This document shows positions 1 to 64,000 of a DNA stretch of 64,000 bases, piece by piece. Under the pieces are notes generated by a model. It worked only from the letters and a program-made list of their open reading frames with translations, was not told the origin of the DNA and ran no database searches. Position 1 is the first letter of the stretch, and each line of letters starts with the position of its first letter. Where the stretch lies: assembly GCF_900109365.1 (NCBI RefSeq), contig NZ_FNZR01000010.1:124001-188000 (forward strand). The letters run 5' to 3'. A program made the position numbers and the translations under genes. Source of the stretch: Parapedobacter koreensis (GTDB taxonomy: Bacteria > Bacteroidota > Bacteroidia > Sphingobacteriales > Sphingobacteriaceae).

Positions 1-976
1 CCCCATTAAGAATGGTAACACAAGATTGCCCAAAATATTGAGCAGTAATTTTTCGTATCCAACAGTGCTCAGCTCCTCCAATTTTAACTGCTTCCCATCC
101 ATGGTTTTCATCTGTTTCGCTGGCGTAATCCGAAATCAAACGCAAACTCTCCACACCACAATTCGCGACGACCCTTGTGATATTTGCTTTATATACGATC
201 CCACTGCCATACTTCTTATATATAGCATCCACCACAGGGATATTAAGACTTAGTTCATTACCATTTATCCCTGTAATAATCCGTTCATGTTTGATACGAT
301 ATGCTGTGGGAGTCCATCCATATTGCGTCATACCAATTACTTTGAACCATGCCGCGTTCGGCGTTTTCTCTATAAGAATTGTGTCTCCTAGTTTGAGTCC
401 TTTCGCGGATTGGATAGAAAAACTGCTGGCTCCGACTCCAACAAAGTCATCTATTATATTTTGTTCAGTATTCGATATAGGGCTGATTTTTGAATTTCCT
501 CCGATACTTATCAATGTTTGTTTTGATTTTTTGGTTGCTTTTAACACTGTACCATTTTCTCCTTGTCCCTCGCCTGCTAGCACCACTCCTTCATTTCTAA
601 TGGAAAGCGTCCCATTAATATTATACGTTCCTTTGCGTAATAATACTTTACCCCTAAACCCATTTTTATCCAAAGGCAATTTACTTATTTTATCTATGGC
701 ATTCTGAATAATTTTCGTTTGATCACCCTTTCCTGGGGAAAGGGTAATTTTGACAGGCACATCGGGTATTGCAACTCCTCCTCCCTTGTATCCGGCATAA
801 GAATAATCCGGCACAATATTAATAGCTTCTTTCTCTCCATTGGCAGCCCAATTTTTGGAGGCTATTTTGCCATTTCGGCCAATACTTATCACAGACGAAG
901 CTGATTGAACCGACTGTCCGTTTAAGGCAGCAATGTAAACGACCAAAATGAGTGATAGAAATAATTGTTTAATCAT
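1..976 (-). CDS. Secreted pectate-lyase-superfamily (parallel beta-helix) protein, C-terminal part beyond window
   Basis: Reading leftwards from an ATG at 974-976, an open frame runs off the window edge, giving at least 325 residues without a stop. The first 19 or so residues (MIKQLFLSLILVVYIAALN) are a signal peptide. A segment with IPDVPVKITLSPGKGD followed by a QNAIDKI stretch is the usual N-terminal strand-turn of pectate-lyase-superfamily right-handed beta-helix proteins, and DENHGW plus WIRKITAQYFG later on recur in large secreted Bacteroidota members. Substrate and activity cannot be told because the catalytic half is missing. It is divergent from the glycosyltransferase at 1092, with about 115 AT-rich bases between them. 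The fold assignment is fairly safe; lyase activity is a guess. Confidence 0.72.
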   Translation of the reverse strand, partial: MIKQLFLSLILVVYIAALNGQSVQSASSVISIGRNGKIASKNWAANGEKEAINIVPDYSYAGYKGGGVAIPDVPVKITLSPGKGDQTKIIQNAIDKISKLPLDKNGFRGKVLLRKGTYNINGTLSIRNEGVVLAGEGQGENGTVLKATKKSKQTLISIGGNSKISPISNTEQNIIDDFVGVGASSFSIQSAKGLKLGDTILIEKTPNAAWFKVIGMTQYGWTPTAYRIKHERIITGINGNELSLNIPVVDAIYKKYGSGIVYKANITRVVANCGVESLRLISDYASETDENHGWEAVKIGGAEHCWIRKITAQYFGQSCVTILNG

Positions 977-1091
977 AACTATTGAATTGCCGATAGATAT
1001 TCAAATAGAACTAAATATATTTATTATATTACTAAAATTTCTTAATATTGCTCGTAGATTCAATCATCAATACCTCCGAAGCATCACTTGA

Positions 1092-1844
1092 ATGTCTGAG
1101 AACAAAAAAGTATCAATAATCACACCACTTTTTAACGGAGCGCAATTTGTATCTGAGACAATTGCGAGTGTATTACTTCAATCGTATCAAAATTTAGAGT
1201 TACTCATTATTGATGATGGTTCCACGGATAGTGGTCCTCAAATTGTGGAAGAATACAAAAAAAAGGATAATAGAATTAAATTCATCCGTAACGACCATAA
1301 CCTTGGCCCAGCACGAACACGCAATCGAGGCATAGAGGTGGCGACTGGCCGTTACATAGCCTTTTTAGATAGTGACGATATTTGGTTGCCTAACAAGTTG
1401 GAGGTGCAACTACACTTTATGGAGAAAAATAAAACCCCTTTTACATTCACACATTACGAACAGCTGGATGAAGAAGGCAATTTCCTTAAAAAAATGGACT
1501 ATTTCCCCGATAAGGTCGACTATCGTTCAACCATGATGTCCAACAAAATTGGATGCCTGACGGCAATGTATGACACCGTCTACTTTGGCAAAGTATACAT
1601 GGCTGATATTAGAAATCGCCAAGATTATACTCTATGGCTACAATTGTTGAAGAAGGTGAAATACGCGTATTGCGTGCCAGAAATCCTAGCCAGGTATCGT
1701 ATAAGAAAAGGATCGATATCCAGCAATAAATGGAAACTGATAAAATACCATTGGCATATTTATCGACATATTGAACAACAGCCTTTTTTTACATCGTTGT
1801 ATTACATCACAAACTATATTACCTTGCGTCTGTTGAGAAAATAA
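1092..1844 (+). CDS. Family 2 glycosyltransferase
   Basis: The 250-residue protein begins with the GT-A signature KKVSIITPLFNGAQFV, followed by LLIIDDGSTDSG (nucleotide binding) and FLDSDD, the metal-binding DXD equivalent, near residue 95. No membrane segment is present, so it is probably a cytoplasmic or membrane-associated enzyme that adds a sugar to a lipid-linked glycan. The C-terminal third carries the QDYTLWLQLL motif found near the acceptor site of many such enzymes. It lies 10 bp upstream of the epimerase gene on the same strand, and an operon for capsule, exopolysaccharide or O-antigen synthesis is likely. Donor and acceptor sugars cannot be read from the sequence. Confidence 0.9.
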   Translation: MSENKKVSIITPLFNGAQFVSETIASVLLQSYQNLELLIIDDGSTDSGPQIVEEYKKKDNRIKFIRNDHNLGPARTRNRGIEVATGRYIAFLDSDDIWLPNKLEVQLHFMEKNKTPFTFTHYEQLDEEGNFLKKMDYFPDKVDYRSTMMSNKIGCLTAMYDTVYFGKVYMADIRNRQDYTLWLQLLKKVKYAYCVPEILARYRIRKGSISSNKWKLIKYHWHIYRHIEQQPFFTSLYYITNYITLRLLRK

Positions 1845-1854
1845 ACCATTAAGA

Positions 1855-2751
1855 ATGATTGTATTACTCACAGGATCCACCGGCTTTGTTGGCCAAAATC
1901 TTACACCTTACCTGAAGAGACAAGGCATGGACTGTCTACCCGTTATGCTTAGAGACAGCAAATGGCAACAAAAATTGATAGACAATTACACCGCTGTCGT
2001 CCACCTAGCTGGCAAAGCGCATGATACAAAGAACACCAGCGCAGCCGATGAATATTTCCAAGTCAACACAGAACTGACAAAACAGCTTTTTGATCATTTC
2101 TTGCAAAGCAAGGCAGAAGATTTCATTTACTTTAGCAGTGTGAAGGCCGTAGCAGATACTGTGGAAGGCATTTTAGAAGAATCCATACACCCCAATCCCC
2201 AAACGCCGTACGGACAGTCAAAACAGCAGGCTGAGAAATACCTCAATAGTCAACCATTACCGCCTGGCAAACGACTGTTTATCCTTCGTCCTTGTATGAT
2301 TCACGGGCCGGGGAACAAAGGAAATCTCAACCTACTTTACAAAGTCGTCAAAACGGGAATCCCTTATCCTTTGGCTGCTTTTGATAACCGCCGTTCCTTC
2401 CTTTCCATTGATAACCTCCAATTTGTGGTCAAGTGGTTAATTAAAAATCCGGATATTCCGAGCGGCACCTACAACTTAGCAGACGACGAAGCCCTCTCTA
2501 CCAACGAATTGATACGGATTCTAGGAGAGGCCCGAGGAAAGAAGACGAGGCTCTGGAGGTTGTCGCCAAACATTATCAAAAGTGTAGCCGGATGGGGCGA
2601 CCGACTTACATTACCATTCAATACCGAACGCCTTAAAAAACTGACGGAAAACTATGTAGTAGATAACAGCAAAATCAAAGACGCTCTAAAAATCGGTCAC
2701 ATGCCTGTATCAGCAAGGGAAGGATTGCTTAAGACGTTGAGAAGTTTTTAA
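1855..2751 (+). CDS. NAD-dependent epimerase/dehydratase (nucleotide-sugar SDR)
   Basis: This 298-residue extended-SDR protein starts with the Rossmann motif TGSTGFVG. It has the NAD-contacting VVHLAGKAH, the catalytic Ser in YFSSVKA, and YGQSK as the YxxxK active site. Such enzymes epimerise or reduce UDP-sugars such as UDP-GlcNAc derivatives. In many Gram-negative polysaccharide loci this type is the partner of a WecA/WbpL-like initiating transferase, which is exactly what lies next to it here. The unusual point is orientation: the transferase gene is convergent and the two coding regions share their last 23 bp (2729-2751). The exact sugar substrate is unknown. Confidence 0.88.
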   Translation: MIVLLTGSTGFVGQNLTPYLKRQGMDCLPVMLRDSKWQQKLIDNYTAVVHLAGKAHDTKNTSAADEYFQVNTELTKQLFDHFLQSKAEDFIYFSSVKAVADTVEGILEESIHPNPQTPYGQSKQQAEKYLNSQPLPPGKRLFILRPCMIHGPGNKGNLNLLYKVVKTGIPYPLAAFDNRRSFLSIDNLQFVVKWLIKNPDIPSGTYNLADDEALSTNELIRILGEARGKKTRLWRLSPNIIKSVAGWGDRLTLPFNTERLKKLTENYVVDNSKIKDALKIGHMPVSAREGLLKTLRSF

Positions 2752-3700
2752 TATGTCGCTTCAATACATAACCCTTCACACCGATATACATCATACCTAA
2801 TCCCACCAACACGCCAATACTGCCCCAAATCTGTGTAGCCGCGGAATAGTCAGCCAGTCTAAAGACCAACAATCCCACCCCCACCTGCAATAGACCGTAA
2901 CAATATGAGATGAACAACTTATCCCCTCCCCCCTCGTTCGCCAAATACTGATACAAATGCGTCCGGTGCGCCTTAAAAATATTTTCCCGCCTGAATAGCC
3001 GGTGAATGATAGTAAGCACACTATCCACTCCATACACCGCAAAAAACATCATATATACGAAGTTACCTGTAGCGAGAATCAGATTTAACGTGGCAAAAAT
3101 CAAAATAAAACTCATGCCTACACTACCCACATCCCCTGCAAAACACTTTGCACGCCCCCGGAAGTTGAAAAAGGCAAACACGCCATTGGCAATGGTGGTA
3201 CAATACAGCAGGCGGTCATCGATGAAGCCAACGTCCCAGTTGACCAGCCAAAGCAATAACAACACCGCGAAACTGTACATAGCGGTAATACCGTTAATAC
3301 CATCCATGAAATTATACGCATTGATAGTACCAATGACCAATATCAACGCTATTGGAATGACATACCAAGCAAAATCAAACAGCTGCACTTCGGCAAAAAG
3401 TAACAATACGGCAATCAAATGAACGCTGATGCGCAGCCGATTTGAAAGCGTAAGCATATCGTCAAGAAAGCTAATGAACATAATCAGCGTAAGGCCGGCA
3501 AAAAAATAGGGATAGCCCCCGCCACTCCAGATAAACCACGCCAATACCCCGAGGTAAAAAACGATCCCTCCGCCGCGGATGGTCACTTGCGTGTGGCTAC
3601 TGCGCTCGTTGGGCTTGTCGATGATATTATAACGGTCGGCAATTCGAAAATACACCAACATGGCGGCAAACAGCAAAACAGCTATCCATGCATAAATCAT
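2729..3700 (-). CDS. WecA/MraY-family undecaprenyl-phosphate sugar-1-phosphate transferase
   Basis: A polytopic membrane protein of 323 residues with the family 4 hallmarks: the Asp pair in SFLDDM, NAYNFMDGINGI, FAGDVGSVG, and the cytoplasmic HRTHLYQ loop. It would transfer a sugar-1-phosphate from a UDP-sugar to undecaprenyl phosphate, the first step of O-antigen, capsule or exopolysaccharide assembly. The ATG at 3700 is preferred over an ATG at 3727 because a perfect -7 element (TATCTTTG, 3705-3712 on this strand) ends only 4 nt upstream of it, so transcription should begin at about the start codon. Its 3' end overlaps the epimerase gene tail to tail. True MraY is less likely, since no mur or fts genes are nearby. 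Confidence 0.88.
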   Translation of the reverse strand: MIYAWIAVLLFAAMLVYFRIADRYNIIDKPNERSSHTQVTIRGGGIVFYLGVLAWFIWSGGGYPYFFAGLTLIMFISFLDDMLTLSNRLRISVHLIAVLLLFAEVQLFDFAWYVIPIALILVIGTINAYNFMDGINGITAMYSFAVLLLLWLVNWDVGFIDDRLLYCTTIANGVFAFFNFRGRAKCFAGDVGSVGMSFILIFATLNLILATGNFVYMMFFAVYGVDSVLTIIHRLFRRENIFKAHRTHLYQYLANEGGGDKLFISYCYGLLQVGVGLLVFRLADYSAATQIWGSIGVLVGLGMMYIGVKGYVLKRHIKNFSTS

Positions 3701-3704
3701 GGGA

Positions 3705-3712
3705 CAAAGATA
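3705..3712 (-). promoter_or_regulatory. Promoter -7 element of the WecA-like gene
   Basis: TATCTTTG on the minus strand matches the Bacteroidota consensus TAnnTTTG. It ends 4 nt before the ATG at 3700. A TTGA lies 18 nt upstream as a weak -33 match. The mRNA would be leaderless or nearly so. Confidence 0.55.
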
Positions 3713-3727
3713 ATTTTTTTGATGCAT

Positions 3728-4132
3728 TCATCAATATGACCTGATCACCTGTGGCGTTGCCGATCACCTACCCGCGGCCGGAAAGCCCCACATCCCAGTG
3801 CAGTGAGCTGGCGATCAGGCTGCGGTGAGCGTGCTGTAAGGGTGCGTCAAACACCCGGCAGACACCCAGCTCACCGCTGGCAGACAGCTACCCCACGCGC
3901 AGCAGTCTTGGAGCAGTTACAGAAGCGCTGGGTCGCTTGTTTTGGCATCATCTACGTTTTACCCCACTTTCTTCCGCCATTCTCCTCCCATTCTTCTACC
4001 ATAATGCGGGTGCTATCCGGCCCGGATGCGGTGCGGATCTGGATTTTTTACGGATACGCCCCGGATCAGCCCCGCATCGCGCACGGGGGATGGTGGGAGA
4101 AAAGGGATAGTTGGTGGAAACAACAATTGAAG
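3728..4132. other. GC-rich gene-free stretch
   Basis: About 400 bases, clearly richer in G+C than the flanks, without a convincing gene. The frames that stay open lack family features, and one of them runs into the tRNA gene. There are short inverted matches (GATGCGG near 4024 with CCGCATC near 4074) but no strong hairpin with a T-tract. It may be a decayed gene or an uncharacterised RNA; I cannot assign it. Confidence 0.4.
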
Positions 4133-4134
4133 AT

Positions 4135-4166
4135 AAAAACAAAAAACCCGCTTCAAATGAAGCGGG
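4135..4166 (-). terminator. Rho-independent terminator of tRNA-Arg
   Basis: A perfect 9-bp stem (4147-4155 with 4158-4166) is followed on the minus strand by a T-rich tract. It begins 5 bp beyond the 3' end of the tRNA-Arg gene, so it should end that transcript. Confidence 0.85.
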
Positions 4167-4170
4167 CCAG

Positions 4171-4242
4171 TAGCCTCGACGGGAATCGAACCCATATCTA
4201 AAGTTTAGGAAACTTCTATTCTATCCGTTGAACTACGAGGCC
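4171..4242 (-). tRNA. tRNA-Arg (anticodon CCT)
   Basis: The minus strand folds into a full cloverleaf: acceptor GGCCTCG with CGAGGCT, D arm GTTC/GAAT, a 5-bp anticodon stem GAAGT/ACTTT around the loop TTCCTAA, and T arm ATGGG/CCCGT with loop TTCGATT. The anticodon is CCT, which reads AGG (Arg). The 3' CCA is not encoded. A terminator follows immediately. The first acceptor pair is a G-U wobble. Confidence 0.95.
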
Positions 4243-4445
4243 ATTAAATCTCCGACAAAAATACACTTTTAAGCGAACAATGGAAAAATTTTCCCGCTCA
4301 TCTAACGGACGGCACAAAAGTGATGGCAATCATTTTAACAACAGGCTGGCAAGAAATAATGTAATGAAAACTTCAAAAAAACGCTCCCATAAACATTTTA
4401 TATAGCCCATTGATAAAAACGATATCACGTCATGGAGATAAAGCG

Positions 4446-4453
4446 TACTTTTG
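4446..4453 (+). promoter_or_regulatory. Promoter -7 element of the peroxiredoxin operon
   Basis: TACTTTTG matches TAnnTTTG and lies 27 nt upstream of the peroxiredoxin ATG. No clear TTTG is seen at the expected -33 spacing. Confidence 0.5.
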
Positions 4454-4480
4454 CAGTGTCAAAAAATAAACAGATTAGCT

Positions 4481-5125
4481 ATGAGTTTTACAGGAAAAAA
4501 ATTCCCCAGTGTTACCGTTGATGCGATTGATTACCTCGGTGATTACTTGTCCATCAACGTTTTTGAAGAAGCGACCAAAAAAGGAAAAAAAGTCTTATTA
4601 TTCTGGTATCCTAAAGACTTCACGTTTGTATGCCCTACCGAATTGCATGCATTCCAAGAAGCATTGCCTGAATTTGAAAAACGCAACACCATCGTTATCG
4701 GTGCATCATGCGATACCAATGAGGTACACTTTGCTTGGTTGAACACGGCCAAAGATAATGGCGGTATCGAGGGCGTAACGTATCCCATCCTTGCTGACAC
4801 CAACCGCAATCTTTCCCGCGTATTGGGCATATTGGAAGGTGAAGAAAAGGAAAGCGAAGAATTCGGCTACATTTTCGAAGGCTCGAATGTGACGTTCCGC
4901 GCTACTTACCTCATCGATGAGGATGGCAAAGTTTTCCACGAAAGTGTGAACGATATGCCTGTAGGACGCAACGTGAAGGAATACCTCCGCCTAATCGATG
5001 CGTACGCACACGTGCAGAAATTCGGCGAAGTATGCCCGGCCAACTGGGAAGAAGGCAAAGAAGCCATGAACGCCACCCGTGATGGTGTAGCCACTTACCT
5101 GGCCAGCCAAGTTTCATTGAGCTAA
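4481..5125 (+). CDS. Typical 2-Cys peroxiredoxin (AhpC/Prx1 family)
   Basis: A cytoplasmic thiol peroxidase of 214 residues that reduces H2O2, organic peroxides and probably peroxynitrite. The peroxidatic Cys51 is in FTFVCPTEL, and the resolving cysteine, near residue 185, is in GEVCPANW, so both Cys of the typical 2-Cys class are present. The ATG at 4481 fits the family N-terminus (MSFTGKKFP), and the upstream -7 element agrees with it. A thioredoxin-like protein and a DUF6952 protein follow on the same strand, forming a compact operon in which the thioredoxin is the likely reductant. OxyR-type control is plausible but no site is visible. Confidence 0.93.
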   Translation: MSFTGKKFPSVTVDAIDYLGDYLSINVFEEATKKGKKVLLFWYPKDFTFVCPTELHAFQEALPEFEKRNTIVIGASCDTNEVHFAWLNTAKDNGGIEGVTYPILADTNRNLSRVLGILEGEEKESEEFGYIFEGSNVTFRATYLIDEDGKVFHESVNDMPVGRNVKEYLRLIDAYAHVQKFGEVCPANWEEGKEAMNATRDGVATYLASQVSLS

Positions 5126-5221
5126 CACAAAAGCTCATCAAGGATGCCTGAAAAATCAACCTGATTTCTTGGGCGTCCTTGTCCCCTCAAAAGAGGATTC
5201 AAACAAAAAACAAAATGTATT

Positions 5222-5536
5222 ATGTTACAGGAATTAGAAAACGATAACCTTGCTGATATCGTAAAAAATAACGACGTGGTACTGGTACAGTACTCAGCCA
5301 CCTGGTGCGGCAATTGCAAAATCATGAAACCGAAGTTCAAGAAATTGGCATCGGAAAATGAACAAATCCCTTTTGTCATTGCTGATGCCGAGCGGTTTCC
5401 GCAGTCGCGGCAGCTGGCCAATGTCAGTAACCTGCCTACCTTCGCGGCATTCAAGGGTGGCCAATTGGTGAATCAGGTGCAGACCAATAAATTTGACCCA
5501 TTAATTGACTTGCTGAATGAAGTTGCCCATAATTAA
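5222..5536 (+). CDS. Thioredoxin-family protein (CGNC active site)
   Basis: A 104-residue single-domain thioredoxin without a signal peptide. The active site is WCGNC (Cys29 and Cys32) instead of the classical WCGPC, and the cis-proline loop LPTF is present. The missing proline between the cysteines usually alters redox potential. It lies 96 bp behind the peroxiredoxin gene and is probably its electron donor or recycling partner (inferred from the operon). Its last 20 bp overlap the start of the DUF6952 gene, suggesting translational coupling. Confidence 0.9.
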   Translation: MLQELENDNLADIVKNNDVVLVQYSATWCGNCKIMKPKFKKLASENEQIPFVIADAERFPQSRQLANVSNLPTFAAFKGGQLVNQVQTNKFDPLIDLLNEVAHN

Positions 5537-5777
5537 GCACCTGACTGAGTTTATCGAGCAAAACGACCAAGACTACGTGCTCGAAGCCATCGAAACGCTT
5601 GAATCGCTCACTGAAGTGCCTTCATTGAAAGATGAGGAACTGGATGTAATTGGTGAGCTTATCTCGAACATGTACGGGGCTATCGAAGTGGACAAACTCG
5701 TAAAAGGCGGAATGGAACGCAAAGAGGCCCTCAATACCTTTATGAAACGGGTGCTGGGCTCCATCGACAAGGGATAA
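5517..5777 (+). CDS. DUF6952 family small protein
   Basis: An acidic 86-residue protein, predicted soluble and helical, of unknown function. It starts inside the thioredoxin gene (20-bp overlap) and, from my recollection of the family, such proteins accompany peroxiredoxin and thioredoxin in Bacteroidota, hence the DUF6952 label. The ending GGMERKEALNTFMKRVLGS is the most distinctive part. A role as helper or regulator of the peroxide-defence operon is an inference from position only. Confidence 0.75.
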   Translation: MKLPIIKHLTEFIEQNDQDYVLEAIETLESLTEVPSLKDEELDVIGELISNMYGAIEVDKLVKGGMERKEALNTFMKRVLGSIDKG

Positions 5778-5789
5778 ATAAAGCGACTG

Positions 5790-5833
5790 GTTTTCCACAA
5801 AAAAGTGTTTAAAACGAATCTTTTGTGGAAAAC
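5790..5833. repeat. 13-bp perfect inverted repeat resembling DnaA boxes
   Basis: GTTTTCCACAAAA at 5790-5802 and TTTTGTGGAAAAC at 5821-5833 are perfect inverted copies, 18 bp apart. Each contains TTTTCCACA, one mismatch from the DnaA box TTATCCACA. No T-tract follows, so a simple terminator is unlikely. AT-rich DNA lies to the right (about 5950-6009). Confidence 0.6.
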
Positions 5834-5880
5834 TTGTTGCAGAAAGCTGGTCTTACGTCGGGCTTATTCTCGTATCTTTA

Positions 5881-6043
5881 CCGTTGTTAAAGGTTAACTT
5901 CTTAAGGCCGTTTTATTCGTCTGTTGGTTGGAATAAGCATACGTTTGTTTTAATAGTTATTAAAATCAACGGTTTTAAGATTTAAATGATTTTTTAATTG
6001 TTAATTTGCAAAAGCCGTCCCGATGTTTGTCGGGACGGCTTTT
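5881..6043 (+). ncRNA. Possible small RNA between the peroxiredoxin operon and the PIG-L gene
   Basis: A TATCTTTA -7-like element at 5873-5880 has no gene behind it, and 160 bp later a strong terminator hairpin (6010-6043) ends the region. Near the presumed 5' end, CCGTTG (5881-5886) can pair with CAACGG (5967-5972). The structure would fit a 160-nt RNA, but the terminator may simply serve the upstream operon. Low confidence. Confidence 0.25.
6010..6043 (+). terminator. Strong rho-independent terminator
   Basis: A perfect 14-bp stem (6010-6023 with 6030-6043) around TGTTTG, with A and T flanks that allow termination in either direction. It separates the peroxide-defence operon from the PIG-L operon. 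Confidence 0.85.
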
Positions 6044-6071
6044 GTTTGTTCACGCCAAACCCCTATCTTTA
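6041..6071 (+). promoter_or_regulatory. Promoter of the PIG-L operon
   Basis: TTTG (6041-6044), exactly 19 nt, then TATCTTTA (6064-6071): an almost perfect Bacteroidota promoter. The ATG at 6077 is only 5 nt further on, so the mRNA should be leaderless. The -33 box overlaps the end of the preceding terminator stem. Confidence 0.65.
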
Positions 6072-6076
6072 GGGCC

Positions 6077-8512
6077 ATGAACGTAAGAATCCTTGTCAAT
6101 CTGCTTTTTTTCCTTGGCATAACCTCTTTATCCATTGCGCAGAGCCAGCAGCCGCAGCATGCTGGTGAAATCAAGCAGGCGATAAAAAAACTGAATACCC
6201 TAGGTTCCGTACTGTACTTTGCCGCGCATCCTGATGATGAGAATACGCGGTTGATTGCCTGGCTTGCCAAAGAAAAACGTTACCGGACGGGCTACCTGTC
6301 GCTCACCCGCGGCGATGGTGGGCAAAACCTTATCGGCACGGAGCAGGCGGAAGAACTCGGCCTTATTCGCACCAACGAGCTCCTTGCCGCACGGCGTGTA
6401 GACGGCGGTGAGCAATTCTTTTCACGGGCCCTTGATTTCGGGTTTTCAAAGACATGGGATGAAACGTTCCGTTTTTGGGGACGTGACAAAATTCTGGCCG
6501 ATGCGGTATGGGTCATCCGCAAATTCAGACCTGATGTGATCATCACACGCTTTCCGCCCGATGAACGGGCGGGCCATGGGCACCACCAAGCGTCTGCCTT
6601 GCTGGCCATTGAGGCCTTCAAAGCGGCAGCGGATCCCGCCCGTTTCCCGGAACAACTTGCCGATGTGAGCGTATGGCAAGCCAAACGATTGCTGTGGAAC
6701 ACATCCAGCTTCTTCCAGGGATCGCCTTCTTCTTCCAGCCATTTCCTGACGAATATCGGTGAATATAATCCCTATATTGGTGAATCTTATGGAGAGATTG
6801 CTGCCGAGAGTCGCTCAAACCACAAAAGCCAAGGTTTCGGATCGGCCCGCCAACGTGGCAACAGTGTCGAACGTTTTGAGGCACTACAGGGCGACATACC
6901 AGCGGAAACGCTTTTTGATGGGATTGAAACGTCGTGGAAGCGCGTAGATGGAAGCGACAACATTGCTCAGCTGATTGCTAAGATAGACGAACAGTTTGAC
7001 CTGGAGCATCCGGAAAATTCCATCACCGACCTTTTGGCCTTGCTTAGTGAGGTGGAAAAGCTGGACGACGAGTATTGGAAAACCCAAAAGTCGACCGAAA
7101 TCAAGGATCTTATTCTCGCTTGTGGTGGCATTTGGTTTGAAAGCTATGCGCCTACGGGCAAATTCGCCATAAACGAACAGATTCCCATCCGTACTGCATT
7201 TATCGTGCGCCGTCCCGATGTAACCGTGACAGTGGGCAATACCACACTCCCTTTTAATGAGCTACATGAGGAATCATCCGTTTTTACCGCCTCAACCCTT
7301 ACTCAGCCTTATTGGCTGCGCCAGCCTCATGGGTTGGGCAGCTTTGTAGTGGATGATCAGGAGGATATAGGTCACCCAGGGAATAAGGATAATCCTAAGA
7401 CTACGGTCTCCTTACGCATCAATGGGAAAACGCTTACTTTCGAACGTCCAATTGTATATAAATACACTCATCCCGTGCGCGGTGAGGTATACGAGCCCCT
7501 GGTCGTTGCACCGAGGATAACGGCTAACCTCAGCCAAAAAGCTTTGGTATTTAATGGTGATGAACCCAAGACACTCGAAGTGGTCTTCACTGGCCATACC
7601 CAAGAGCAAGTTTCGGCTGTCGCGATGCTAAGCTTGCCTCCGGGATGGCGGGCAGAACCGCAGCAACTGCCGTTGAACTTTTCAGCGAAGGCCGAGGAGA
7701 CCACGGCCAAATTCACCATCTATCCTGCACAGCAGGCTTCACTCGCTGATTCGTTGAGCATTGCACTGCAATATGGCGATGGTACGGAAACGGCTAAAGC
7801 TATCCGTACCATCGCTTACGAGCACATTCCGCGCATTACCTGGTTTCCTCCAGCGGCAGCACGCCTCGCTAAGGTGGAAACAGGTGTATCGGCTACCCGC
7901 ATTGGCTACTTGCCCGGAGCAGGCGACTTGATTCCCCAGTCCTTGCGCGAAATCGGGCTCCGTGTAGATATGCTTACTGAACAAGAGGTCCTGTCCGGAA
8001 ACCTTGCACAATATGATGCTATCGTCACCGGCGTTCGGCTTTACAACATAAACGATCGCATACCGTATATGCAATCCCGCTTATTGGAATATGTCAAAAA
8101 TGGCGGCACATTGGTGGTGCAATACAATGTAAGTGGTGGACTGCAACCTGTGGATCTGGGACCTTACCCCTTCCAACTCACCCGCAATCGGGTCACCGAT
8201 GAGACAGCTCCCGTAACCATTCGCACGCCCGATAGCCGGGTGTTGAACTACCCGAATAAAATCACGGCAGCAGACTTTGAGGGGTGGATACAGGAGCGCG
8301 GGCTGTATTTCGCAGAAGGCGTTGATGGACACTATGAACAGCCGCTGCGTATGGCTGACCCCGGCGAAACGGCCAGCGATGGCTCGCTATTGGTGGCCTC
8401 TTATGGCAAAGGTAACTTTGTTTATACATCGCTGGCTTTTTTCAGGCAATTGCCCGCCGGCGTGCCGGGGGCTTATAGATTATTTGTAAATTTGCTCGCG
8501 AAACCCAATTGA
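6077..8512 (+). CDS. Large secreted PIG-L family deacetylase with C-terminal GATase-like domain
   Basis: An 811-residue protein with a signal peptide (first ~21 residues). The N-terminal third is a PIG-L/LmbE zinc deacetylase: AAHPDDE binds zinc, TRGDGGQN follows, and GHGHHQAS gives the second His cluster. The middle is beta-rich. The last ~200 residues (from about ATRIGYLPGAGD) resemble a class I glutamine-amidotransferase/ThuA-like fold. Family members de-N-acetylate sugars such as GlcNAc derivatives; here the substrate is probably periplasmic (inferred from the signal peptide). The gene heads an operon with two small membrane proteins and a sodium:solute symporter, so catabolism of an imported N-acetylated compound is plausible. 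The start is fixed by the promoter 5 nt upstream. Confidence 0.9.
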   Translation: MNVRILVNLLFFLGITSLSIAQSQQPQHAGEIKQAIKKLNTLGSVLYFAAHPDDENTRLIAWLAKEKRYRTGYLSLTRGDGGQNLIGTEQAEELGLIRTNELLAARRVDGGEQFFSRALDFGFSKTWDETFRFWGRDKILADAVWVIRKFRPDVIITRFPPDERAGHGHHQASALLAIEAFKAAADPARFPEQLADVSVWQAKRLLWNTSSFFQGSPSSSSHFLTNIGEYNPYIGESYGEIAAESRSNHKSQGFGSARQRGNSVERFEALQGDIPAETLFDGIETSWKRVDGSDNIAQLIAKIDEQFDLEHPENSITDLLALLSEVEKLDDEYWKTQKSTEIKDLILACGGIWFESYAPTGKFAINEQIPIRTAFIVRRPDVTVTVGNTTLPFNELHEESSVFTASTLTQPYWLRQPHGLGSFVVDDQEDIGHPGNKDNPKTTVSLRINGKTLTFERPIVYKYTHPVRGEVYEPLVVAPRITANLSQKALVFNGDEPKTLEVVFTGHTQEQVSAVAMLSLPPGWRAEPQQLPLNFSAKAEETTAKFTIYPAQQASLADSLSIALQYGDGTETAKAIRTIAYEHIPRITWFPPAAARLAKVETGVSATRIGYLPGAGDLIPQSLREIGLRVDMLTEQEVLSGNLAQYDAIVTGVRLYNINDRIPYMQSRLLEYVKNGGTLVVQYNVSGGLQPVDLGPYPFQLTRNRVTDETAPVTIRTPDSRVLNYPNKITAADFEGWIQERGLYFAEGVDGHYEQPLRMADPGETASDGSLLVASYGKGNFVYTSLAFFRQLPAGVPGAYRLFVNLLAKPN

Positions 8513-8530
8513 TTAAACAGATATATTAAC

Positions 8531-8731
8531 ATGGAACAACACATTGAAGAGCCTACCAAGGGTACAAACACCAATGGCTATTTTTATTTGCTTGGTGCGA
8601 TATTTGGCGGTTTGACCGGCGGCTTCACGCAAGAAAGCTTCCTCGCTGCCCTTATCGGTGCCGTGATAGGGCTGCTGTTTGCCGGCTTCTTTGTTGGCAG
8701 CCTGCTCAAAGGCCGCGAGCATGACCGATAG
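8531..8731 (+). CDS. Small two-TM membrane protein (66 aa)
   Basis: A 66-residue protein with a short hydrophilic N-terminus and two hydrophobic glycine-rich helices (GAIFGGLTGGFTQE and LIGAVIGLLFAGFFVGSLL). I do not recognise the family. It lies 18 bp after the PIG-L gene and overlaps the next tiny gene by 11 bp, so it belongs to the same transcript. The glycine-rich helices suggest oligomerisation or association with the symporter encoded two genes on; that is inference only. Confidence 0.6.
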   Translation: MEQHIEEPTKGTNTNGYFYLLGAIFGGLTGGFTQESFLAALIGAVIGLLFAGFFVGSLLKGREHDR

Positions 8732-8840
8732 GGGATTACCTCCCTTTGTGCGCAGCTGGAAGCGGTTTTATTGGATCGTCGTAATCTGGTTGCTGGTATT
8801 AATCCTACTGTTTTACTTATTCACTACGTATTTCGGATGA
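8721..8840 (+). CDS. 39-aa single-TM membrane protein, coupled to symporter
   Basis: An ATG at 8721 opens a 39-codon frame encoding a basic N-terminus (RSWKRFYW) followed by one long hydrophobic helix (IVVIWLLVLILLFYLFTTYF). Its TGA at 8838-8840 overlaps the symporter ATG at 8837-8839 as ATGA, a classical coupling arrangement, and its start overlaps the preceding 66-aa gene. Both overlaps argue that it is translated. It may be a small subunit or assembly factor for the transporter, as small helical partners are known for several transporters; no family is recognised. Confidence 0.6.
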   Translation: MTDRGLPPFVRSWKRFYWIVVIWLLVLILLFYLFTTYFG

Positions 8841-10531
8841 GTACAACGGACTGGATTGTATTGTTCTGCACGCTGCTCTTCATCGTTGCCTATGGCGTAT
8901 ACAAGAGCAAAGGTATCCAGAATATCGACGGATACCTATTGGGCAATAAGTCCCTGTCTTGGTATCATGTCGGACTATCCGTGATGGCTACGCAAGCCAG
9001 TGCCATTACCTTTCTCTCAGCACCGGGCCTGGCTTACTCGTCGGGTATGAGTTTCGTGCAGTTCTACTTCGGCCTACCATTGGCCATGATTGTACTCAGC
9101 ATCTCCTTCGTGCCCATGTTTCATCGCCTACGGGTATTCACCGCCTACGAATTTCTGGAAAAACGTTTCGACGTGCGCACACGTGCATTTACGGCGCTGC
9201 TGTTTCTGATCCAACGGGGCCTTTCCACCGGCATTACCATCTATGCCCCTGCCATCATCTTATCCAGCATCCTCCAAATCAATGTGGTCTATACCACGCT
9301 GTTCATCGGCACACTTGTGGTGCTTTATACCGTATATGGCGGTACAAAAGCAGTTTCCTATACACAGCTGCTACAGATGACCATCATCTTTGGCGGATTG
9401 CTCACAGCTGGGATACTGGTGGTACACATGCTTCCTAAAGACATCGGCCTGATAGAGGCATTGCATATTGCCGGCAAGTCGGGCAAGGCCAATGCCATTG
9501 ATTTGACGTTTGATTGGAACAACCAATATACCTTATGGAGCGGCCTTATTGGCGGTTTTTTCCTGCAGCTTTCGTATTTCGGCACCGACCAGAGCCAGGT
9601 TGGGCGTTACCTCACGGGATCATCTATCCGCGAGAGCCGCATCGGCCTGCTGATGAATGGCCTCTTGAAGGTGCCCATGCAATTTGCCATCTTGCTCATC
9701 GGCATATTGGTATTTGCCTTCTATCAGTATAACAGCCCGCCGATATTTTTCAATAAATATGAGCTCAATAAAATTGAAAACAGCGGATATGCTGCCCAAG
9801 TAAATGAGCTAAAGGCCGAGCATGAATTGATTTTTAAAAAGAAGCAGGAGCAAATAAACCGGTTGACAGTAGCGCTTGACCATGGCGACGAGGCGACCAT
9901 TGCAGATGTGCGCGAGCAGTTGCGCCACTCGGATACACAGGCTCACGAAGTACGGCACAATTTGATAACGCTCATGCAGGAACACGACAGCCTGGCCGAC
10001 ACCAATGATAACAACTACATCTTCCTGTCTTTTGTCACGGAAAATTTTCCAAAGGGACTTATTGGTTTATTGGTGGCTATCGTATTCATGGCTTCCATGG
10101 GTGCTACGGCGAGCGCCATCAATTCCCTGGCGTCTACGACGGTCATCGATATTTATAAACGTTTTGTCAGCAAAACAGGTAGCGAACGCGGGTATCTCTC
10201 TGCTTCACGGATTTTTACCTTAGCTTGGGGAATATTCTGCGTCATCATTGCCTTATATGCCAGCAAATTGGGCAACTTGCTGGAAGCCGTAAATATTTTA
10301 GGATCGCTTTTCTACGGCACTATACTTGGCATTTTCGTTGTAGCCTTTTATGTCAAACGAGCCGATGGCAAGGCCGTGCTATGGGCAGCTATCTTCACCG
10401 AAATTATCGTAATCGCCCTCTGGTGGTCTGATACGATGGCTTTCCTGTGGCTCAATCTCGTGGGTTGCGCGGGTGTCGTGCTCTTTGCATTGCTTTTTCA
10501 AAGCTTCCGATACAAAGCATACAGCACCTGA
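8837..10531 (+). CDS. Sodium:solute symporter (SSS family)
   Basis: A 564-residue inner-membrane transporter of the SSS/SLC5 family, with the early motif GYLLGNKSLSWYHVG, then SVMATQASAITFLS and the later SMGATASAINSLAS sodium-site helix. About 90 mostly hydrophilic, helix-forming residues (about 299-390, rich in E, K, Q and H) interrupt the membrane core, probably as a cytoplasmic coiled-coil loop. The start at 8837 is chosen because it is coupled (ATGA) to the 39-aa gene and gives the normal family N-terminus. It probably imports a sugar or amino-sugar product of the PIG-L enzyme (inference). Its 3' end overlaps the amidase gene tail to tail by 34 bp. Confidence 0.9.
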   Translation: MSTTDWIVLFCTLLFIVAYGVYKSKGIQNIDGYLLGNKSLSWYHVGLSVMATQASAITFLSAPGLAYSSGMSFVQFYFGLPLAMIVLSISFVPMFHRLRVFTAYEFLEKRFDVRTRAFTALLFLIQRGLSTGITIYAPAIILSSILQINVVYTTLFIGTLVVLYTVYGGTKAVSYTQLLQMTIIFGGLLTAGILVVHMLPKDIGLIEALHIAGKSGKANAIDLTFDWNNQYTLWSGLIGGFFLQLSYFGTDQSQVGRYLTGSSIRESRIGLLMNGLLKVPMQFAILLIGILVFAFYQYNSPPIFFNKYELNKIENSGYAAQVNELKAEHELIFKKKQEQINRLTVALDHGDEATIADVREQLRHSDTQAHEVRHNLITLMQEHDSLADTNDNNYIFLSFVTENFPKGLIGLLVAIVFMASMGATASAINSLASTTVIDIYKRFVSKTGSERGYLSASRIFTLAWGIFCVIIALYASKLGNLLEAVNILGSLFYGTILGIFVVAFYVKRADGKAVLWAAIFTEIIVIALWWSDTMAFLWLNLVGCAGVVLFALLFQSFRYKAYST

Positions 10532-11385
10532 AGGTCGTAATCGGTCAATTCAGCGCTCGTATCACGTTGAACATAATGCAGTTTGAATGCTTTGATGGCA
10601 GCGGCCTCATCACGTGTATCGTAACCGATAATGCGCAAGGCATCCATGGGATTGAAATTTTCCGGCGGTACTGTCAGCTCTTCTTCATGAGGCCAAAGGC
10701 CAAATCCACGCTCAGCCAGCCGTTTCCACGGAAAAAAGGCGCTGGGATCCTCTTTCCGTGTAGGTGCAATATCCGAATGCGCAATAAAGTTGGCCGTTGG
10801 AATGTTATATTTCCGTTTCAGTGTATCCAATACGTTTAGTAAGCTGTAAATCTGCGGATCGGAAAATGGCTCATTCCCGTTGTTGTCGAGTTCAATACCT
10901 AATGAAACGGAATTGAGATCAGTTACACTGCCCCACTTGCCTGCTCCGGCATGCCACCCGCGTACGTAATCGTTGAGCAGCTGGTACACCTCTCCATGAC
11001 GACCAATTACATAGTGGGCGCTTACTTCCGAATGCGGCACGGTGAAGGTATGCAAGGTTTGCTCCAAGCTGTCCTGTGCGGTATGGTGTATAATGACATA
11101 ATTGGGTTTGCGTAGGTTGAAGTGAATAGCACCTACCCATTGCGCATCACGTTTTGCCTGTGGACCTTCGGATACGGTGGCCACCCCGGAGGTATCATAA
11201 GTGACCCCAAGGCGCGGTGTGGCATAAGGCAGCGGCTGCCGGATTTGCTCGGCAAGCACCTTCACCTGTTGCTTGTACTGTTTGTTGGTCTTGGCGTAGC
11301 GATTGGCACTGCATGCTGAAACGACAAGTCCTACACATGCGACGTGGATGATGATACGCAGAGATGGGAAGCCTATCTTTGCCAT
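10498..11385 (-). CDS. N-acetylmuramoyl-L-alanine amidase lipoprotein (Amidase_2)
   Basis: A 295-residue AmpD-like zinc amidase with a lipoprotein signal ending in VVSAC. Zinc-ligand regions are visible: VIIHHTAQDS supplies the first His, and AHSDIAPTRKEDP carries the last ligands. The domain HYVIGRHGEVYQL is typical of Amidase_2. It should cleave the amide bond between MurNAc and the stem peptide in the periplasm, in wall turnover or muropeptide recycling. About 70 residues after the catalytic domain are not recognised. It heads the left end of a group of minus-strand wall-hydrolase genes. The 3' end overlaps the symporter gene. Confidence 0.9.
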   Translation of the reverse strand: MAKIGFPSLRIIIHVACVGLVVSACSANRYAKTNKQYKQQVKVLAEQIRQPLPYATPRLGVTYDTSGVATVSEGPQAKRDAQWVGAIHFNLRKPNYVIIHHTAQDSLEQTLHTFTVPHSEVSAHYVIGRHGEVYQLLNDYVRGWHAGAGKWGSVTDLNSVSLGIELDNNGNEPFSDPQIYSLLNVLDTLKRKYNIPTANFIAHSDIAPTRKEDPSAFFPWKRLAERGFGLWPHEEELTVPPENFNPMDALRIIGYDTRDEAAAIKAFKLHYVQRDTSAELTDYDLQVLYALYRKL

Positions 11386-11396
11386 ACGTCTTTGGA

Positions 11397-12386
11397 TTAC
11401 CTCGGAATCTTGAACAGCAGGCCTAATGCCAGGGTTTGGCTGGTTTGGATGTCGGTATGCTGCCGACTATCATACACCAGAATACCGGTCAGTGTCACAT
11501 TGATCAACCTCGTGACGGACGCTATTAGCGTTGCATCCAAGCGGTGGGCCGGATCACCGAGTTCTTCGTAGTTGGCAAACATATTGTAGCGGCTCTTGAG
11601 ATTAAGGTTTTGCCCAATGTTACGATCGAGGTTGGCGGTGAGCTGGAATGCAAGGTCGTTCCGGAATCGCCTTCCGGGCTCGACACCATACCGCGATCCA
11701 TCGGTCGCTGTCGGCGCCACGCTATCATCCCATACGAACGTTTGCCGTGCCGTACCCGTACCAATACGCAAGGAAAAGGTATTATCCGGTTTATACTCAA
11801 GACCGAATGATTCGGTCAAGTAACCCGGAGCCATGAAATTGGACTTCACATTGGCGATGCTATCCCGACCAGTGCTGCTCGTTGCGTAATTATAGCCGAC
11901 ATCAAACTGGCTTTCAAATGTGAGCGAGGTAAATAGTGACCAATAGGTGGCCACTTTCAACGAAAGTTTATTATCCCAAAAAATCCGGTCATTATTTTTA
12001 CGGGGCAGCTGATCCCTGTTCTTCATCTTACCGTATTGCAAGTTTAACTCCGTGACAAAGTTGGTATTGTTGCGCGTATAATCGGATTTGTGACTGATAA
12101 GCGCCCCTACGGAAATGGAGTTGACACCACCGGATTGCCAGTTATCGCTGAACGACGCCTGGTTGGCATTGACGCCAAAGGAAGACCAATGTCGCCAGTA
12201 AATCACCTGCAGATCCAAAGCCGATACGGGCAACGTAACCGGACGGATATTCAGTGCTGGCCTGTCCACTTTGAGGCTATTGGAATCCGGCTTACGCCGC
12301 AATTCGTCCAAGTTATAAATCTGGGCTTTCCCGATTGAAACGCCTAGCAGCAGAGTTGCAAGCAAAAAGTAAAACTGTCGTCTCAT
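11397..12386 (-). CDS. DUF3078 family outer-membrane-type protein
   Basis: A 329-residue secreted protein (signal peptide MRRQFYFLLATLLLGVSIGKAQ). Alternating hydrophobic/polar strands and a terminal aromatic-rich strand suggest a beta-barrel. The segment WRHWSSFGVNANQASFSDNW is typical of DUF3078 as I know it. Function unknown. The open frame extends about 450 bp upstream through a repeat, but the ATG at 12386 is right: it begins the signal peptide and a TAATTTTG -7 element ends 8 nt upstream. It ends 11 bp before the amidase start and may be co-transcribed with it. Confidence 0.82.
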   Translation of the reverse strand: MRRQFYFLLATLLLGVSIGKAQIYNLDELRRKPDSNSLKVDRPALNIRPVTLPVSALDLQVIYWRHWSSFGVNANQASFSDNWQSGGVNSISVGALISHKSDYTRNNTNFVTELNLQYGKMKNRDQLPRKNNDRIFWDNKLSLKVATYWSLFTSLTFESQFDVGYNYATSSTGRDSIANVKSNFMAPGYLTESFGLEYKPDNTFSLRIGTGTARQTFVWDDSVAPTATDGSRYGVEPGRRFRNDLAFQLTANLDRNIGQNLNLKSRYNMFANYEELGDPAHRLDATLIASVTRLINVTLTGILVYDSRQHTDIQTSQTLALGLLFKIPR

Positions 12387-12394
12387 AATTGTTG

Positions 12395-12402
12395 CAAAAT
12401 TA
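12395..12402 (-). promoter_or_regulatory. Promoter -7 element of DUF3078 gene
   Basis: TAATTTTG on the minus strand matches TAnnTTTG and ends 8 nt before the ATG at 12386, again implying a very short leader. Confidence 0.5.
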
Positions 12403-12538
12403 GCAAATATCGTGCTGCTTTTTATTAAGCGGGCTATTTCTCGGGTGGATTTTGCTTTTAGTAAATTGGTTCTGTGCCGTTGCTTCACGTCCGGACCCGG
12501 TGCCACCCGTATGCTTTTCTCTTCTTCCCTAAGACACT

Positions 12539-12606
12539 TTTGGATGCGCATAAGCAACCTAGGGAGATGAACGGAGCGAGTCTCCCAGTTGCGTTGCGTA
12601 TCCAAA
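12539..12606. repeat. Hairpin repeat, copy 1
   Basis: A 68-bp imperfect palindrome whose ends are TTTGGAT and ATCCAAA, with inner complementary blocks (GCAAC/GTTGC, GGGAGA/TCTCCC) around a 13-nt loop. It would form one long hairpin in DNA or RNA. A core of about 70 bp is identical to copy 2, and similar flanks (CTTCTTCC, TAAGACA) show that a unit of roughly 100 bp was duplicated. It lies between two minus-strand genes. Confidence 0.85.
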
Positions 12607-12652
12607 GTACCGCCCCTCTCCGCTATGCTTCCCTTCTTCTTCCTAAGACATC

Positions 12653-12720
12653 TTTGGATGCGCATAAGCAACCTAGGGAGATGAACGGAGCGAGTCTCCC
12701 AGTTGCGTTGCGTATCCAAA
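12653..12720. repeat. Hairpin repeat, copy 2
   Basis: The second copy, exactly 114 bp after copy 1, in direct orientation and identical over the core. It ends 10 bp from the stop codon of the CarboxypepD_reg gene. A REP-like or palindromic mobile intergenic element is the likely nature; read as protein it gives a meaningless repetitive peptide. Confidence 0.85.
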
Positions 12721-12729
12721 GTACCTCCC

Positions 12730-13479
12730 CTATTTCCCCGTTTCAGGAAACGGCGGCAACCGTCGGGCGGCTGGATTTCGCCGGTATTGCGCCAGCGACG
12801 AACGGATATAAAACGCCAAGTTATAATCGTTTGCACTCAGGACAAAAAAGTAAGAAGGTCGATACTGCCGCATAAAATCAATCAATGTCTCGCCCTTGAG
12901 ACCGGTGACCCCGCTCACCAATTCAGGAGTAAACCGATAATCGATGACCGTTTCGCGATAGTCTTGTTCAATAATTTCCTGGAGCCTACGCGAATTTTTG
13001 CCTTCCCTGCTGATTAGCTTGTATAACGCATCAATACTCAACCCTGCTCCAGTGGGGGCCACCGAGAAGATAGAACCAGCATCGCCTTTGCTGTAAGCTG
13101 TGCTATATTCCCGTTTGTTTTCCTCCAATCGCTCTTCGGGGCTACGCCTAGCGATGACGGACACCTCGTCAAGCCATATCGTGGAACGTTCCATATTAAA
13201 GAGCACAATCTTTTTATCTTTTACCACCAAGGTATCGGGATGATAGCCCTTGGCCGCGGCTATCAGAATATCCCCGGGGGACGCCTGAATCGAAAATTCG
13301 CCCCGTGTGTTGTTGTATCCGCCGTCATCATTTGCGGTGTTATAAACATATACCTGAGCAATGCGTTGCTGGGTATGCTTGTCGAACACGATACCTTCCA
13401 CAGCGGTTTGTGCTACGGTCATGCCAGACCACAGCAGCAAAAAGAACACTCCAACAAAAAGAAAAAGCCTATGTTTCAC
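12730..13479 (-). CDS. Secreted CarboxypepD_reg-like domain protein
   Basis: A 249-residue protein with a signal peptide (KHRLFLFVGVFFLLLWSG), followed by a carboxypeptidase-regulatory-like beta-sandwich (EGIVFDKHTQQRIAQVYVYN, about residues 25-100). The rest is helical and unassigned. Two starts compete. ATG 13551 overlaps the upstream stop as ATGA but adds 24 residues before the signal peptide. GTG 13479 starts directly at the signal peptide and lies 5 nt behind TAGTTTTA, a -7-like element. I prefer 13479. A cell-envelope role is inferred from the neighbours. Confidence 0.75.
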   Translation of the reverse strand: MKHRLFLFVGVFFLLLWSGMTVAQTAVEGIVFDKHTQQRIAQVYVYNTANDDGGYNNTRGEFSIQASPGDILIAAAKGYHPDTLVVKDKKIVLFNMERSTIWLDEVSVIARRSPEERLEENKREYSTAYSKGDAGSIFSVAPTGAGLSIDALYKLISREGKNSRRLQEIIEQDYRETVIDYRFTPELVSGVTGLKGETLIDFMRQYRPSYFFVLSANDYNLAFYIRSSLAQYRRNPAARRLPPFPETGK

Positions 13480-13547
13480 TGTCGTAAAACTACAGTTAAG
13501 TTGGCAGTTGGCGAAAAATTTAACATCATTTTGCAAATACAAACAGG

Positions 13548-14405
13548 TCATTGTGACACCAAGATAAGCTGCCCGACAAATAAGGATTCCGTTTTTAAAC
13601 CGTTCAAATCCATTAAATCGGCGGTAGACATCCCGTACTTGCGGGCAATTTCGGCCAAGGTATCACCCTGTTTCACCTCATGGATATCGATACGTACAGG
13701 TGCTTTCGCCTGAGCAACCTGAAGTTCTTCCGGCTTATTTTCGACAATCTCGGTTTGCACGACTTCCTCGCGCCTGATTTTTTCATTGCGGCTTTCCGCT
13801 CGATCGTATTGGTGCAGTTGGTAGCGCTCAATAAGATCGATCAGCATATCGGCATACCGCGGATTGGTTGCATAACCTGCTGATTTCAGTCCTTTTGCCC
13901 ATCCCTTATAATCATCCTTATCGAGCTCGAAAAGTGACTCGTAACGCTTCCGAAGCAAAAACTGTGAATGGTCTTTAAATGAATCTTCCGCATGTTCGTA
14001 TACCCGAAAACAATCGTCACGGCGGTCGTCATCCTGATAGGTTTTCCCTCCTATCCACTCGGGAGTGCACTTGATGCCAAAATGATTATTCGCTTCACGC
14101 GCCAGTGTACTATTGCCGTTTCCCGATTCGAGCAGCGCCTGCGCCAACTTAATGCTGGCAGGAATCCCGTACTTGTCCATTTCGGAGATGGCAACATCTT
14201 TATACCGATCAATGTATTCATATCCCGATGTACTGGTATAGGAAATAGATGGTTTGGCAGGCGCTACGGATGGTGTACGGGTCGGCTGGGTGCTGCGGGT
14301 CGGCACAGGGCGCCTACTCACGCGGGGATTTTGGAGCACGTCATGCTTGGATAGGCACGAAGTAAATAATAAGACGGTGAGTAATGCGTATAGCTGTCCT
14401 TTCAT
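13548..14405 (-). CDS. Glucosaminidase-LysM lipoprotein
   Basis: A 285-residue envelope protein with a lipoprotein signal (LFTSC, Cys17). A Ser/Thr/Pro-rich linker leads to a GH73-type glucosaminidase domain (about residues 70-200). The helix KLAQALLESGNGNSTLA contains the likely catalytic Glu, and NNHFGIKC is characteristic. A C-terminal LysM domain (EVKQGDTLAEIARKYGM to the end) binds peptidoglycan. It should cleave glycan strands of the wall. A paralogue lies only 4 bp upstream on the same strand, so the pair arose by duplication. The CarboxypepD_reg gene follows. Confidence 0.9.
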   Translation of the reverse strand: MKGQLYALLTVLLFTSCLSKHDVLQNPRVSRRPVPTRSTQPTRTPSVAPAKPSISYTSTSGYEYIDRYKDVAISEMDKYGIPASIKLAQALLESGNGNSTLAREANNHFGIKCTPEWIGGKTYQDDDRRDDCFRVYEHAEDSFKDHSQFLLRKRYESLFELDKDDYKGWAKGLKSAGYATNPRYADMLIDLIERYQLHQYDRAESRNEKIRREEVVQTEIVENKPEELQVAQAKAPVRIDIHEVKQGDTLAEIARKYGMSTADLMDLNGLKTESLFVGQLILVSQ

Positions 14406-14409
14406 TTAG

Positions 14410-15090
14410 TTAGAGGAGTAATTGTTGTCCGATGTGCAAGCGCGAGTTGGTAAGTCCATTGTTGCGCTGGATGGTCTTCACCGTTGTGCCGTACTTGCGG
14501 GCAATATCATATAAGGTATCCCCCTGTTTCACGGTGTACCAAGCGGTTTCCTCCGGTTCATCCATCGCTGCAAGCGCCATTCCCTCTTCCGGCTGTTTAT
14601 CCAACTCATGCAGGTTGTATTTCCGGATGATACCAAGTACCTTGGATGACCAGGAGCCACTATGGGCATACCCGGAGCGGGCAATGCCTTGTACCCATTT
14701 TTGGTATTCATGGGGCTGGTACAAATCAAACAGTTCTTCAGTACCTTTACGACGTTTCAGAAAATCGATGAAATCCTGGTAGGAGTCGGTTACTGAATCG
14801 TATCCTTTGTAGGCCGAACGGATTTCCGTGCTGCTATTAGGTCCCTTGATGCCAAAGTGATTGTTGAGATGCCGAGCTACGCGACTGGTACCGTGTGCGC
14901 TCTCATGCATCGCAATAGCGAGGATGATGCTCGCAGGACATCCATAGGCTTCCATGTGCTGGATGGCGGCATCTTTATAGTGTTCGATATAGGTTTCCGG
15001 TGATTCTTGGGCCAAGGTGCGAGTAGCCAACGTCGAGGTCAACCACATAGCAAGGGATAAGGCAATGGTAGTCTTGTTGATTCCTTTCAT
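14410..15090 (-). CDS. Glucosaminidase-LysM protein (paralogue of the next gene)
   Basis: A 226-residue secreted protein with a cleavable signal peptide instead of the lipobox of its paralogue. The GH73-like domain has AIAMHESAHGTS (likely catalytic Glu) and NNHFGIKG; the LysM domain starts at YTVKQGDTLYDIARKYG. A peptidoglycan N-acetylglucosaminidase role is likely. A GTG at 15111 overlaps the O-methyltransferase stop (GTGA) and would add 7 residues; I prefer ATG 15090, which starts the signal peptide. It forms an operon with the flanking genes (gaps of 17 and 4 bp). Confidence 0.88.
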   Translation of the reverse strand: MKGINKTTIALSLAMWLTSTLATRTLAQESPETYIEHYKDAAIQHMEAYGCPASIILAIAMHESAHGTSRVARHLNNHFGIKGPNSSTEIRSAYKGYDSVTDSYQDFIDFLKRRKGTEELFDLYQPHEYQKWVQGIARSGYAHSGSWSSKVLGIIRKYNLHELDKQPEEGMALAAMDEPEETAWYTVKQGDTLYDIARKYGTTVKTIQRNNGLTNSRLHIGQQLLL

Positions 15091-15107
15091 AGTACATGAT
15101 TTTAGCT

Positions 15108-15743
15108 TCACCGCTTCCGCAACACAAACAATCCATCGCGAATGGGAAGAATCAGTTTATCTACGCGTTCATCAGCTGCAAGCTGTTCATTCAATGAGAC
15201 GATTTGTTGGGTTTGTGAATCACCGGCACCGGCGACCACCTTCCCTTTCCATAATACGTTGTCAATTAAAATCAGGCCACCCGCACGACACTTTTCAAGT
15301 GCAAGCTCATAATAAATAGGATTATTTTTTTTATCGGCATCAATAAAAACGAAATCAAACGGACCAACCAGTCCGGGAATAACGGCGGCGGCATCGCCTA
15401 TATGGTAATGAACGGCATGCTTCCATTCCGATTGCTCAAAATACCCACGCACGCGATCTTCCAATTCAGGGTTATTATCAATCGTGTGAACTTCACCCCC
15501 CGGCACCAGGCCTTCCGCTAAGCATAGCGTGGCATACCCCGTGAAAGTACCTATTTCAAGGATAAATTTGGGTGCTACCAACTTGCTCAGCAATGCAAGC
15601 AGCCTGCCCTGATATGGGCCCGATAACATATGGGGCCTTGTTTCTTTCAGGTAGGTTTCCCTGTTGATACGCTGCAATAAAGCAGGCTCAGCATCACAAG
15701 TCCGCTCCAGATAGCTCGTCAATATATCATCGAACATATCCAT
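15108..15743 (-). CDS. SAM-dependent O-methyltransferase (catechol-type)
   Basis: A 211-residue class I methyltransferase of the COMT/CCoAOMT-like group. The SAM motif is ILEIGTFTGYATL, then VHTIDNNPE, and the metal-binding FVFIDADKKN and LIDNVLW. No signal peptide is present, so it is cytoplasmic. The substrate is unknown; bacterial members methylate catechols or other small hydroxylated molecules. The ATG at 15743 (MDMFDD) is preferred to longer readings. It is the first gene of the minus-strand wall-hydrolase operon, an odd partner whose meaning is unclear. Confidence 0.88.
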   Translation of the reverse strand: MDMFDDILTSYLERTCDAEPALLQRINRETYLKETRPHMLSGPYQGRLLALLSKLVAPKFILEIGTFTGYATLCLAEGLVPGGEVHTIDNNPELEDRVRGYFEQSEWKHAVHYHIGDAAAVIPGLVGPFDFVFIDADKKNNPIYYELALEKCRAGGLILIDNVLWKGKVVAGAGDSQTQQIVSLNEQLAADERVDKLILPIRDGLFVLRKR

Positions 15744-15803
15744 TGTACCCGCAAAGTAAATAAACTTAACACAATTTAACAACCACTACGATGTAACGTT
15801 TTG

Positions 15804-15811
15804 TAAGTTTG
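15804..15811 (+). promoter_or_regulatory. Possible promoter of the DUF5686 gene
   Basis: TAAGTTTG matches TAnnTTTG, 43 nt upstream of the ATG at 15855, in the divergent region with the O-methyltransferase gene. No good -33 box is seen. Confidence 0.4.
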
Positions 15812-15854
15812 GGCATCAGAATCATAGCCGAGAAAACATAGTGAACGCTTTATC

Positions 15855-18323
15855 ATGCTGAAATCCGTCATTGCCACCTTCGTTGTTACAGGGTTCTTTG
15901 TTACATACACCTACGCCCAGTCGTACCAATTGACCGGACAAATCAGGGACGAACAGGGACAGCCTGTACCTTTTGCCAGCATTTATAAAGCAAGTACCAC
16001 GATAGGTACAGCAGCCAACAGTGAAGGAATATTCCAGCTGCAGTTGCCGCCCGGCGAACACGAGCTGCTCGTCCGTGCCGTTGGCTACCAGCAGGTTGCT
16101 CAGCAACTAACGGTGCCGAGCGACACATCCATCACCATCACGCTACATACGGAATCCTACCTGCTCGCTGAGGTAGTCATCGGCAATGGTGAAGATCCGG
16201 CGTATGCCATTATACGGCATGCTATCCGCGAACGCCGGAAACACTTGAATGAGACCAGCCCCTATACGGCAAAGGTATACATCAAAGGGATGCAGCGCTT
16301 GTTGCAGGCACCGAAGAAATTCTTGGGATTTGATGTCGATCAGGTCGCGCAGGAAATAGGGCTCGACTCCAACCGCACTGGCATCGTGTACCTCTCTGAG
16401 TCCGAATCCCGCATCACGGTACGCCCGCCAGACAACTTCCACGAGGAGATGATCAGTTCCAAATTTTCGGGCAACAACCGGGGGTTCAGCTTCAACCGCG
16501 CAGCGGATTTAAAATTGAATTTCTACGAAAACCATCAGCCCATCATTGAGGGATTGAGTCCCCGGCCTTTCGTATCGCCCATAGCAGACAATGCACTGAG
16601 CTACTACCGGTACCGCCTGCTGGGCACCACTGAAGAGAATGGACTCACCATCAACAAAATACAGGTCATTCCGCGCCGCAAGGCCGAGCCGCTCTATTCA
16701 GGCGATATCTACATCATAGACGAATCCTGGCGCATATATGGCGTCAACTTGCAGCTCACCAAGGGATCAAGCATCAATATCCTCGATACGCTCGGTATCC
16801 AGCAGGAATTTATTCCGCTCGAACACCAGCAATGGCAACCATCCAGCATCCGATTCGATTTTGTAGGCGGACTGCTGGGCTTCCGCATCGGCGGCTACTT
16901 CGCTGCGGTATACAGCGATTATAACCTCCAGCCCGACATTAAAAAGAATCGCTTCAATGAAACCCTGCGCATCACCGAGGGGGTCAATAAACGGGATTCC
17001 GCCTATTGGGCTGAAAACCGCCCGCTACTGCTCACCGAAGAAGAGGAGCTGGATTACATCCGTAAGGACAGCATTCAGCGGCGGCGCGAATCAAAGGAAT
17101 ACCTCGACTCTGTGGATAGCCGCGCAAACCGGTTCAAACCCCTGGGTTTCCTCGCGGCGGGGTACACCTACCGCAACCGCGCGCAACGCTGGCGTCTTTC
17201 CCTTGATGGCCCAGCCACTTCACTGCTCTTCAACAGTGTGGAAGGTTTGGCGTTGAATTATGGCGCACAATATATTAAGCAGGTAGATACTATCCTCAAT
17301 CGCAGCTTTACCCTATACGGCAACGCCCGATATGGCTTTGCCAACAAACGTTTCAACGGCTACCTGGGCACATCGTTTCCGTGGGGAAAAAGTACTTTCG
17401 GCCTGTACGGCGGCAGCAGCGTGCAGGATTTAAATGATCGAGGATCGTTACCGCCGCTCTTCAATACCATCAGCACCACCTTCTTCGGACGTAACTACAT
17501 GAAAGTGTATGAGCGTGCCTTCGGCGGAGCCTCCTGGCAATACACACTGCCAGCTAACGTAAAAGTATCTGCATCAGCGATGTGGGAAAACCGTCTGTGG
17601 CTGCCTAATAGTACCGACTATACCTTCTGGGAGCGGAATAAGCGGTACATCACTTCAAACAATCCGTTCATCCCCGACGAAGACCTACCACTCTTTGCCG
17701 AAAACCAAGCGTTTAAGGTCTCATTGGGTGTCAGCTACGACTTTGGCACGCGGTACGAAACCTATCCCAATAGGCGGATATACCTGCCTTCCAAATGGCC
17801 TACGCTGTCGATAAACTATACGAAAGGCATCCCGGGTATTTTCGGATCTGATGCGGACTATGATTTGTTGACGGCCCGGTTGCACAAGACACAAATCGGA
17901 ATGGGACTATATGGGCACCTGTCCTTTGATGTCATCGCAGGCACGTTCTTAAACGCCAAACAGCTGTACTATACGGATTACCGTCATTTCAATGGCACAC
18001 GCACGCTCATCAGCGACCAGCAATTGAGTACATTCTTGCTGCTGGATTATTACCAGCATAGTACAACGGAAAATTTTGTGGAGGCGCATGGCGAATACAA
18101 TCTTTCGACACTATTAACCAGCAAGGTGCCTTTGCTCCGCAAGCTCAAATTGCAGGAAATCATCGGGCTGCATTACCTGAACACCAATGAAGTATCCCAT
18201 TACGGTGAAGCACACTTCGGATTGCAATGGCAAAATCTGCGGGTCATCTACGCCCGTTCCTTCGGTGCGGAGCCGGGTCTGCGAGGAAAGGACGCGATAC
18301 GGATTGGGCTGCGGCTATTTTAG
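15855..18323 (+). CDS. DUF5686 / CarboxypepD_reg-like outer-membrane protein
   Basis: An 822-residue secreted protein: signal peptide (about 21 residues), a carboxypeptidase-regulatory-like domain (LTGQIRDEQGQPVPFASIY, about 25-105), then the long DUF5686 region with PAYAIIRHAIRERRKH, typical of the family. Strand-rich sequence ending in an aromatic-containing terminal strand (IRIGLRLF) indicates an outer-membrane beta-barrel. Function is unknown. Unlike a TonB receptor it has no plug domain. A second DUF5686 gene lies at 40973. It converges on folE with a 13-bp gap. Confidence 0.88.
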   Translation: MLKSVIATFVVTGFFVTYTYAQSYQLTGQIRDEQGQPVPFASIYKASTTIGTAANSEGIFQLQLPPGEHELLVRAVGYQQVAQQLTVPSDTSITITLHTESYLLAEVVIGNGEDPAYAIIRHAIRERRKHLNETSPYTAKVYIKGMQRLLQAPKKFLGFDVDQVAQEIGLDSNRTGIVYLSESESRITVRPPDNFHEEMISSKFSGNNRGFSFNRAADLKLNFYENHQPIIEGLSPRPFVSPIADNALSYYRYRLLGTTEENGLTINKIQVIPRRKAEPLYSGDIYIIDESWRIYGVNLQLTKGSSINILDTLGIQQEFIPLEHQQWQPSSIRFDFVGGLLGFRIGGYFAAVYSDYNLQPDIKKNRFNETLRITEGVNKRDSAYWAENRPLLLTEEEELDYIRKDSIQRRRESKEYLDSVDSRANRFKPLGFLAAGYTYRNRAQRWRLSLDGPATSLLFNSVEGLALNYGAQYIKQVDTILNRSFTLYGNARYGFANKRFNGYLGTSFPWGKSTFGLYGGSSVQDLNDRGSLPPLFNTISTTFFGRNYMKVYERAFGGASWQYTLPANVKVSASAMWENRLWLPNSTDYTFWERNKRYITSNNPFIPDEDLPLFAENQAFKVSLGVSYDFGTRYETYPNRRIYLPSKWPTLSINYTKGIPGIFGSDADYDLLTARLHKTQIGMGLYGHLSFDVIAGTFLNAKQLYYTDYRHFNGTRTLISDQQLSTFLLLDYYQHSTTENFVEAHGEYNLSTLLTSKVPLLRKLKLQEIIGLHYLNTNEVSHYGEAHFGLQWQNLRVIYARSFGAEPGLRGKDAIRIGLRLF

Positions 18324-18336
18324 GCCAGACACAGGC

Positions 18337-18981
18337 TTAGTCCAATGAGGCGGTGATCAGCCGGAGAAACTCATGACGCGTGCGCTCATGCACAAACTCG
18401 CCCGTGAAAGCAGACGTTGTCGTCACTGAATTTTGTTTTTGCACCCCACGCATGCACATGCAGAGGTGCTTGCATTCGATGACCACAGCCACACCAACCG
18501 GTTGCAACGTCTCGTGTATGCAATCACGGATTTCATTGGTGAGGCGTTCCTGTACTTGTAGGCGGCGTGCAAAGATGTCGACCACCCGGGGGATTTTGCT
18601 CAGTCCTACGATATGGCCATTAGGGATATAAGCTACATGGGCCTTACCGAAAAAGGGCAGCATATGGTGCTCGCACATGGAATAAACTTCGATATCCTTT
18701 ACCACCACCATTTGGCTGTATTCTTCCTCAAACATGGCGCCGCGCAATACCGTTGCTGCATCCAAGTCATAGCCATGGGTAAGGAATTGGAGTGCTTTCG
18801 CTACCCGTTCCGGGGTTTTCACCAAACCTGCGCGGGAAGGGTCTTCCCCCAACAACTCCAAAATCTCGGCATAGTGCCCAGCGATACGGGCTATTTTTTC
18901 CGGATTGTAGCGGTCGATTTTGACGTATCCGTCAATCTCCTCTTCATTGAGCGGAAAATTATTTTCCATAATCGTATTCAT
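18337..18981 (-). CDS. folE: GTP cyclohydrolase I
   Basis: A 214-residue enzyme converting GTP to 7,8-dihydroneopterin triphosphate, the entry to folate and queuosine/preQ0 synthesis. Zinc ligands are visible in [11 protein letters not shown] (Cys103, His106) and in [11 protein letters not shown]. The [11 protein letters not shown] substrate loop and TSAFTGEF are present. It lies 20 bp behind queD on the same strand, so a shared transcript giving pterin precursors for queuosine is likely, though folate synthesis would use the same enzyme. Confidence 0.95.
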
Positions 18982-19001
18982 TAATTCGTCTGCGGAATCC
19001 C

Positions 19002-19415
19002 TTATGATCCAAAATATTCCACGGAGTTGTTTTCCGTCTCTACCAACCTTACCGAATGCAAAATCACATCATGTGCCTCGATATGCGGCCGCAACTGGTT
19101 GAATATTTCGATGGCCAACACTTCTGTGGATGCCATCTTGCCCCGCATAAAATCCACGTCAAGGTTGATGTTTCGGTGATCTACCTTATCGATCACATAT
19201 GCCATGATGATGTTTTTCAATTCTTTCAAATCGATGACAAACCCCGTCTTCGGATTGACTTCGCCCTTTACCGTCACAAAAAGCTCGTAGTTGTGTCCAT
19301 GCCAGTTCGGGTTGGAACATTTGCCGAATACCGCTTCGTTTTGTTCCAACGTCCACTCATCGCGGTACAACTTGTGCGCCGCGTTAAACCGTTCGCGCCG
19401 TGTCAGATATATCAT
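19002..19415 (-). CDS. queD: 6-carboxytetrahydropterin synthase
   Basis: A 137-residue T-fold enzyme of the PTPS/QueD family, converting dihydroneopterin triphosphate to 6-carboxytetrahydropterin. The zinc His residues are in FNAAHKLY and NWHGHNYEL, the catalytic Cys in [10 protein letters not shown], and VDHRNIN is also present. The ATG at 19415 follows a perfect TATCTTTG -7 element by 6 nt, which fixes it against a longer TTG start. The operon with folE supports the queuosine pathway. A sepiapterin-type PTPS is the alternative but less likely in bacteria. Confidence 0.92.
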
Positions 19416-19421
19416 AGGCTG

Positions 19422-19429
19422 CAAAGATA
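19422..19429 (-). promoter_or_regulatory. Promoter -7 element of queD-folE
   Basis: TATCTTTG on the minus strand, 6 nt from the ATG of queD. It is back to back with the truA promoter, the two -7 elements being 68 bp apart. Confidence 0.6.
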
Positions 19430-19497
19430 CGTTAATTTGGTGATTCGTAAGTTTGCCGTTTCTTTTTTTGTCGGCCTACGGCTGAAACCTAATTTCC

Positions 19498-19505
19498 TAT
19501 CTTTG
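19498..19505 (+). promoter_or_regulatory. Promoter -7 element of truA
   Basis: TATCTTTG matches the consensus perfectly. It ends at 19505 and so includes the first base of the earlier GTG (19505), arguing that translation starts at the next GTG (19511). Confidence 0.6.
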
Positions 19506-19510
19506 TGACT

Positions 19511-20272
19511 GTGGAAACCCTACGCAGACGTTACTTCATTGAAATCGCCTTTGATGGCGGGGCTTATCACGGCTGGCAAATCCAGCCTAATGCGGTGACC
19601 GTACAAGAATTGCTGGATAAAGCCTTGACCACATTGCTACGCGATCCCATCGGCACGGTAGGATGCGGCCGTACCGATACCGGCGTGCATGCTAAACAAC
19701 TCTATGCGCATTTTGATGTCGCGCACGAGGCGACCGTCGGCGATACGGATGCATTACTTTATCGCGTCAATGCATTGCTTCCGCCTGATATCGCTGCAAA
19801 AAGGCTTATTGCTGTTGCGCCCGACGCCCACGCGCGGTTTGATGCGGCACAACGGTCATACGAATACCATACCCATTTTCAAAAGGATCCTTTTTTGCAT
19901 GGCCGTTCATGGCAATTGCGTAGCACACCTGATGTCGGCGCAATGAACGAAGCCGCCGCAATTTTGCTGCAACATGAGGATTTTTCCTGTTTCAGTAAGT
20001 CCAATACGCAGGTGTATACCAATATTTGCCGCGTTACACGGGCCGAATGGAAATGGGTCGATGAACAACGATTGGTCTTCTATATTTCAGCGAATCGGTT
20101 TCTCCGCAACATGGTGCGAGCCATCGTAGGCACCCTGATGGAAATCGGCCAGGGCGAACACCCGCCGGAATACATGCACACCGTCATTCGCAGCAAAGAT
20201 CGCTCCGTGGCGGGCGCATCCGTACCGGCTTGCGGTTTGTATCTCACCGAAGTAACGTATCCCTATCTTTAA
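19511..20272 (+). CDS. truA: tRNA pseudouridine(38-40) synthase
   Basis: A 253-residue TruA enzyme. The catalytic Asp lies in VGCGRTDTGVHA; YHGWQIQPN near the start and the LRNMVRAIVGTL helix near the end are hallmarks. It converts uridines 38-40 of the tRNA anticodon arm to pseudouridine. No ATG precedes the conserved RRYFIEI. Of two in-frame GTG codons (19505 and 19511) the second is preferred, because the first overlaps the -7 element, implying a leaderless GTG start. It is followed 14 bp later by a lipoprotein gene. Confidence 0.95.
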   Translation: METLRRRYFIEIAFDGGAYHGWQIQPNAVTVQELLDKALTTLLRDPIGTVGCGRTDTGVHAKQLYAHFDVAHEATVGDTDALLYRVNALLPPDIAAKRLIAVAPDAHARFDAAQRSYEYHTHFQKDPFLHGRSWQLRSTPDVGAMNEAAAILLQHEDFSCFSKSNTQVYTNICRVTRAEWKWVDEQRLVFYISANRFLRNMVRAIVGTLMEIGQGEHPPEYMHTVIRSKDRSVAGASVPACGLYLTEVTYPYL

Positions 20273-20286
20273 ACCTGCCCTTTCAT

Positions 20287-21474
20287 ATGAACACACCACC
20301 TTCACTACTGTTTCTTCTTGTTGCTTTATTTACCTGCTCTGTAGGCTGCCAATCAACCTCAACGGAGAATGGCACCGAAGCCGCGTATGCCACTTACGAA
20401 CCTACGATGGGTACTCTGCGCATAGTGAGCGATGTAGACAATCCGGAAATAACGAGTATCAAGCTACTTAATGACAAAAAGAAAGATTCGTTGGGAACTG
20501 CCATGTCCCAAAATGGCAAATTTACACTGACCGTCAACCACCTGCCCATGCAGGAAGTTTATTTTTTAGTAATCAACGGTACATCAACCCGCAGTGGCAC
20601 CAGTGGACTGGGCTGGACGGAATATGTCCCCGTATATTTGGAAAAGAGCAATGCCCATTTAACGCTGGGCCATCGTTTTTTTGACCATCCCGGTGCTATC
20701 AGCAAAGCTAAATTTTCCATTCAGGGCGGCAGCGACGAACAGGAACTGTTAAACGATTGGCAGGAGGCGCTGAATGACCAGCAAGCCGATGCCGAGGGAA
20801 GGGCTGTCCAATATACATTCGGTAGCGGCATGGCCGATCATGAGCAGGGCGACACAGCAAGTCAAGGAATGGATATCACACAACGCTTTATCCGGCAAAA
20901 AAGACCGTTAGCTGTCTCCTTGTTTCTGGCGTATACCACCAATACCCACCGGAGGCACATGACAGCTTACAAGGAGTTATACCATGCGGTTCCCGATCAG
21001 GCCCGGCAAACCAAATACGGCATCGACCTCATCCAACGCCTGGATCGCATCACGAATCCTATTCAGCAATTGCATCCAACAACCCAGATAATTGCTGTCG
21101 ACGAGGGGCTAAAACGCGTATCATGGTCAGATTTTGATGCTTATAACTACCTTTTGCTTTGTTTCTGGAATAGCATGGATAAGGCCGCGCATGCTGATAT
21201 CAAGCGGATTGAGGCGCAGGCAACGGCATTTAAGCCGCAAGAGACGGCGCTCATTCACCTGTCGGTCGATAGCCGATTCAGCCAATGGAAAAAAATGAGC
21301 CCGTCCTTAAACTTACGATACAATTACAAGCTACGGAACGAGGTCCAGCAGCCCTTGATAGACTCATTGTATCTTACGGAACTGCCACGTTATGTACTCA
21401 TCCAACCCGATGGGAAGGTCGTAGATGCCGCTGTTTCCCCGGAAACGCTCAACAGGTTGTTTAAGACCGAATGA
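20287..21474 (+). CDS. Lipoprotein with DUF4369-like and thioredoxin-like regions
   Basis: A 395-residue lipoprotein (lipobox FTCSVGC, Cys at about 21). Residues about 40-130 form a beta-rich segment like the DUF4369 domain that precedes TlpA-type thioredoxins in Bacteroidota. The C-terminal ~90 residues (LIHLSVDSRFSQW ... LPRYVLIQPDGKVV) resemble a thioredoxin fold with the cis-Pro region, but the CxxC active site is absent. It is therefore probably not an oxidoreductase. It follows truA closely. Function unknown. Confidence 0.78.
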   Translation: MNTPPSLLFLLVALFTCSVGCQSTSTENGTEAAYATYEPTMGTLRIVSDVDNPEITSIKLLNDKKKDSLGTAMSQNGKFTLTVNHLPMQEVYFLVINGTSTRSGTSGLGWTEYVPVYLEKSNAHLTLGHRFFDHPGAISKAKFSIQGGSDEQELLNDWQEALNDQQADAEGRAVQYTFGSGMADHEQGDTASQGMDITQRFIRQKRPLAVSLFLAYTTNTHRRHMTAYKELYHAVPDQARQTKYGIDLIQRLDRITNPIQQLHPTTQIIAVDEGLKRVSWSDFDAYNYLLLCFWNSMDKAAHADIKRIEAQATAFKPQETALIHLSVDSRFSQWKKMSPSLNLRYNYKLRNEVQQPLIDSLYLTELPRYVLIQPDGKVVDAAVSPETLNRLFKTE

Positions 21475-21530
21475 ACCAACCACGGATCTTCGTTTGACAA
21501 ATCGATGAACGAAGATATGCCGCAAAATCG

Positions 21531-21538
21531 TACTTTTG
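21531..21538 (+). promoter_or_regulatory. Promoter -7 element of ABC exporter gene
   Basis: TACTTTTG matches TAnnTTTG and ends 9 nt before the ATG at 21548. Confidence 0.55.
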
Positions 21539-21547
21539 CACGTACCC

Positions 21548-23311
21548 ATGAGCGAACCCCAAATAACCGGCAAGACGTACGACGCGCATTTGCTACGCAG
21601 GATGATGCGTTATGTAAGACCTTACAAGGGCATCTTCGTCGTTTCCGTAGTGCTGACCATTCTCATGGCGGGTATCGCTCCTGCGCTGCCCATGCTGGTG
21701 GAGTACACGCTTGATCGGTTTATTCTCCAGAATGATACCGACGGCCTCCGGCTCATGCTGCTGCTCATGCTGGGCTTGCTGCTACTCCAGACGGTGATTC
21801 GCTATTACCATACCTTGATGACAAGTACCTTAGGGCAATCCGTCATCCGCGATCTGCGTATCGCCGTATTCAACCACATCACGCGTCTGCGCCTCAAATA
21901 CTTTGACCACACACCAATCGGCCGGCTCATCACCCGCACCATATCCGATCTGGAAACCATTGCTAACATTTTTTCCGAAGGGCTTATCCAAATCATCGGA
22001 GATATCTTGCAATTGGTGGTGATTCTCGGCGTCATGTTTTACACCGATTGGAGACTCACATTCATTGTATTGATTCCGATGCCTTTGATGATCGGCGCCA
22101 CCTATGTTTTCAAGGAAGCCATGAAATCCGCATTTCAGGATGTGCGGCAATGGGTAGCCAACCTGAATACGTTCCTACAAGAACACATATCCGGCATCGG
22201 CATTATCCAGTACTTTGCGCGCGAAGAACAGGAAATGCGCAAATTTAAAACGGCCAATGCCGAGCACCGCAATGCCCATATCCGGGCTAACTGGTATTTT
22301 TCGATTTTCTTCCCCGTCATCGAAATCATCATGGCCATCGCACTTGGTCTACTGGTATGGTATGGCTCCAAGCAGGTACTGGCGGATGAGCTGTCGCCCG
22401 GTGTGATTGTCGCGTTCATCATGTATATCAACATGATCTTCCGCCCGATACGCGAGCTGGTAGATAAGTTCAACACGCTGCAAATGGGCATGGTGAGCGC
22501 CGAGCGTATTTTTGCCGTACTGGATACCAACGAGCAGACACCCAATACCGGCACGAAACACCCCAGCACCATCCGGGGGGAGATTATTTTCGATAAGGTA
22601 TGGTTTGCATACGACGAAGAAAAGTGGGTACTTAAGGATATTAGCTTCAAGGTCAATCCCGGTGAAACACTGGCCTTGGTAGGTGCTACCGGCGCAGGCA
22701 AATCTTCTACCATCAATATCCTTAGTCGCTTTTATGAGGTCAATAGAGGCGCGATACAATTGGATGGCACGGATATTCGCGAATACGAGCTCAACTACCT
22801 GCGCCGCACCATCGCAACGGTATTGCAGGATGTCTTCCTGTTTGCTGATTCCGTAGCAAGCAATATCAGTCTCAACGATCCGGCCATTACCCGTGAGCAA
22901 ATCATCGAAGCCGCTAAGCAGGTAGGTGCACACGATTTTATCATACGACTACCGGGCGGATATGATTATAAAGTGCAAGAACGCGGTGCCACGTTATCTG
23001 CTGGTCAAGCACAGCTTATCTCGTTTATCCGGGCGCTGGTGCATGACCCGAAAATACTTGTATTGGATGAAGCTACCTCATCGGTAGATACCGAAACCGA
23101 AGGACTCATCCAACGGGCCATTGACACCCTGATGAAAGGCCGCACATCCATCATTATCGCCCATCGCCTCTCTACCATACAAAAGGCTGACAAAATTATC
23201 GTACTGGATAAGGGTGAGGTGAAAGAAATGGGTTCGCACCAAGAGTTGCTCCGGATAGATGGCTATTATAAGCGGCTGTATGATTTACAGTTTCATTCAG
23301 CAGGCATTTAA
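21548..23311 (+). CDS. ABC exporter, fused permease-ATPase (MsbA/MdlB type)
   Basis: A 587-residue half-transporter: six membrane helices in the first ~320 residues, then the ATPase. Walker A is GATGAGKSS (near residue 378), the Q-loop follows, the signature is LSAGQ (variant of LSGGQ), Walker B is ILVLDEATSSVD, and the H-loop is IIAHRLST. It should act as a homodimer or with a partner to export lipids, peptides or drugs; the cargo cannot be told. No second ABC gene is adjacent. It converges on the Crp-family gene with a 9-bp gap. Confidence 0.92.
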   Translation: MSEPQITGKTYDAHLLRRMMRYVRPYKGIFVVSVVLTILMAGIAPALPMLVEYTLDRFILQNDTDGLRLMLLLMLGLLLLQTVIRYYHTLMTSTLGQSVIRDLRIAVFNHITRLRLKYFDHTPIGRLITRTISDLETIANIFSEGLIQIIGDILQLVVILGVMFYTDWRLTFIVLIPMPLMIGATYVFKEAMKSAFQDVRQWVANLNTFLQEHISGIGIIQYFAREEQEMRKFKTANAEHRNAHIRANWYFSIFFPVIEIIMAIALGLLVWYGSKQVLADELSPGVIVAFIMYINMIFRPIRELVDKFNTLQMGMVSAERIFAVLDTNEQTPNTGTKHPSTIRGEIIFDKVWFAYDEEKWVLKDISFKVNPGETLALVGATGAGKSSTINILSRFYEVNRGAIQLDGTDIREYELNYLRRTIATVLQDVFLFADSVASNISLNDPAITREQIIEAAKQVGAHDFIIRLPGGYDYKVQERGATLSAGQAQLISFIRALVHDPKILVLDEATSSVDTETEGLIQRAIDTLMKGRTSIIIAHRLSTIQKADKIIVLDKGEVKEMGSHQELLRIDGYYKRLYDLQFHSAGI

Positions 23312-23320
23312 CAAAATCAA

Positions 23321-23932
23321 TTACCGCAGAACCAATCGTTTGCGTATACGGCTCAATGAAGGCCCCTGGATACCGAGGTAAGAGGAGATATGATACAAGG
23401 GGACACTGTTGAAAATATCAGGATGCTGTGCGATAAGGTCAAGGTATCGCTGTTCGGGGGTTTGGAAGAGAAAGCTTTCGGTGCGCTGCATCGTGATACC
23501 GAAGGCCATTTCAGCAATGATACGGCCAAACCGCTCCCATTGGTGGGACGACCGATAAAGTTCTTGTAACCGATCAAAGTGGATATATAAAATGTGCGAA
23601 TCCGTCATGGACTGTGTATAATAATTGCAGGGTGCTTGATGGATAAAACTTTGGAAGGATACAACTACTTGATATTTCGTGAAGAAAAAAACATTTTTTT
23701 CCTCCCCTGTCTTATCATCGATGAAATAAGTACGAAATACGTCATCAAGGATAAATCCCAGATACTTGCAGACATTTCGGTATTCGTTGTAATATTCGCC
23801 CTTAGCGTAGGTCCGTTCCTGCCAATAATCCCTGCTTAGATTGAATGCCGATTCGTCTACGGACGCAAACTGGTAAAGCGTCTGCTTGAGGATGTCCTTA
23901 GGCGATTGGGAATGGTTTTGTTGCATAAGCAT
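23321..23932 (-). CDS. Crp/Fnr-family transcriptional regulator
   Basis: A 203-residue protein with a cyclic-nucleotide-binding-like jelly roll (about residues 20-130) that lacks the canonical RxxS phosphate cassette. A C-terminal winged-helix half follows (HISSYLGIQGPSLSRIRKRL is the recognition helix region). There is no Cys cluster for FeS, so it is not an oxygen sensor. It resembles the many single-domain regulators of this family in Bacteroidota whose ligand is unknown. It is divergent from the His-rich protein/TonB receptor genes with a 222-bp gap and could regulate them (inference). Confidence 0.85.
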   Translation of the reverse strand: MLMQQNHSQSPKDILKQTLYQFASVDESAFNLSRDYWQERTYAKGEYYNEYRNVCKYLGFILDDVFRTYFIDDKTGEEKNVFFFTKYQVVVSFQSFIHQAPCNYYTQSMTDSHILYIHFDRLQELYRSSHQWERFGRIIAEMAFGITMQRTESFLFQTPEQRYLDLIAQHPDIFNSVPLYHISSYLGIQGPSLSRIRKRLVLR

Positions 23933-24099
23933 ATAACTGTCATGATAAGGCTGACACCGCTAAACAAATGTACACCAAGTTTTTGTGAAACCCTATACAA
24001 ATACAAAAACTACTGGTAATCCCATGAACATTTTTGAAGTGAAGAAAAAAATAAACGATTATTTTGCATAAATGTTACAGAAAATTATCATCGAATACC

Positions 24100-24107
24100 T
24101 ATTTTTG
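24100..24107 (+). promoter_or_regulatory. Possible promoter of the His-rich protein gene
   Basis: TATTTTTG matches TAnnTTTG, 47 nt upstream of the TTG start at 24155. AT-rich DNA precedes it. Confidence 0.4.
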
Positions 24108-24154
24108 TATTACTGCTGCCTGAAAAGGTCCATTTTTTCTAAAATAGGGATGCA

Positions 24155-24514
24155 TTGAAAACAAAAATCAATTTCAGGCCATACGTCGGCTACTTCTTCG
24201 CCGTTTTGTTCAGCTTGAACTTGGCCAGCAACACGCTGTTCATGCACTCCCACAGCACGGTAAATGGCCGTGTCATCATCCACGTCCATCCATACAAGCT
24301 CAATAAGAAAGACGGTCAACAGCACCGCCACAGCGAGCGCGGATTGTACATGTTGGATTATACGTTTCATGCCGCTCTCCTGCTTGAGACACCGCAATCC
24401 ATCTGCGTGCCAGCTGTATCTACGTACAAACGCATATTTGCCGTGCCGCAGGTTGTTAATACCCTACAACCACCAGCAAATACGGCCTACCTCCGTGGCC
24501 CACCGATGTGTTAG
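24155..24514 (+). CDS. Small His-rich exported protein ahead of TonB receptor
   Basis: A 119-residue protein starting with TTG (the only near ATG is followed by a stop). The N-terminus is a signal or anchor helix (VGYFFAVLFSLNLASNTLF). It is followed by a His-rich stretch with HSHS, IIHVHPY and QQHRHSE. Clustered HxH pairs suggest metal binding in the periplasm. I recall similar small proteins upstream of metal-related TonB receptors but do not know a family name. It lies 192 bp upstream of the TonB receptor in the same direction; a role in zinc or copper handling is inferred. Confidence 0.6.
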   Translation: MKTKINFRPYVGYFFAVLFSLNLASNTLFMHSHSTVNGRVIIHVHPYKLNKKDGQQHRHSERGLYMLDYTFHAALLLETPQSICVPAVSTYKRIFAVPQVVNTLQPPANTAYLRGPPMC

Positions 24515-24706
24515 TCTGCTACATTTCTTCTTTTTATTATTCTGTTGCCGTTGGGTACCGCTTTGAGAATAGCGTTCCTTATAATTACTGAATTGATTGT
24601 TTCTGTTGGTTGATGACGAGAAACAATGGACTCACCGATTAATGACGCCTTTCCGCTGGCTCCAGGTATTTCCCTCCGTTTTTAACATTGCAGAAAACTA
24701 CACATC

Positions 24707-27187
24707 ATGAAATTACACTATATACTTTTGATATCATTAATCATCATATCGGTTGCCCCCCTTACCCACGCCCAACAAAACCAGCATGTATTGACCGGGA
24801 AAGTTTCCGACGGTAAAGGGCAACCATTACCTGCCGTAAGTATCATTATCGAAAACACCTCTTATGGCGCTTCCACGGACGAAACAGGCACATACCGGAT
24901 CATCAACATCCCCGCAGGGACATACCAAGTAAAAGCGTCGGCTATTGGCTACGGCATACAGACCCGTTCCATCACACTCGGTGCCGCTGTACTGGAGCCC
25001 CTCCATTTCACGCTTGTGGACGCAGACAACCAAACATTGGACGAGGTCATCGTCACCGGTGTATCCCGGGCATCATTGGCCAAGGAAAATCCGGTGCCCA
25101 TCGTAGGAGTATCCGCTGCCAAGATCGAGCAGAGCGTGGAGAGCAATATCGTGGATGTGCTCGTCAAGAATGTACCGGGTCTGACCGCTGTCAAGACCGG
25201 CCCCAATATTTCCAAGCCCTTTATCCGGGGGCTGGGTTACAACCGGGTGCTCACGCTATTCGATGGCATCCGCCAAGAAGGGCAGCAATGGGGAGACGAA
25301 CATGGCTTGGAGGTGGATGCCTATAACCTGGAACGCGCTGAAGTCGTCAAAGGCCCGGCAAGCCTTATCTATGGTTCGGACGCTGTGGCCGGCGTGGTAG
25401 GTCTGCTGCCTACCATGCCGAAAGAAACCGATGGCCGATTACACGGCTCTTTCACCTCGGAATATCAAGGTAATAATGGCCTTATCGGAAATGGGGGACG
25501 CCTCTCCTATGCCAACGAACGTTGGGCATTTACATTGCGGGGTTCTTATCGATTGGCAAAGAACTACACCAATTCCGTCGATGGCCGGGTGTATAATTCC
25601 GGCTTCAAGGAAGCAAACGCTTCCGCATCGACCAGGTATACGAGCGTAGCGGGTTTCACGTCATTGAACGCCACCTATTACAACAATTTGCAAAGCATAC
25701 CGGACGGCAGCCGGGATTCGCTATCCAGGCGATTCACTGAGCAGATCGCCGAAGGAGAGGATGACGATTTGCTCAACAGGCCTATCGTTCCTTCCAGCAT
25801 GCTCAACGCCTACACATTAAGTCCATTGCATCAGCATATCCAGCACTATCGCCTTTATGCCAAGAGCAATTACACCATTGGAGACGGTGCGATGGACGCC
25901 CTACTTGCCTACCAGCAAAACCGACGCCGGGAATACAGCCATCCATTAGCTACGGATCAGCCGTCGTTGGACGTGAGGCTGAATACCGTCAACTATGGTG
26001 CAAACTATCACCTGCCCACCTTCTTAAACACCGAGGTGACGGTAGGCGTCAACGGTATGTACCAGCAAAATGAAAGCGTAGACGCCACCGATTTCCCTAT
26101 ACCCAACTATGCATTGTTTGATGCAGGCATTTTCGGACTAGCGAAATGGAAGTACGAGGAATGGACAGTAAGTGGAGGTATCCGTTATGATCGGCGGTGG
26201 TTGACTGGTGATGATTTCTATACCCGCACTAATCCGGCTACTGGGTTTAGTGAGCGCGCACTGCCCCCGGATATCGAAGGTGCTTACCTGCAATTTCCTG
26301 CGATAGACGAGACCTTCCATGGCGTATCGCTTAGTCTGGGCGGCACCTATGAAATCAGTCCGTCGCTAAGTTTAAAAGCCAATATCGCACGGGGATACCG
26401 GGCCCCCAATATCAACGAATATGCGGCCAACGGCCTCGACCCTGGGGCCCACATCATCTACCGCGGCAACCGCGACTTCGAGCCCGAATTCTCTTTGCAG
26501 GAAGATATTGGCATAGACTATTCCAATCCATACGTATCAGCCACATTGAGTGTATTCAACAACAACTTGACCAATTTCATTTACCTCACCCAGCTCACAG
26601 ATGAAGCCGGAGATGCCATTACAGATGCACAGGGAAACCGTACCTTCCAATACCAGCAATCCAAGGCGCAACTCTATGGCATTGAAGCGACCCTAAGCTT
26701 AAGCCCACCTTTTTTGCCTGGTTTTTCTTTTGACAACGCGCTGGCCATTACCTATGGATTCAATCGGGATGAGATCTTCAAAGGAGATGGAATACAGGGT
26801 GAATACCTTCCGTTGATACCACCCATCCATGCCACCAGTAGCATGCATCAAGGGTTTACCTTCAACAGCAGTTGGCTACCGACTGCCAATATTGGTCTTG
26901 AAGCAGATATCAACGCGGCTCAAAACCGTTTCCTCGCGCTGAATAACACAGAAACCTATACACCGGGCTATGTGATTTTCAATATTTCCGCAGGCGCCGA
27001 TATCCGATATAGCGCCAGTCATTCACTGAAAATCAGCCTACAAGCGAATAATCTATTCGATCGGGCTTACCAATCTCATTTAAGCCGACTGAAGTATTTT
27101 GAATACTTCAGTGCATCGCCAACTGGTCGATTAGGCATTTATAATATGGGACGTAATATCAGTGTGAAGCTTACGCTGCCCTTTTAA
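24707..27187 (+). CDS. TonB-dependent outer-membrane receptor (probable metal or heme-like substrate)
   Basis: An 826-residue receptor: signal peptide (about 22 residues), CarboxypepD_reg domain (LTGKVSDGKGQPLPAVSI, about 28-110), TonB-box-like TLDEVIVTG, plug domain (SVESNIVDVLVKNVPG ... ERAEVVKGPASLIYGSDAVAG), then a beta-barrel ending in SVKLTLPF. It is not of SusC type: it is short, and no SusD is nearby. The His-rich exported protein upstream and the Crp-type regulator suggest uptake of a metal ion or chelate (inferred). A strong terminator follows 43 bp after the stop codon. Confidence 0.9.
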   Translation: MKLHYILLISLIIISVAPLTHAQQNQHVLTGKVSDGKGQPLPAVSIIIENTSYGASTDETGTYRIINIPAGTYQVKASAIGYGIQTRSITLGAAVLEPLHFTLVDADNQTLDEVIVTGVSRASLAKENPVPIVGVSAAKIEQSVESNIVDVLVKNVPGLTAVKTGPNISKPFIRGLGYNRVLTLFDGIRQEGQQWGDEHGLEVDAYNLERAEVVKGPASLIYGSDAVAGVVGLLPTMPKETDGRLHGSFTSEYQGNNGLIGNGGRLSYANERWAFTLRGSYRLAKNYTNSVDGRVYNSGFKEANASASTRYTSVAGFTSLNATYYNNLQSIPDGSRDSLSRRFTEQIAEGEDDDLLNRPIVPSSMLNAYTLSPLHQHIQHYRLYAKSNYTIGDGAMDALLAYQQNRRREYSHPLATDQPSLDVRLNTVNYGANYHLPTFLNTEVTVGVNGMYQQNESVDATDFPIPNYALFDAGIFGLAKWKYEEWTVSGGIRYDRRWLTGDDFYTRTNPATGFSERALPPDIEGAYLQFPAIDETFHGVSLSLGGTYEISPSLSLKANIARGYRAPNINEYAANGLDPGAHIIYRGNRDFEPEFSLQEDIGIDYSNPYVSATLSVFNNNLTNFIYLTQLTDEAGDAITDAQGNRTFQYQQSKAQLYGIEATLSLSPPFLPGFSFDNALAITYGFNRDEIFKGDGIQGEYLPLIPPIHATSSMHQGFTFNSSWLPTANIGLEADINAAQNRFLALNNTETYTPGYVIFNISAGADIRYSASHSLKISLQANNLFDRAYQSHLSRLKYFEYFSASPTGRLGIYNMGRNISVKLTLPF

Positions 27188-27230
27188 ATTGTTCAGTCTA
27201 GTCATCTAGCTTCAATAGCTGGATACTGCG

Positions 27231-27268
27231 GGCCGATCGATCCTTTGTAGGGACCGATCGGCCTTTTT
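27231..27268 (+). terminator. Terminator of the TonB receptor gene
   Basis: A 9-bp perfect stem (27231-27239 with 27255-27263, GGCCGATCG/CGATCGGCC) followed by five T. It lies 43 bp past the stop codon. Confidence 0.85.
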
Positions 27269-27364
27269 GACTTCAATGACCTTGAAGAAAATTAGCAAAA
27301 TGCTTTTTTTGCATAAAAAATATTATATTTACCGTCAACATTACCAAACCTCGCTAAATCTGCT

Positions 27365-28618
27365 ATGAAAAAAAGTGCATATCCGTATCAAGATCTCACT
27401 ACTCCCCAATTAACCGAAGAAGAATGGAAAGATATCCCTGGGGCATCTGGCCATTATCAAATTTCCAATAAAGGAAGAGCGCGCAGAGTAGCTCACTACC
27501 GACAGACCAAACAGGGTGTACGCATCCCAATGCCTGCTGTAATCCTGTGTCAGCAAACACATGCATCTTACAATTCATTCGCCAAAACATATCGGTATCA
27601 TCTGCGCTTTTCCATTACGGTAGGCGGCAAACGGCGCCAAATCAACACCGCGCGTATGATTTACCATTGTTTCGTGGAACCTTTTGATCTCACCGATTTC
27701 GGTCATGTTGTATTGTACCGTGACGACGATTCATTGAATGTCTGCGCTGACAATCTGTACCTAAGTGATACACGGGAGAAAGCTAAGCGTATGTTAGCGC
27801 GCAACGGACACGAGATACTCACTTGGTCACTAACCCCAAAAAAGCATAAAGCTATACTAAAAAAAACACCGAGGCCTAAAGTCAGTCTTGGGCAATATAA
27901 GATAAGCCAATATGATTTAGAGGGTAAATTAATCCGGACATTTGCCTCGGTGGCTGAAGCAGCATCGTTTATGAAAATCGGGAGCCCATCTGATCTCCGG
28001 GCAGCTGTAAATGGTAGACGACTAACTTGCAAAGGCTTCGTTTGGCGCAAAGGACATGCCCCCAAGGTCGACGTGAAAGACGACGTCAGCGAGACCTCAT
28101 ACCGTTATTCCCTTTTATCAGCAGCGGAGCGGAAAGTCACGCAGTACAACTATGAGGGGATACGCATTCAGACGTATGCAAGTATCCGCGAAGCCAGCAG
28201 TGCAACGGGTGTCGGCCGATCAACCATCCAACGAGCATTAAAAGGGATTTACGTGACAGCAGGTGGTTACTTATGGCAACACGGAGAAGCCTTGCGTATG
28301 GATCTCCGACCGCTAAAAAAACACGCCCGGTTTAACACATCCGCTCTCGGATTGTATATAAAAGCGAAACGAGAGAAGAATATCGAAAAGATAGCAGACC
28401 GAATAAGCGCAGAAAGCCCTAACATATCTGCTAACGCTATGACAGATTTGCTGAAAAAAGCCGAACAGAACGGCATTGAAAAAGGCAAAATAACTGTGGT
28501 AAAAAACCTCCTCGCTGAATTTGGGTTTACCGATAAACAAGCGGCATATGCAGCTGAAGTGCCCGTAGACGTTGTGCGTCGTATCAGCAGTGAATTGGAT
28601 GCTCGTCCCACGAGCTAG
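27365..28618 (+). CDS. NUMOD4/NUMOD1-domain protein with degenerate HNH region
   Basis: A 417-residue protein. Residues about 18-45 are NUMOD4 (EEWKDIPGASGHYQISNKG), found in HNH homing endonucleases. The place where the HNH motif should be (about 98-135) reads VVLYRDDDSLN ... CADNLYL: the first catalytic His (normally in VNHIDG) is replaced by Tyr. Two NUMOD1 DNA-binding repeats follow (ISQYDLEGKLIRTFASVAEA and VTQYNYEGIRIQTYASIREA). The tail (NGIEKGKITVVKNLLAEFGF) resembles the helical ends of Rpn/PDDEXK transposase-like proteins. It probably binds DNA without cutting. No intron or split gene is visible around it. Confidence 0.82.
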   Translation: MKKSAYPYQDLTTPQLTEEEWKDIPGASGHYQISNKGRARRVAHYRQTKQGVRIPMPAVILCQQTHASYNSFAKTYRYHLRFSITVGGKRRQINTARMIYHCFVEPFDLTDFGHVVLYRDDDSLNVCADNLYLSDTREKAKRMLARNGHEILTWSLTPKKHKAILKKTPRPKVSLGQYKISQYDLEGKLIRTFASVAEAASFMKIGSPSDLRAAVNGRRLTCKGFVWRKGHAPKVDVKDDVSETSYRYSLLSAAERKVTQYNYEGIRIQTYASIREASSATGVGRSTIQRALKGIYVTAGGYLWQHGEALRMDLRPLKKHARFNTSALGLYIKAKREKNIEKIADRISAESPNISANAMTDLLKKAEQNGIEKGKITVVKNLLAEFGFTDKQAAYAAEVPVDVVRRISSELDARPTS

Positions 28619-28687
28619 CCATCGGATGATAGCTAACGCATTTATGGCGCGTATTTTGCACCACAATACCGCAAACGACAACAAACA

Positions 28688-29179
28688 ATGAAGACACGAA
28701 ACCTACTTGCTGTATGCGCAGGTATATTGTTGCTTGCCACCCAGTGCCAACAGCCGAATAATCACCAACAGAATACCGAAGCGAGTGATACAACCTTAGT
28801 GGCTGAGCTTCGAATGGATGGCGAATATCGTTTGGACGGCCCTCTTGTACTGCACTTCGCCGTATACAATCCTACGATTGACACCTTACGATTTACGCAA
28901 TATCACACCCCCTTCGAAGGATTTCTGAACAATTTTCTTACCATTACCAATAGTGAAGGCCAAGAAATGCCCTACATCGGCCCCATGGCCAAAAGGGTGA
29001 TGCCGCCAGTGGCAGAAAGCTACCGTAAGGTACCCCCTATGGGCCGTGATACGGTAAGCATTGACATCAGAAAAGGCTACCGTATCGAAACCTCCGGCAC
29101 CTATACCATCCGGTACAACGGAGGCAATGTCAGTGGCATGGCTGACGGGGAAGCCATACAGGTAGTGGTGACCGAATAG
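28688..29179 (+). CDS. Lipoprotein resembling the beta-sandwich N-domain of M35 metalloproteases
   Basis: A 163-residue exported protein with a lipoprotein-like signal (LLLATQC; -1 Gln is unusual). The body matches the pattern I know from the N-terminal domain of M35/peptidyl-Lys metalloendopeptidases: NPTIDTLRFTQYHTPFEGF, then YIGPMAKRVMPP, and SGTYTIRYNGG at the end. The HExxH catalytic domain is absent, so this is a stand-alone module, perhaps an inhibitor or binding protein. A small membrane-protein gene follows 29 bp later. Confidence 0.6.
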   Translation: MKTRNLLAVCAGILLLATQCQQPNNHQQNTEASDTTLVAELRMDGEYRLDGPLVLHFAVYNPTIDTLRFTQYHTPFEGFLNNFLTITNSEGQEMPYIGPMAKRVMPPVAESYRKVPPMGRDTVSIDIRKGYRIETSGTYTIRYNGGNVSGMADGEAIQVVVTE

Positions 29180-29208
29180 CACCAATCGACTCGATTAGTT
29201 AGGATACA

Positions 29209-29403
29209 ATGAAGTTACTCTTTTTAGTGGTGGTGCTGTTATTTGCCGGTGGATACCTATGCTCGTACCTATTATCCAAAAATAATGAATACCCTTTTCT
29301 ATCAGCAAGTGCGCGCAATAGTATAAAGCGCTTTGGCATTACTTGTTTTTTTTTAGGGGTAGCGCTTTGCCTACTCGTATTGTACATCAGGATTAGGTAC
29401 TAA
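29209..29403 (+). CDS. Small two-TM membrane protein (64 aa)
   Basis: A 64-residue hydrophobic protein: helix 1 (LLFLVVVLLFAGGYLCSYLL), a basic loop (SASARNSIKRFG), and helix 2 (ITCFFLGVALCLLVLYI). It lies 29 bp downstream of the lipoprotein gene, so it is probably co-transcribed. No family recognised; the positively charged loop places it on the cytoplasmic side. Confidence 0.5.
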   Translation: MKLLFLVVVLLFAGGYLCSYLLSKNNEYPFLSASARNSIKRFGITCFFLGVALCLLVLYIRIRY

Positions 29404-29439
29404 TCCCTTTGAAGTCAGGAACCACGAATAGACATAAAA

Positions 29440-29469
29440 AAAGAAACCCGTTACCTCATAGATAACGGG
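29440..29469 (-). terminator. Terminator of the candidate sRNA
   Basis: CCCGTTA (29447-29453) pairs with TAACGGG (29463-29469); on the minus strand a T-rich tail (TTTCTTTTTTT) follows. Confidence 0.8.
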
Positions 29470-29508
29470 AATCCGCCCCAATGGGATTAGGGGCTATCAA
29501 CCTAAACC
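29440..29508 (-). ncRNA. Candidate small RNA with own promoter and terminator
   Basis: On the minus strand a promoter-like pair (29514-29544) is followed by about 70 nt with two or three hairpins: ATTAGG (29507-29512) can pair with CCTAAT (29486-29491), and CCC/GGG pairs sit near 29476-29485. The last hairpin (29447-29469) is a terminator with a T-rich tail. No reading frame of note is present. The sRNA call is inferred from this arrangement. Confidence 0.5.
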
Positions 29509-29513
29509 TAATA

Positions 29514-29544
29514 CAAAGCAACAAAAATTAGGCCACACTTCAAA
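29514..29544 (-). promoter_or_regulatory. Promoter of the candidate sRNA
   Basis: On the minus strand TTTG (29541-29544), exactly 19 nt, then TTGCTTTG (29514-29521), one mismatch from TAnnTTTG. The spacing is that of Bacteroidota promoters. Confidence 0.5.
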
Positions 29545-29577
29545 AGGCGTTGCACTTTAAATAATGTGAGTAGCCCC

Positions 29578-29874
29578 CTATAGTTCTGTCGCCATTGCCG
29601 GATCGCTAATACCGTGCTCACCAGTCTCTACCCTTCCAGCAAATCGATATGAAAAACCGTATTTTTGCTGCTCATCCTCGGGAGCCAGGGGAATCGGATC
29701 CAGCTTTCCGTAATCATAGGCATTAGCTACAATTTCTACATTTAAAGGAATGGATGAGTCATTCCGTAACAGCATGTAAATACCGCCTTTGGCATGATCA
29801 TACTCAAAATGGATGCGGCAAGCCCTGCCGTTGCGGATAATTTGATAAAATCCCTTCTGTGTAGCTTGGACATA
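29578..29874 (-). pseudogene. 5'-truncated gene remnant in frame behind a TGA
   Basis: Directly after the TGA that ends the upstream membrane protein (29875-29877), the same frame continues open for 98 codons to 29578. It reads like real protein (for example RIHFEYDHAKGG and SIPLNVEIVANAYDYGKLDP), but the first possible ATG is at 29775, a third of the way in, and no GTG or TTG precedes it. Either the start was lost, or TGA arose by mutation in a longer gene. A short 65-residue product from 29775 is possible. Function unknown. Confidence 0.5.
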
Positions 29875-30246
29875 TCATATCCGCCACGACAGGATATATA
29901 TTGACCCAATCAGCCAAATTATTAAACTGCAAAAGAATCCAATTGCTAACTGTCTTTGTTTCAGTACCAGCCATGAGATGCCAAAAAGCAAAACCGCTAC
30001 TACAGGTATAAGGTATGCTATTACAACGATCGGTTGCACTACAACATACGTATCATAAATATTTATATCTATTGCGGGAACAAACAAATTTTCTACACCA
30101 AAAATTAAAATATACGCGATTATCGAGAGCAACGTAGCTAATACAACATAAAATAACATCCATTTGGCTGATTGGACAATAGGCATAAAAATTACGTTTA
30201 AACAGATACTGTAGCTTATAATGGCAAGCACTCGCAGCCCAAACAA
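29875..30246 (-). CDS. Four-TM membrane protein of unknown function
   Basis: A 123-residue hydrophobic protein with about four membrane helices. Between helices 2 and 3 it has VPAIDINIYDTYVVV, similar to the DxNIHDTYxVV motif of cytochrome oxidase subunit I-like and small related membrane proteins; whether this similarity is meaningful is unclear. The frame continues past its TGA (see the remnant at 29578-29874), so it could be the N-terminal part of a disrupted larger protein. Base composition is more AT-rich than the flanks, hinting at acquired DNA. Confidence 0.55.
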   Translation of the reverse strand: MFGLRVLAIISYSICLNVIFMPIVQSAKWMLFYVVLATLLSIIAYILIFGVENLFVPAIDINIYDTYVVVQPIVVIAYLIPVVAVLLFGISWLVLKQRQLAIGFFCSLIIWLIGSIYILSWRI

Positions 30247-30367
30247 TTAAACATTGCGGCAATAAAAGTTTTCAATTCATAAATATAAGAAACAAACCCT
30301 ATTTGACCAAAATTCGGATCACGCTGTGCCATGGATATTTCCGAGGCTGTAGCAGCGCGTGCATCCT

Positions 30368-30799
30368 TTATAAAGCGTTCTTAAGCTTCTTAAACTTCAC
30401 TTCAATACCGGGATTTATGGATTTAAGGTCATTGATAAATTCCACTTTCTTTTTCGGTGAGATGATAACACTGTCATAATCGTTATAGCTGATTTCGAGC
30501 CTATCCAATGATGTTGCCGGTGAACTCAAAGGATTGTTCGTTTCCTCAATTTTTCGAATAGCAAAGACATCGATTTGGGAATCGTACAAAAAACCACACT
30601 TTATTCTCAGCACCTTATTTTCAATGGTGTAGCAAGTTGTCAAAAACATATGGACAATGAAGCACATAACAGGCAATAGGATCGCTACCACAAGCCAATT
30701 AGGCTTATTTATTACCGTCGCGAATAAAGCTACCCCAAAAATCAACGTCAACGGTATCACCAATTCGAGTCCTATTTTGGATTTATATTTTTTTTCCAT
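30368..30799 (-). CDS. PH-domain-like (YyaB-type) membrane protein
   Basis: A 143-residue protein with two N-terminal membrane helices (residues about 10-50) followed by a bacterial PH-like domain: YTIENKVLRIKCGF, the IRKIEET segment, SLDRLEISYND and IISPKKKVEFINDL match the pattern of YyaB-like/bPH proteins. Function unknown; such proteins anchor a PH fold at the inner membrane face. It stands alone, 120 bp from its neighbour. Confidence 0.75.
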   Translation of the reverse strand: MEKKYKSKIGLELVIPLTLIFGVALFATVINKPNWLVVAILLPVMCFIVHMFLTTCYTIENKVLRIKCGFLYDSQIDVFAIRKIEETNNPLSSPATSLDRLEISYNDYDSVIISPKKKVEFINDLKSINPGIEVKFKKLKNAL

Positions 30800-30946
30800 G
30801 CGTTACAAGTTAAGTTTTTCACTCGTATTTCCATAATATATGCTTTGGTAGCTGAAGGCGTTGAAAAACTCCCGGTGACAACAGTCCTATACAGAAATGA
30901 CGGCGATCATGCTAAAATCGCCGCTTGCAGGCTATGTTTGCAGGGT

Positions 30947-31285
30947 ATGACAGGCAATGCAAAATTAGCGCTCATCAAGACTATCCATACCGTTATCTGG
31001 GTGTTTTTCAACTTGATAATCGGATATATGATCTATGCTGTGGCTGCTAACAAACTGGACGGATGGCTTTGGCTATGCTTTGGCCTTGTAACCGTCGAAG
31101 GCGTGGTACTGGTGACCTTTCGATGGACCTGCCCGCTGACGCTGTTGGCCAGAAACTATTCGTCCTCTCGGAAGGACAATTTTGACATTTACCTGCCCAA
31201 TTGGCTTGCAAAGCATACCAAGCTCATCTATACTACGCTGGCCTTTGTCTTGCTGGCAGCAGCGGTATGGCGGCTACTGGCTTGA
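30947..31285 (+). CDS. Small membrane protein, about three TM helices
   Basis: A 112-residue protein starting at ATG 30947 (the open frame before it has no signal-like character). Helices: VIWVFFNLIIGYMIYAVAA, WLWLCFGLVTVEGVVLV and LIYTTLAFVLLAAAVW. The motif FRWTCPLTLLARNYS between helices recalls DUF2784-like proteins, in which a WxCPLTxLE motif occurs, but the similarity is weak. Converges on the VOC gene with a 6-bp gap. Function unknown. Confidence 0.6.
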   Translation: MTGNAKLALIKTIHTVIWVFFNLIIGYMIYAVAANKLDGWLWLCFGLVTVEGVVLVTFRWTCPLTLLARNYSSSRKDNFDIYLPNWLAKHTKLIYTTLAFVLLAAAVWRLLA

Positions 31286-31291
31286 CTCCTG

Positions 31292-31693
31292 TTACTGCAT
31301 GGAATATAACCCGAATGTATTGCCTTCCGTATCCAGGCAGATCGCACAGAATCCATATTCGCCAATGGAAAATTTGGATTTGTGTACGCTGCCTCCAGCA
31401 GCTTCTACACGACGCTCTTCCACACTGCAATCCATGCAGGGAAAATAGACGATGGTATTGACGGACTGGCTTTCGCCTCTTGACCCGGCCATGTGTACCA
31501 GGGCGCCACCTACACCCATCTTTGCCGGATCGGGATCGGATGGAAAAAAGGACATCTTGAAATCGCCCTCATCTCCAGGAGAGGGCACATCCTGAAACGT
31601 TATGCCGAGCACGGTGCTGTAAAACATTTTGGCCCGCTCCATATCATCGACATAGATTTCGAACCAACAGATCGCATTAAGGGGCTGACTCAT
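31292..31693 (-). CDS. VOC-superfamily protein (glyoxalase/extradiol-like)
   Basis: A 133-residue two-module vicinal-oxygen-chelate protein. ICWFEIYVDDMERAKMFYSTVLG is the typical opening, and CLDTEGNTFGLYS the typical end with the metal-binding Glu replaced by the DTEGN pattern common in the VOC subgroup acting as lyase-like or binding proteins. Substrate unknown. A cytoplasmic enzyme, expressed alone. Confidence 0.85.
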   Translation of the reverse strand: MSQPLNAICWFEIYVDDMERAKMFYSTVLGITFQDVPSPGDEGDFKMSFFPSDPDPAKMGVGGALVHMAGSRGESQSVNTIVYFPCMDCSVEERRVEAAGGSVHKSKFSIGEYGFCAICLDTEGNTFGLYSMQ

Positions 31694-31769
31694 TGCGTTT
31701 ATTGTTTAAAACTGGTGAATAATAAACAAAGCTAAGCTTTCGGCAACTCATGTGCAATGGTTATTCTCG

Positions 31770-34700
31770 CTATTTTCTCTCTCCGCGATACATCCAGTAA
31801 AACAACTGCGGCAACACGGTAAACGACAACAGCATGCACACTTGCAGCCCCCCTACAATCATGATGGCCAGGGGCTTCTGGATTTCAGCCCCCATGCCGG
31901 TGGATAGGGCGGCGGGCAATAAGCCCATTGATCCCATTAACGCAATCATTACGATAGGACGGATGCGGCTGTCTACACCCTGGCGGATAGCCTCGGCCAA
32001 CGGCAGCTTCCTGCGCAGCAGGTTTTCTTTCATCACCGCAATGAGGATGATGGCATTGATGGTATTGACGCCGAACAGGATGATGAACCCGATGCCGGCG
32101 GATATGCCGAATACCGTTCCGGTAGCCCATAGCGACACGAAGCCGCCGATGAAGGCAAAGGGGATGGTGCCCACGGCCACAAGCGTGTCTTTGTAGTTTC
32201 CGAAATTAAAATACAGCAAAAAGAGGATAAGCACCAGCACCACCGGTACCACCACGGCCAGCTGGCGCGATGCGCGCTCCTTGCTCTCAAACTCGCCGGC
32301 CCATTCCATCTTGTTGCTCTTCGGGAGGTTTACCTCGGCGGCCACGCGCTGCTGGGCTTCGGCAATGGTGCTGCCCAAATCGCGCCCCTCGATGCTGAAA
32401 CCTACACCGATGTAGCGGTTGCTGCCCTCCCGATAGATGAAGGCCGGCCCGGTATGGAAGCCAATAGTAGCAATCTCGCGCAGTGGGACGGACTTGCCGT
32501 CCATCGTGGGGATCAGGATGTTGCCAATCTTCTCCTCATCATCGCGATACACTTGCTGGAAGCGGAGCCGCACGTCAAATATCCGCTCATCTTCATAAAA
32601 CTGCGTAGCGGCCTGCCCGCCGATGGCCATCGCTACCACGGCCTGCACATCGGCCGTGTTTACAGCGTAGCGGGCCATCTTGTGGTCGTGCAGCTGGATG
32701 CTCAGCTCCGGCAGGCCAATATTTTTATAAACTTTCAAATCGGTAATACCCGGCACCGAAACTAACGCTTTTTCCACCTGTCCGGCATAGTCTTCCAATT
32801 GATAAAGGTCGTCCCCGAAAATCTTGACTACCAATGAGCTTTTGACCCCCGCGACATACTCTTCCACATTGTCTTGGATGGGTTGGCTGAAGCCAAAGTT
32901 GATGCCGGGGTAAGACTCCAGCTCGGCGCGCATCTCGCCAAGCAGTTGCTCTTTACTGATATGCCGCTTCCACTCCCCTTCGGGATAGAGCTGGATATGA
33001 AACTCAATATTGAAAAATCCAGTGGGGTCGGTACCATCATTAGGCCTGCCGGTCTGGCTCATCACAAATTTGACCTCGTCAAATGTCCGTAGCCGCTGCC
33101 GCATCTCCTTCGCCAGCCTCACGGATTCATCCAAGTTGACACTGTTGGGCAGGGTAGCCCGTACATAAATGGCGCCTTCATTGAGGCTGGGGATAAACTC
33201 CGAGCCGTAAAACAGGAAGCGCACCACGCAGGCTACCAGCAACAGGGCAAAGCCCCAAAGGGTAAGCCTTCGGCGGCGCTGGCTCCAGGCAAACAGCCGC
33301 GAAGCTCCGTGGTGGAACGCGCGGGAAATCACGTTTTCGCGCTCGCGGATATTTTTTTGCAGCAATGCCTTGCACATCGCAGGCACATAGGTAAGGCTGA
33401 GGATGAGCGAGCCCAGCAGGGCGTATCCCAGCGTGAAGGCCAGCGGCGAAAACATTTTGCCCTCCACCTTCTGGAAGGAAAAGATGGGCAGCAGGGCCAC
33501 GATGAGGATGAGCTGCGCAAAAAACACATAGGTGGCTACACTGGCGACGCTCTTCTTGATGATACCCAGCTTGATGGAGCTGTTGAACCGCGCCATGCCC
33601 ACCAGCTCGGCGCGCTTGCGCATGCCCACAAACACGCTCTCCACGATGACCAGCGTCCCCTCCAGCAGCAATCCGAAATCCAGCGCGCCCATGGAAATGA
33701 GATTGGCAGGCAGGCCCTGGATGCGCAGCATGATGATGGCAAAGAGAAACGCCAGCGGGATGACGGAAGCGACGATGACCGTAGTGCGCCAGTTGAACAG
33801 GAAGATGAATACGATAACCGATACCAGTACGATGCCTTCCATCAGGTTTTTACTTACGGTATGTACCGTGGCGCCCACCAGTTCCGTACGGTCGATAAAG
33901 GGGGCTATCTTGACATTGACGGGCAGGATGCGTTCGTTCAGCTCGGTGATCTTGTCTTTCAGCCGCGCGATGACCTCGCCCGGATTCTCACCCCGCAGCA
34001 TGATGACGACGCCTTCTACCAGGTCATCATCGTCTTGCAGGCCCACCTGCCCCAGCCGGGGCTTAGCTGATACTTCCACTTCGGCCACGTGCTTTACCAA
34101 TATGGGGGTACTACCCCGCACGGTGATGAGGATATTTTCGATGTCTTCCACTTTATCAAGCAGACCAATACCGCGCACCACGTAGGCCTGGTCACCCCGC
34201 TGGATGACATCGCCCCCCACATTGATGTTGCTTTTGCTGACGGCTTCGTACACGTCCAGCGGCGACAGGTCATAGTTGACCAACTCCGTGGGGTTGATTT
34301 TGATTTCGTAGATTTTCTCTTCGCCGCCGAAGCTCACCACATCTGCCACGCCCGGCACGGCTACCAGCTCTCGTTCGATGACCCAATCGTGGATGGCCGT
34401 CACCTCCTTGATGGGCAAATCGCTTTTGACCACGTAGCGGAATATCTCGCCCGTGGCTCCGGAGGGTGGCTCGATATCGGCGGCAGCGCCTTCGGGAAGG
34501 TCTACGCCCTGCAAGCGGTTGGAGGCATACTGCTGGGCATAGAAATCATCTACCCCGTCATCAAAGATAATGGTCACCACGGATAGCCCAAATAGCGAGA
34601 TGGAGCGTACCTCAGCCTTGCGCGGAATGGTATTGACCTCCTTGGATATTGGCAGCGTGACGAACTTTTCGACTTCCTCGGCGCTGCGACCCGGCCACTG

Positions 34701-34862
34701 GGTGATGATGCGGGCCCTGGTATTGGTCACGTCGGGGTACGCCTCGATAGGGGTATGCACCAGGCAGTAGATACCTACGCCCAGCAGGAGGGCGGTAAAG
34801 AAAAAGACAATAAACGTATTTTTGAGCGAAAAGGAGACGACTCCCTGCACAAGCTTCTTCAT
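31770..34862 (-). CDS. Heavy-metal RND efflux pump (CzcA/CusA family)
   Basis: A 1030-residue inner-membrane antiporter with the RND duplication: helix 1 near residue 20, the large periplasmic loops, DFGLLLEGTLVIVES in helix 4, and the second half with NFGNYKDTLVAVGTIPFAFIGG. It is the heavy-metal type, exporting Zn, Co, Cd, Ni, Cu or Ag using the proton gradient. In the proton-relay helix the usual second Asp (DFGxIVDGA) is Glu (LLEG), while the first Asp is kept. It overlaps the adaptor gene by ATGA (34859-34862). The metal cannot be told. Confidence 0.9.
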   Translation of the reverse strand: MKKLVQGVVSFSLKNTFIVFFFTALLLGVGIYCLVHTPIEAYPDVTNTRARIITQWPGRSAEEVEKFVTLPISKEVNTIPRKAEVRSISLFGLSVVTIIFDDGVDDFYAQQYASNRLQGVDLPEGAAADIEPPSGATGEIFRYVVKSDLPIKEVTAIHDWVIERELVAVPGVADVVSFGGEEKIYEIKINPTELVNYDLSPLDVYEAVSKSNINVGGDVIQRGDQAYVVRGIGLLDKVEDIENILITVRGSTPILVKHVAEVEVSAKPRLGQVGLQDDDDLVEGVVIMLRGENPGEVIARLKDKITELNERILPVNVKIAPFIDRTELVGATVHTVSKNLMEGIVLVSVIVFIFLFNWRTTVIVASVIPLAFLFAIIMLRIQGLPANLISMGALDFGLLLEGTLVIVESVFVGMRKRAELVGMARFNSSIKLGIIKKSVASVATYVFFAQLILIVALLPIFSFQKVEGKMFSPLAFTLGYALLGSLILSLTYVPAMCKALLQKNIRERENVISRAFHHGASRLFAWSQRRRRLTLWGFALLLVACVVRFLFYGSEFIPSLNEGAIYVRATLPNSVNLDESVRLAKEMRQRLRTFDEVKFVMSQTGRPNDGTDPTGFFNIEFHIQLYPEGEWKRHISKEQLLGEMRAELESYPGINFGFSQPIQDNVEEYVAGVKSSLVVKIFGDDLYQLEDYAGQVEKALVSVPGITDLKVYKNIGLPELSIQLHDHKMARYAVNTADVQAVVAMAIGGQAATQFYEDERIFDVRLRFQQVYRDDEEKIGNILIPTMDGKSVPLREIATIGFHTGPAFIYREGSNRYIGVGFSIEGRDLGSTIAEAQQRVAAEVNLPKSNKMEWAGEFESKERASRQLAVVVPVVLVLILFLLYFNFGNYKDTLVAVGTIPFAFIGGFVSLWATGTVFGISAGIGFIILFGVNTINAIILIAVMKENLLRRKLPLAEAIRQGVDSRIRPIVMIALMGSMGLLPAALSTGMGAEIQKPLAIMIVGGLQVCMLLSFTVLPQLFYWMYRGERK

Positions 34863-35944
34863 CCCTTGATCCTTTCGTAGATGAGTAAATGGTTTTGGGA
34901 AACAACGCGCTCGCCCGGCTCAAGCCCATTATCCACGAAGTACCACTGGTCATCGCGCGCGACAAAGGAGATCCGGCGCAGTTGCAGATCGCAGTCGCCG
35001 CCATATACCACAGCGAAATACTGGTTGTCATCAAAGATAACCGCGTCTGCGGGCAAGGCTACGGCCTTGCCCGCCCCGCGCCGTTCCACAGCGATATCGG
35101 CAGACATGCCGGGTTTCAGCTCAAGCCCTTCGTTGGGAATCACGATGCGGGCCTTGAGCACCCGCTCATGGCTATCAAATACCTGGGGAAGGGCCGAGAT
35201 ACGCCCATGGAAAACCGCCCCCGGATAGGCCAGCGTCCGTATCTCAACGTCCATGCCCTGCTGCACAAATTGCATATCGGTGGCGTAGACATTGGCCATT
35301 ACCCATACTTCGCTAAGCCCCGATACGGTAAAGAGGTTGTCCCCATCGTTGATGGGCATGCCGGGATTGATATTTTTCTCGACGATGTAGCCGCTGGAGG
35401 GCGATCGGATCTCAAAGATCCCCTGTGCGGGATTGGGATGGAAAAGAGCCAGATTGGCCTCAATATTAGCCAGCTCGGCATCCAGTTTTTCAAGTGCGGA
35501 TTTTGTCTCGATGAGATCCCGCTCGGCAGCGATATTATCGTCATACATCCCCTGAGCCGCCGTATATTGCCGCTCGGCCAGCTGCCGCTGGGCTTGAAGG
35601 CTCCGTTGCTCGGCCAGCATCGTATTGAGGGCGGGGCTTTTGAGGGTGGCCAGCACCTGCCCTTGCCGCACGAAGTCGCCCAGGGAAAAATGAGTCTGTA
35701 CGGCGATGCCTGCTATCCAGCTGACGAATTGCACCACCTTATCGGGATTGTAGGAGACTTCGCCCGTGAGCGTTATATGCTGGGTGATATCCCGCTCGCG
35801 CAAGGTATCCAGCACCAATTGATGACGCAGGTTTTCACTCAGGCAGAAGCCTTCGGACTGTTCGTCCACCAGTTGCTCGCGCTGGTCACAAGCGACCGCA
35901 AGCAATAGCATTATCCAGCTGTACGATTTTATCGTGTGTATCAT
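34859..35944 (-). CDS. RND efflux periplasmic adaptor (CzcB/CusB-type), lipoprotein
   Basis: A 361-residue membrane-fusion protein with lipobox LLLAVAC. A barrel-sandwich (QTHFSLGDFVRQGQVLATLKS, then IRSPSSGYIVEKNINPGM) brackets a helical hairpin (LAEQRSLQAQRQLAERQYTA), followed by beta-barrel and C-terminal segments. It links CzcA to the outer-membrane factor. Its stop codon overlaps the CzcA start (ATGA). It lies 30 bp after the outer-membrane factor gene, so all three are in one transcript. The CusF-like metal-binding N-domain is not obvious. Confidence 0.9.
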   Translation of the reverse strand: MIHTIKSYSWIMLLLAVACDQREQLVDEQSEGFCLSENLRHQLVLDTLRERDITQHITLTGEVSYNPDKVVQFVSWIAGIAVQTHFSLGDFVRQGQVLATLKSPALNTMLAEQRSLQAQRQLAERQYTAAQGMYDDNIAAERDLIETKSALEKLDAELANIEANLALFHPNPAQGIFEIRSPSSGYIVEKNINPGMPINDGDNLFTVSGLSEVWVMANVYATDMQFVQQGMDVEIRTLAYPGAVFHGRISALPQVFDSHERVLKARIVIPNEGLELKPGMSADIAVERRGAGKAVALPADAVIFDDNQYFAVVYGGDCDLQLRRISFVARDDQWYFVDNGLEPGERVVSQNHLLIYERIKG

Positions 35945-35974
35945 GGGTTGCGTTTTTTTGTTTCTTCAAAGCGA

Positions 35975-37270
35975 TCAGGGAAACTGATTTCCCACATGGT
36001 ACCGTAGGGTTTCATATTGCGTCAGCAATTCCTTATCGGTATCCAGCAAGGTATCCTTGGTCGTGAGGTAAGCCTCCAGAAAATCCAGGTATTCCAGCAG
36101 ACTGATGTGGCGTTGGACAAAGCTATTGTGATAGCCCGCCAGCAGTTCCTCCATATCGGCATCGTATGTGGCACCGATATGCTCCTTGCGCGCGATAATG
36201 GCCAGTAGGTCTTTCCACGCCTGGACGGCGAGGCCCGAGACTTCATTTTTTTTGTCTTCAGCCCGTAGCAAGCTTTGCTCCAATCGATACTGGGCGGCTT
36301 TGATATGACCTTGGTTGCGATGGAATATGGGAAGGTCTACTGATACACCCACCCCGATGAAATCGCGCATGATGTTGCCTCCGCGGTCGTAGCCAGCACT
36401 CAATGTGAGATCCGGCACGCGCTGCGCACGCTCGTAGCTGAGCTCGCGTTCGGCATAAGTAGCGCCCAGTTGCAGGGCTGTGAGCTCGGCACTATGGGCT
36501 TGTGCCCACTCCTGCACGGTACCGGCGTCTAATGCGCGGATGGCCGCCAGGGGTATATCGGGCAGGGCTTCGCCTGCCAGCACCAGCGTCTCCTGTTGTC
36601 CAACGCCCATCCAGGTCTTCAATGCCCGCTGGGCCTCGCCATTCTCCCTGCGGATGTCGTCAATGGTTTTCATCAATGCTACTTCCGACGCTTTTAGCCG
36701 GAGGTATTCGCTACGGCTGACGTTTCCCTGCTGTACCTGCCGACCATAGCCATCGAGCAACCGTTGCAGTTGGCCGAGCACCTGCTGGTATGTCCCCAGC
36801 CGCTGCTGGGTGCTGTACAGCTGGGCTAGCTCGGTTCGGAATTCGACTTTGAGGCTGCGCAGCAAATCTTCGAAATCCTGCTCGGCAATCGCCGCGCCCG
36901 TCTCTTCGATGGCGATGAGCTTCTTGCGCTTGCCCGCCGTCTGGATGAGTTGCTCTACATCCACGGCCACCTGCGCGTGATTGCCCCATGTGCCAAACAG
37001 GTGACCAAGCGCTTCGGCTCCGGCATTGGACCAGAGATTGACCTCCCCGATGGAGAGCGTGGGGTTGGGCCACAGCTTGGCTTGTATCACTTTCGCTTTT
37101 GCTTCGTCAATTTCCAGCTTGCCCGCCAGCAATTGCAGGTTGCGTTGCAAGAAGACTGCCTCGGCCTCTGCACGGCTCATCACCAAGGTATCGGCGGATG
37201 ACTGCCCATGAACGGTTGCCGTAAGGCAGCACAGCAGGGCTACAACCGAATAAAAAAAGCTGCTCCTCAT
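35975..37270 (-). CDS. TolC-like outer-membrane efflux protein (CzcC/CusC-type)
   Basis: A 431-residue outer-membrane factor with a signal peptide (about 22 residues) and the two homologous OEP repeats: MSRAEAEAVFLQRNLQLLAG ... and the long helices after ELTALQLGATYAERELSYERA. The membrane barrel strands begin LTLSAGYDRGG and VSVDLPIFHRNQG. It forms the channel of the efflux complex with the adaptor and CzcA. tatA ends 2 bp upstream of its start, so the four genes probably form one operon. Confidence 0.88.
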   Translation of the reverse strand: MRSSFFYSVVALLCCLTATVHGQSSADTLVMSRAEAEAVFLQRNLQLLAGKLEIDEAKAKVIQAKLWPNPTLSIGEVNLWSNAGAEALGHLFGTWGNHAQVAVDVEQLIQTAGKRKKLIAIEETGAAIAEQDFEDLLRSLKVEFRTELAQLYSTQQRLGTYQQVLGQLQRLLDGYGRQVQQGNVSRSEYLRLKASEVALMKTIDDIRRENGEAQRALKTWMGVGQQETLVLAGEALPDIPLAAIRALDAGTVQEWAQAHSAELTALQLGATYAERELSYERAQRVPDLTLSAGYDRGGNIMRDFIGVGVSVDLPIFHRNQGHIKAAQYRLEQSLLRAEDKKNEVSGLAVQAWKDLLAIIARKEHIGATYDADMEELLAGYHNSFVQRHISLLEYLDFLEAYLTTKDTLLDTDKELLTQYETLRYHVGNQFP

Positions 37271-37272
37271 CG

Positions 37273-37491
37273 CTACTGTTCAGTCGATTGGTGGTCTACC
37301 GCTTCCGATTGGGGCGCTTCTTCCTGCCCCTGCTTAAACTCCCGTACACCCCGGCCAAGGCCGCGCATCAGTTCGGGTATTTTCTTGCCGCCAAAGAGCA
37401 GCAAACAGGCAAAGACAATCAGGAGCAGTTCCTGCCCACCGATGCCCATGACACCCAGCAATATAGTCCTTCCGTAAAACATAGTCTGCAT
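37273..37491 (-). CDS. tatA: Twin-arginine translocase TatA/TatE
   Basis: A 72-residue TatA-type protein: membrane helix [20 protein letters not shown] with the conserved FGGKKIPEL hinge, then an amphipathic helix ([15 protein letters not shown]) and an acidic tail. It forms the Tat pore with TatC for export of folded proteins. ATG 37491 or 37482 may be the start. It is placed in front of the metal-efflux genes with only 2 bp before the outer-membrane factor, unusual since tatC is not nearby. Confidence 0.85.
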
Positions 37492-37504
37492 TTTTGAGTT
37501 GCGG

Positions 37505-37512
37505 CAAAGGTA
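37505..37512 (-). promoter_or_regulatory. Promoter -7 element of tatA-efflux operon
   Basis: TACCTTTG on the minus strand, 13 nt before ATG 37491. It separates the efflux operon from the two-component genes upstream, allowing independent expression. Confidence 0.5.
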
Positions 37513-37545
37513 AATCCGCAACATTAGAAACGGCTTAGAATGGGG

Positions 37546-38904
37546 TTAAAGTTGGCTAAAGCCCAGCGTGACGGTGGTGCCCTGCCCCTTCTCCGATGCG
37601 AGGGAAAACGATACGCCGTTTTGTTTGCAGATAAGTACCGCCAGTGACAGCCCGATGCCGCTTCCTTTGGTATGGCCCACATTGCCGCCCCGGTAAAATG
37701 GTCGGTGTACCTGCTTCAGCTCTTCGGCAGCAATGCCGCTGCCGTGGTCCTCGATGATGAGCTGCAGTAGCTTGCCTTGCTGGGTCAGCCTAACATGTAT
37801 GGGTTGGTCATTGGCATATTTAACGGCGTTGTCTATCAGATTGTACACGGCCATCTGCATCTGATGGCCATTCCCACGCGCGGATAGGCTATCCGGATTG
37901 GGTACGGAGACATCTACGTGGAGCAGCGGTCTGGCCTCGGGCCACCTATCAAAGATTCGATCCAGTACATCCCACAGTAGCTCATCCACGCGGTACGTGG
38001 TGCTGCCCTGGGGATTAGTGCGTAGTCCGGCGAGCATCATGAGGTTGTTGAAAATGCGCTCCAGCTCTGATACCTGCGCCAATACGGTTTGGCTGACCTC
38101 CCGGTATTCGGCGGGTGAACGATCTTTCTGGGCGAATACTTCAAGATTGCCGGTGATGGACGCCAGCGGTGTCTTGAATTCGTGCGACACGTAATTGATG
38201 AAATTTTTTTGGATAACGAAGGTGTCTGACAGGCGAAGCAGCAGTCCATTGAATGTGTTGACCAATTCGTGAAGCTCGTCCTTAGCCCGCGGTAGTGTCA
38301 GCGCGGTCTCCAGGTTGTCGGCCTGCAACTGGTTGACCTGATGGATGACCGACGAAATGGGCCGATAGGCTATTCGGGAGAGCCAATAGCTGAGCAGGAA
38401 AATAACCAGCAGGCCCACGCCCAATGCGACCCCCATCATGAGCAGCAATTGATTGCTCTGCGAGGCAAAGAAGTCATTGCTTGTGGCCACGATTACCACG
38501 AAGTCGCCCTGATTGTCCGGATAATGAAGGCCATAATAATAGGAGCCTTCGCGTTTGAACTGTACCCGCCCTTCTTCCCGGATGCGCTGGAGCGCAGCAG
38601 CGGGCGCCTGCTCCTTGGACTGGCCGTTGCCATACCGGAGCCGATCGGCACTGTCGTACACCTTTACATCCGTCTGCTGTATCTCGGCCTCGAAATCCGT
38701 CCGTATGCGGTTGTGCTCGCGCGTGGATAGCTCGTCTTCTTCGAGGTAAAACATGGCCGACAACAACCCGGTCTTCTGCAATTCGCTGAAGATGATGCGC
38801 TCGGAGGTGACATGGAAGGTGTAATATACCGCAAAGGCTGCCACGGCAAATACCACCCCGAAGGTGAGTGACGAAATCAGCGTGAGCCTATTGCGGATGG
38901 TCAT
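37546..38904 (-). CDS. Sensor histidine kinase of the efflux locus
   Basis: A 452-residue membrane kinase: two membrane helices (about 15-35 and 155-175) enclose a periplasmic sensor of about 120 residues, followed by a HAMP domain, the H-box NYVSHEFKTPL (phosphoaccepting His), and the ATPase boxes DNAVKYA, DHGSGI, GSGIGLSLA. It resembles CusS/CzcS kinases that sense periplasmic metal. ATG 38904 is preferred over an earlier GTG-like extension, giving an 11-bp gap to the regulator. It probably controls the efflux operon downstream (inference from position). Confidence 0.9.
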   Translation of the reverse strand: MTIRNRLTLISSLTFGVVFAVAAFAVYYTFHVTSERIIFSELQKTGLLSAMFYLEEDELSTREHNRIRTDFEAEIQQTDVKVYDSADRLRYGNGQSKEQAPAAALQRIREEGRVQFKREGSYYYGLHYPDNQGDFVVIVATSNDFFASQSNQLLLMMGVALGVGLLVIFLLSYWLSRIAYRPISSVIHQVNQLQADNLETALTLPRAKDELHELVNTFNGLLLRLSDTFVIQKNFINYVSHEFKTPLASITGNLEVFAQKDRSPAEYREVSQTVLAQVSELERIFNNLMMLAGLRTNPQGSTTYRVDELLWDVLDRIFDRWPEARPLLHVDVSVPNPDSLSARGNGHQMQMAVYNLIDNAVKYANDQPIHVRLTQQGKLLQLIIEDHGSGIAAEELKQVHRPFYRGGNVGHTKGSGIGLSLAVLICKQNGVSFSLASEKGQGTTVTLGFSQL

Positions 38905-38915
38905 AGTGCGAGGTT

Positions 38916-39596
38916 TTATAACGGTTCCTTCCAAAGGTAGCCGGTACCTTTGACGGTATGGATGAATTTTGTGCCCCCGCGCTCAATTTTTGCACGCAGG
39001 TAAGAAATGTATACATCTACGACATTGGTACTGTTGTCATAGTCGATCCCCCACACGGCATGCAGCATTTGCGTACGCGGCAGCACGCGGCCCGGATGTT
39101 CGAGAAAGTAGACCAGGAGCTTGTATTCCTTGGGTGACAGTTCCACCCGGTCTTCGCCCCATGAAACGGCGTGCTCGGTCGCATTGACCGTGAGCATGCC
39201 GCTCCGGTAAATCTTGCTGTCAGCCTGATGGGCCAATTTGGAGCGCCTCACGAGTGCGTTGATGCGCGAAAGCAACTCTTTGAAATGGAAGGGCTTCACG
39301 AGGTAATCATCAGCACCGCTGTCCAGCGCGTTGACCTTGTCATCGGGTCCGTCCAATGCACTGATCACCAGAATGGGCGTCTGATTGCGGCGGTAGCGGA
39401 TGAGCTTGGTAAGCTGTACCCCATCTATGCCGGGCAGCATGATGTCCATCAAGATGGTATCCCAATCGTGGCTATTCACCAGCTCCCGCGCAGCTTCGGC
39501 AGACGTGGCCAGCGCCACGCTGTATCCCGCCTCCTCCAAGCCCTTTATCACAAAATCACTGATACGACTGTCGTCTTCGATGAGCAGAATGTTCAT
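38916..39596 (-). CDS. OmpR-family response regulator
   Basis: A 226-residue regulator: receiver domain with LIEDDSR, phosphoaccepting Asp in LMDIMLPG, and Lys in YLVKPF; the C-terminal winged helix has VELSPKEYKLLVYFLE and the recognition helix NVVDVYISYLRAKIE. Pair with the kinase at 37546. It probably binds the promoter of the tatA-efflux operon. ATG 39596 lies 6 nt behind a perfect TAACTTTG element, so this is the true start. Confidence 0.93.
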   Translation of the reverse strand: MNILLIEDDSRISDFVIKGLEEAGYSVALATSAEAARELVNSHDWDTILMDIMLPGIDGVQLTKLIRYRRNQTPILVISALDGPDDKVNALDSGADDYLVKPFHFKELLSRINALVRRSKLAHQADSKIYRSGMLTVNATEHAVSWGEDRVELSPKEYKLLVYFLEHPGRVLPRTQMLHAVWGIDYDNSTNVVDVYISYLRAKIERGGTKFIHTVKGTGYLWKEPL

Positions 39597-39602
39597 GATG
39601 GC

Positions 39603-39610
39603 CAAAGTTA
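39603..39610 (-). promoter_or_regulatory. Promoter -7 element of the response regulator-kinase operon
   Basis: TAACTTTG on the minus strand, 6 nt from ATG 39596; leaderless or nearly so. Confidence 0.6.
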
Positions 39611-39685
39611 GCGTTCGAGATAGCCAAATCCAATTTTGGCAGGTATAATTTACAGTTGCCCCGCGATGGGACGAGCCATCCTATC

Positions 39686-40780
39686 TTACTGATACTGGAT
39701 ATAAATAGGCTTTGGCGTCAATGCTAATACCTCTTCGTGGGTCATCATCCGGTGTGGCGGCCTTGTCAAATCATTTTTGTAGAAAAATTTAAAGCCAGTA
39801 AACTGCACGGGCTCCCGGTAGACGTAGCTGTGGTAGGTGTTTTTCTTGAGTGCCGGAGCACCCCAGCCATCCATATCGATGACCACCTGTACCTCCGGCT
39901 GTAACTTTATCTGCCGATAGTCCCTCACCATCCCCTGCGTAAAGCGGTGTACCACCAATACCTTTGGTGGCAGCCCGTGCGCACGAACCAGCTCAGCCAG
40001 GTGCTGGGCTGCAAAATTGATATCATCCGCCGTGAAATGGCCTATGCGCTTACCGGGGGGCGAATCGTCTTTCATCGAAAACTCCGGATCAATCCCCAGA
40101 TGTACATGGGGCATCCGGAGAAACGTATCCAGGCGAGGCACCTCATCGGCCAGGGTACTGAAGCCGACCTGGATGTCCAGAAATACAAGGGCGTTCCTTT
40201 TCTCCGCAATGCGGAGTACGGAGTCGATTTGGCTAAACGGCATGCGGGCGCGGTACTTGCCATCCCTGCCGGCACTGCCCTGCGCGGTGACGGCAATATA
40301 GTGGAGTGCCGGAATAGCTTCGGTAGCGGTATCTGCTTCGTTCCACCGCGCGACTTCCCCATCCAGCTTGTCCAGCATCTCATCCGGCGGGAGCTCGCCG
40401 AGGATGCCCATCCTATTGGAATATAAATTACCGTAAAACGCGATAATACGCTTGTGGGGTAGGATGGCGTCCGATGGGGGCAGGGGCTGATCAGCTACCG
40501 GCCAACGACCGGTCGTGTCGCCATTGGCGAGCGCGTGCAACACCTCGTGATAGGCCGCAGAATCGACCGTGGCCGTAGCAGGCTCCTGTGGGTGCGGCAC
40601 GTCAGCCACTTCGACGACATTGACCGCCAAGGTATCTGCGGTATGTGCGTCTGCAGTAGCTCCGCTGCCGTTGATTGACTGGCAGGCGTATAGTGATAAT
40701 GCTAACCAAATGATTCCACCATAAAGCAGGCCCGAGCTGCCACGCCTGTGGCCCCGATTGCGAATAATTGTCATCTCCAT
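39686..40780 (-). CDS. Secreted lipoprotein of an uncharacterised TIM-barrel-like family
   Basis: A 364-residue lipoprotein (lipobox ALSLYAC). After a low-complexity linker the domain has FYGNLYSNRMGILGE, VFLDIQVGFSTLADEV, VHLGIDPEFSM, VLVVHRFTQGMV and FKFFYKNDL. This pattern matches an uncharacterised family of secreted proteins I recall mainly from actinobacteria, which has alternating strands and helices like a TIM barrel with acidic residues at strand ends. A glycoside hydrolase-like function is possible but unproven. ATG 40780 is preferred (another ATG at 40774). Divergent from the DUF5686 gene. Confidence 0.72.
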   Translation of the reverse strand: MEMTIIRNRGHRRGSSGLLYGGIIWLALSLYACQSINGSGATADAHTADTLAVNVVEVADVPHPQEPATATVDSAAYHEVLHALANGDTTGRWPVADQPLPPSDAILPHKRIIAFYGNLYSNRMGILGELPPDEMLDKLDGEVARWNEADTATEAIPALHYIAVTAQGSAGRDGKYRARMPFSQIDSVLRIAEKRNALVFLDIQVGFSTLADEVPRLDTFLRMPHVHLGIDPEFSMKDDSPPGKRIGHFTADDINFAAQHLAELVRAHGLPPKVLVVHRFTQGMVRDYRQIKLQPEVQVVIDMDGWGAPALKKNTYHSYVYREPVQFTGFKFFYKNDLTRPPHRMMTHEEVLALTPKPIYIQYQ

Positions 40781-40892
40781 CGTTACAAATAAACACAAAA
40801 GGCTTGGTTTGTTTGATGTGCTGCAAAAAATAGTCGGAAAAATACCAACAGTAGGAAAATGACTGTCATCACAGAAACTGAACTTTTGCACC

Positions 40893-40927
40893 AAACGTGC
40901 CCAACAAATTGTATCTTGGGCACGTTT
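40893..40927. repeat. Perfect 12-bp inverted repeat in divergent intergenic region
   Basis: AAACGTGCCCAA (40893-40904) and TTGGGCACGTTT (40916-40927), 11-bp spacer. It lies 46 bp before the DUF5686 start and just after a -7-like AACTTTTG (40881-40888), so it would be at the very 5' end of the mRNA. No T-tract follows. It could be an operator or a 5' UTR hairpin. Confidence 0.7.
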
Positions 40928-40972
40928 ATAAACGTTAGTATACGTTAGACGAAAGACGGCAATGGGTTGTTT

Positions 40973-43528
40973 ATGAGCATAAGATGCATCAATGTTACGA
41001 TAGTTAAGACAGGCTTGGTAATATCGGGGGTGATCCTGACCCTCTCCGTAGCATTGGCGCAAATAACCGTCAGCGGAACGGTAACGGATGCAGCTACCGG
41101 AGTGGGGATCGCGGGCGTGACAGTATCGCTGCCCAATGCTTCAAAGGGCACTTCCACGGACAGCGCAGGCCACTACCGCATACAGCTTGAGGCGACGGCA
41201 ACACATATCCGATTCAACGCATTGGGATACAAACCCATGATCAGGCAACTGGTCTCAGGCATATCACAGACCATCGATGTTGAGTTGGATGAGGATGCAC
41301 AAACACTCGATGAAGTGGTAGTAAGCGGCAAAGGGCGCTACCGCAACCGCGATAATCCGGCGGTGGAACTCATCCGCCAAGTCATTGCTCACAAACGTGT
41401 AAACCGTCCCTCGCGATTTGACTATGTATCCTTCGACGCTTACGAAAAAATCATGATGGCCGTGAGCGATGTACCCAAGTCCATTACCAACAATGCGCTA
41501 ACGCGGGGATACCGGTTTGCCTTGGAAAATGTGGACACCACGTTAGTGCCAGGGCGTTCGCTATTGCCCATCTACCTGGAGGAAAGCTTATCACAACGGT
41601 ATGAACGGCTACATCCCAAGGCCGGAAAAACGATAGTAACCGCCCATAAGAAGACGGAACTCGACCAACGGTACGTCAACAATCAGAACATTGAGACGTA
41701 TTTCAAATTTATCCACACCGATGTGGATATCTATGAAAACAACATCCTGATCCTCAATAAGCCGTTTCTTGGCCCTACGGCAGATGCCGCCCCGTTGTTT
41801 TACAAATTTTTTATCACAGACACCATCTCCAATGCGGAAGGGCAGTTCGTGGAGCTCACTTTCATACCCCGGAATGAGGAAGACAGACTATTCTCCGGCA
41901 AATTGCAGGTAACACTCGACGGCAACTACGGCATTCGCCGTGCGGACATCTGGATAGACCACCGCGCCAACCTCAATTGGGTCAACCAGATCGATATCTC
42001 CCTGCGCTTCAGCCGCCACCGCAGTGGCATCTACCTGCTGGCGTACAGCGATGTGCAAATCAACTTCGGACTATTCGAAGGCAAACGCGGGGCCTTTGGC
42101 CAGCGTACACTCGCTTTTGAAAACTATGATACGGAAACGGCCATTCCATCCGGTACCTTTAGTGGTCAGCAATGGGTGAAAGCCGACGATGCGGAACTAA
42201 AAACGGAAAGTCACTGGCAGGATAAACGCCCCGTGCAACTGACGGAAGTAGAGGCCAAGACGTATGTCAATATCGATAGCTTGCATCGCAACCGGGCATT
42301 CCGGCGAACGCTGAAGCTGGGCTACCTGCTCTCCCAGAGCTTCCTCTACGCAGGGCCGGTGGAATTTGGCCCGGTGGAATATTCATACACCCACAACGAC
42401 CTTGAAGGCAGCAGGATAAGGCTGAGCGGACGGACGACCCGCCAATTTTCAGAACAACTGTACGGTGAGGCGTACACGGCTTATGGATTTCGTGACAATC
42501 GGATAAAGGTATTCGGATCCCTGGCCCACACGCTCAATGGCCACCGCGTGGGGGAATATCCGGCGCACTACCTACAGGCGACTTATCACCAAGATGCACG
42601 AGAGCCGGGCCAACTGCTCGGATTCCGCAACGGCGATAGCTTCACGCGTTCGTTTCGCAGTGGTGAGCAGTACAACTGGCTGTATCACCACGCCTTCAGA
42701 CTCAACCACGTCATCGAATTTGGCAACCATGTGATGCTCCAAACATTTTTAGCCATGCAACGGCAAGCGCCCGCAGCCCGCCTGCACTTCGTCACCGCAG
42801 GACCTTCAGCGGATACCCTTGGTGCACTGCGGACGTCAGAGCTTGGCCTTGACCTGCGCTGGGCACCAAATGAAGAGTTCTATCAGCGCAATTTGGAGCG
42901 CACGCCGATAATCAATGAATATCCTGTGTTCAACCTGCGGTACAACATGGGACTGAGTGGCATCCTGGGCGGCGAGTACAACTACCATGCGCTCCGGCTG
43001 AACGTGTTTAAACGGGTGTTCCTCTCCCAGCTGGGCCTCGCCGATGTAAATGTCGGGACGGGATATATTTTCGGGACGGTACCCTATCCGCTGCTGGACA
43101 TCCCCAATGCCAGCCAGACCTACGTGCTGACACCGGATGCCTTCAGCTTGATGAACAACCTGGAATTTGTGAGCGATCAATACATCAAGCTGAATATCGA
43201 GTACCGTCTGCATGGATTCATCCTCAATAAAATCCCGCTGCTGAAAAAATTGAAAATACGGGAATTGGCAGGATTTAAACTGCTCTATGGCAATGTACGG
43301 CCGGAAAACCAACCACAGCACAATCCCGATGTCTTCTTGCTCCCCACCGATGAGCAGGGTCGTGCCACCACGTTTGCGCTGACGCGCAAACCGTATATGG
43401 AAGCCAGTGTAGGCCTTGAAAACATCCTGAATGTACTTCGGGTGGAATATGTGCGGAGATTGTCGTATCTTGACCATCCCGACATTGACAAAGGCGGGAT
43501 ACGCTTTAGCGTAAAGGTAGATTTTTAG
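40973..43528 (+). CDS. DUF5686 / CarboxypepD_reg-like outer-membrane protein (second copy)
   Basis: An 851-residue protein built like the one at 15855: signal peptide (about 28 residues), CarboxypepD_reg-like domain (VSGTVTDAATGVGIAGVTVS), a linker with QTLDEVVVSGKGRYR, then the DUF5686 region with PAVELIRQVIAHKRVNRPS, ending as a beta-barrel (IRFSVKVDF). ATG 40973 is chosen since it starts the signal sequence. Function unknown. The enoyl-CoA hydratase gene follows 28 bp later. Confidence 0.88.
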   Translation: MSIRCINVTIVKTGLVISGVILTLSVALAQITVSGTVTDAATGVGIAGVTVSLPNASKGTSTDSAGHYRIQLEATATHIRFNALGYKPMIRQLVSGISQTIDVELDEDAQTLDEVVVSGKGRYRNRDNPAVELIRQVIAHKRVNRPSRFDYVSFDAYEKIMMAVSDVPKSITNNALTRGYRFALENVDTTLVPGRSLLPIYLEESLSQRYERLHPKAGKTIVTAHKKTELDQRYVNNQNIETYFKFIHTDVDIYENNILILNKPFLGPTADAAPLFYKFFITDTISNAEGQFVELTFIPRNEEDRLFSGKLQVTLDGNYGIRRADIWIDHRANLNWVNQIDISLRFSRHRSGIYLLAYSDVQINFGLFEGKRGAFGQRTLAFENYDTETAIPSGTFSGQQWVKADDAELKTESHWQDKRPVQLTEVEAKTYVNIDSLHRNRAFRRTLKLGYLLSQSFLYAGPVEFGPVEYSYTHNDLEGSRIRLSGRTTRQFSEQLYGEAYTAYGFRDNRIKVFGSLAHTLNGHRVGEYPAHYLQATYHQDAREPGQLLGFRNGDSFTRSFRSGEQYNWLYHHAFRLNHVIEFGNHVMLQTFLAMQRQAPAARLHFVTAGPSADTLGALRTSELGLDLRWAPNEEFYQRNLERTPIINEYPVFNLRYNMGLSGILGGEYNYHALRLNVFKRVFLSQLGLADVNVGTGYIFGTVPYPLLDIPNASQTYVLTPDAFSLMNNLEFVSDQYIKLNIEYRLHGFILNKIPLLKKLKIRELAGFKLLYGNVRPENQPQHNPDVFLLPTDEQGRATTFALTRKPYMEASVGLENILNVLRVEYVRRLSYLDHPDIDKGGIRFSVKVDF

Positions 43529-43556
43529 TCTGCGCTGAGTATTTAAAATAAACACC

Positions 43557-44324
43557 ATGGCATACCAAAACTTAGTAATCCGTGACGAAGGTCCGATACG
43601 GCATATCGTCATCAACAGGGAGGACAAATTGAATGCGTTGAATAAGCCCACGCTGGCAGCATTGCATGATGCGATAAGCGATGCGATGGCTACGGATAGC
43701 GTACGGGGCATCATCCTTACAGGGGCTGGCGAAAAGGCTTTTGTGGCAGGAGCAGACATTGCCGAGTTTGCTGCCTTCGATGCTCAGCAAGGACGTGAGC
43801 TGGCGCAGGAAGGGCATACCGCCGTATTTGATCGCATACACCATGCCAACAAGCCTGTTATAGCTGCTATCAATGGTTACGCATTGGGCGGGGGCCTCGA
43901 ACTGGCATTGGCCTGCCATATCCGCATTGCCGCTACCCACGCCAAGCTGGGGCTACCGGAAGTCTCGCTGGGCCTGATACCGGGATATGGTGGGACGCAA
44001 CGCCTCACCCAACTGGTAGGGCGGGGGAAAGCGCTGGAAATCATCCTCACTGGCGATATGATATCGGCAGCGGAAGCACTGGAATATGGCGTGGTAAATC
44101 ACGTGGTGGAACCTGCCGACTTGATCCCGAAGGCTACCAGCCTGCTCCTTCGTATTGCCTCCCGCTCGCCGAATGCTGTGGCAGCGGCTATCCGGGCTGT
44201 GAATGCGGGCCTCACACAACAGGGATTCGAAACCGAAATCCGGGAATTTGGCCAATGCTTCGGCACGCCAGACTTTAAGGAAGGCGTATCGGCGTTTTTG
44301 GAGAAGCGAAAACCAAACTTCTGA
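43557..44324 (+). CDS. Enoyl-CoA hydratase/isomerase (crotonase family)
   Basis: A 255-residue crotonase. The oxyanion-hole loops are FVAGADIAEF and GYALGGGLELALACHIRIA. The catalytic glutamates are in LGLPEVSLG (Glu at about 142) and the earlier GGLELA. It should hydrate 2-enoyl-CoA to 3-hydroxyacyl-CoA in fatty-acid or amino-acid degradation. It lies alone among unrelated genes, so its exact acyl-CoA is unknown. Confidence 0.9.
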   Translation: MAYQNLVIRDEGPIRHIVINREDKLNALNKPTLAALHDAISDAMATDSVRGIILTGAGEKAFVAGADIAEFAAFDAQQGRELAQEGHTAVFDRIHHANKPVIAAINGYALGGGLELALACHIRIAATHAKLGLPEVSLGLIPGYGGTQRLTQLVGRGKALEIILTGDMISAAEALEYGVVNHVVEPADLIPKATSLLLRIASRSPNAVAAAIRAVNAGLTQQGFETEIREFGQCFGTPDFKEGVSAFLEKRKPNF

Positions 44325-44362
44325 TTAAACGTTTATTGGTAAAGTGCTTATCGATTTGATGT

Positions 44363-45421
44363 ATGTCCTATTCTGTATTCAACCAAAAAGAGCGGAATAT
44401 CATTACCCTTGTGCTCCTGATCGTATTGGGAGCCGTTATCCTGTATGCGGTGAGAGGCATCATCGGCGCACTGCTCGGCACCATGGTCATGTATACGATA
44501 TTCAGGCCCCTCAACATGTGGATGGTCGAACACCTGAAGTGGCGCCGCCCACTCGTTGCCGTAATTATCATCGTCATTTCTTTTCTCATCATCGTATTGC
44601 CTTTCCTGGGCATTGGCACCATGCTGACCAACAAAATCATCAGCTTGGTAAAAAATCCCGAGTGGGTTAAAAATATCGTAGATACCGTCAACGAGTTTGT
44701 CGGCGACAAATTGGGTAGACCGGATTTACTCCAAGAGCAATTGGAGCGGAGTGCTTCTTACCTGGGAGGCCTTTTTACTTCACTCCTTAGTGGCGCTGCT
44801 GGCCTCTTTCTGGACATCACGGTCATGTATTTTTTGCTGTATTTCATCTTGGTCAACTTCCGCAGTTTCGAACGGGGGTTACTCCGCTATTCGCCGTTCA
44901 AGGTGGAAAATGCCATACGGTTTGGTCACGAACTGCGCAACATCACCTATTCCAACGTGTTGGGCCAGACGCTCATCGCATTGGTACAGGGCGGATGCCT
45001 TTCCATTGGCTTTTGGATATTCGGATTCGACGATGCGCTATTCTGGGGAGTGATATGTGCCATACTCTCGTTCGTCCCTTTGCTTGGCCCCCCGCTTATT
45101 TTTGTGCCTGCGGCTATCATCGCGTTCACACAGGGCAACAACGTCGGTGCGATTGGGCTGTTAATATACGGGTTTGTGGTGGTCATCAACATCGACAATG
45201 TCTTGCGGCTGGTCATTGCCAAGCGGGTAGGGGATATCCATCCCATCATTACCGTAGTAGGCGTCATCATCGGCTTGCCGCTATTTGGCGTGATGGGGCT
45301 GGTGTACGGGCCGCTGCTCCTGTCTTATTTTCTCATCACCGTGCGCATTTATGAGGCGAATAAGAAAGAAATGGCTTTGGGCGATGAAATCGTGGTGAAA
45401 GACCCGAAGCCTACTGCATAG
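44363..45421 (+). CDS. AI-2E family transporter
   Basis: A 352-residue polytopic protein of the AI-2E/PerM (UPF0118) family with about eight membrane helices. Hallmarks are the central amphipathic region before LSGAAGLFLDITVMYFLLYF, and the C-terminal GDIHPIITVVGVIIGLPLFGVMGLVYGPLL. Members export autoinducer-2, indole or other small molecules or act as sodium antiporters; the cargo here is unknown. It lies 38 bp after the enoyl-CoA hydratase gene. Confidence 0.9.
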   Translation: MSYSVFNQKERNIITLVLLIVLGAVILYAVRGIIGALLGTMVMYTIFRPLNMWMVEHLKWRRPLVAVIIIVISFLIIVLPFLGIGTMLTNKIISLVKNPEWVKNIVDTVNEFVGDKLGRPDLLQEQLERSASYLGGLFTSLLSGAAGLFLDITVMYFLLYFILVNFRSFERGLLRYSPFKVENAIRFGHELRNITYSNVLGQTLIALVQGGCLSIGFWIFGFDDALFWGVICAILSFVPLLGPPLIFVPAAIIAFTQGNNVGAIGLLIYGFVVVINIDNVLRLVIAKRVGDIHPIITVVGVIIGLPLFGVMGLVYGPLLLSYFLITVRIYEANKKEMALGDEIVVKDPKPTA

Positions 45422-45450
45422 CTCGATTTTTTTAATTGCGCGGGCAATCC

Positions 45451-45458
45451 TATCTTTG
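45451..45458 (+). promoter_or_regulatory. Promoter -7 element of DUF2891 gene
   Basis: TATCTTTG matches TAnnTTTG, 18 nt before ATG 45477. Confidence 0.5.
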
Positions 45459-45476
45459 GTGTCATATTCAACAACT

Positions 45477-46574
45477 ATGCGCAATATCACACTTTTATTC
45501 CTACTGTTATGTACCTATGGCATGAGCCGTGCCCAAGCGCCGGCCCATTATGTGGCGGAAGGAGGTACCCTCAGACTCACGCTAGCAGGTGCTTCGCATC
45601 TTGCCCAGCTGCCCCTAGCGTGCATGCAGCAGGCCTATCCGTATAAAACAGGGATTGTTTTTGCTGACACTACGCTCATCCAAGAACCCATCAACTACCA
45701 TCCTGCATTCTACGGATGCTTTGACTGGCATAGTAGCGTGCACGGACATTGGATGCTGATACGGCTGCTGAAGCTTTTTCCCAACCTGCCGGAAGCCGCC
45801 GAGATAAAACGCAAACTTGCCGCAAATCTCAGCGCCGTAAATGTTGCCAAGGAGGCGGAGCTTTTCGAAGGGCTCAACCAGAGCTTCGAACGGACGTATG
45901 GCTGGGCATGGCTGCTCCAGCTCCAGTCCGAGCTATTATCTTGGGAAGATCCGCTGGGCAAACAATTGAGCAACAACCTGCAGCCGTTGGCCGATTTGCT
46001 GGCTCGGTTATACCGGGAATACCTCCCCAAAATGAACTATGCTATCCGCGTGGGCGAACATCCCAACCTGGCCTTCGGTCTCCGGCTGGCCTATGACTAT
46101 GCGGCGCTGGTGAATGATACAGGGCTGAAAGACGTCATCCATCAGACGGCCGTGCGTTTCTACGTGCAGGATACCGGCTGCCCGCTCAATTGGGAACCGG
46201 GAGGCGCGGACTTCCTAAGCCCCTGCCTGGAAGAAGCGGATTTAATGTGGCGCATATTGCCGGATACCGAGTACCGCAAATGGCTGAAAAGTTTCCTCCC
46301 CCAGCTGTTTAAAAAGTCCTTCGACCTTGAACCGGGTACCGTAAGCGACCGTACCGACGGCAAGCTTGTCCATCTCGATGGCCTGAACCTGAGCCGTGCC
46401 TGGTGCCTGTATGGCATTGCCCACCACGCCGGCAAAAATGAGGAACGCCTGACGGCACTGGCTAACGTGCACCTGAAAGCTGCCTTGCCACAGGTGGCCA
46501 GTGGCGACTACATGGGCGAACACTGGCTGGCCTCCTTCGCCGTATATGCACTCACCGCCCAGCATAATCCTTGA
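45477..46574 (+). CDS. DUF2891 family secreted protein
   Basis: A 365-residue protein with a signal peptide (about 19 residues), largely helical, with YHPAFYGCFDWHSSVHGHWML and AYGWAWLLQLQSEL-like segments characteristic of DUF2891, which looks like an alpha/alpha-barrel. Catalytic activity is unknown, but the family resembles glycoside hydrolase or epimerase toroids. An SDR gene follows 16 bp later. Confidence 0.85.
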   Translation: MRNITLLFLLLCTYGMSRAQAPAHYVAEGGTLRLTLAGASHLAQLPLACMQQAYPYKTGIVFADTTLIQEPINYHPAFYGCFDWHSSVHGHWMLIRLLKLFPNLPEAAEIKRKLAANLSAVNVAKEAELFEGLNQSFERTYGWAWLLQLQSELLSWEDPLGKQLSNNLQPLADLLARLYREYLPKMNYAIRVGEHPNLAFGLRLAYDYAALVNDTGLKDVIHQTAVRFYVQDTGCPLNWEPGGADFLSPCLEEADLMWRILPDTEYRKWLKSFLPQLFKKSFDLEPGTVSDRTDGKLVHLDGLNLSRAWCLYGIAHHAGKNEERLTALANVHLKAALPQVASGDYMGEHWLASFAVYALTAQHNP

Positions 46575-46590
46575 AATTAGTTTTTGACGC

Positions 46591-47349
46591 ATGAACGTTT
46601 CATTAGATCAGCAACGCATCTTAGTCACCGGGGCCTCCAGGGGTATAGGCGCGGCCATCGCAAACCAACTGGCCCAGTCCGGAGCCAATGTGCTGCTCCA
46701 CTATCATAAAAATGCCGCCGCTGCCGAAAAGCTCAGAGACAACCTCCCCGGTGAGGTAGCGCTGGTGCCCTGCGACTTGGCCGACCTCGAAGCGGTGAAA
46801 GGATGGATCCCCCGCTTGGCAAATCAATACGGACGAATCGATGCCGTGGTCAACAACGCAGGCATCGCACTGTCCATTCCAGACAATAGCCCAACGGATG
46901 CCTGGCTGGCAGCCTGGCAGGAAACCATCAATGTAAACCTCCATGCGCTGGCCGTCATCTGCAAGGAGTTTATCGAACACGCAAGAGCCTATAAGAACGG
47001 CCGGATCATCAACATCTCCTCGCGGGCGGCATTCCGTGGCGATACGCCCGACTACCTGGCTTATGCCGCCTCCAAGTCAGCCATCGTAGGCTTTACACGG
47101 TCGCTCGCCCGCTACTACGGAAAGGATGGAATTAAGGCGTTTATCGTAGCGCCCGGATTTACTCGTACCGACATGGCACAGGATTTCATGGATCAATACG
47201 GAGAGGATTATGCACTGAACGATATTGCATTGCCTATGCTCACGGAGCCCAAGGATATCGCGCCGATGGTGACGCTGCTTTGCTCGGGATTGGCAGACCA
47301 TGCCACCGGCAGTACGATAGACATCAACGCCGCCTCATACGTGCACTGA
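46591..47349 (+). CDS. SDR-family oxidoreductase (FabG-like)
   Basis: A 252-residue classical SDR: TGASRGIGAAIA cofactor motif, NNAGIA, catalytic Ser in INISSRAAF, and YAASK as YxxxK. Probably a 3-oxoacyl-ACP or related ketoreductase acting with NAD(P)H in the cytoplasm. No other fatty-acid synthesis gene is adjacent, so a different keto substrate is possible. It shares the transcript of DUF2891 (16-bp gap). Confidence 0.88.
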   Translation: MNVSLDQQRILVTGASRGIGAAIANQLAQSGANVLLHYHKNAAAAEKLRDNLPGEVALVPCDLADLEAVKGWIPRLANQYGRIDAVVNNAGIALSIPDNSPTDAWLAAWQETINVNLHALAVICKEFIEHARAYKNGRIINISSRAAFRGDTPDYLAYAASKSAIVGFTRSLARYYGKDGIKAFIVAPGFTRTDMAQDFMDQYGEDYALNDIALPMLTEPKDIAPMVTLLCSGLADHATGSTIDINAASYVH

Positions 47350-47407
47350 CCCTCGCTGTACTGCATTTTTTGTTGAATATGTGTTCGCGAATACGGGGCA
47401 TTTTATC

Positions 47408-47415
47408 TAAGTTTG
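47408..47415 (+). promoter_or_regulatory. Promoter -7 element of glyS
   Basis: TAAGTTTG, 7 nt before ATG 47423; short-leader architecture again. Confidence 0.55.
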
Positions 47416-47422
47416 CCGTCTT

Positions 47423-48889
47423 ATGAGCAAACAGACGGACGATTTCTTCAAAAACGTAATTTCACACGCCAAGGAATACGGTTTTGTGTTTCCTTCAAGC
47501 GAAATATATGACGGCCTGAGCGCCGTATATGACTACGGGCAATTGGGTGCCGAACTCAAAAACAACCTCAAAGCTTATTGGTGGAAAGCCATGGTACAAC
47601 TCCACGAGAACATCGTGGGTATCGATGCCGCCATCTTCATGCACCCCACCACATGGAAGGCCTCCGGCCATGTGGATGGCTTCAACGACCCGATGATAGA
47701 CAATAAGGATTCGAAAAAGCGCTATCGGGCGGATCAGCTTATCGAAGATAAGATAGCGCGCTATGAAGCGGACGGCAAAACGGAAGAAGCCCAGCAATTG
47801 CAGGGCGATCTCGACGCTGCGCTGAATGCAGATGACCTCCCCAAACTCAAAGCGCTCATCGAAACTCACGATATCGTATGCCCCATATCCGGTACTAAAA
47901 ACTGGACGGACGTGCGGCAATTCAACCTGATGTTTTCCACGCAGATGGGCGCTTCGGCTGAAGATGCGGAGACGGTATACCTGCGGCCGGAAACAGCCCA
48001 GGGAATCTTTGTCAACTTCCTGAATGTGCAAAAAAGCGGTCGGATGAAGGTGCCCTTCGGTATTGCCCAGATTGGCAAAGCTTTCCGCAATGAGGTGATT
48101 GCCCGCCAGTTCATCATGCGCATGCGCGAATTTGAACAGATGGAAATGCAATTTTTCGTGCGGCCCGGCTCGGAGCTCGATTGGTACAACCAGTGGAAAG
48201 CTACCCGCCTGAAATGGCACCTCGCCATTGGGGGCAATCCGGCAAAATACCGCTACCATGACCATGTGAAGTTGGCCCACTACGCCAATGCCGCTGTGGA
48301 TATCGAATACGAGTTTCCATTTGGCTTCAAGGAAGTAGAAGGCATCCACTCACGGACAGACTTCGACCTCAGCCAGCACCAAAAATACTCGGGCAAAAAG
48401 CTGCAGTATTTTGATCCGGAAATCAACCAAAACTATGTGCCTTATGTGATTGAAACGTCCATCGGCCTGGATAGGCTGTTTCTGACCGTACTGTGTAATG
48501 CGTTTGAGGAGCAGGATTTGAGTACAGCCGACAAGCAGGATTCACGTTCGGTACTGCACTTCCACCCCACATTGGCACCGGTAAAGGCGGCTATCCTGCC
48601 ACTTACCAAAAAGGATGGCCTGCCCGATAAGGCACGGGAAATTCTCAGCCGGCTCAAAATCGATTACAATGTCCAATACGACGAAAAGGATTCCATCGGC
48701 AAACGCTACCGTCGCCAGGATGCCATCGGCACGCCTTTCTGCATCACGGTAGACTACCAATCATTGGAAGATGACACCGTGACGCTCCGCCACCGCGATA
48801 GTATGGAGCAGGAGCGCGTGGCCGCGGCTGACTTGGAAAAAATCGTCAGCGACTTAGTAGGTTGGAAAAACTTGCTGGGCGGACTATAA
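47423..48889 (+). CDS. glyS: Glycine--tRNA ligase (single-chain homodimer type)
   Basis: A 488-residue class II aminoacyl-tRNA synthetase of the eukaryote-like alpha2 type (not the alpha2beta2 type). It has YDYGQLGAELKNNLK near the N-terminus, the motif 2 region IAQIGKAFRNEV, motif 3 ETSIGLDRLFL, and a C-terminal anticodon-binding domain. It charges tRNA-Gly in the cytoplasm. Length agrees with other Bacteroidota enzymes. Convergent with the GH95 gene. Confidence 0.95.
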   Translation: MSKQTDDFFKNVISHAKEYGFVFPSSEIYDGLSAVYDYGQLGAELKNNLKAYWWKAMVQLHENIVGIDAAIFMHPTTWKASGHVDGFNDPMIDNKDSKKRYRADQLIEDKIARYEADGKTEEAQQLQGDLDAALNADDLPKLKALIETHDIVCPISGTKNWTDVRQFNLMFSTQMGASAEDAETVYLRPETAQGIFVNFLNVQKSGRMKVPFGIAQIGKAFRNEVIARQFIMRMREFEQMEMQFFVRPGSELDWYNQWKATRLKWHLAIGGNPAKYRYHDHVKLAHYANAAVDIEYEFPFGFKEVEGIHSRTDFDLSQHQKYSGKKLQYFDPEINQNYVPYVIETSIGLDRLFLTVLCNAFEEQDLSTADKQDSRSVLHFHPTLAPVKAAILPLTKKDGLPDKAREILSRLKIDYNVQYDEKDSIGKRYRRQDAIGTPFCITVDYQSLEDDTVTLRHRDSMEQERVAAADLEKIVSDLVGWKNLLGGL

Positions 48890-48910
48890 GCGATAAGACT
48901 GTTGGGGAGA

Positions 48911-51223
48911 TTATCCCCCTGCAGACTCCATCCGGCCGTTTACCAACACGTCTACAGACGTCCCGGAGGGCGAGTGGATGCGATAATCCACCACCTTGCC
49001 ATCCCGCCATCGGATATCCACCGTGTAGTTGCCCCGTGCCTTCAATCCCTTCACTTCACCCGTTGCCCATGCCGCAGGTAATGCCGGCAGGAGATGGATG
49101 AATCCAGCATGGCTCTGCAACAGCATCTCGGCGATACCCGCCGTCCCGCCAAAATTGCCGTCTATCTGGAAGGGCGGGTGGGCACAAAACAAATTGGGGT
49201 AGGTGCCGCCACCAGCGCGCATATCGATTTCACTGCTCATAGCGGGCTGAAGGAGCTGCCGCAGGATTTCCAAGGCATGGTCGCCATCCTGCAACCGTGC
49301 CCAAAAGAGGATTTTCCAGGCCCGGCTCCATCCGGTACCTTCGTCGCCCCTCACCTTCAGCGTTTTCTTTGCCGCCGCCGCCCACTCGGGCGTGGTCTGC
49401 GGGGAGACAAAAGCGGCTGGATACAGCCCATAAAGATGGGATACATGGCGGTGTTGGGGCTCGGGCTCTTCATATTCCTCCAGCCATTCCATTACGCGAC
49501 CGTCGCGACCCACCTGCACCGGTGGAGGTAGCAGGTCCATATCATGACGCAGCGTGTCTACAAAAGCATCGCGCAAACCCAATGCATCGGCAGCGGCAAT
49601 CACATTATTATACAACTCGCGCACGATTTGGTTGTCTATAGTAGGGCCCATTACTACGCTTGCCCGCTGGCCATTCGGCATGATGAACGCATTCTCAGGC
49701 GATACGGAAGGGGCCGTGACCAGCCAGCCGTACCGTGGCTCCCTGATGAGTGTATGATGGTAGAAGCGGGCGGCATCTTGCAGTACCGGAAAGACTTCGG
49801 CCAGGTATGCGGTATCGTTGGTAAACAGGTAGTGCTCCCACAGGTGGTTGCATAGCCAGCCCGACGCCGTGCTGGATCCCCAGGATGCTTGCTCGCCGGG
49901 AGCCGAATAGCCCCATACGTTGGTCATCATATAACACACCCAACCCGGCGCATTGTAATACGCTTTTGCCGTCTTCTTCCCCGCCTGCGCAATGTCCTTA
50001 ATCATATCGATAAACGGCTCATGCAATTCCGACAGATTACCCACTTCCACCGGCCAGTGGTTCATCTGTGCATTGATATTGAGGTGGTAGTCGCCATTCC
50101 ATGGCGTTTGTATTTGATGAGCCCATAATCCTTGAAGATTGGGCGGCAACAAGCCGGGACGAGTGCTGCAAATACTCAAGTAGCGCCCATACTGGAAGTA
50201 TAAGGCGGCCAACGCATTATCACTGGCTGGCTCGTCAAAAAACCGTTTCAACCGCTCATCAGTAGGAATATCGGAGGCATCCTGCCCAGCTATCGCCAAC
50301 GAGACCCTATCGAATAGCTGCCGGAATGCGGCGATGTGGCGTTCCCGTAGGGTGCCATAAGGCCGTGCCATGGCTGCTGCCAAGAGGGCGGCCGACTGTG
50401 TCGCAAACGGGTTGCCCCTGAAATCCGTGGCGGCAGAAAAATATAAGGTGGCTTCATCGGCCCCAATTACCCGCAGCGCATTTCCTTCCTTGACCAGCTT
50501 ACCTCCCTTATGCTGGATACGCACACGGGCCATGTACTGCATGCCTTGCTGTCCATACCCATCGTCCAATGCTCCCGAAAGTTGCAATTCATCGTCTACC
50601 ACGTTGGTATGTCCCTGCTCCTCACGAGCCAACGTCACCGAAAAGTCCAAGGCTTGTTGCTGGTCTGCCGTAAGCCGGATGATGCCGACATCGCCGTCAA
50701 AAGCGGTAAAGTATTCCCGCTGGTAATGGACACCTGTCGCATAGTATTCGGTGGAAGCAATAGCCGTGGGGATATCCAACTGCCTGCGGTAGTCCCGGAC
50801 TTCTCCTTTTCCATGATGATATTGAATAAGCAATTCGCCGAGCGTCTGGAAGCATCCGAAGGGCACATTGGCACCATTGCCGTGGCCACTGCCTGCCCCC
50901 ACGCACACAAAATTGGCATTTACCAGCTTTTCGGCTTCGTCATTGCGGCCTTGCAACAACAGCTTTTGGATATCCCCCACGCTTTTATAGGCCTCGTAAT
51001 TATTAGGATCCTGCGGGCTGCCCGACCAAAGGGTAATGTCATTCAATACAATCTTCTCGCTAGTTATACCGCCGTCGGGCATCATGCCCAAGCGACCATT
51101 GCCCAAGGGCAGGGTTGCTTCCCATGCCTTCGCGGGCTTGTCGTACCAGAGTTGCAATGGCTCTTTAGCCGATAAGGCCATATGGGCAGCGACATAAATA
51201 CCCATCAATCCATATTTCTTCAT
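48911..51223 (-). CDS. GH95 alpha-L-fucosidase
   Basis: A roughly 770-residue secreted enzyme of family GH95. Conserved features are LPLGNGRLGMMPDGGITSE near the start, the helical-barrel motif NLQGLWAHQIQTPWNGDYHLN with NAQMNHWPVEVGNL, EEYEEPEPQHRHVSHLYGLYP, and FQIDGNFGGTAGIAEML. It should cleave alpha-1,2-linked (or related) fucose or galactose from glycans. An ATG at 51238 directly after the stop of the upstream gene would add 5 residues; ATG 51223 begins the signal peptide. It forms an operon with the GH29 gene upstream. Confidence 0.88.
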   Translation of the reverse strand: MKKYGLMGIYVAAHMALSAKEPLQLWYDKPAKAWEATLPLGNGRLGMMPDGGITSEKIVLNDITLWSGSPQDPNNYEAYKSVGDIQKLLLQGRNDEAEKLVNANFVCVGAGSGHGNGANVPFGCFQTLGELLIQYHHGKGEVRDYRRQLDIPTAIASTEYYATGVHYQREYFTAFDGDVGIIRLTADQQQALDFSVTLAREEQGHTNVVDDELQLSGALDDGYGQQGMQYMARVRIQHKGGKLVKEGNALRVIGADEATLYFSAATDFRGNPFATQSAALLAAAMARPYGTLRERHIAAFRQLFDRVSLAIAGQDASDIPTDERLKRFFDEPASDNALAALYFQYGRYLSICSTRPGLLPPNLQGLWAHQIQTPWNGDYHLNINAQMNHWPVEVGNLSELHEPFIDMIKDIAQAGKKTAKAYYNAPGWVCYMMTNVWGYSAPGEQASWGSSTASGWLCNHLWEHYLFTNDTAYLAEVFPVLQDAARFYHHTLIREPRYGWLVTAPSVSPENAFIMPNGQRASVVMGPTIDNQIVRELYNNVIAAADALGLRDAFVDTLRHDMDLLPPPVQVGRDGRVMEWLEEYEEPEPQHRHVSHLYGLYPAAFVSPQTTPEWAAAAKKTLKVRGDEGTGWSRAWKILFWARLQDGDHALEILRQLLQPAMSSEIDMRAGGGTYPNLFCAHPPFQIDGNFGGTAGIAEMLLQSHAGFIHLLPALPAAWATGEVKGLKARGNYTVDIRWRDGKVVDYRIHSPSGTSVDVLVNGRMESAGG

Positions 51224-51238
51224 TTTCCAATAAACCAT

Positions 51239-53197
51239 TTAATTGCCATACACTTCAAATTCCGCAATGGATACTGCCGACCGATTGCTGGTGACGTTGG
51301 CCACTGCGTCTATGCTAAACCGGAAATAATGGGCTTGCACCGCTTTGCCAAAATCGACATACTGCAAGATGGGATTGGCTGCAATATTGGAAAATTCGCC
51401 TCGGGTCACGATCTCCCAGTCGCTTCCATCCATACTCGTTTCAAACACATAGCGGCTTACCAACCCCACTGGATTTCCATCCTGCCGGGGAAGATAGCCG
51501 ATACCGGTAATCGTTTCCAGCTTACCCATGTCTACGCTGATAGGCACGGGCAAGTCTACTTCATTCGTCAGCCAAAACGTCTCCGGCTTACCATCTACAG
51601 CCAATACGGGATCACTCCCACGCAATGGGCCAGCCATGACACGCCACAGCGAACGGTCGGCACGCGTGCGCGCTGCGCCCTGTAAGGCGAAGTCTACCTC
51701 CGCTATTTTGAACAGGCCAAAATCACTCAATGCTACGGCAACCGGTGCAAACAAGCGCAGTCGCAGCCGTTCAGTGGTAACCGGCTCGTCCAACTGGATA
51801 AGCCTGCTGGCACCGATGCTTGTGGCCATGGCCAATGGCTGCCAGGAGCCGTCCTGCCAAACATCCACCCATGCGCTGTCGAGCCGTTGCCCCAGCTTGA
51901 TGTTTTCACGCAGGCGTATGAGGTCAAAAGTGGTTTCCGCTTTTAATTCAATGATCAATTCGGGCTGGGTCACGTCATCATCCGTAGCCCAGTAGCTATA
52001 GCGGTCGTCATTCAGCAGGTTAGCCGGGCCAAAATACTTTTTGTTGCCTTTCCGGATGTTGGATGCATCAAATGATGCACCGAAAGCCAAGTTTTCAGCA
52101 AAGGTTTTGGTCAATTTTTCGCCAAACCCTTTTAAGGATGCCACATCATTGGGATGCAACAACCCCTCCGTATTAGGGGCCAAGCCCAGGTTGAACGCCG
52201 CACCCCGGCCTACACTGTTGAGATAAAGATCAAAAAGTTGGTCGGGGGTTTTTACCTGATCGTCTTGCTCGGGATGGTAAAACCATCCCGGACGGTGCGG
52301 CACGTCACACTCCGCAGGAATCCAATACTTACCATCACGCTGCCCGCTACCGAGAAACTGCCCATCAATATGACCGGGGGCAGGTTTGCCACCGTCAGGT
52401 GCAACAGGTGTAAACGTAGCCCACGACGTCTCCGCAGCGATGCCCTTCTCATTGCCCACCCATCGTACATCTGGGCCGATATCGCTAAAAATCACCGCCG
52501 TGGGTTGCATCTCCCGAGTAATAGGCCAGGTTTTTTCCTCCCATTCATAATAAGTAGCGCGGTCGATGCGGCGAGTTTCGTTGGCCCCGCCGTAGTAACC
52601 ATCACCGCCATTGGCACCATCGTGCCAACTGGTAAACAGTTCCCCGTAATTGCTATACAATTCGCGCAACTGTTCGCGGTAGGCATCTGCATACTCCGGA
52701 TTTCCGTATTGCGGATGATTGCGATCCCATGCCGATACATATACACCGAATTGGAGTCCCTGCTTTCGCGCCGCATCTGCAAATTCCTTGACCATATTTC
52801 CCTTGCCATCACGCCAAGGGCTATTAGCAATGTTATAATCCGTGGTCTTTGTTGGCCACAGACAAAATCCGTCATGATGCTTGGCCACAGATATCAGCCC
52901 CTTGAATCCGCCGGCTTTTGCCGCGGCGGCAATTTGATTGGCATCAAAACGCGGCGGATTGAACAGGCTCGCGGAAGCATCCCCAAATCCCCATTCTTTA
53001 TTTTGAAAAGTAGTAGGTGTAAAATGGATAAGGCAATATAACTCCATCTCATGCCAGTTTAATTGCGCCGTTGTGGGTATTGGACCATAAGGGGTAGGCT
53101 CGTCTTGCAAATGGTCCTCTGTCGAGTTGCACCTTGTCAGGCTGGCAACGGATACCACTCCCAATACTGCAAGATTTATAACGTGGCGAAACATCAT
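51239..53197 (-). CDS. GH29 alpha-L-fucosidase with F5/8 type C domains
   Basis: A 652-residue secreted enzyme. The N-terminal ~350 residues form the GH29 TIM barrel: HFTPTTFQNKEWGFGD, SVAKHHDGFCLWP, and ELFTSWHDGANGG, where the Asp is the probable nucleophile. The C-terminal part has beta-sandwich regions of the F5/8 type C (discoidin) type, ending IAEFEVYG, probably for carbohydrate binding. The signal ends with SLTRC, a poor lipobox. It would remove alpha-1,3/1,4-linked fucose in periplasm or at the surface. It lies upstream of GH95 with no gap, so both are translated together. Confidence 0.88.
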   Translation of the reverse strand: MMFRHVINLAVLGVVSVASLTRCNSTEDHLQDEPTPYGPIPTTAQLNWHEMELYCLIHFTPTTFQNKEWGFGDASASLFNPPRFDANQIAAAAKAGGFKGLISVAKHHDGFCLWPTKTTDYNIANSPWRDGKGNMVKEFADAARKQGLQFGVYVSAWDRNHPQYGNPEYADAYREQLRELYSNYGELFTSWHDGANGGDGYYGGANETRRIDRATYYEWEEKTWPITREMQPTAVIFSDIGPDVRWVGNEKGIAAETSWATFTPVAPDGGKPAPGHIDGQFLGSGQRDGKYWIPAECDVPHRPGWFYHPEQDDQVKTPDQLFDLYLNSVGRGAAFNLGLAPNTEGLLHPNDVASLKGFGEKLTKTFAENLAFGASFDASNIRKGNKKYFGPANLLNDDRYSYWATDDDVTQPELIIELKAETTFDLIRLRENIKLGQRLDSAWVDVWQDGSWQPLAMATSIGASRLIQLDEPVTTERLRLRLFAPVAVALSDFGLFKIAEVDFALQGAARTRADRSLWRVMAGPLRGSDPVLAVDGKPETFWLTNEVDLPVPISVDMGKLETITGIGYLPRQDGNPVGLVSRYVFETSMDGSDWEIVTRGEFSNIAANPILQYVDFGKAVQAHYFRFSIDAVANVTSNRSAVSIAEFEVYGN

Positions 53198-53223
53198 GCT
53201 AACTTTGGTTTATATTCAGGAAG

Positions 53224-53231
53224 TAAAGATA
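53224..53231 (-). promoter_or_regulatory. Possible promoter of fucosidase operon
   Basis: TATCTTTA on the minus strand, one mismatch from TAnnTTTG, 26 nt before the ATG at 53197. Confidence 0.35.
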
Positions 53232-53393
53232 AATCTTTCTCCAATAGTTCGCCGCTGATGCAAAAATAATTTAGTATATGGCTAACCAACTTGAATGCCC
53301 GTAGTTTCTCTTTTTTATAACCAAAAGCACCGACTATAAATTTTAACTATAAGCCATCATTATAAATGATTTAGATTATTGCTTATTTCCATG

Positions 53394-53401
53394 TATTTTT
53401 G
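53394..53401 (+). promoter_or_regulatory. Promoter -7 element of katG
   Basis: TATTTTTG matches TAnnTTTG; TTAG lies 19 nt upstream at the -33 position. The katG ATG is 53 nt downstream. Confidence 0.45.
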
Positions 53402-53442
53402 ATAGCACCATTACGGTAACCAACTGGATTAAACAACTATAA

Positions 53443-55746
<2,304 letters not shown>

Positions 55747-55767
55747 TCCACTGTTTATTGGATGTCC

Positions 55768-55803
55768 AAAGGGGCGGTTTCTTTAATAGACCGCCTCTTT
55801 TTA
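55768..55803 (+). terminator. Terminator of katG
   Basis: A GGCGGT/ACCGCC hairpin (55773-55778 with 55790-55795), extended by the pairing of AAAGG with the tail, followed by a T-rich run. Confidence 0.75.
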
Positions 55804-55841
55804 GTATATTGAGCCCGTAAACATTTCAATCCGATACGCAA

Positions 55842-56573
55842 ATGATACCGCTGCAGCTAAATTATGCGAGCTTCTTGATGACAATGCTCACTTTATGCGT
55901 GTTATTCCTCCCTCAATTTTCCCTAGCGCAAGACCATGTGTTTGGCAGCTGGACCGCTTGGTTCAATAATGTGCGATTCAACCATAAATGGGGAATGAAC
56001 AATGATATACAGCTTCGCGGGGGAAGGGATTGGACCACCAACTCCCTCTTGCTGGTCAGGCCCGGTGTTAATTACTATGTAAACGCACAACAAACCGCCT
56101 CATTGGGTTACGCTACCACATTGGTCACGAATGAATTGGCAGCAAACAGCCGCAGGATTACCGAACACCGTATATGGCAACAATACATTATCAATAGTCC
56201 AATGCTGAATATCCCGGTACAGCACCGGTTTCGACTTGAACAGCGTTTCTTGCAACGACCAGACGAGAAGGCGTTTGCCAAACGCGCAAGGTACTTCATC
56301 CGGGGCATTATCCCAGTAAGCCAGCCACTGAAAACATCATTCCATCGGGGGCTATTCATGTCGCTCCAAAATGAGCTTTTCTTCAATATTCATAACCAAA
56401 AAGCGCTCAACGGCCGGTTCTTTGATCAAAACCGTGCTTATGCATCGCTCGGCTTCCGGTTTTCAGGAAAATATGATTTGGAAGCCGGATATATGAATCA
56501 ATTCTTGCTTAGAAACACCACGCCAAATAGCATGACCCATATCTTTCAGCTTGCTGGCTATACGCGGCTGTAA
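55842..56573 (+). CDS. DUF2490 family outer-membrane protein
   Basis: A 243-residue secreted beta-barrel protein with a signal peptide (about 29 residues). The sequence GSWTAWFNNVRFNHKWGMN and the RITEHRIWQQYI segment are typical of DUF2490, as is the final strand SMTHIFQLAGYTRL. Function unknown; often a small outer-membrane barrel. No partner gene is evident. Confidence 0.85.
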   Translation: MIPLQLNYASFLMTMLTLCVLFLPQFSLAQDHVFGSWTAWFNNVRFNHKWGMNNDIQLRGGRDWTTNSLLLVRPGVNYYVNAQQTASLGYATTLVTNELAANSRRITEHRIWQQYIINSPMLNIPVQHRFRLEQRFLQRPDEKAFAKRARYFIRGIIPVSQPLKTSFHRGLFMSLQNELFFNIHNQKALNGRFFDQNRAYASLGFRFSGKYDLEAGYMNQFLLRNTTPNSMTHIFQLAGYTRL

Positions 56574-56654
56574 AATATTCAGCTATTAATCAGCCAATTA
56601 CAACGATATCGAAAAATATTATTAATAAAATCTACTTGTTTAATAGACTTTATA

Positions 56655-56662
56655 TATATTTG
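56655..56662 (+). promoter_or_regulatory. Promoter -7 element of the cobA leader
   Basis: TATATTTG matches TAnnTTTG and lies 4 nt before ATG 56667 of the leader ORF, so transcription should begin at about that ATG. Confidence 0.55.
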
Positions 56663-56666
56663 TCCC

Positions 56667-56750
56667 ATGCACAAGACAAACCAGCATAAGGCTATTTCGG
56701 GTTATACCATGCACACATGTGCTAAGGCCATGTGTTATAGGCACCGTTGA
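56667..56750 (+). CDS. Putative 27-aa leader peptide of cobA (Cys/His/Met-containing)
   Basis: Twenty-seven codons from an ATG only 4 nt behind a -7 element. The product has two Cys (codons 18 and 23, in THTCAK-like and AMCYRHR context), four His and three Met. Its TGA (56748-56750) overlaps an RNA segment that can pair with the terminator's 5' arm. This is the arrangement of a classical attenuator leader. Translation is not proven. Confidence 0.5.
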   Translation: MHKTNQHKAISGYTMHTCAKAMCYRHR

Positions 56751-56780
56751 AGAAGCTTTACGCTGACTGCAAAGACACAG

Positions 56781-56820
56781 AAAAGCCTCTTCGACACGAG
56801 CAATATCGAAGAGGCTTTTT
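56781..56820 (+). terminator. Attenuator terminator in the cobA leader
   Basis: A 14-bp perfect stem (56781-56794 with 56806-56819) ending in a five-T run, 35 bp before the cobA ATG. The 5' arm can instead pair with 56749-56759, forming an antiterminator. An ordinary terminator of an upstream transcript is the alternative. Confidence 0.75.
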
Positions 56821-56854
56821 AATTAAACAAAAACATTTAAAAATAGGACAAGAG

Positions 56855-57661
56855 ATGGCAATAGAAGCAGCGGTGGAAAAACAACATGTCGACCCAAAAA
56901 TCACCCTTGTGGGGGCAGGGCCCGGCGATCCCGATCTCATCAGCTTCAAGGGAATCAAAGCACTAAAACAAGCGAATGTCATTTTATATGACGCATTGGT
57001 AGATGAGCGGTTATTGGAGTACGCCCCACAAGAAGCTATCAAGGTTTATGTAGGCAATCCTTCGGGTGATGAAAATTTCTCACAGGACGTGGTCAACCAA
57101 TTAATGGTGGACTATGCCCTGAACTTCGGTCATGTCGTAAGGCTCAAGGGAGGCGATCTGTTCGTTTTCGGCCGGGGCTATGAGGAGCTGGACTACGCGG
57201 CTTCATATAGCATTGAAACGGCTATCGTGCCGGGCATTTCCAGCGCCATATCTGTACCGGGGCTGCAAGGCATTCCGGTCACACACGGCGGCTTGAGCGA
57301 GAGCCTGTGGATACTCTCCGGCACGGATACTCAAGGCAACCTATCGCCTGAATTGAAAGATGCCGCCCGGAGCAAAGCTACGGTAGTCGTACTGCTTGGT
57401 TTTGATAAACTGCCCGAAATCGCAGCCATCTACCAAAACGTCGGCAAAGGAGGGCTGCCTGCCGCCGTCATTCAGAATGGTTCCATGAGCAATGAAAAGA
57501 CTGCTGTTGGATTGGTCAATACCATTGTAGAAGTGGCTGAAGAAAAAGGTATCGACAACACAGGACCTGTATTGCTGGTCTTCGGTTCGGCCGTAGCATT
57601 GCATCATGATTTTCAACGCATCAAGCAGTTTTTCGAACAGCATGAATACGGTGATCAATAA
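56855..57661 (+). CDS. cobA: Uroporphyrinogen-III C-methyltransferase
   Basis: A 268-residue SUMT. It uses SAM to methylate uroporphyrinogen III at C2 and C7, giving precorrin-2 for siroheme or cobalamin. The signature is ITLVGAGPGDPDLIS; VVRLKGGDLFVFGRG, VPGISSAISVPGLQGIPVTHGG and the C-terminal VLLVFGSAVAL are present. ATG 56855 follows the leader terminator. As a stand-alone SUMT without a dehydrogenase/ferrochelatase domain it needs partners encoded elsewhere. Siroheme serves sulfite reductase, which makes Cys-responsive control sensible. Confidence 0.92.
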   Translation: MAIEAAVEKQHVDPKITLVGAGPGDPDLISFKGIKALKQANVILYDALVDERLLEYAPQEAIKVYVGNPSGDENFSQDVVNQLMVDYALNFGHVVRLKGGDLFVFGRGYEELDYAASYSIETAIVPGISSAISVPGLQGIPVTHGGLSESLWILSGTDTQGNLSPELKDAARSKATVVVLLGFDKLPEIAAIYQNVGKGGLPAAVIQNGSMSNEKTAVGLVNTIVEVAEEKGIDNTGPVLLVFGSAVALHHDFQRIKQFFEQHEYGDQ

Positions 57662-57720
57662 CGAATTGTTTAAAATTTCTCTCTCTTCAATATATTAGGT
57701 TTACAATTGGGTTAGTAAGT

Positions 57721-57758
57721 AAGGAGTGCCTGCCCACCAGGTGCTCCTGCTTTTTTTT
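57721..57758 (+). terminator. Terminator of cobA
   Basis: GGAG (57723-57726) pairs with CTCC (57744-57747) and the inner CCTG with CAGG; a run of eight T follows. Confidence 0.7.
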
Positions 57759-57759
57759 G

Positions 57760-58006
57760 ATTCGCCGAGTCAATAGCCCCTAAAATCGATCTACTACACC
57801 ACAAAAGCCCATTTAACACCCGTTGCACAACAATTTCGTTGATTATTTTATCAAAAATATATTAAAAAATACCAAAAAATATATTATTTACAACAAATTA
57901 TCTCATAAATTTCATTATTTATCATCATAAAATTCATAATAAACAATTTTTTGCTTAAAATTGTTAAGAAAAAAGCTATTTCTACCCTCCAAAATCATCA
58001 TTTTAT
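57760..58006. other. AT-rich intergenic region before the sigma factor
   Basis: About 250 bases with no gene, very AT-rich (runs such as AAATATATTA). Probably the promoter region of the sigma-factor gene; no clear TAnnTTTG element was identified. Confidence 0.4.
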
Positions 58007-58591
58007 ATGAGTCAATATGATTTACACAGCGATTTTGAACTAGCAGACTTATTGAACCAAAGCGATGAACATGCTTTCAGGCATCTATATGATAAATACT
58101 GGGAGAAACTATATATAATCGCCAGCAACCGCCTAAATGATACCGTGGAAGGGGAAGAGGTCGTACAGGATGTCTTTTTAAACCTGTGGAAGAAAAGACA
58201 ATCCTTCCGGTTGACCCGGGGATTTAAAAACTATTTCGCGGTAGCTTTAAAATATGAGGTCATCAATCGACGGGCAAAAAGGGTAAAAAACCATGAATTT
58301 CAGCAGCTGCTTGATGATAGTTATGATGATCATATCGCAACGGAAGATTTTCACCGATTTGACCTCGAATTGCTCGAGACACAATTGGAATACCGGATCA
58401 ATCAGTTACCCACGAAATGCCGGACAGTCTTTACAATGAGCCGCCAATCCGCTTTGACCAACAAACAGATTAGCGAAACACTCCAAATTTCTGAGAAAGC
58501 TGTTGAAAAACACATCACGCATGCTATAAAATTCCTAAAACACCACCTAAGCCACTACTTCACAATCATTTTTACATTGGTATTTGGATAA
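58007..58591 (+). CDS. ECF RNA polymerase sigma factor (Bacteroidota FecI-like)
   Basis: A 194-residue sigma-70 family protein with region 2 (HAFRHLYDKYWEKLY ... EEVVQDVFLNLWKKR) and region 4 (LTNKQISETLQISEKAVEKHITHAIKFL), of the group expanded in Bacteroidota. It should be held inactive by the FecR-like anti-sigma encoded 246 bp downstream and drive susC/susD. The C-terminus is hydrophobic, unusual for a soluble sigma factor. Confidence 0.92.
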   Translation: MSQYDLHSDFELADLLNQSDEHAFRHLYDKYWEKLYIIASNRLNDTVEGEEVVQDVFLNLWKKRQSFRLTRGFKNYFAVALKYEVINRRAKRVKNHEFQQLLDDSYDDHIATEDFHRFDLELLETQLEYRINQLPTKCRTVFTMSRQSALTNKQISETLQISEKAVEKHITHAIKFLKHHLSHYFTIIFTLVFG

Positions 58592-58837
58592 AATCACAAA
58601 AATCACAAGGAAACTTAAAAATTATTACAAAAAAATCAAAATAAAGGTAGGGATAGGCCGACTTTAAATGGCTATTATAACGAACAACGTGCTTTTGTGC
58701 CGTAGATATCGCAAATGACGGCAGGACATGAATCGGTCGCTTTTCCACAGCATAAAGGATACCTGCCTTGCGATCACGTTGCCGCATAACGCTTTCGTTT
58801 CAGTGAGCAATACTGTTTCGTCAACTAACTAATAAAA

Positions 58838-60046
58838 ATGTCTTATCAGGAGTCAAGAATCAATTTCTTAGCTAAAAAGTGGATCGCCGGAAAAATCACC
58901 GAAAAGGAAAAGCTTGAATTTGAAGCATGGTACAACGCCATTGATGATGCGCAGCCTGCAGTTGACTTCATCGCTGCAAAAGAAGCGCTCAAACGAAGGA
59001 TTCTCTCCAAAATAGAAGCCGGAATGCAACCCCCAGACCGCCGTCCACACCTATTTTCCACACCGGTATTCCGCATTGGTATCGCGGCAGCCAGCATTGT
59101 TGCCGTGCTAAGTTTTGCAGGCATACTACGGTATCGCAATAATCAAATTATACCCTTGGAAGGAAAGCGTTCTCTTGCCGAAAACGAACCAATCAAACAA
59201 CATGATGTACTGCCCGGCAGCGATAAAGCGATTCTGATCTTGGGCAACGGCAGACGGATGTTGCTGGCAAACGAGGAAGCAATCATTTCGACCGAAATGG
59301 GGAAAAACAAAATCATGACAACCCATGGAAAGCTGATTTTTGAGTCCGGAAAATTGCCAGACAGCACTTCACTAAAAATCACTTATAACACTATCTTGAC
59401 GCCCAGTAGCGCACAATTCCAAGTCGTGCTACCGGACGGGAGCCGTGTGTGGTTAAATGCGGAATCCAGCCTGAAATTCCCGGATCGCTTTATAGGAAAA
59501 AAAAGACGGGTTGAACTTTCCGGTGAAGGATACTTCGAGGTGGCACAAGACCCATCAAAACCATTTGAAGTAATCACCGATGGGCAAAAAATAGAAGTCC
59601 TGGGAACCCACTTCAACATCAATGCGTACCCGAATGAACAGGAGATCAGGACGACCTTACTCGAAGGAAAAGTCCGGTTGATAGCAGGTAATAATAGTGT
59701 ATACATGCGGCCTGGGCAAGAAGGTGTCTCTTCAACGGATCCGAAGACCTCCAACCAGATTATTCTTCGGGAATCAGACGTCAAACAGACCATCGCATGG
59801 AAAAATGGGCGCTTCCATTTCAAGGATGCCGATATCGGAACCATCATGCGTTCCATCGCCCGATGGTATGATGTCGCGATTAACTATCCGGATGGAAACT
59901 CAAAAAAAACGTTCTCCGGGAGTATATATCGAAGTGCAACACTTCAAGAAGCATTGAAGATATTGAATTATTCCGGCATCAATGCAACCTTGAAAAATTC
60001 AGCAGACTCCTCGAAAAAGGGCGAAATCATTGTTTATCCAAACTAA
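58838..60046 (+). CDS. FecR-family anti-sigma factor
   Basis: A 402-residue protein: a cytoplasmic N-terminus (about 75 residues) binding sigma, one membrane helix (VFRIGIAAASIVAVLSFAGIL, about 80-97), the periplasmic FecR domain (LPDGSRVWLNAESSLKFPDRF ... GEGYFEVAQDPSKPFEV), and a C-terminal DUF4974-like domain (GRFHFKDADIGTIMRSIARWYDV). The C-terminal domain contacts the STN domain of the partner receptor. It transmits substrate binding at SusC to the sigma factor. Confidence 0.92.
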   Translation: MSYQESRINFLAKKWIAGKITEKEKLEFEAWYNAIDDAQPAVDFIAAKEALKRRILSKIEAGMQPPDRRPHLFSTPVFRIGIAAASIVAVLSFAGILRYRNNQIIPLEGKRSLAENEPIKQHDVLPGSDKAILILGNGRRMLLANEEAIISTEMGKNKIMTTHGKLIFESGKLPDSTSLKITYNTILTPSSAQFQVVLPDGSRVWLNAESSLKFPDRFIGKKRRVELSGEGYFEVAQDPSKPFEVITDGQKIEVLGTHFNINAYPNEQEIRTTLLEGKVRLIAGNNSVYMRPGQEGVSSTDPKTSNQIILRESDVKQTIAWKNGRFHFKDADIGTIMRSIARWYDVAINYPDGNSKKTFSGSIYRSATLQEALKILNYSGINATLKNSADSSKKGEIIVYPN

Positions 60047-60122
60047 GAAAATATAACCGCATGTTTAACCCAAAAATATAGGCCTATGGTAAAAAATTGC
60101 AATTAATACACGATACATCCAT

Positions 60123-60152
60123 AAAAAAAGCAGGAGTCTGATCCACTCCTGC
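60123..60152 (-). terminator. Minus-strand terminator upstream of susC
   Basis: An 8-bp perfect stem (60130-60137 with 60145-60152, loop CTGATCC); on the minus strand it is followed by seven T (60123-60129). On the plus strand no T-tract follows. No minus-strand gene is near, so it would end an antisense transcript. Confidence 0.7.
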
Positions 60153-60228
60153 CTACGTTGGATTAAAAAAATTCCATCATTTATTGCAGCAAATAACAAA
60201 AATTAATAACCCAAACTTTTCAAAGCTA

Positions 60229-63200
60229 ATGAATTATTTCAAAAAAGCTAAGGCTATCGTATTGGCTTTACCGCTTCCATTTCTATTTCTTATTATGAAA
60301 CTGTCCATCGCATTCTTATTGATAGCTGTGATCCAGGTACCCGCCAAGAGTTACAGCCAAGACATCAATCTCAATGTACGTGATATGTCGTTGGAAACCG
60401 TCTTCGCATTGATTGAAGAGCAAAGTGGTTATGTGTTTTTCTATGACGACCAATTAGTCAAAGATCGTAAAATAACTCTAAAGGTAGAACGAGCGTCAAT
60501 TGACAACTTATTAAGCAATCATTTTAAGAACCTCCCTTTAGAATTTACCGTAGTAGGGGATAAAAACATCGTCGTAAAGCAGAAAATCAAGACCACAAGC
60601 ATTCCGATTCAAGACCGACAGGTGCGTGGTCAGGTCACATCGGCTGCAGACGGATCGCCGCTGGTCGGTGTATCGGTATCCGTTCGGGGAACGACCCAGG
60701 GCACACAGACGGACAATGAAGGCAGGTATATCATTACAGCAGCCAATGGAGCTATACTGGTTTTTCGGAGTGTTGGTTTTGCAGAGAAAACAGCAGTGGT
60801 GAGCGCATCGACCGTCAACGTTTCGTTGGAGGAAATACAAAGCGCATTGGACGAGGTTATCGTGGTTGCCTACGGCACCACCACCAAAGCGACTAACGTT
60901 GGGTCGATTGCGCAAGTATCTTCCGAAAATTTTGAAAACAGGCCGTTGACCAATGTCACCGATGCATTGGTTGGCTCGGCTCCGGGTGTCCAGGGTACGA
61001 TTGGCGGTGGTGCTCCCGGAGCAGAAGCCAATATCCGTGTGAGGGGGTTCGGGTCTATATCGGCCTCGAACGCTCCGCTGTATGTCGTCGATGGAATTCC
61101 TTATGATGCCGGCAGTAGTGGCAATTCGGGTATTGTCAATCTCAATCCGGACGATATCGAAAGCATCTCCATATTGAAAGATGCCGCCACCACGGCGCTA
61201 TACGGATCACGAGGGGCTAACGGGGTGATTATGATCACGACTAAAAGCGGCAAATCGGGTGAGAGCAATTTTACTGTAAGTGCCCGCGCGGGTTTCATCA
61301 GCAGAGGCCTGCCTGAATACGATCGCGTTGACGCGTATGAATACTATCCACTGATATGGGAAGCCTATCGCAACAGCTTGGTCCACGGTGCCAACGCGGT
61401 ACCAATCGACGTAGCAAACAGTATTGCATCCGGACAGACCACTTCGTACAACGGCGCAACATATAGCGATATTGTCAGTCAGGTAAGGTATAATCCGTTT
61501 AATGTGAGCGACGAAGAGCTAATGGGAATTGACGGCAGATTAAACCCCAGTGCACGGCTGTTATTCCCGGAAGATCTGGACTGGGCAAAGGCCATTCAAC
61601 GCGGTGGGAAAAGCAGGCAATCCTACGATTTATCTTATGATGGCGGCGCAGGTAAGACCAATTATTTTGCTTCCCTGGGCTACACGGATGACCGTGGATA
61701 TTTACTCAAATCGGACATGAAACGGGTCAATGCGCGTGTCAACATCAACACACAGGCAACGAATTGGTTGAGAACCGGCATCAATTTAACTGGCAGCTAT
61801 CAGGCATCAAATTATGATGCTGCAGGCGGTGGGGGATATATCAACCCGTTCGGTGCAAGCCGTATTATGGCCCCGATTTATCCCGTATATGAGCATGACC
61901 TCGTTACGGGCGAATACCTGCTGAATGAGGACGGCAGTAGGCAGTACAGCTTTGGCGATTACCGTCCTTATGGGGGCGGCAGACACGCGATTTGGGAAAA
62001 CGAAATGGATGTAAGGAAAGAGCAACGAACGGTCGTCGGTGCCAGATCGTTTCTGGAAGCGCAGATTCTGCCACAACTGAAAGCAGCAACTAATTTCGGC
62101 GTCGACATCCAGGACAGGCATAATCGCACTTACCAAAATCCGATTATCGGTGATGGTGCCCCCGGAGGCCGGGCTTCCCATAATTTTTACCGGATAACAA
62201 GTTATACCTGGAATCAAACACTGGAATATACGCAGTCGTTTGGCCAGCATAATGTAGGTATGCTCGTAGGACACGAAAACTACGCCTATAAGTACAATAA
62301 CCTGTCTGGTGGTCGCCAAGACATGGTGGTAGATGGTATCTTGGAACTGCCAAATTTTGCAACCATCACATCGGTCAACTCCCGGGAGGACAATTCTACC
62401 ATAGAGAGTTATTTCGCGCGCGCGAGTTATGACTTTGACGAGAAATATGTGCTGAATGCCTCCGCGCGTAGAGACGGTAATTCCAAATTCCACCCGAATG
62501 TACGCTGGGCGACGTTCTGGTCAGTGGGTGGCGCATATAACATCAGCAAAGAAGACTTCTTTACTACACCTTGGGTTGATAACTTAAAGATAAGAGCTTC
62601 CTATGGCACGGTCGGTAATGATGGCGGACTCGACTACTATCCCTATCAAGCACTCTACGGGTTCCGCAACAACACCACCACGCCTGGATTTGCACAGGAA
62701 TCCTTACAAAATGACAGTTTAACCTGGGAAACCGGCAAAAATTTTGACCTCGGCATTGATTTCTCCTTGTTTAAAAACAGGCTTTCGGGTTCCATAGAAT
62801 ATTTCGACAGGGTAACAGACGGATTGATCTTCGGCGTCCCTGTACCGTTGATGAACGGTGGCGTTGTCAGCAGTAGCCCTTACTTTCACGAGATAAACAT
62901 GAATATCGGATCGCTCTATAACCGCGGTATTGAGGGATCATTGACAGCAAATATTGTCCGCAGTGAAAACTTTAGCTATTCGACAACCTTGAATGTGACC
63001 ACCTTCAAGAACGAGATCACGGTCATGCCGGATGGCCAACCGTTGATCCAATCCGGTAATCATGCCTACAGTGTAGGGCATTCCATCTATGATTTTTACT
63101 TGCGGGAGTTCTATGGGGTCGATCCGGACAATGGCGATGCCTTGTACAGAACCAATAGGGAAACCAGCAATACAAGAATCATCAATAATGATACCGTCAC

Positions 63201-63735
63201 AACGGTGTTGGGCGAAGCCAACTTCCGCTACACCGGAGACTCCTCTATTCCGGACGTCAACGGTTCGATGCTACATAACCTGAGGTACAAAAATTTCTCA
63301 TTAAGCATTACATTGACGTATCAATTAGGTGGCAAGGTGTACGATTCTCCATATGCTACGCTAATGAGTTCAGGCACCTATGGGTACACCTTACACCGGG
63401 ATCTGCTGACGCAACGTTGGCAAAATCCCGGGGATATTACCGATGTGCCCCGGCTGGATGTAGCCGCTACGGCTAACCTGTCTGGACAAAGTACACGATT
63501 TCTGACGGATGCTTCTTTCCTCAGTGTAAACAACGTGACATTGGGCTATAAAATACCACAATCTTGGATATCAACCGCTGGAATCAAAGATTGTTACCTC
63601 TATGCTACCGGTGAAAATCTGGCGTTGTTGTCGGCAAGGAAAGGAATGAACGTGCTCAATTCTTTTAATGGCTCGATAGGAAACGACTACAATTTCAGCC
63701 GCGTCATCTCATTTGGAGCAAGAATTAAATTCTAA
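60229..63735 (+). CDS. SusC/RagA-family TonB-linked outer-membrane protein with STN domain
   Basis: A 1168-residue receptor. Signal region of about 43 residues, STN secretin/TonB signalling domain (DMSLETVFALIEEQSGYVFF, about 50-110), CarboxypepD_reg domain (GQVTSAADGSPLVGVSVSVRG), TonB-box-like ALDEVIVVAYGT, plug (LYVVDGIPYDAG and SISILKDAATTALYGSRGANGVI, the SusC signature), then the barrel ending IRIKF-like. The STN domain makes it a transducer that signals through the FecR/sigma pair. ATG 60229 fits the signal region; a TTG at 60184 is not needed. Substrate is probably a glycan but unknown. Confidence 0.94.
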   Translation: MNYFKKAKAIVLALPLPFLFLIMKLSIAFLLIAVIQVPAKSYSQDINLNVRDMSLETVFALIEEQSGYVFFYDDQLVKDRKITLKVERASIDNLLSNHFKNLPLEFTVVGDKNIVVKQKIKTTSIPIQDRQVRGQVTSAADGSPLVGVSVSVRGTTQGTQTDNEGRYIITAANGAILVFRSVGFAEKTAVVSASTVNVSLEEIQSALDEVIVVAYGTTTKATNVGSIAQVSSENFENRPLTNVTDALVGSAPGVQGTIGGGAPGAEANIRVRGFGSISASNAPLYVVDGIPYDAGSSGNSGIVNLNPDDIESISILKDAATTALYGSRGANGVIMITTKSGKSGESNFTVSARAGFISRGLPEYDRVDAYEYYPLIWEAYRNSLVHGANAVPIDVANSIASGQTTSYNGATYSDIVSQVRYNPFNVSDEELMGIDGRLNPSARLLFPEDLDWAKAIQRGGKSRQSYDLSYDGGAGKTNYFASLGYTDDRGYLLKSDMKRVNARVNINTQATNWLRTGINLTGSYQASNYDAAGGGGYINPFGASRIMAPIYPVYEHDLVTGEYLLNEDGSRQYSFGDYRPYGGGRHAIWENEMDVRKEQRTVVGARSFLEAQILPQLKAATNFGVDIQDRHNRTYQNPIIGDGAPGGRASHNFYRITSYTWNQTLEYTQSFGQHNVGMLVGHENYAYKYNNLSGGRQDMVVDGILELPNFATITSVNSREDNSTIESYFARASYDFDEKYVLNASARRDGNSKFHPNVRWATFWSVGGAYNISKEDFFTTPWVDNLKIRASYGTVGNDGGLDYYPYQALYGFRNNTTTPGFAQESLQNDSLTWETGKNFDLGIDFSLFKNRLSGSIEYFDRVTDGLIFGVPVPLMNGGVVSSSPYFHEINMNIGSLYNRGIEGSLTANIVRSENFSYSTTLNVTTFKNEITVMPDGQPLIQSGNHAYSVGHSIYDFYLREFYGVDPDNGDALYRTNRETSNTRIINNDTVTTVLGEANFRYTGDSSIPDVNGSMLHNLRYKNFSLSITLTYQLGGKVYDSPYATLMSSGTYGYTLHRDLLTQRWQNPGDITDVPRLDVAATANLSGQSTRFLTDASFLSVNNVTLGYKIPQSWISTAGIKDCYLYATGENLALLSARKGMNVLNSFNGSIGNDYNFSRVISFGARIKF

Positions 63736-63768
63736 CAATCTGTTGAACGATTTTTAAACAACAAAATA

Positions 63769-64000
63769 ATGATGAAAAAGAGCATTTATATAGGGGTTTT
63801 AGCTTTAGCGTTGACAACAGTGGCCACGTCGTGCAGTGATGAATACTTAGAAACTACACCTACCCATCAAGTTTCCACCGCATCTGCCTTTGCAACCGTT
63901 GACAATGCGTGGGCGGCATTGAATGGCATACACCGTACGTTATATACCCGGGTATTAGGCCAACAGCAACAGGGAGGCCAGTCTGGCAACATGTTGCAAA
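63769..64000 (+). CDS. RagB/SusD family lipoprotein, cut by window end
   Basis: An ATG at 63769 opens a frame that continues to the edge (77 codons). It has a lipoprotein signal (LTTVATSC) and then SDEYLETTPTHQVSTASAF, the typical SusD N-terminus. It starts 33 bp after susC and is the surface-exposed substrate-binding partner of that receptor. Its specificity cannot be told from this fragment. Confidence 0.9.
   Translation, partial: MMKKSIYIGVLALALTTVATSCSDEYLETTPTHQVSTASAFATVDNAWAALNGIHRTLYTRVLGQQQQGGQSGNMLQ

Follow-up and report, generated by a model that had tools for sequence, protein, structure and literature searches.

A probable cysteine-codon attenuator in front of cobA in Parapedobacter koreensis, and related leaders at cysI operons in Bacteroidota

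The cobA gene of Parapedobacter koreensis is preceded by a short leader that very probably acts as a ribosome-mediated transcription attenuator, which would tie expression of this gene to the supply of charged Cys-tRNA and perhaps also of Met-tRNA. The leader lies in a window of 64,000 nt (the whole stretch of DNA that was analysed, contig NZ_FNZR01000010.1, positions 124,001–188,000, read on the forward strand) and was followed into relatives. It is a genuine and widespread feature, larger than the preliminary description of this DNA had reported: its parts are conserved in the genus, two helices that share one arm have both kept their pairing, and the distance between the Cys codons and the left arm of the antiterminator recurs over most units of a much wider set. 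The product of cobA acts in making siroheme, a cofactor that bacteria need for sulfate use, and genes of the cobA and cysI type make cysteine precursors. A broader proposal, quite possible and put forward here tentatively, is that of a largely unrecognised Cys/Met leader-peptide regulon, widespread in Bacteroidota and present in at least one MAG of the Chloroflexota, in which leaderless or near-leaderless ORFs, some of them in tandem, would sense Cys and Met jointly and control sulfate assimilation by terminator attenuation, with a mispair balancing the hairpins. If true, this would explain in concrete terms how sulfate assimilation and siroheme synthesis are adjusted in many Bacteroidota, would provide a natural attenuator that has to begin translation at the extreme 5' terminus of its RNA, in bacteria without Shine-Dalgarno signals, and would suggest that Cys leaders of sulfur genes have arisen, or been retained, in phyla far apart.

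Direct reading of the window bore out the architecture that the preliminary description had given (a -7 element, a 27-codon ORF with two Cys codons, its TGA and a terminator), with every part of the leader at the coordinates reported there. On the forward strand, a palindromic operator-like element, AAATCTACTTGTTTAATAGACTTT (56628–56651), a putative protein-binding site, lies 3 nt upstream of the -7 promoter element TATATTTG (56655–56662), the sequence of which fits the TAnnTTTG consensus. The leader-peptide ORF (56667–56750) begins 4 nt past this element with an ATG at 56667–56669, has 27 codons (MHKTNQHKAISGYTMHTCAKAMCYRHR) and ends with the TGA at 56748–56750; codons 18 (56718–56720) and 23 (56733–56735) specify Cys, and the internal Met residues are Met15 and Met22. 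The left arm of the antiterminator (region 2, 56745–56760), delimited by duplex calculation and by pairing over nine leaders, overlaps the stop codon of the ORF and includes a segment, GAAGAAGCTTT (56749–56759), that matches the segment GAAGAGGCTTT (56808–56818) within the terminator 3' arm at 10 of 11 positions. The terminator 5' arm (region 3, 56780–56793, with AAAGCCTCTTC at 56782–56792), which folding and pairing indicate is also the right arm of the antiterminator, is followed by the terminator 3' arm (region 4) and its T-rich tract (56805–56823), seen in both sequence and folding. The presumed controlled gene, cobA or sumT (56855–57661), encodes a uroporphyrinogen-III C-methyltransferase that scores 222.3 bits against TIGR01469 (cut-off 185) and also lies above the cut-off of NF004790. 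A katG catalase/peroxidase gene (53455–55746) and then a DUF2490 gene (55842–56573) stand just upstream of the attenuator. Compared with Rfam, the leader came near the gathering score of no family, and the whole window returned only a tRNA.

The TAnnTTTG consensus of the -7 element is given in PMC7366714, and in F. johnsoniae candidate promoters were deemed probable when this element and the start were 4 or 5 nt apart (PMC6847099). Since the ATG follows TATATTTG by 4 nt, which is the F. johnsoniae spacing, the RNA should start at or beside the ATG, and the leader ORF in the window is probably leaderless. The same spacing of 4 nt was found in all eight genus leaders from the scan (the window and seven other genomes), and one of 9–11 nt in L161, L162 and L174. 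Only a minority of mRNAs in this phylum are leaderless (5.5% in F. psychrophilum, PMC9723704).

The 201 nt from 56660 to 56860 fold more strongly than shuffled sequences (z -5.18, with none of 200 dinucleotide shuffles as good). In the MFE structure, 56780–56793 and 56805–56818 form a 14-bp terminator stem that is followed by T-rich sequence. The left arm (56745–56760) can also pair with the 5' arm of this terminator, in a duplex of -16.7 kcal/mol (z -4.88; p 0.003 in a comparison with 300 dinucleotide shuffles), so the earlier claim that the 5' arm can pair with either segment stands. The further claim, that the position of the ribosome sets which of two exclusive forms appears, held when partial RNA was folded. 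When the RNA was folded to 56801 with a ribosome masked at Cys18 or Cys23, the antiterminator formed (-17.2 kcal/mol), while with the ribosome at the stop codon it was absent (-5.3); in full-length window RNA, however, the terminator won at each of the ribosome positions modelled (P 1.00). Because full-length RNA at equilibrium always prefers the terminator, the switch would have to be kinetic and decided during transcription, like that of other attenuators. Partial window RNA without any ribosome also favours the antiterminator, and a protecting 1:2 hairpin between codons 1–14 and the left arm reached p < 0.05 in 4/11 leaders (p 0.014 in the window) and is thus not general, so that termination in the absence of translation is no firm prediction.

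In the trp, his and leu attenuators of Proteobacteria, the position at which a ribosome halts decides between mutually exclusive terminator and antiterminator, and the cobA leader is proposed to work in a like manner. It has the corresponding features, i.e. clustered codons for the end product, a terminator, an antiterminator that shares an arm with it and a left arm placed to be free with the ribosome at Cys and covered with the ribosome at the stop. Transcription would start at or next to the ATG, so that a ribosome could begin on the leaderless ORF. When charged Cys-tRNA is short, this ribosome would halt at Cys18 or Cys23 with its front edge at about the start of 56745–56760, and this segment would pair with 56780–56793 to form the antiterminator as RNA polymerase moves past the terminator. 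With abundant charged Cys-tRNA, the ribosome would instead reach the stop codon and cover the left arm, and 56780–56793 would pair with 56805–56818 to form the terminator. Translation of the leader, stalling in it, its response to Cys and termination in it are what we infer from this layout. It differs from the classical attenuators in the amino acid concerned, in a start without Shine-Dalgarno signal and in the weak support for a 1:2 protecting hairpin, and the traits that would set it apart from the trp type are its probably leaderless start and the tandem forms present in some families.

SUMT orthologues were gathered from relatives and nine genomes of the genus were compared. Promoter, ORF, left arm and terminator precede cobA in eight of the nine, with no such unit in G008 at either cobA or cysI, and both the ORF and the alternative pairing put forward in the preliminary description are thus conserved in relatives. 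The leader peptides diverge widely within the genus (e.g. MQRINHYQSHFGHTQKMCTMAVCFRHS versus MKTRNQHKAVFNNNVCMCVQLMCYAHC), with Cys and Met retained. Codons were counted in ten cobA-type leaders, namely the eight of the genus and L021 (all nine from a scan for promoter, ORF and terminator that applied no Cys criterion) and L018 (recognised by eye). In-frame Cys codons number 22, against 12.3 in shuffles (p 0.0005), and internal in-frame Met codons 21, against 7.9 expected and with none of 2,000 shuffles having as many; the enrichment of Met codons in these leaders is no lower than that of Cys codons. ATG is found 21, 2 and 1 times by frame, and TGY 22 (frame 0), 21 (frame +1) and 3 times; since TGY is about equally frequent in frames 0 and +1, Cys codons alone are no proof of coding by frame. 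L014 and L016 have a single Cys codon each.

Pairing between the left arm and the 5' arm is kept in 111/126 cells over nine leaders (the eight of the genus and the C7 unit described below), and terminator pairing likewise in 111/126 cells over the same leaders. Changes that preserve pairs, on one or both sides, are seen at several positions (C-G to T-A, T-A to G-T, A-T to G-T and G-C). One antiterminator position is unpaired in 9/9 leaders, a C facing A, T or C there and in no case G, and it is this conserved mispair that makes the left arm of the window only a 10/11 copy of the terminator 3' arm; at the corresponding position the terminator is paired in 9/9. The mispair may serve to keep the antiterminator weaker than the terminator. 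In a cross-pairing control, arms of the same leader gave 12.3 pairs and arms of different genus leaders 11.5, which is nearly equal, so that covariation within the genus is modest and the stronger evidence for pairing comes from the wider set of units.

Two other units are present in the same genome and were found by their architecture rather than by DNA similarity; in a DNA search of this genome, the leader matched itself and otherwise gave only short hits, none with an E better than 0.48. Among the 30 of 137 TAnnTTTG-N4-ATG places that were examined in this genome, one further unit was seen. A SUMT paralogue is located on C14 in an apparent cysI-cobA-sirC-cysH-cysD-cysN operon (gene names assigned by eye from the ORFs, with the identity of cysI given by Pfam in the homologue L166), and this operon is headed by its own leader, ...MKQTNKLMAPCYMAHR, with a left arm at z -3.51. 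The third unit, MKAKTLKMNKSVAISYMSMCSMDH, on the minus strand of C7 (656713–656743, L286), has four internal Met and one Cys, precedes a DUF1684 gene and has a left arm at z -4.80. Its promoter contains a perfect palindrome, AAAGTATACTA-TTT-TAGTATACTTT. Across the genus, Cys-bearing cysI leaders were found in G000, G001, G002, G005, G006 and G007; the cysI region of G003 keeps promoter and terminator and has no Cys in the leaderless frame, and G004 and G008 have no such unit at cysI.

The promoters of the three units also appear to share an operator. The pattern TACT-N7-TANACTTT-N3..9-ATTTG, built from these very promoters, has three matches in this genome, each at such a leader, and none in a reversed control. 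Across the genus it occurs at nine places in five of the nine genomes, each of them in the promoter of cobA, of cysI or of the C7 unit. Two of these places, both at cysI (in G003 and G004), are without an intact Cys leader. It is absent from the other four genomes (G001, G002, G007 and G008), the first three of which nonetheless have leaders. An Rrf2-family protein is a candidate binder of the palindromic operator. Rrf2-family genes lie directly upstream of the leader in L165 (7305–7799, by Pfam) and L177 (2827–3264, by eye), both in reverse-complement numbering. An operator-like motif, recognised by eye, is also found with no attenuator in the cysI regions L192, L193, L045 (Sphingobacterium humi) and L046 (Parapedobacter sp.).

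A search with the cysI N-terminus gave matches in 75 of 296 genomes of the class, and 72 upstream regions were examined (leaving out G588, G454 and G483, and with only 464 nt for L211) for a terminator preceded by a short ORF in which a stretch of eight codons contains two or more Cys. This arrangement is present in 33/72 cysI regions, one of which (L184) was judged spurious, against 34/1,221 decoy windows, taken mostly from Bacteroidota loci; with at least three clustered Cys the figures are 26/72 and 4/1,221. Terminators as such are present in 53/72 cysI regions and 410/1,221 decoys, and when only terminator-bearing windows are compared a Cys-cluster ORF is found in 33/53 and 34/410, respectively. 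The 33 positive regions span 15 of 25 families, while 39/72 fell below the criterion, three of these (L185, L186 and L188, named by hand) having weaker leaders. Over the whole set, at least one unit was seen in 62/116 regions, before removal of spurious ones. A scan within 600 nt of cobA at 50 loci (L039–L088) gave none, the leaders found at these loci sitting at the operon head. The attenuator that the preliminary description had placed before cobA is supported for the cobA leader itself, but in relatives the design mainly heads the cysI operon and not a lone cobA.

Leaders from this survey include those of Portibacter marinus (L086; MNDITFKAGTIRIAMMCCCCCMMNDSSGSDL) and of a Saprospiraceae MAG (L084; MKKINRQMEMCCCPCCCCTAGIFSRGA; left arm p 0.008), a poly-Cys ORF with terminator in Fulvivirga kasyanovii (L083; MRQALNNVIFCMCCICCKHVKE; left arm p 0.166, not significant) and the leader of Pedobacter miscanthi (L041; MNFNFIPKQLTAKQIMCCCCKTQ; left arm p 0.322, not significant). 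Tandem units, each with its own terminator, precede cysI at ten loci in six families (L198, L199, L203, L209, L219, L234, L239, L240, L241 and L246). In an Anaerolineae MAG of the Chloroflexota, tandem poly-Cys units (L102, 953–1262) precede a cysH-like gene identified by eye, with left arms at p 0.034 and 0.006, which suggests either an independent rise or a wider spread of this design.

The position of the left arm was assessed over all units, with a terminator as a scan condition for every unit except that of the window. The unit set, to which seven leaders not listed by the Cys-cluster scan had been added by hand, numbered 85, or 83 after removal of two exact duplicates, and ten more were removed by hand as spurious to give 73 curated units. 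A test for the left arm that started 12 nt before the stop codon misses second tandem units, in which the arm is inside the ORF, and the final test ran from the last clustered Cys. The left arm has a mean z of -2.58 in the 73 curated units (48 with p < 0.05, 25 not) and of -2.29 in all 83 (49/83 with p < 0.05), near-identical relatives having stayed in the set, so that combined p-values overstate independence. Counted from the initial nucleotide of the last Cys codon in the cluster, it starts at +9 to +24 nt in 67/73 curated units, with a mode of +15 in a search that itself began at +9, and in 70/83 units overall, against 54% expected from shuffles. In the window, it spans +12 to +27 from the Cys23 codon, with the stop at +15. 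With Cys in the A site, a ribosome would extend to about +15, and the left arm is located where the front edge of a Cys-stalled ribosome would be. In several second tandem units the ORF crosses the arm, with the stop beyond it, so that ribosome passage itself would open the arm.

How far Cys is the signal has to be weighed against the abundance of Met. Besides the enrichment of internal Met in the ten cobA-type leaders, Met makes up 68 of the 146 residues next to Cys in the 41 leaders with at least three clustered Cys, and some leaders have more Met than Cys (four internal Met and one Cys in the C7 leader, three Met and one Cys in L016), all of which would fit the same attenuator with methionine, or general Cys and Met starvation, rather than cysteine alone as its main signal. 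We regard this as distinctly unlikely, since Cys forms the longest runs (five consecutive codons in L209 and L248, against at most three for Met, in L236), the distance between the left arm and the last clustered Cys is steady and, from general pathway knowledge, the controlled genes make cysteine precursors. It is rather unlikely that a repressor at the palindromic operator, e.g. of the Rrf2 family, is the main control and the leader a minor modulator. This would be consistent with an operator-like palindrome at all three units of this genome and at the G003 and G004 cysI promoters that have no intact Cys leader, with the Rrf2 gene next to the L165 cysI leader and with the similar motif, judged by eye, at four loci without attenuator (L045, L046, L192 and L193), but it leaves the ORF, the Cys runs and the two helices unexplained, and a repressor and an attenuator are compatible layers.

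The strong structure of the leader might instead point to a conserved RNA acting as a riboswitch or a protein-binding leader, in which the ORF is incidental and the ATGTG repeats are an RNA motif, as the near-equal TGY counts in two frames would allow. The uneven distribution of ATG by frame (21, 2, 1), the leaders of distant families, which are unrelated by eye save for Cys/Met codons and terminator arms, and the lack of an Rfam match make this very improbable. It is more improbable still that the terminator merely ends the transcript of the co-directional DUF2490 gene, which stops at 56573, 207 nt upstream of it, and plays no role in cobA control: a promoter stands between that gene and the terminator, the arrangement recurs at the head of the cysI operon in different surroundings, and the left arm that matches the terminator is kept.

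The attenuator proposed here for cobA is not without parallel, as Cys-codon attenuators are already known in Actinobacteria and Rhodobacterales. The uORFC-8-2 motif, a Cys-codon attenuator with terminator found before cysS in Rhodobacterales (PMC8632094), also combines a short ORF with two neighbouring Cys codons, an intrinsic terminator with U-run and a proposed ribosome-mediated attenuation. It belongs to Alphaproteobacteria and cysteinyl-tRNA synthetase, whereas the present leaders belong to Bacteroidota and to cobA and cysI and, compared with the motif as outlined in that source, are distinguished by an ATG at the presumed transcription start, Met codons, some tandems and a shared operator-promoter. 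In mycobacteria, leaderless polycysteine sORFs mediate Cys-responsive attenuation (Canestrari 2020, as cited in PMC9031893 and PMC13236596), and they resemble the present leaders in their contiguous Cys codons and in an ORF that is, here presumably, leaderless. These sORFs control translation of the downstream gene (PMC9031893), whereas an intrinsic terminator and an antiterminator are found here; translation control without a terminator hairpin, the mycobacterial trait, does not describe the window leader, which has a terminator. According to PMC1262725, cys leaders of Mycobacterium have no conserved terminator hairpins, and the Cys leader peptides of Actinobacteria are without obvious terminators.

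Outside Proteobacteria and Actinobacteria, a 2010 survey knew of no leader-peptide system before its own case in Firmicutes (PMC2965389), and few attenuators were found described for Bacteroidota. Unspecified sORFs reminiscent of leader peptides were noted in 5' UTRs of B. thetaiotaomicron (PMC7366714), and F. psychrophilum shows signs of leader-peptide attenuation upstream of operons for amino-acid biosynthesis, candidates from the same phylum for which the relevant section of the paper names no cysteine or siroheme gene (PMC9723704). A literature search gave no description of a Cys attenuator for cobA or cysI in Bacteroidota, a weak absence given that many subscription papers were beyond its reach.

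Poly-Cys ORFs of a different kind came from a search for the pattern MCCCC, which matched in 72 of 197 genomes, with 13 matches in the control. Two of 30 such loci were unplaced, and by eye all but L299, L300, L303, L304, L311, L313, L316 and L317 look like chance. Short poly-Cys ORFs (e.g. ...MCMCCCCMC, ...MCCCCCCC) stand before metY-like genes in L299, L300 and L313, before metX-like genes in L303 and L304 and before a PhyH-like gene in L316 and L317 (gene names by eye). At these loci no intrinsic terminator was seen by eye in the approximately 110 nt shown, and such terminator-free poly-Cys ORFs are possibly a translational or Rho-type version of the design.
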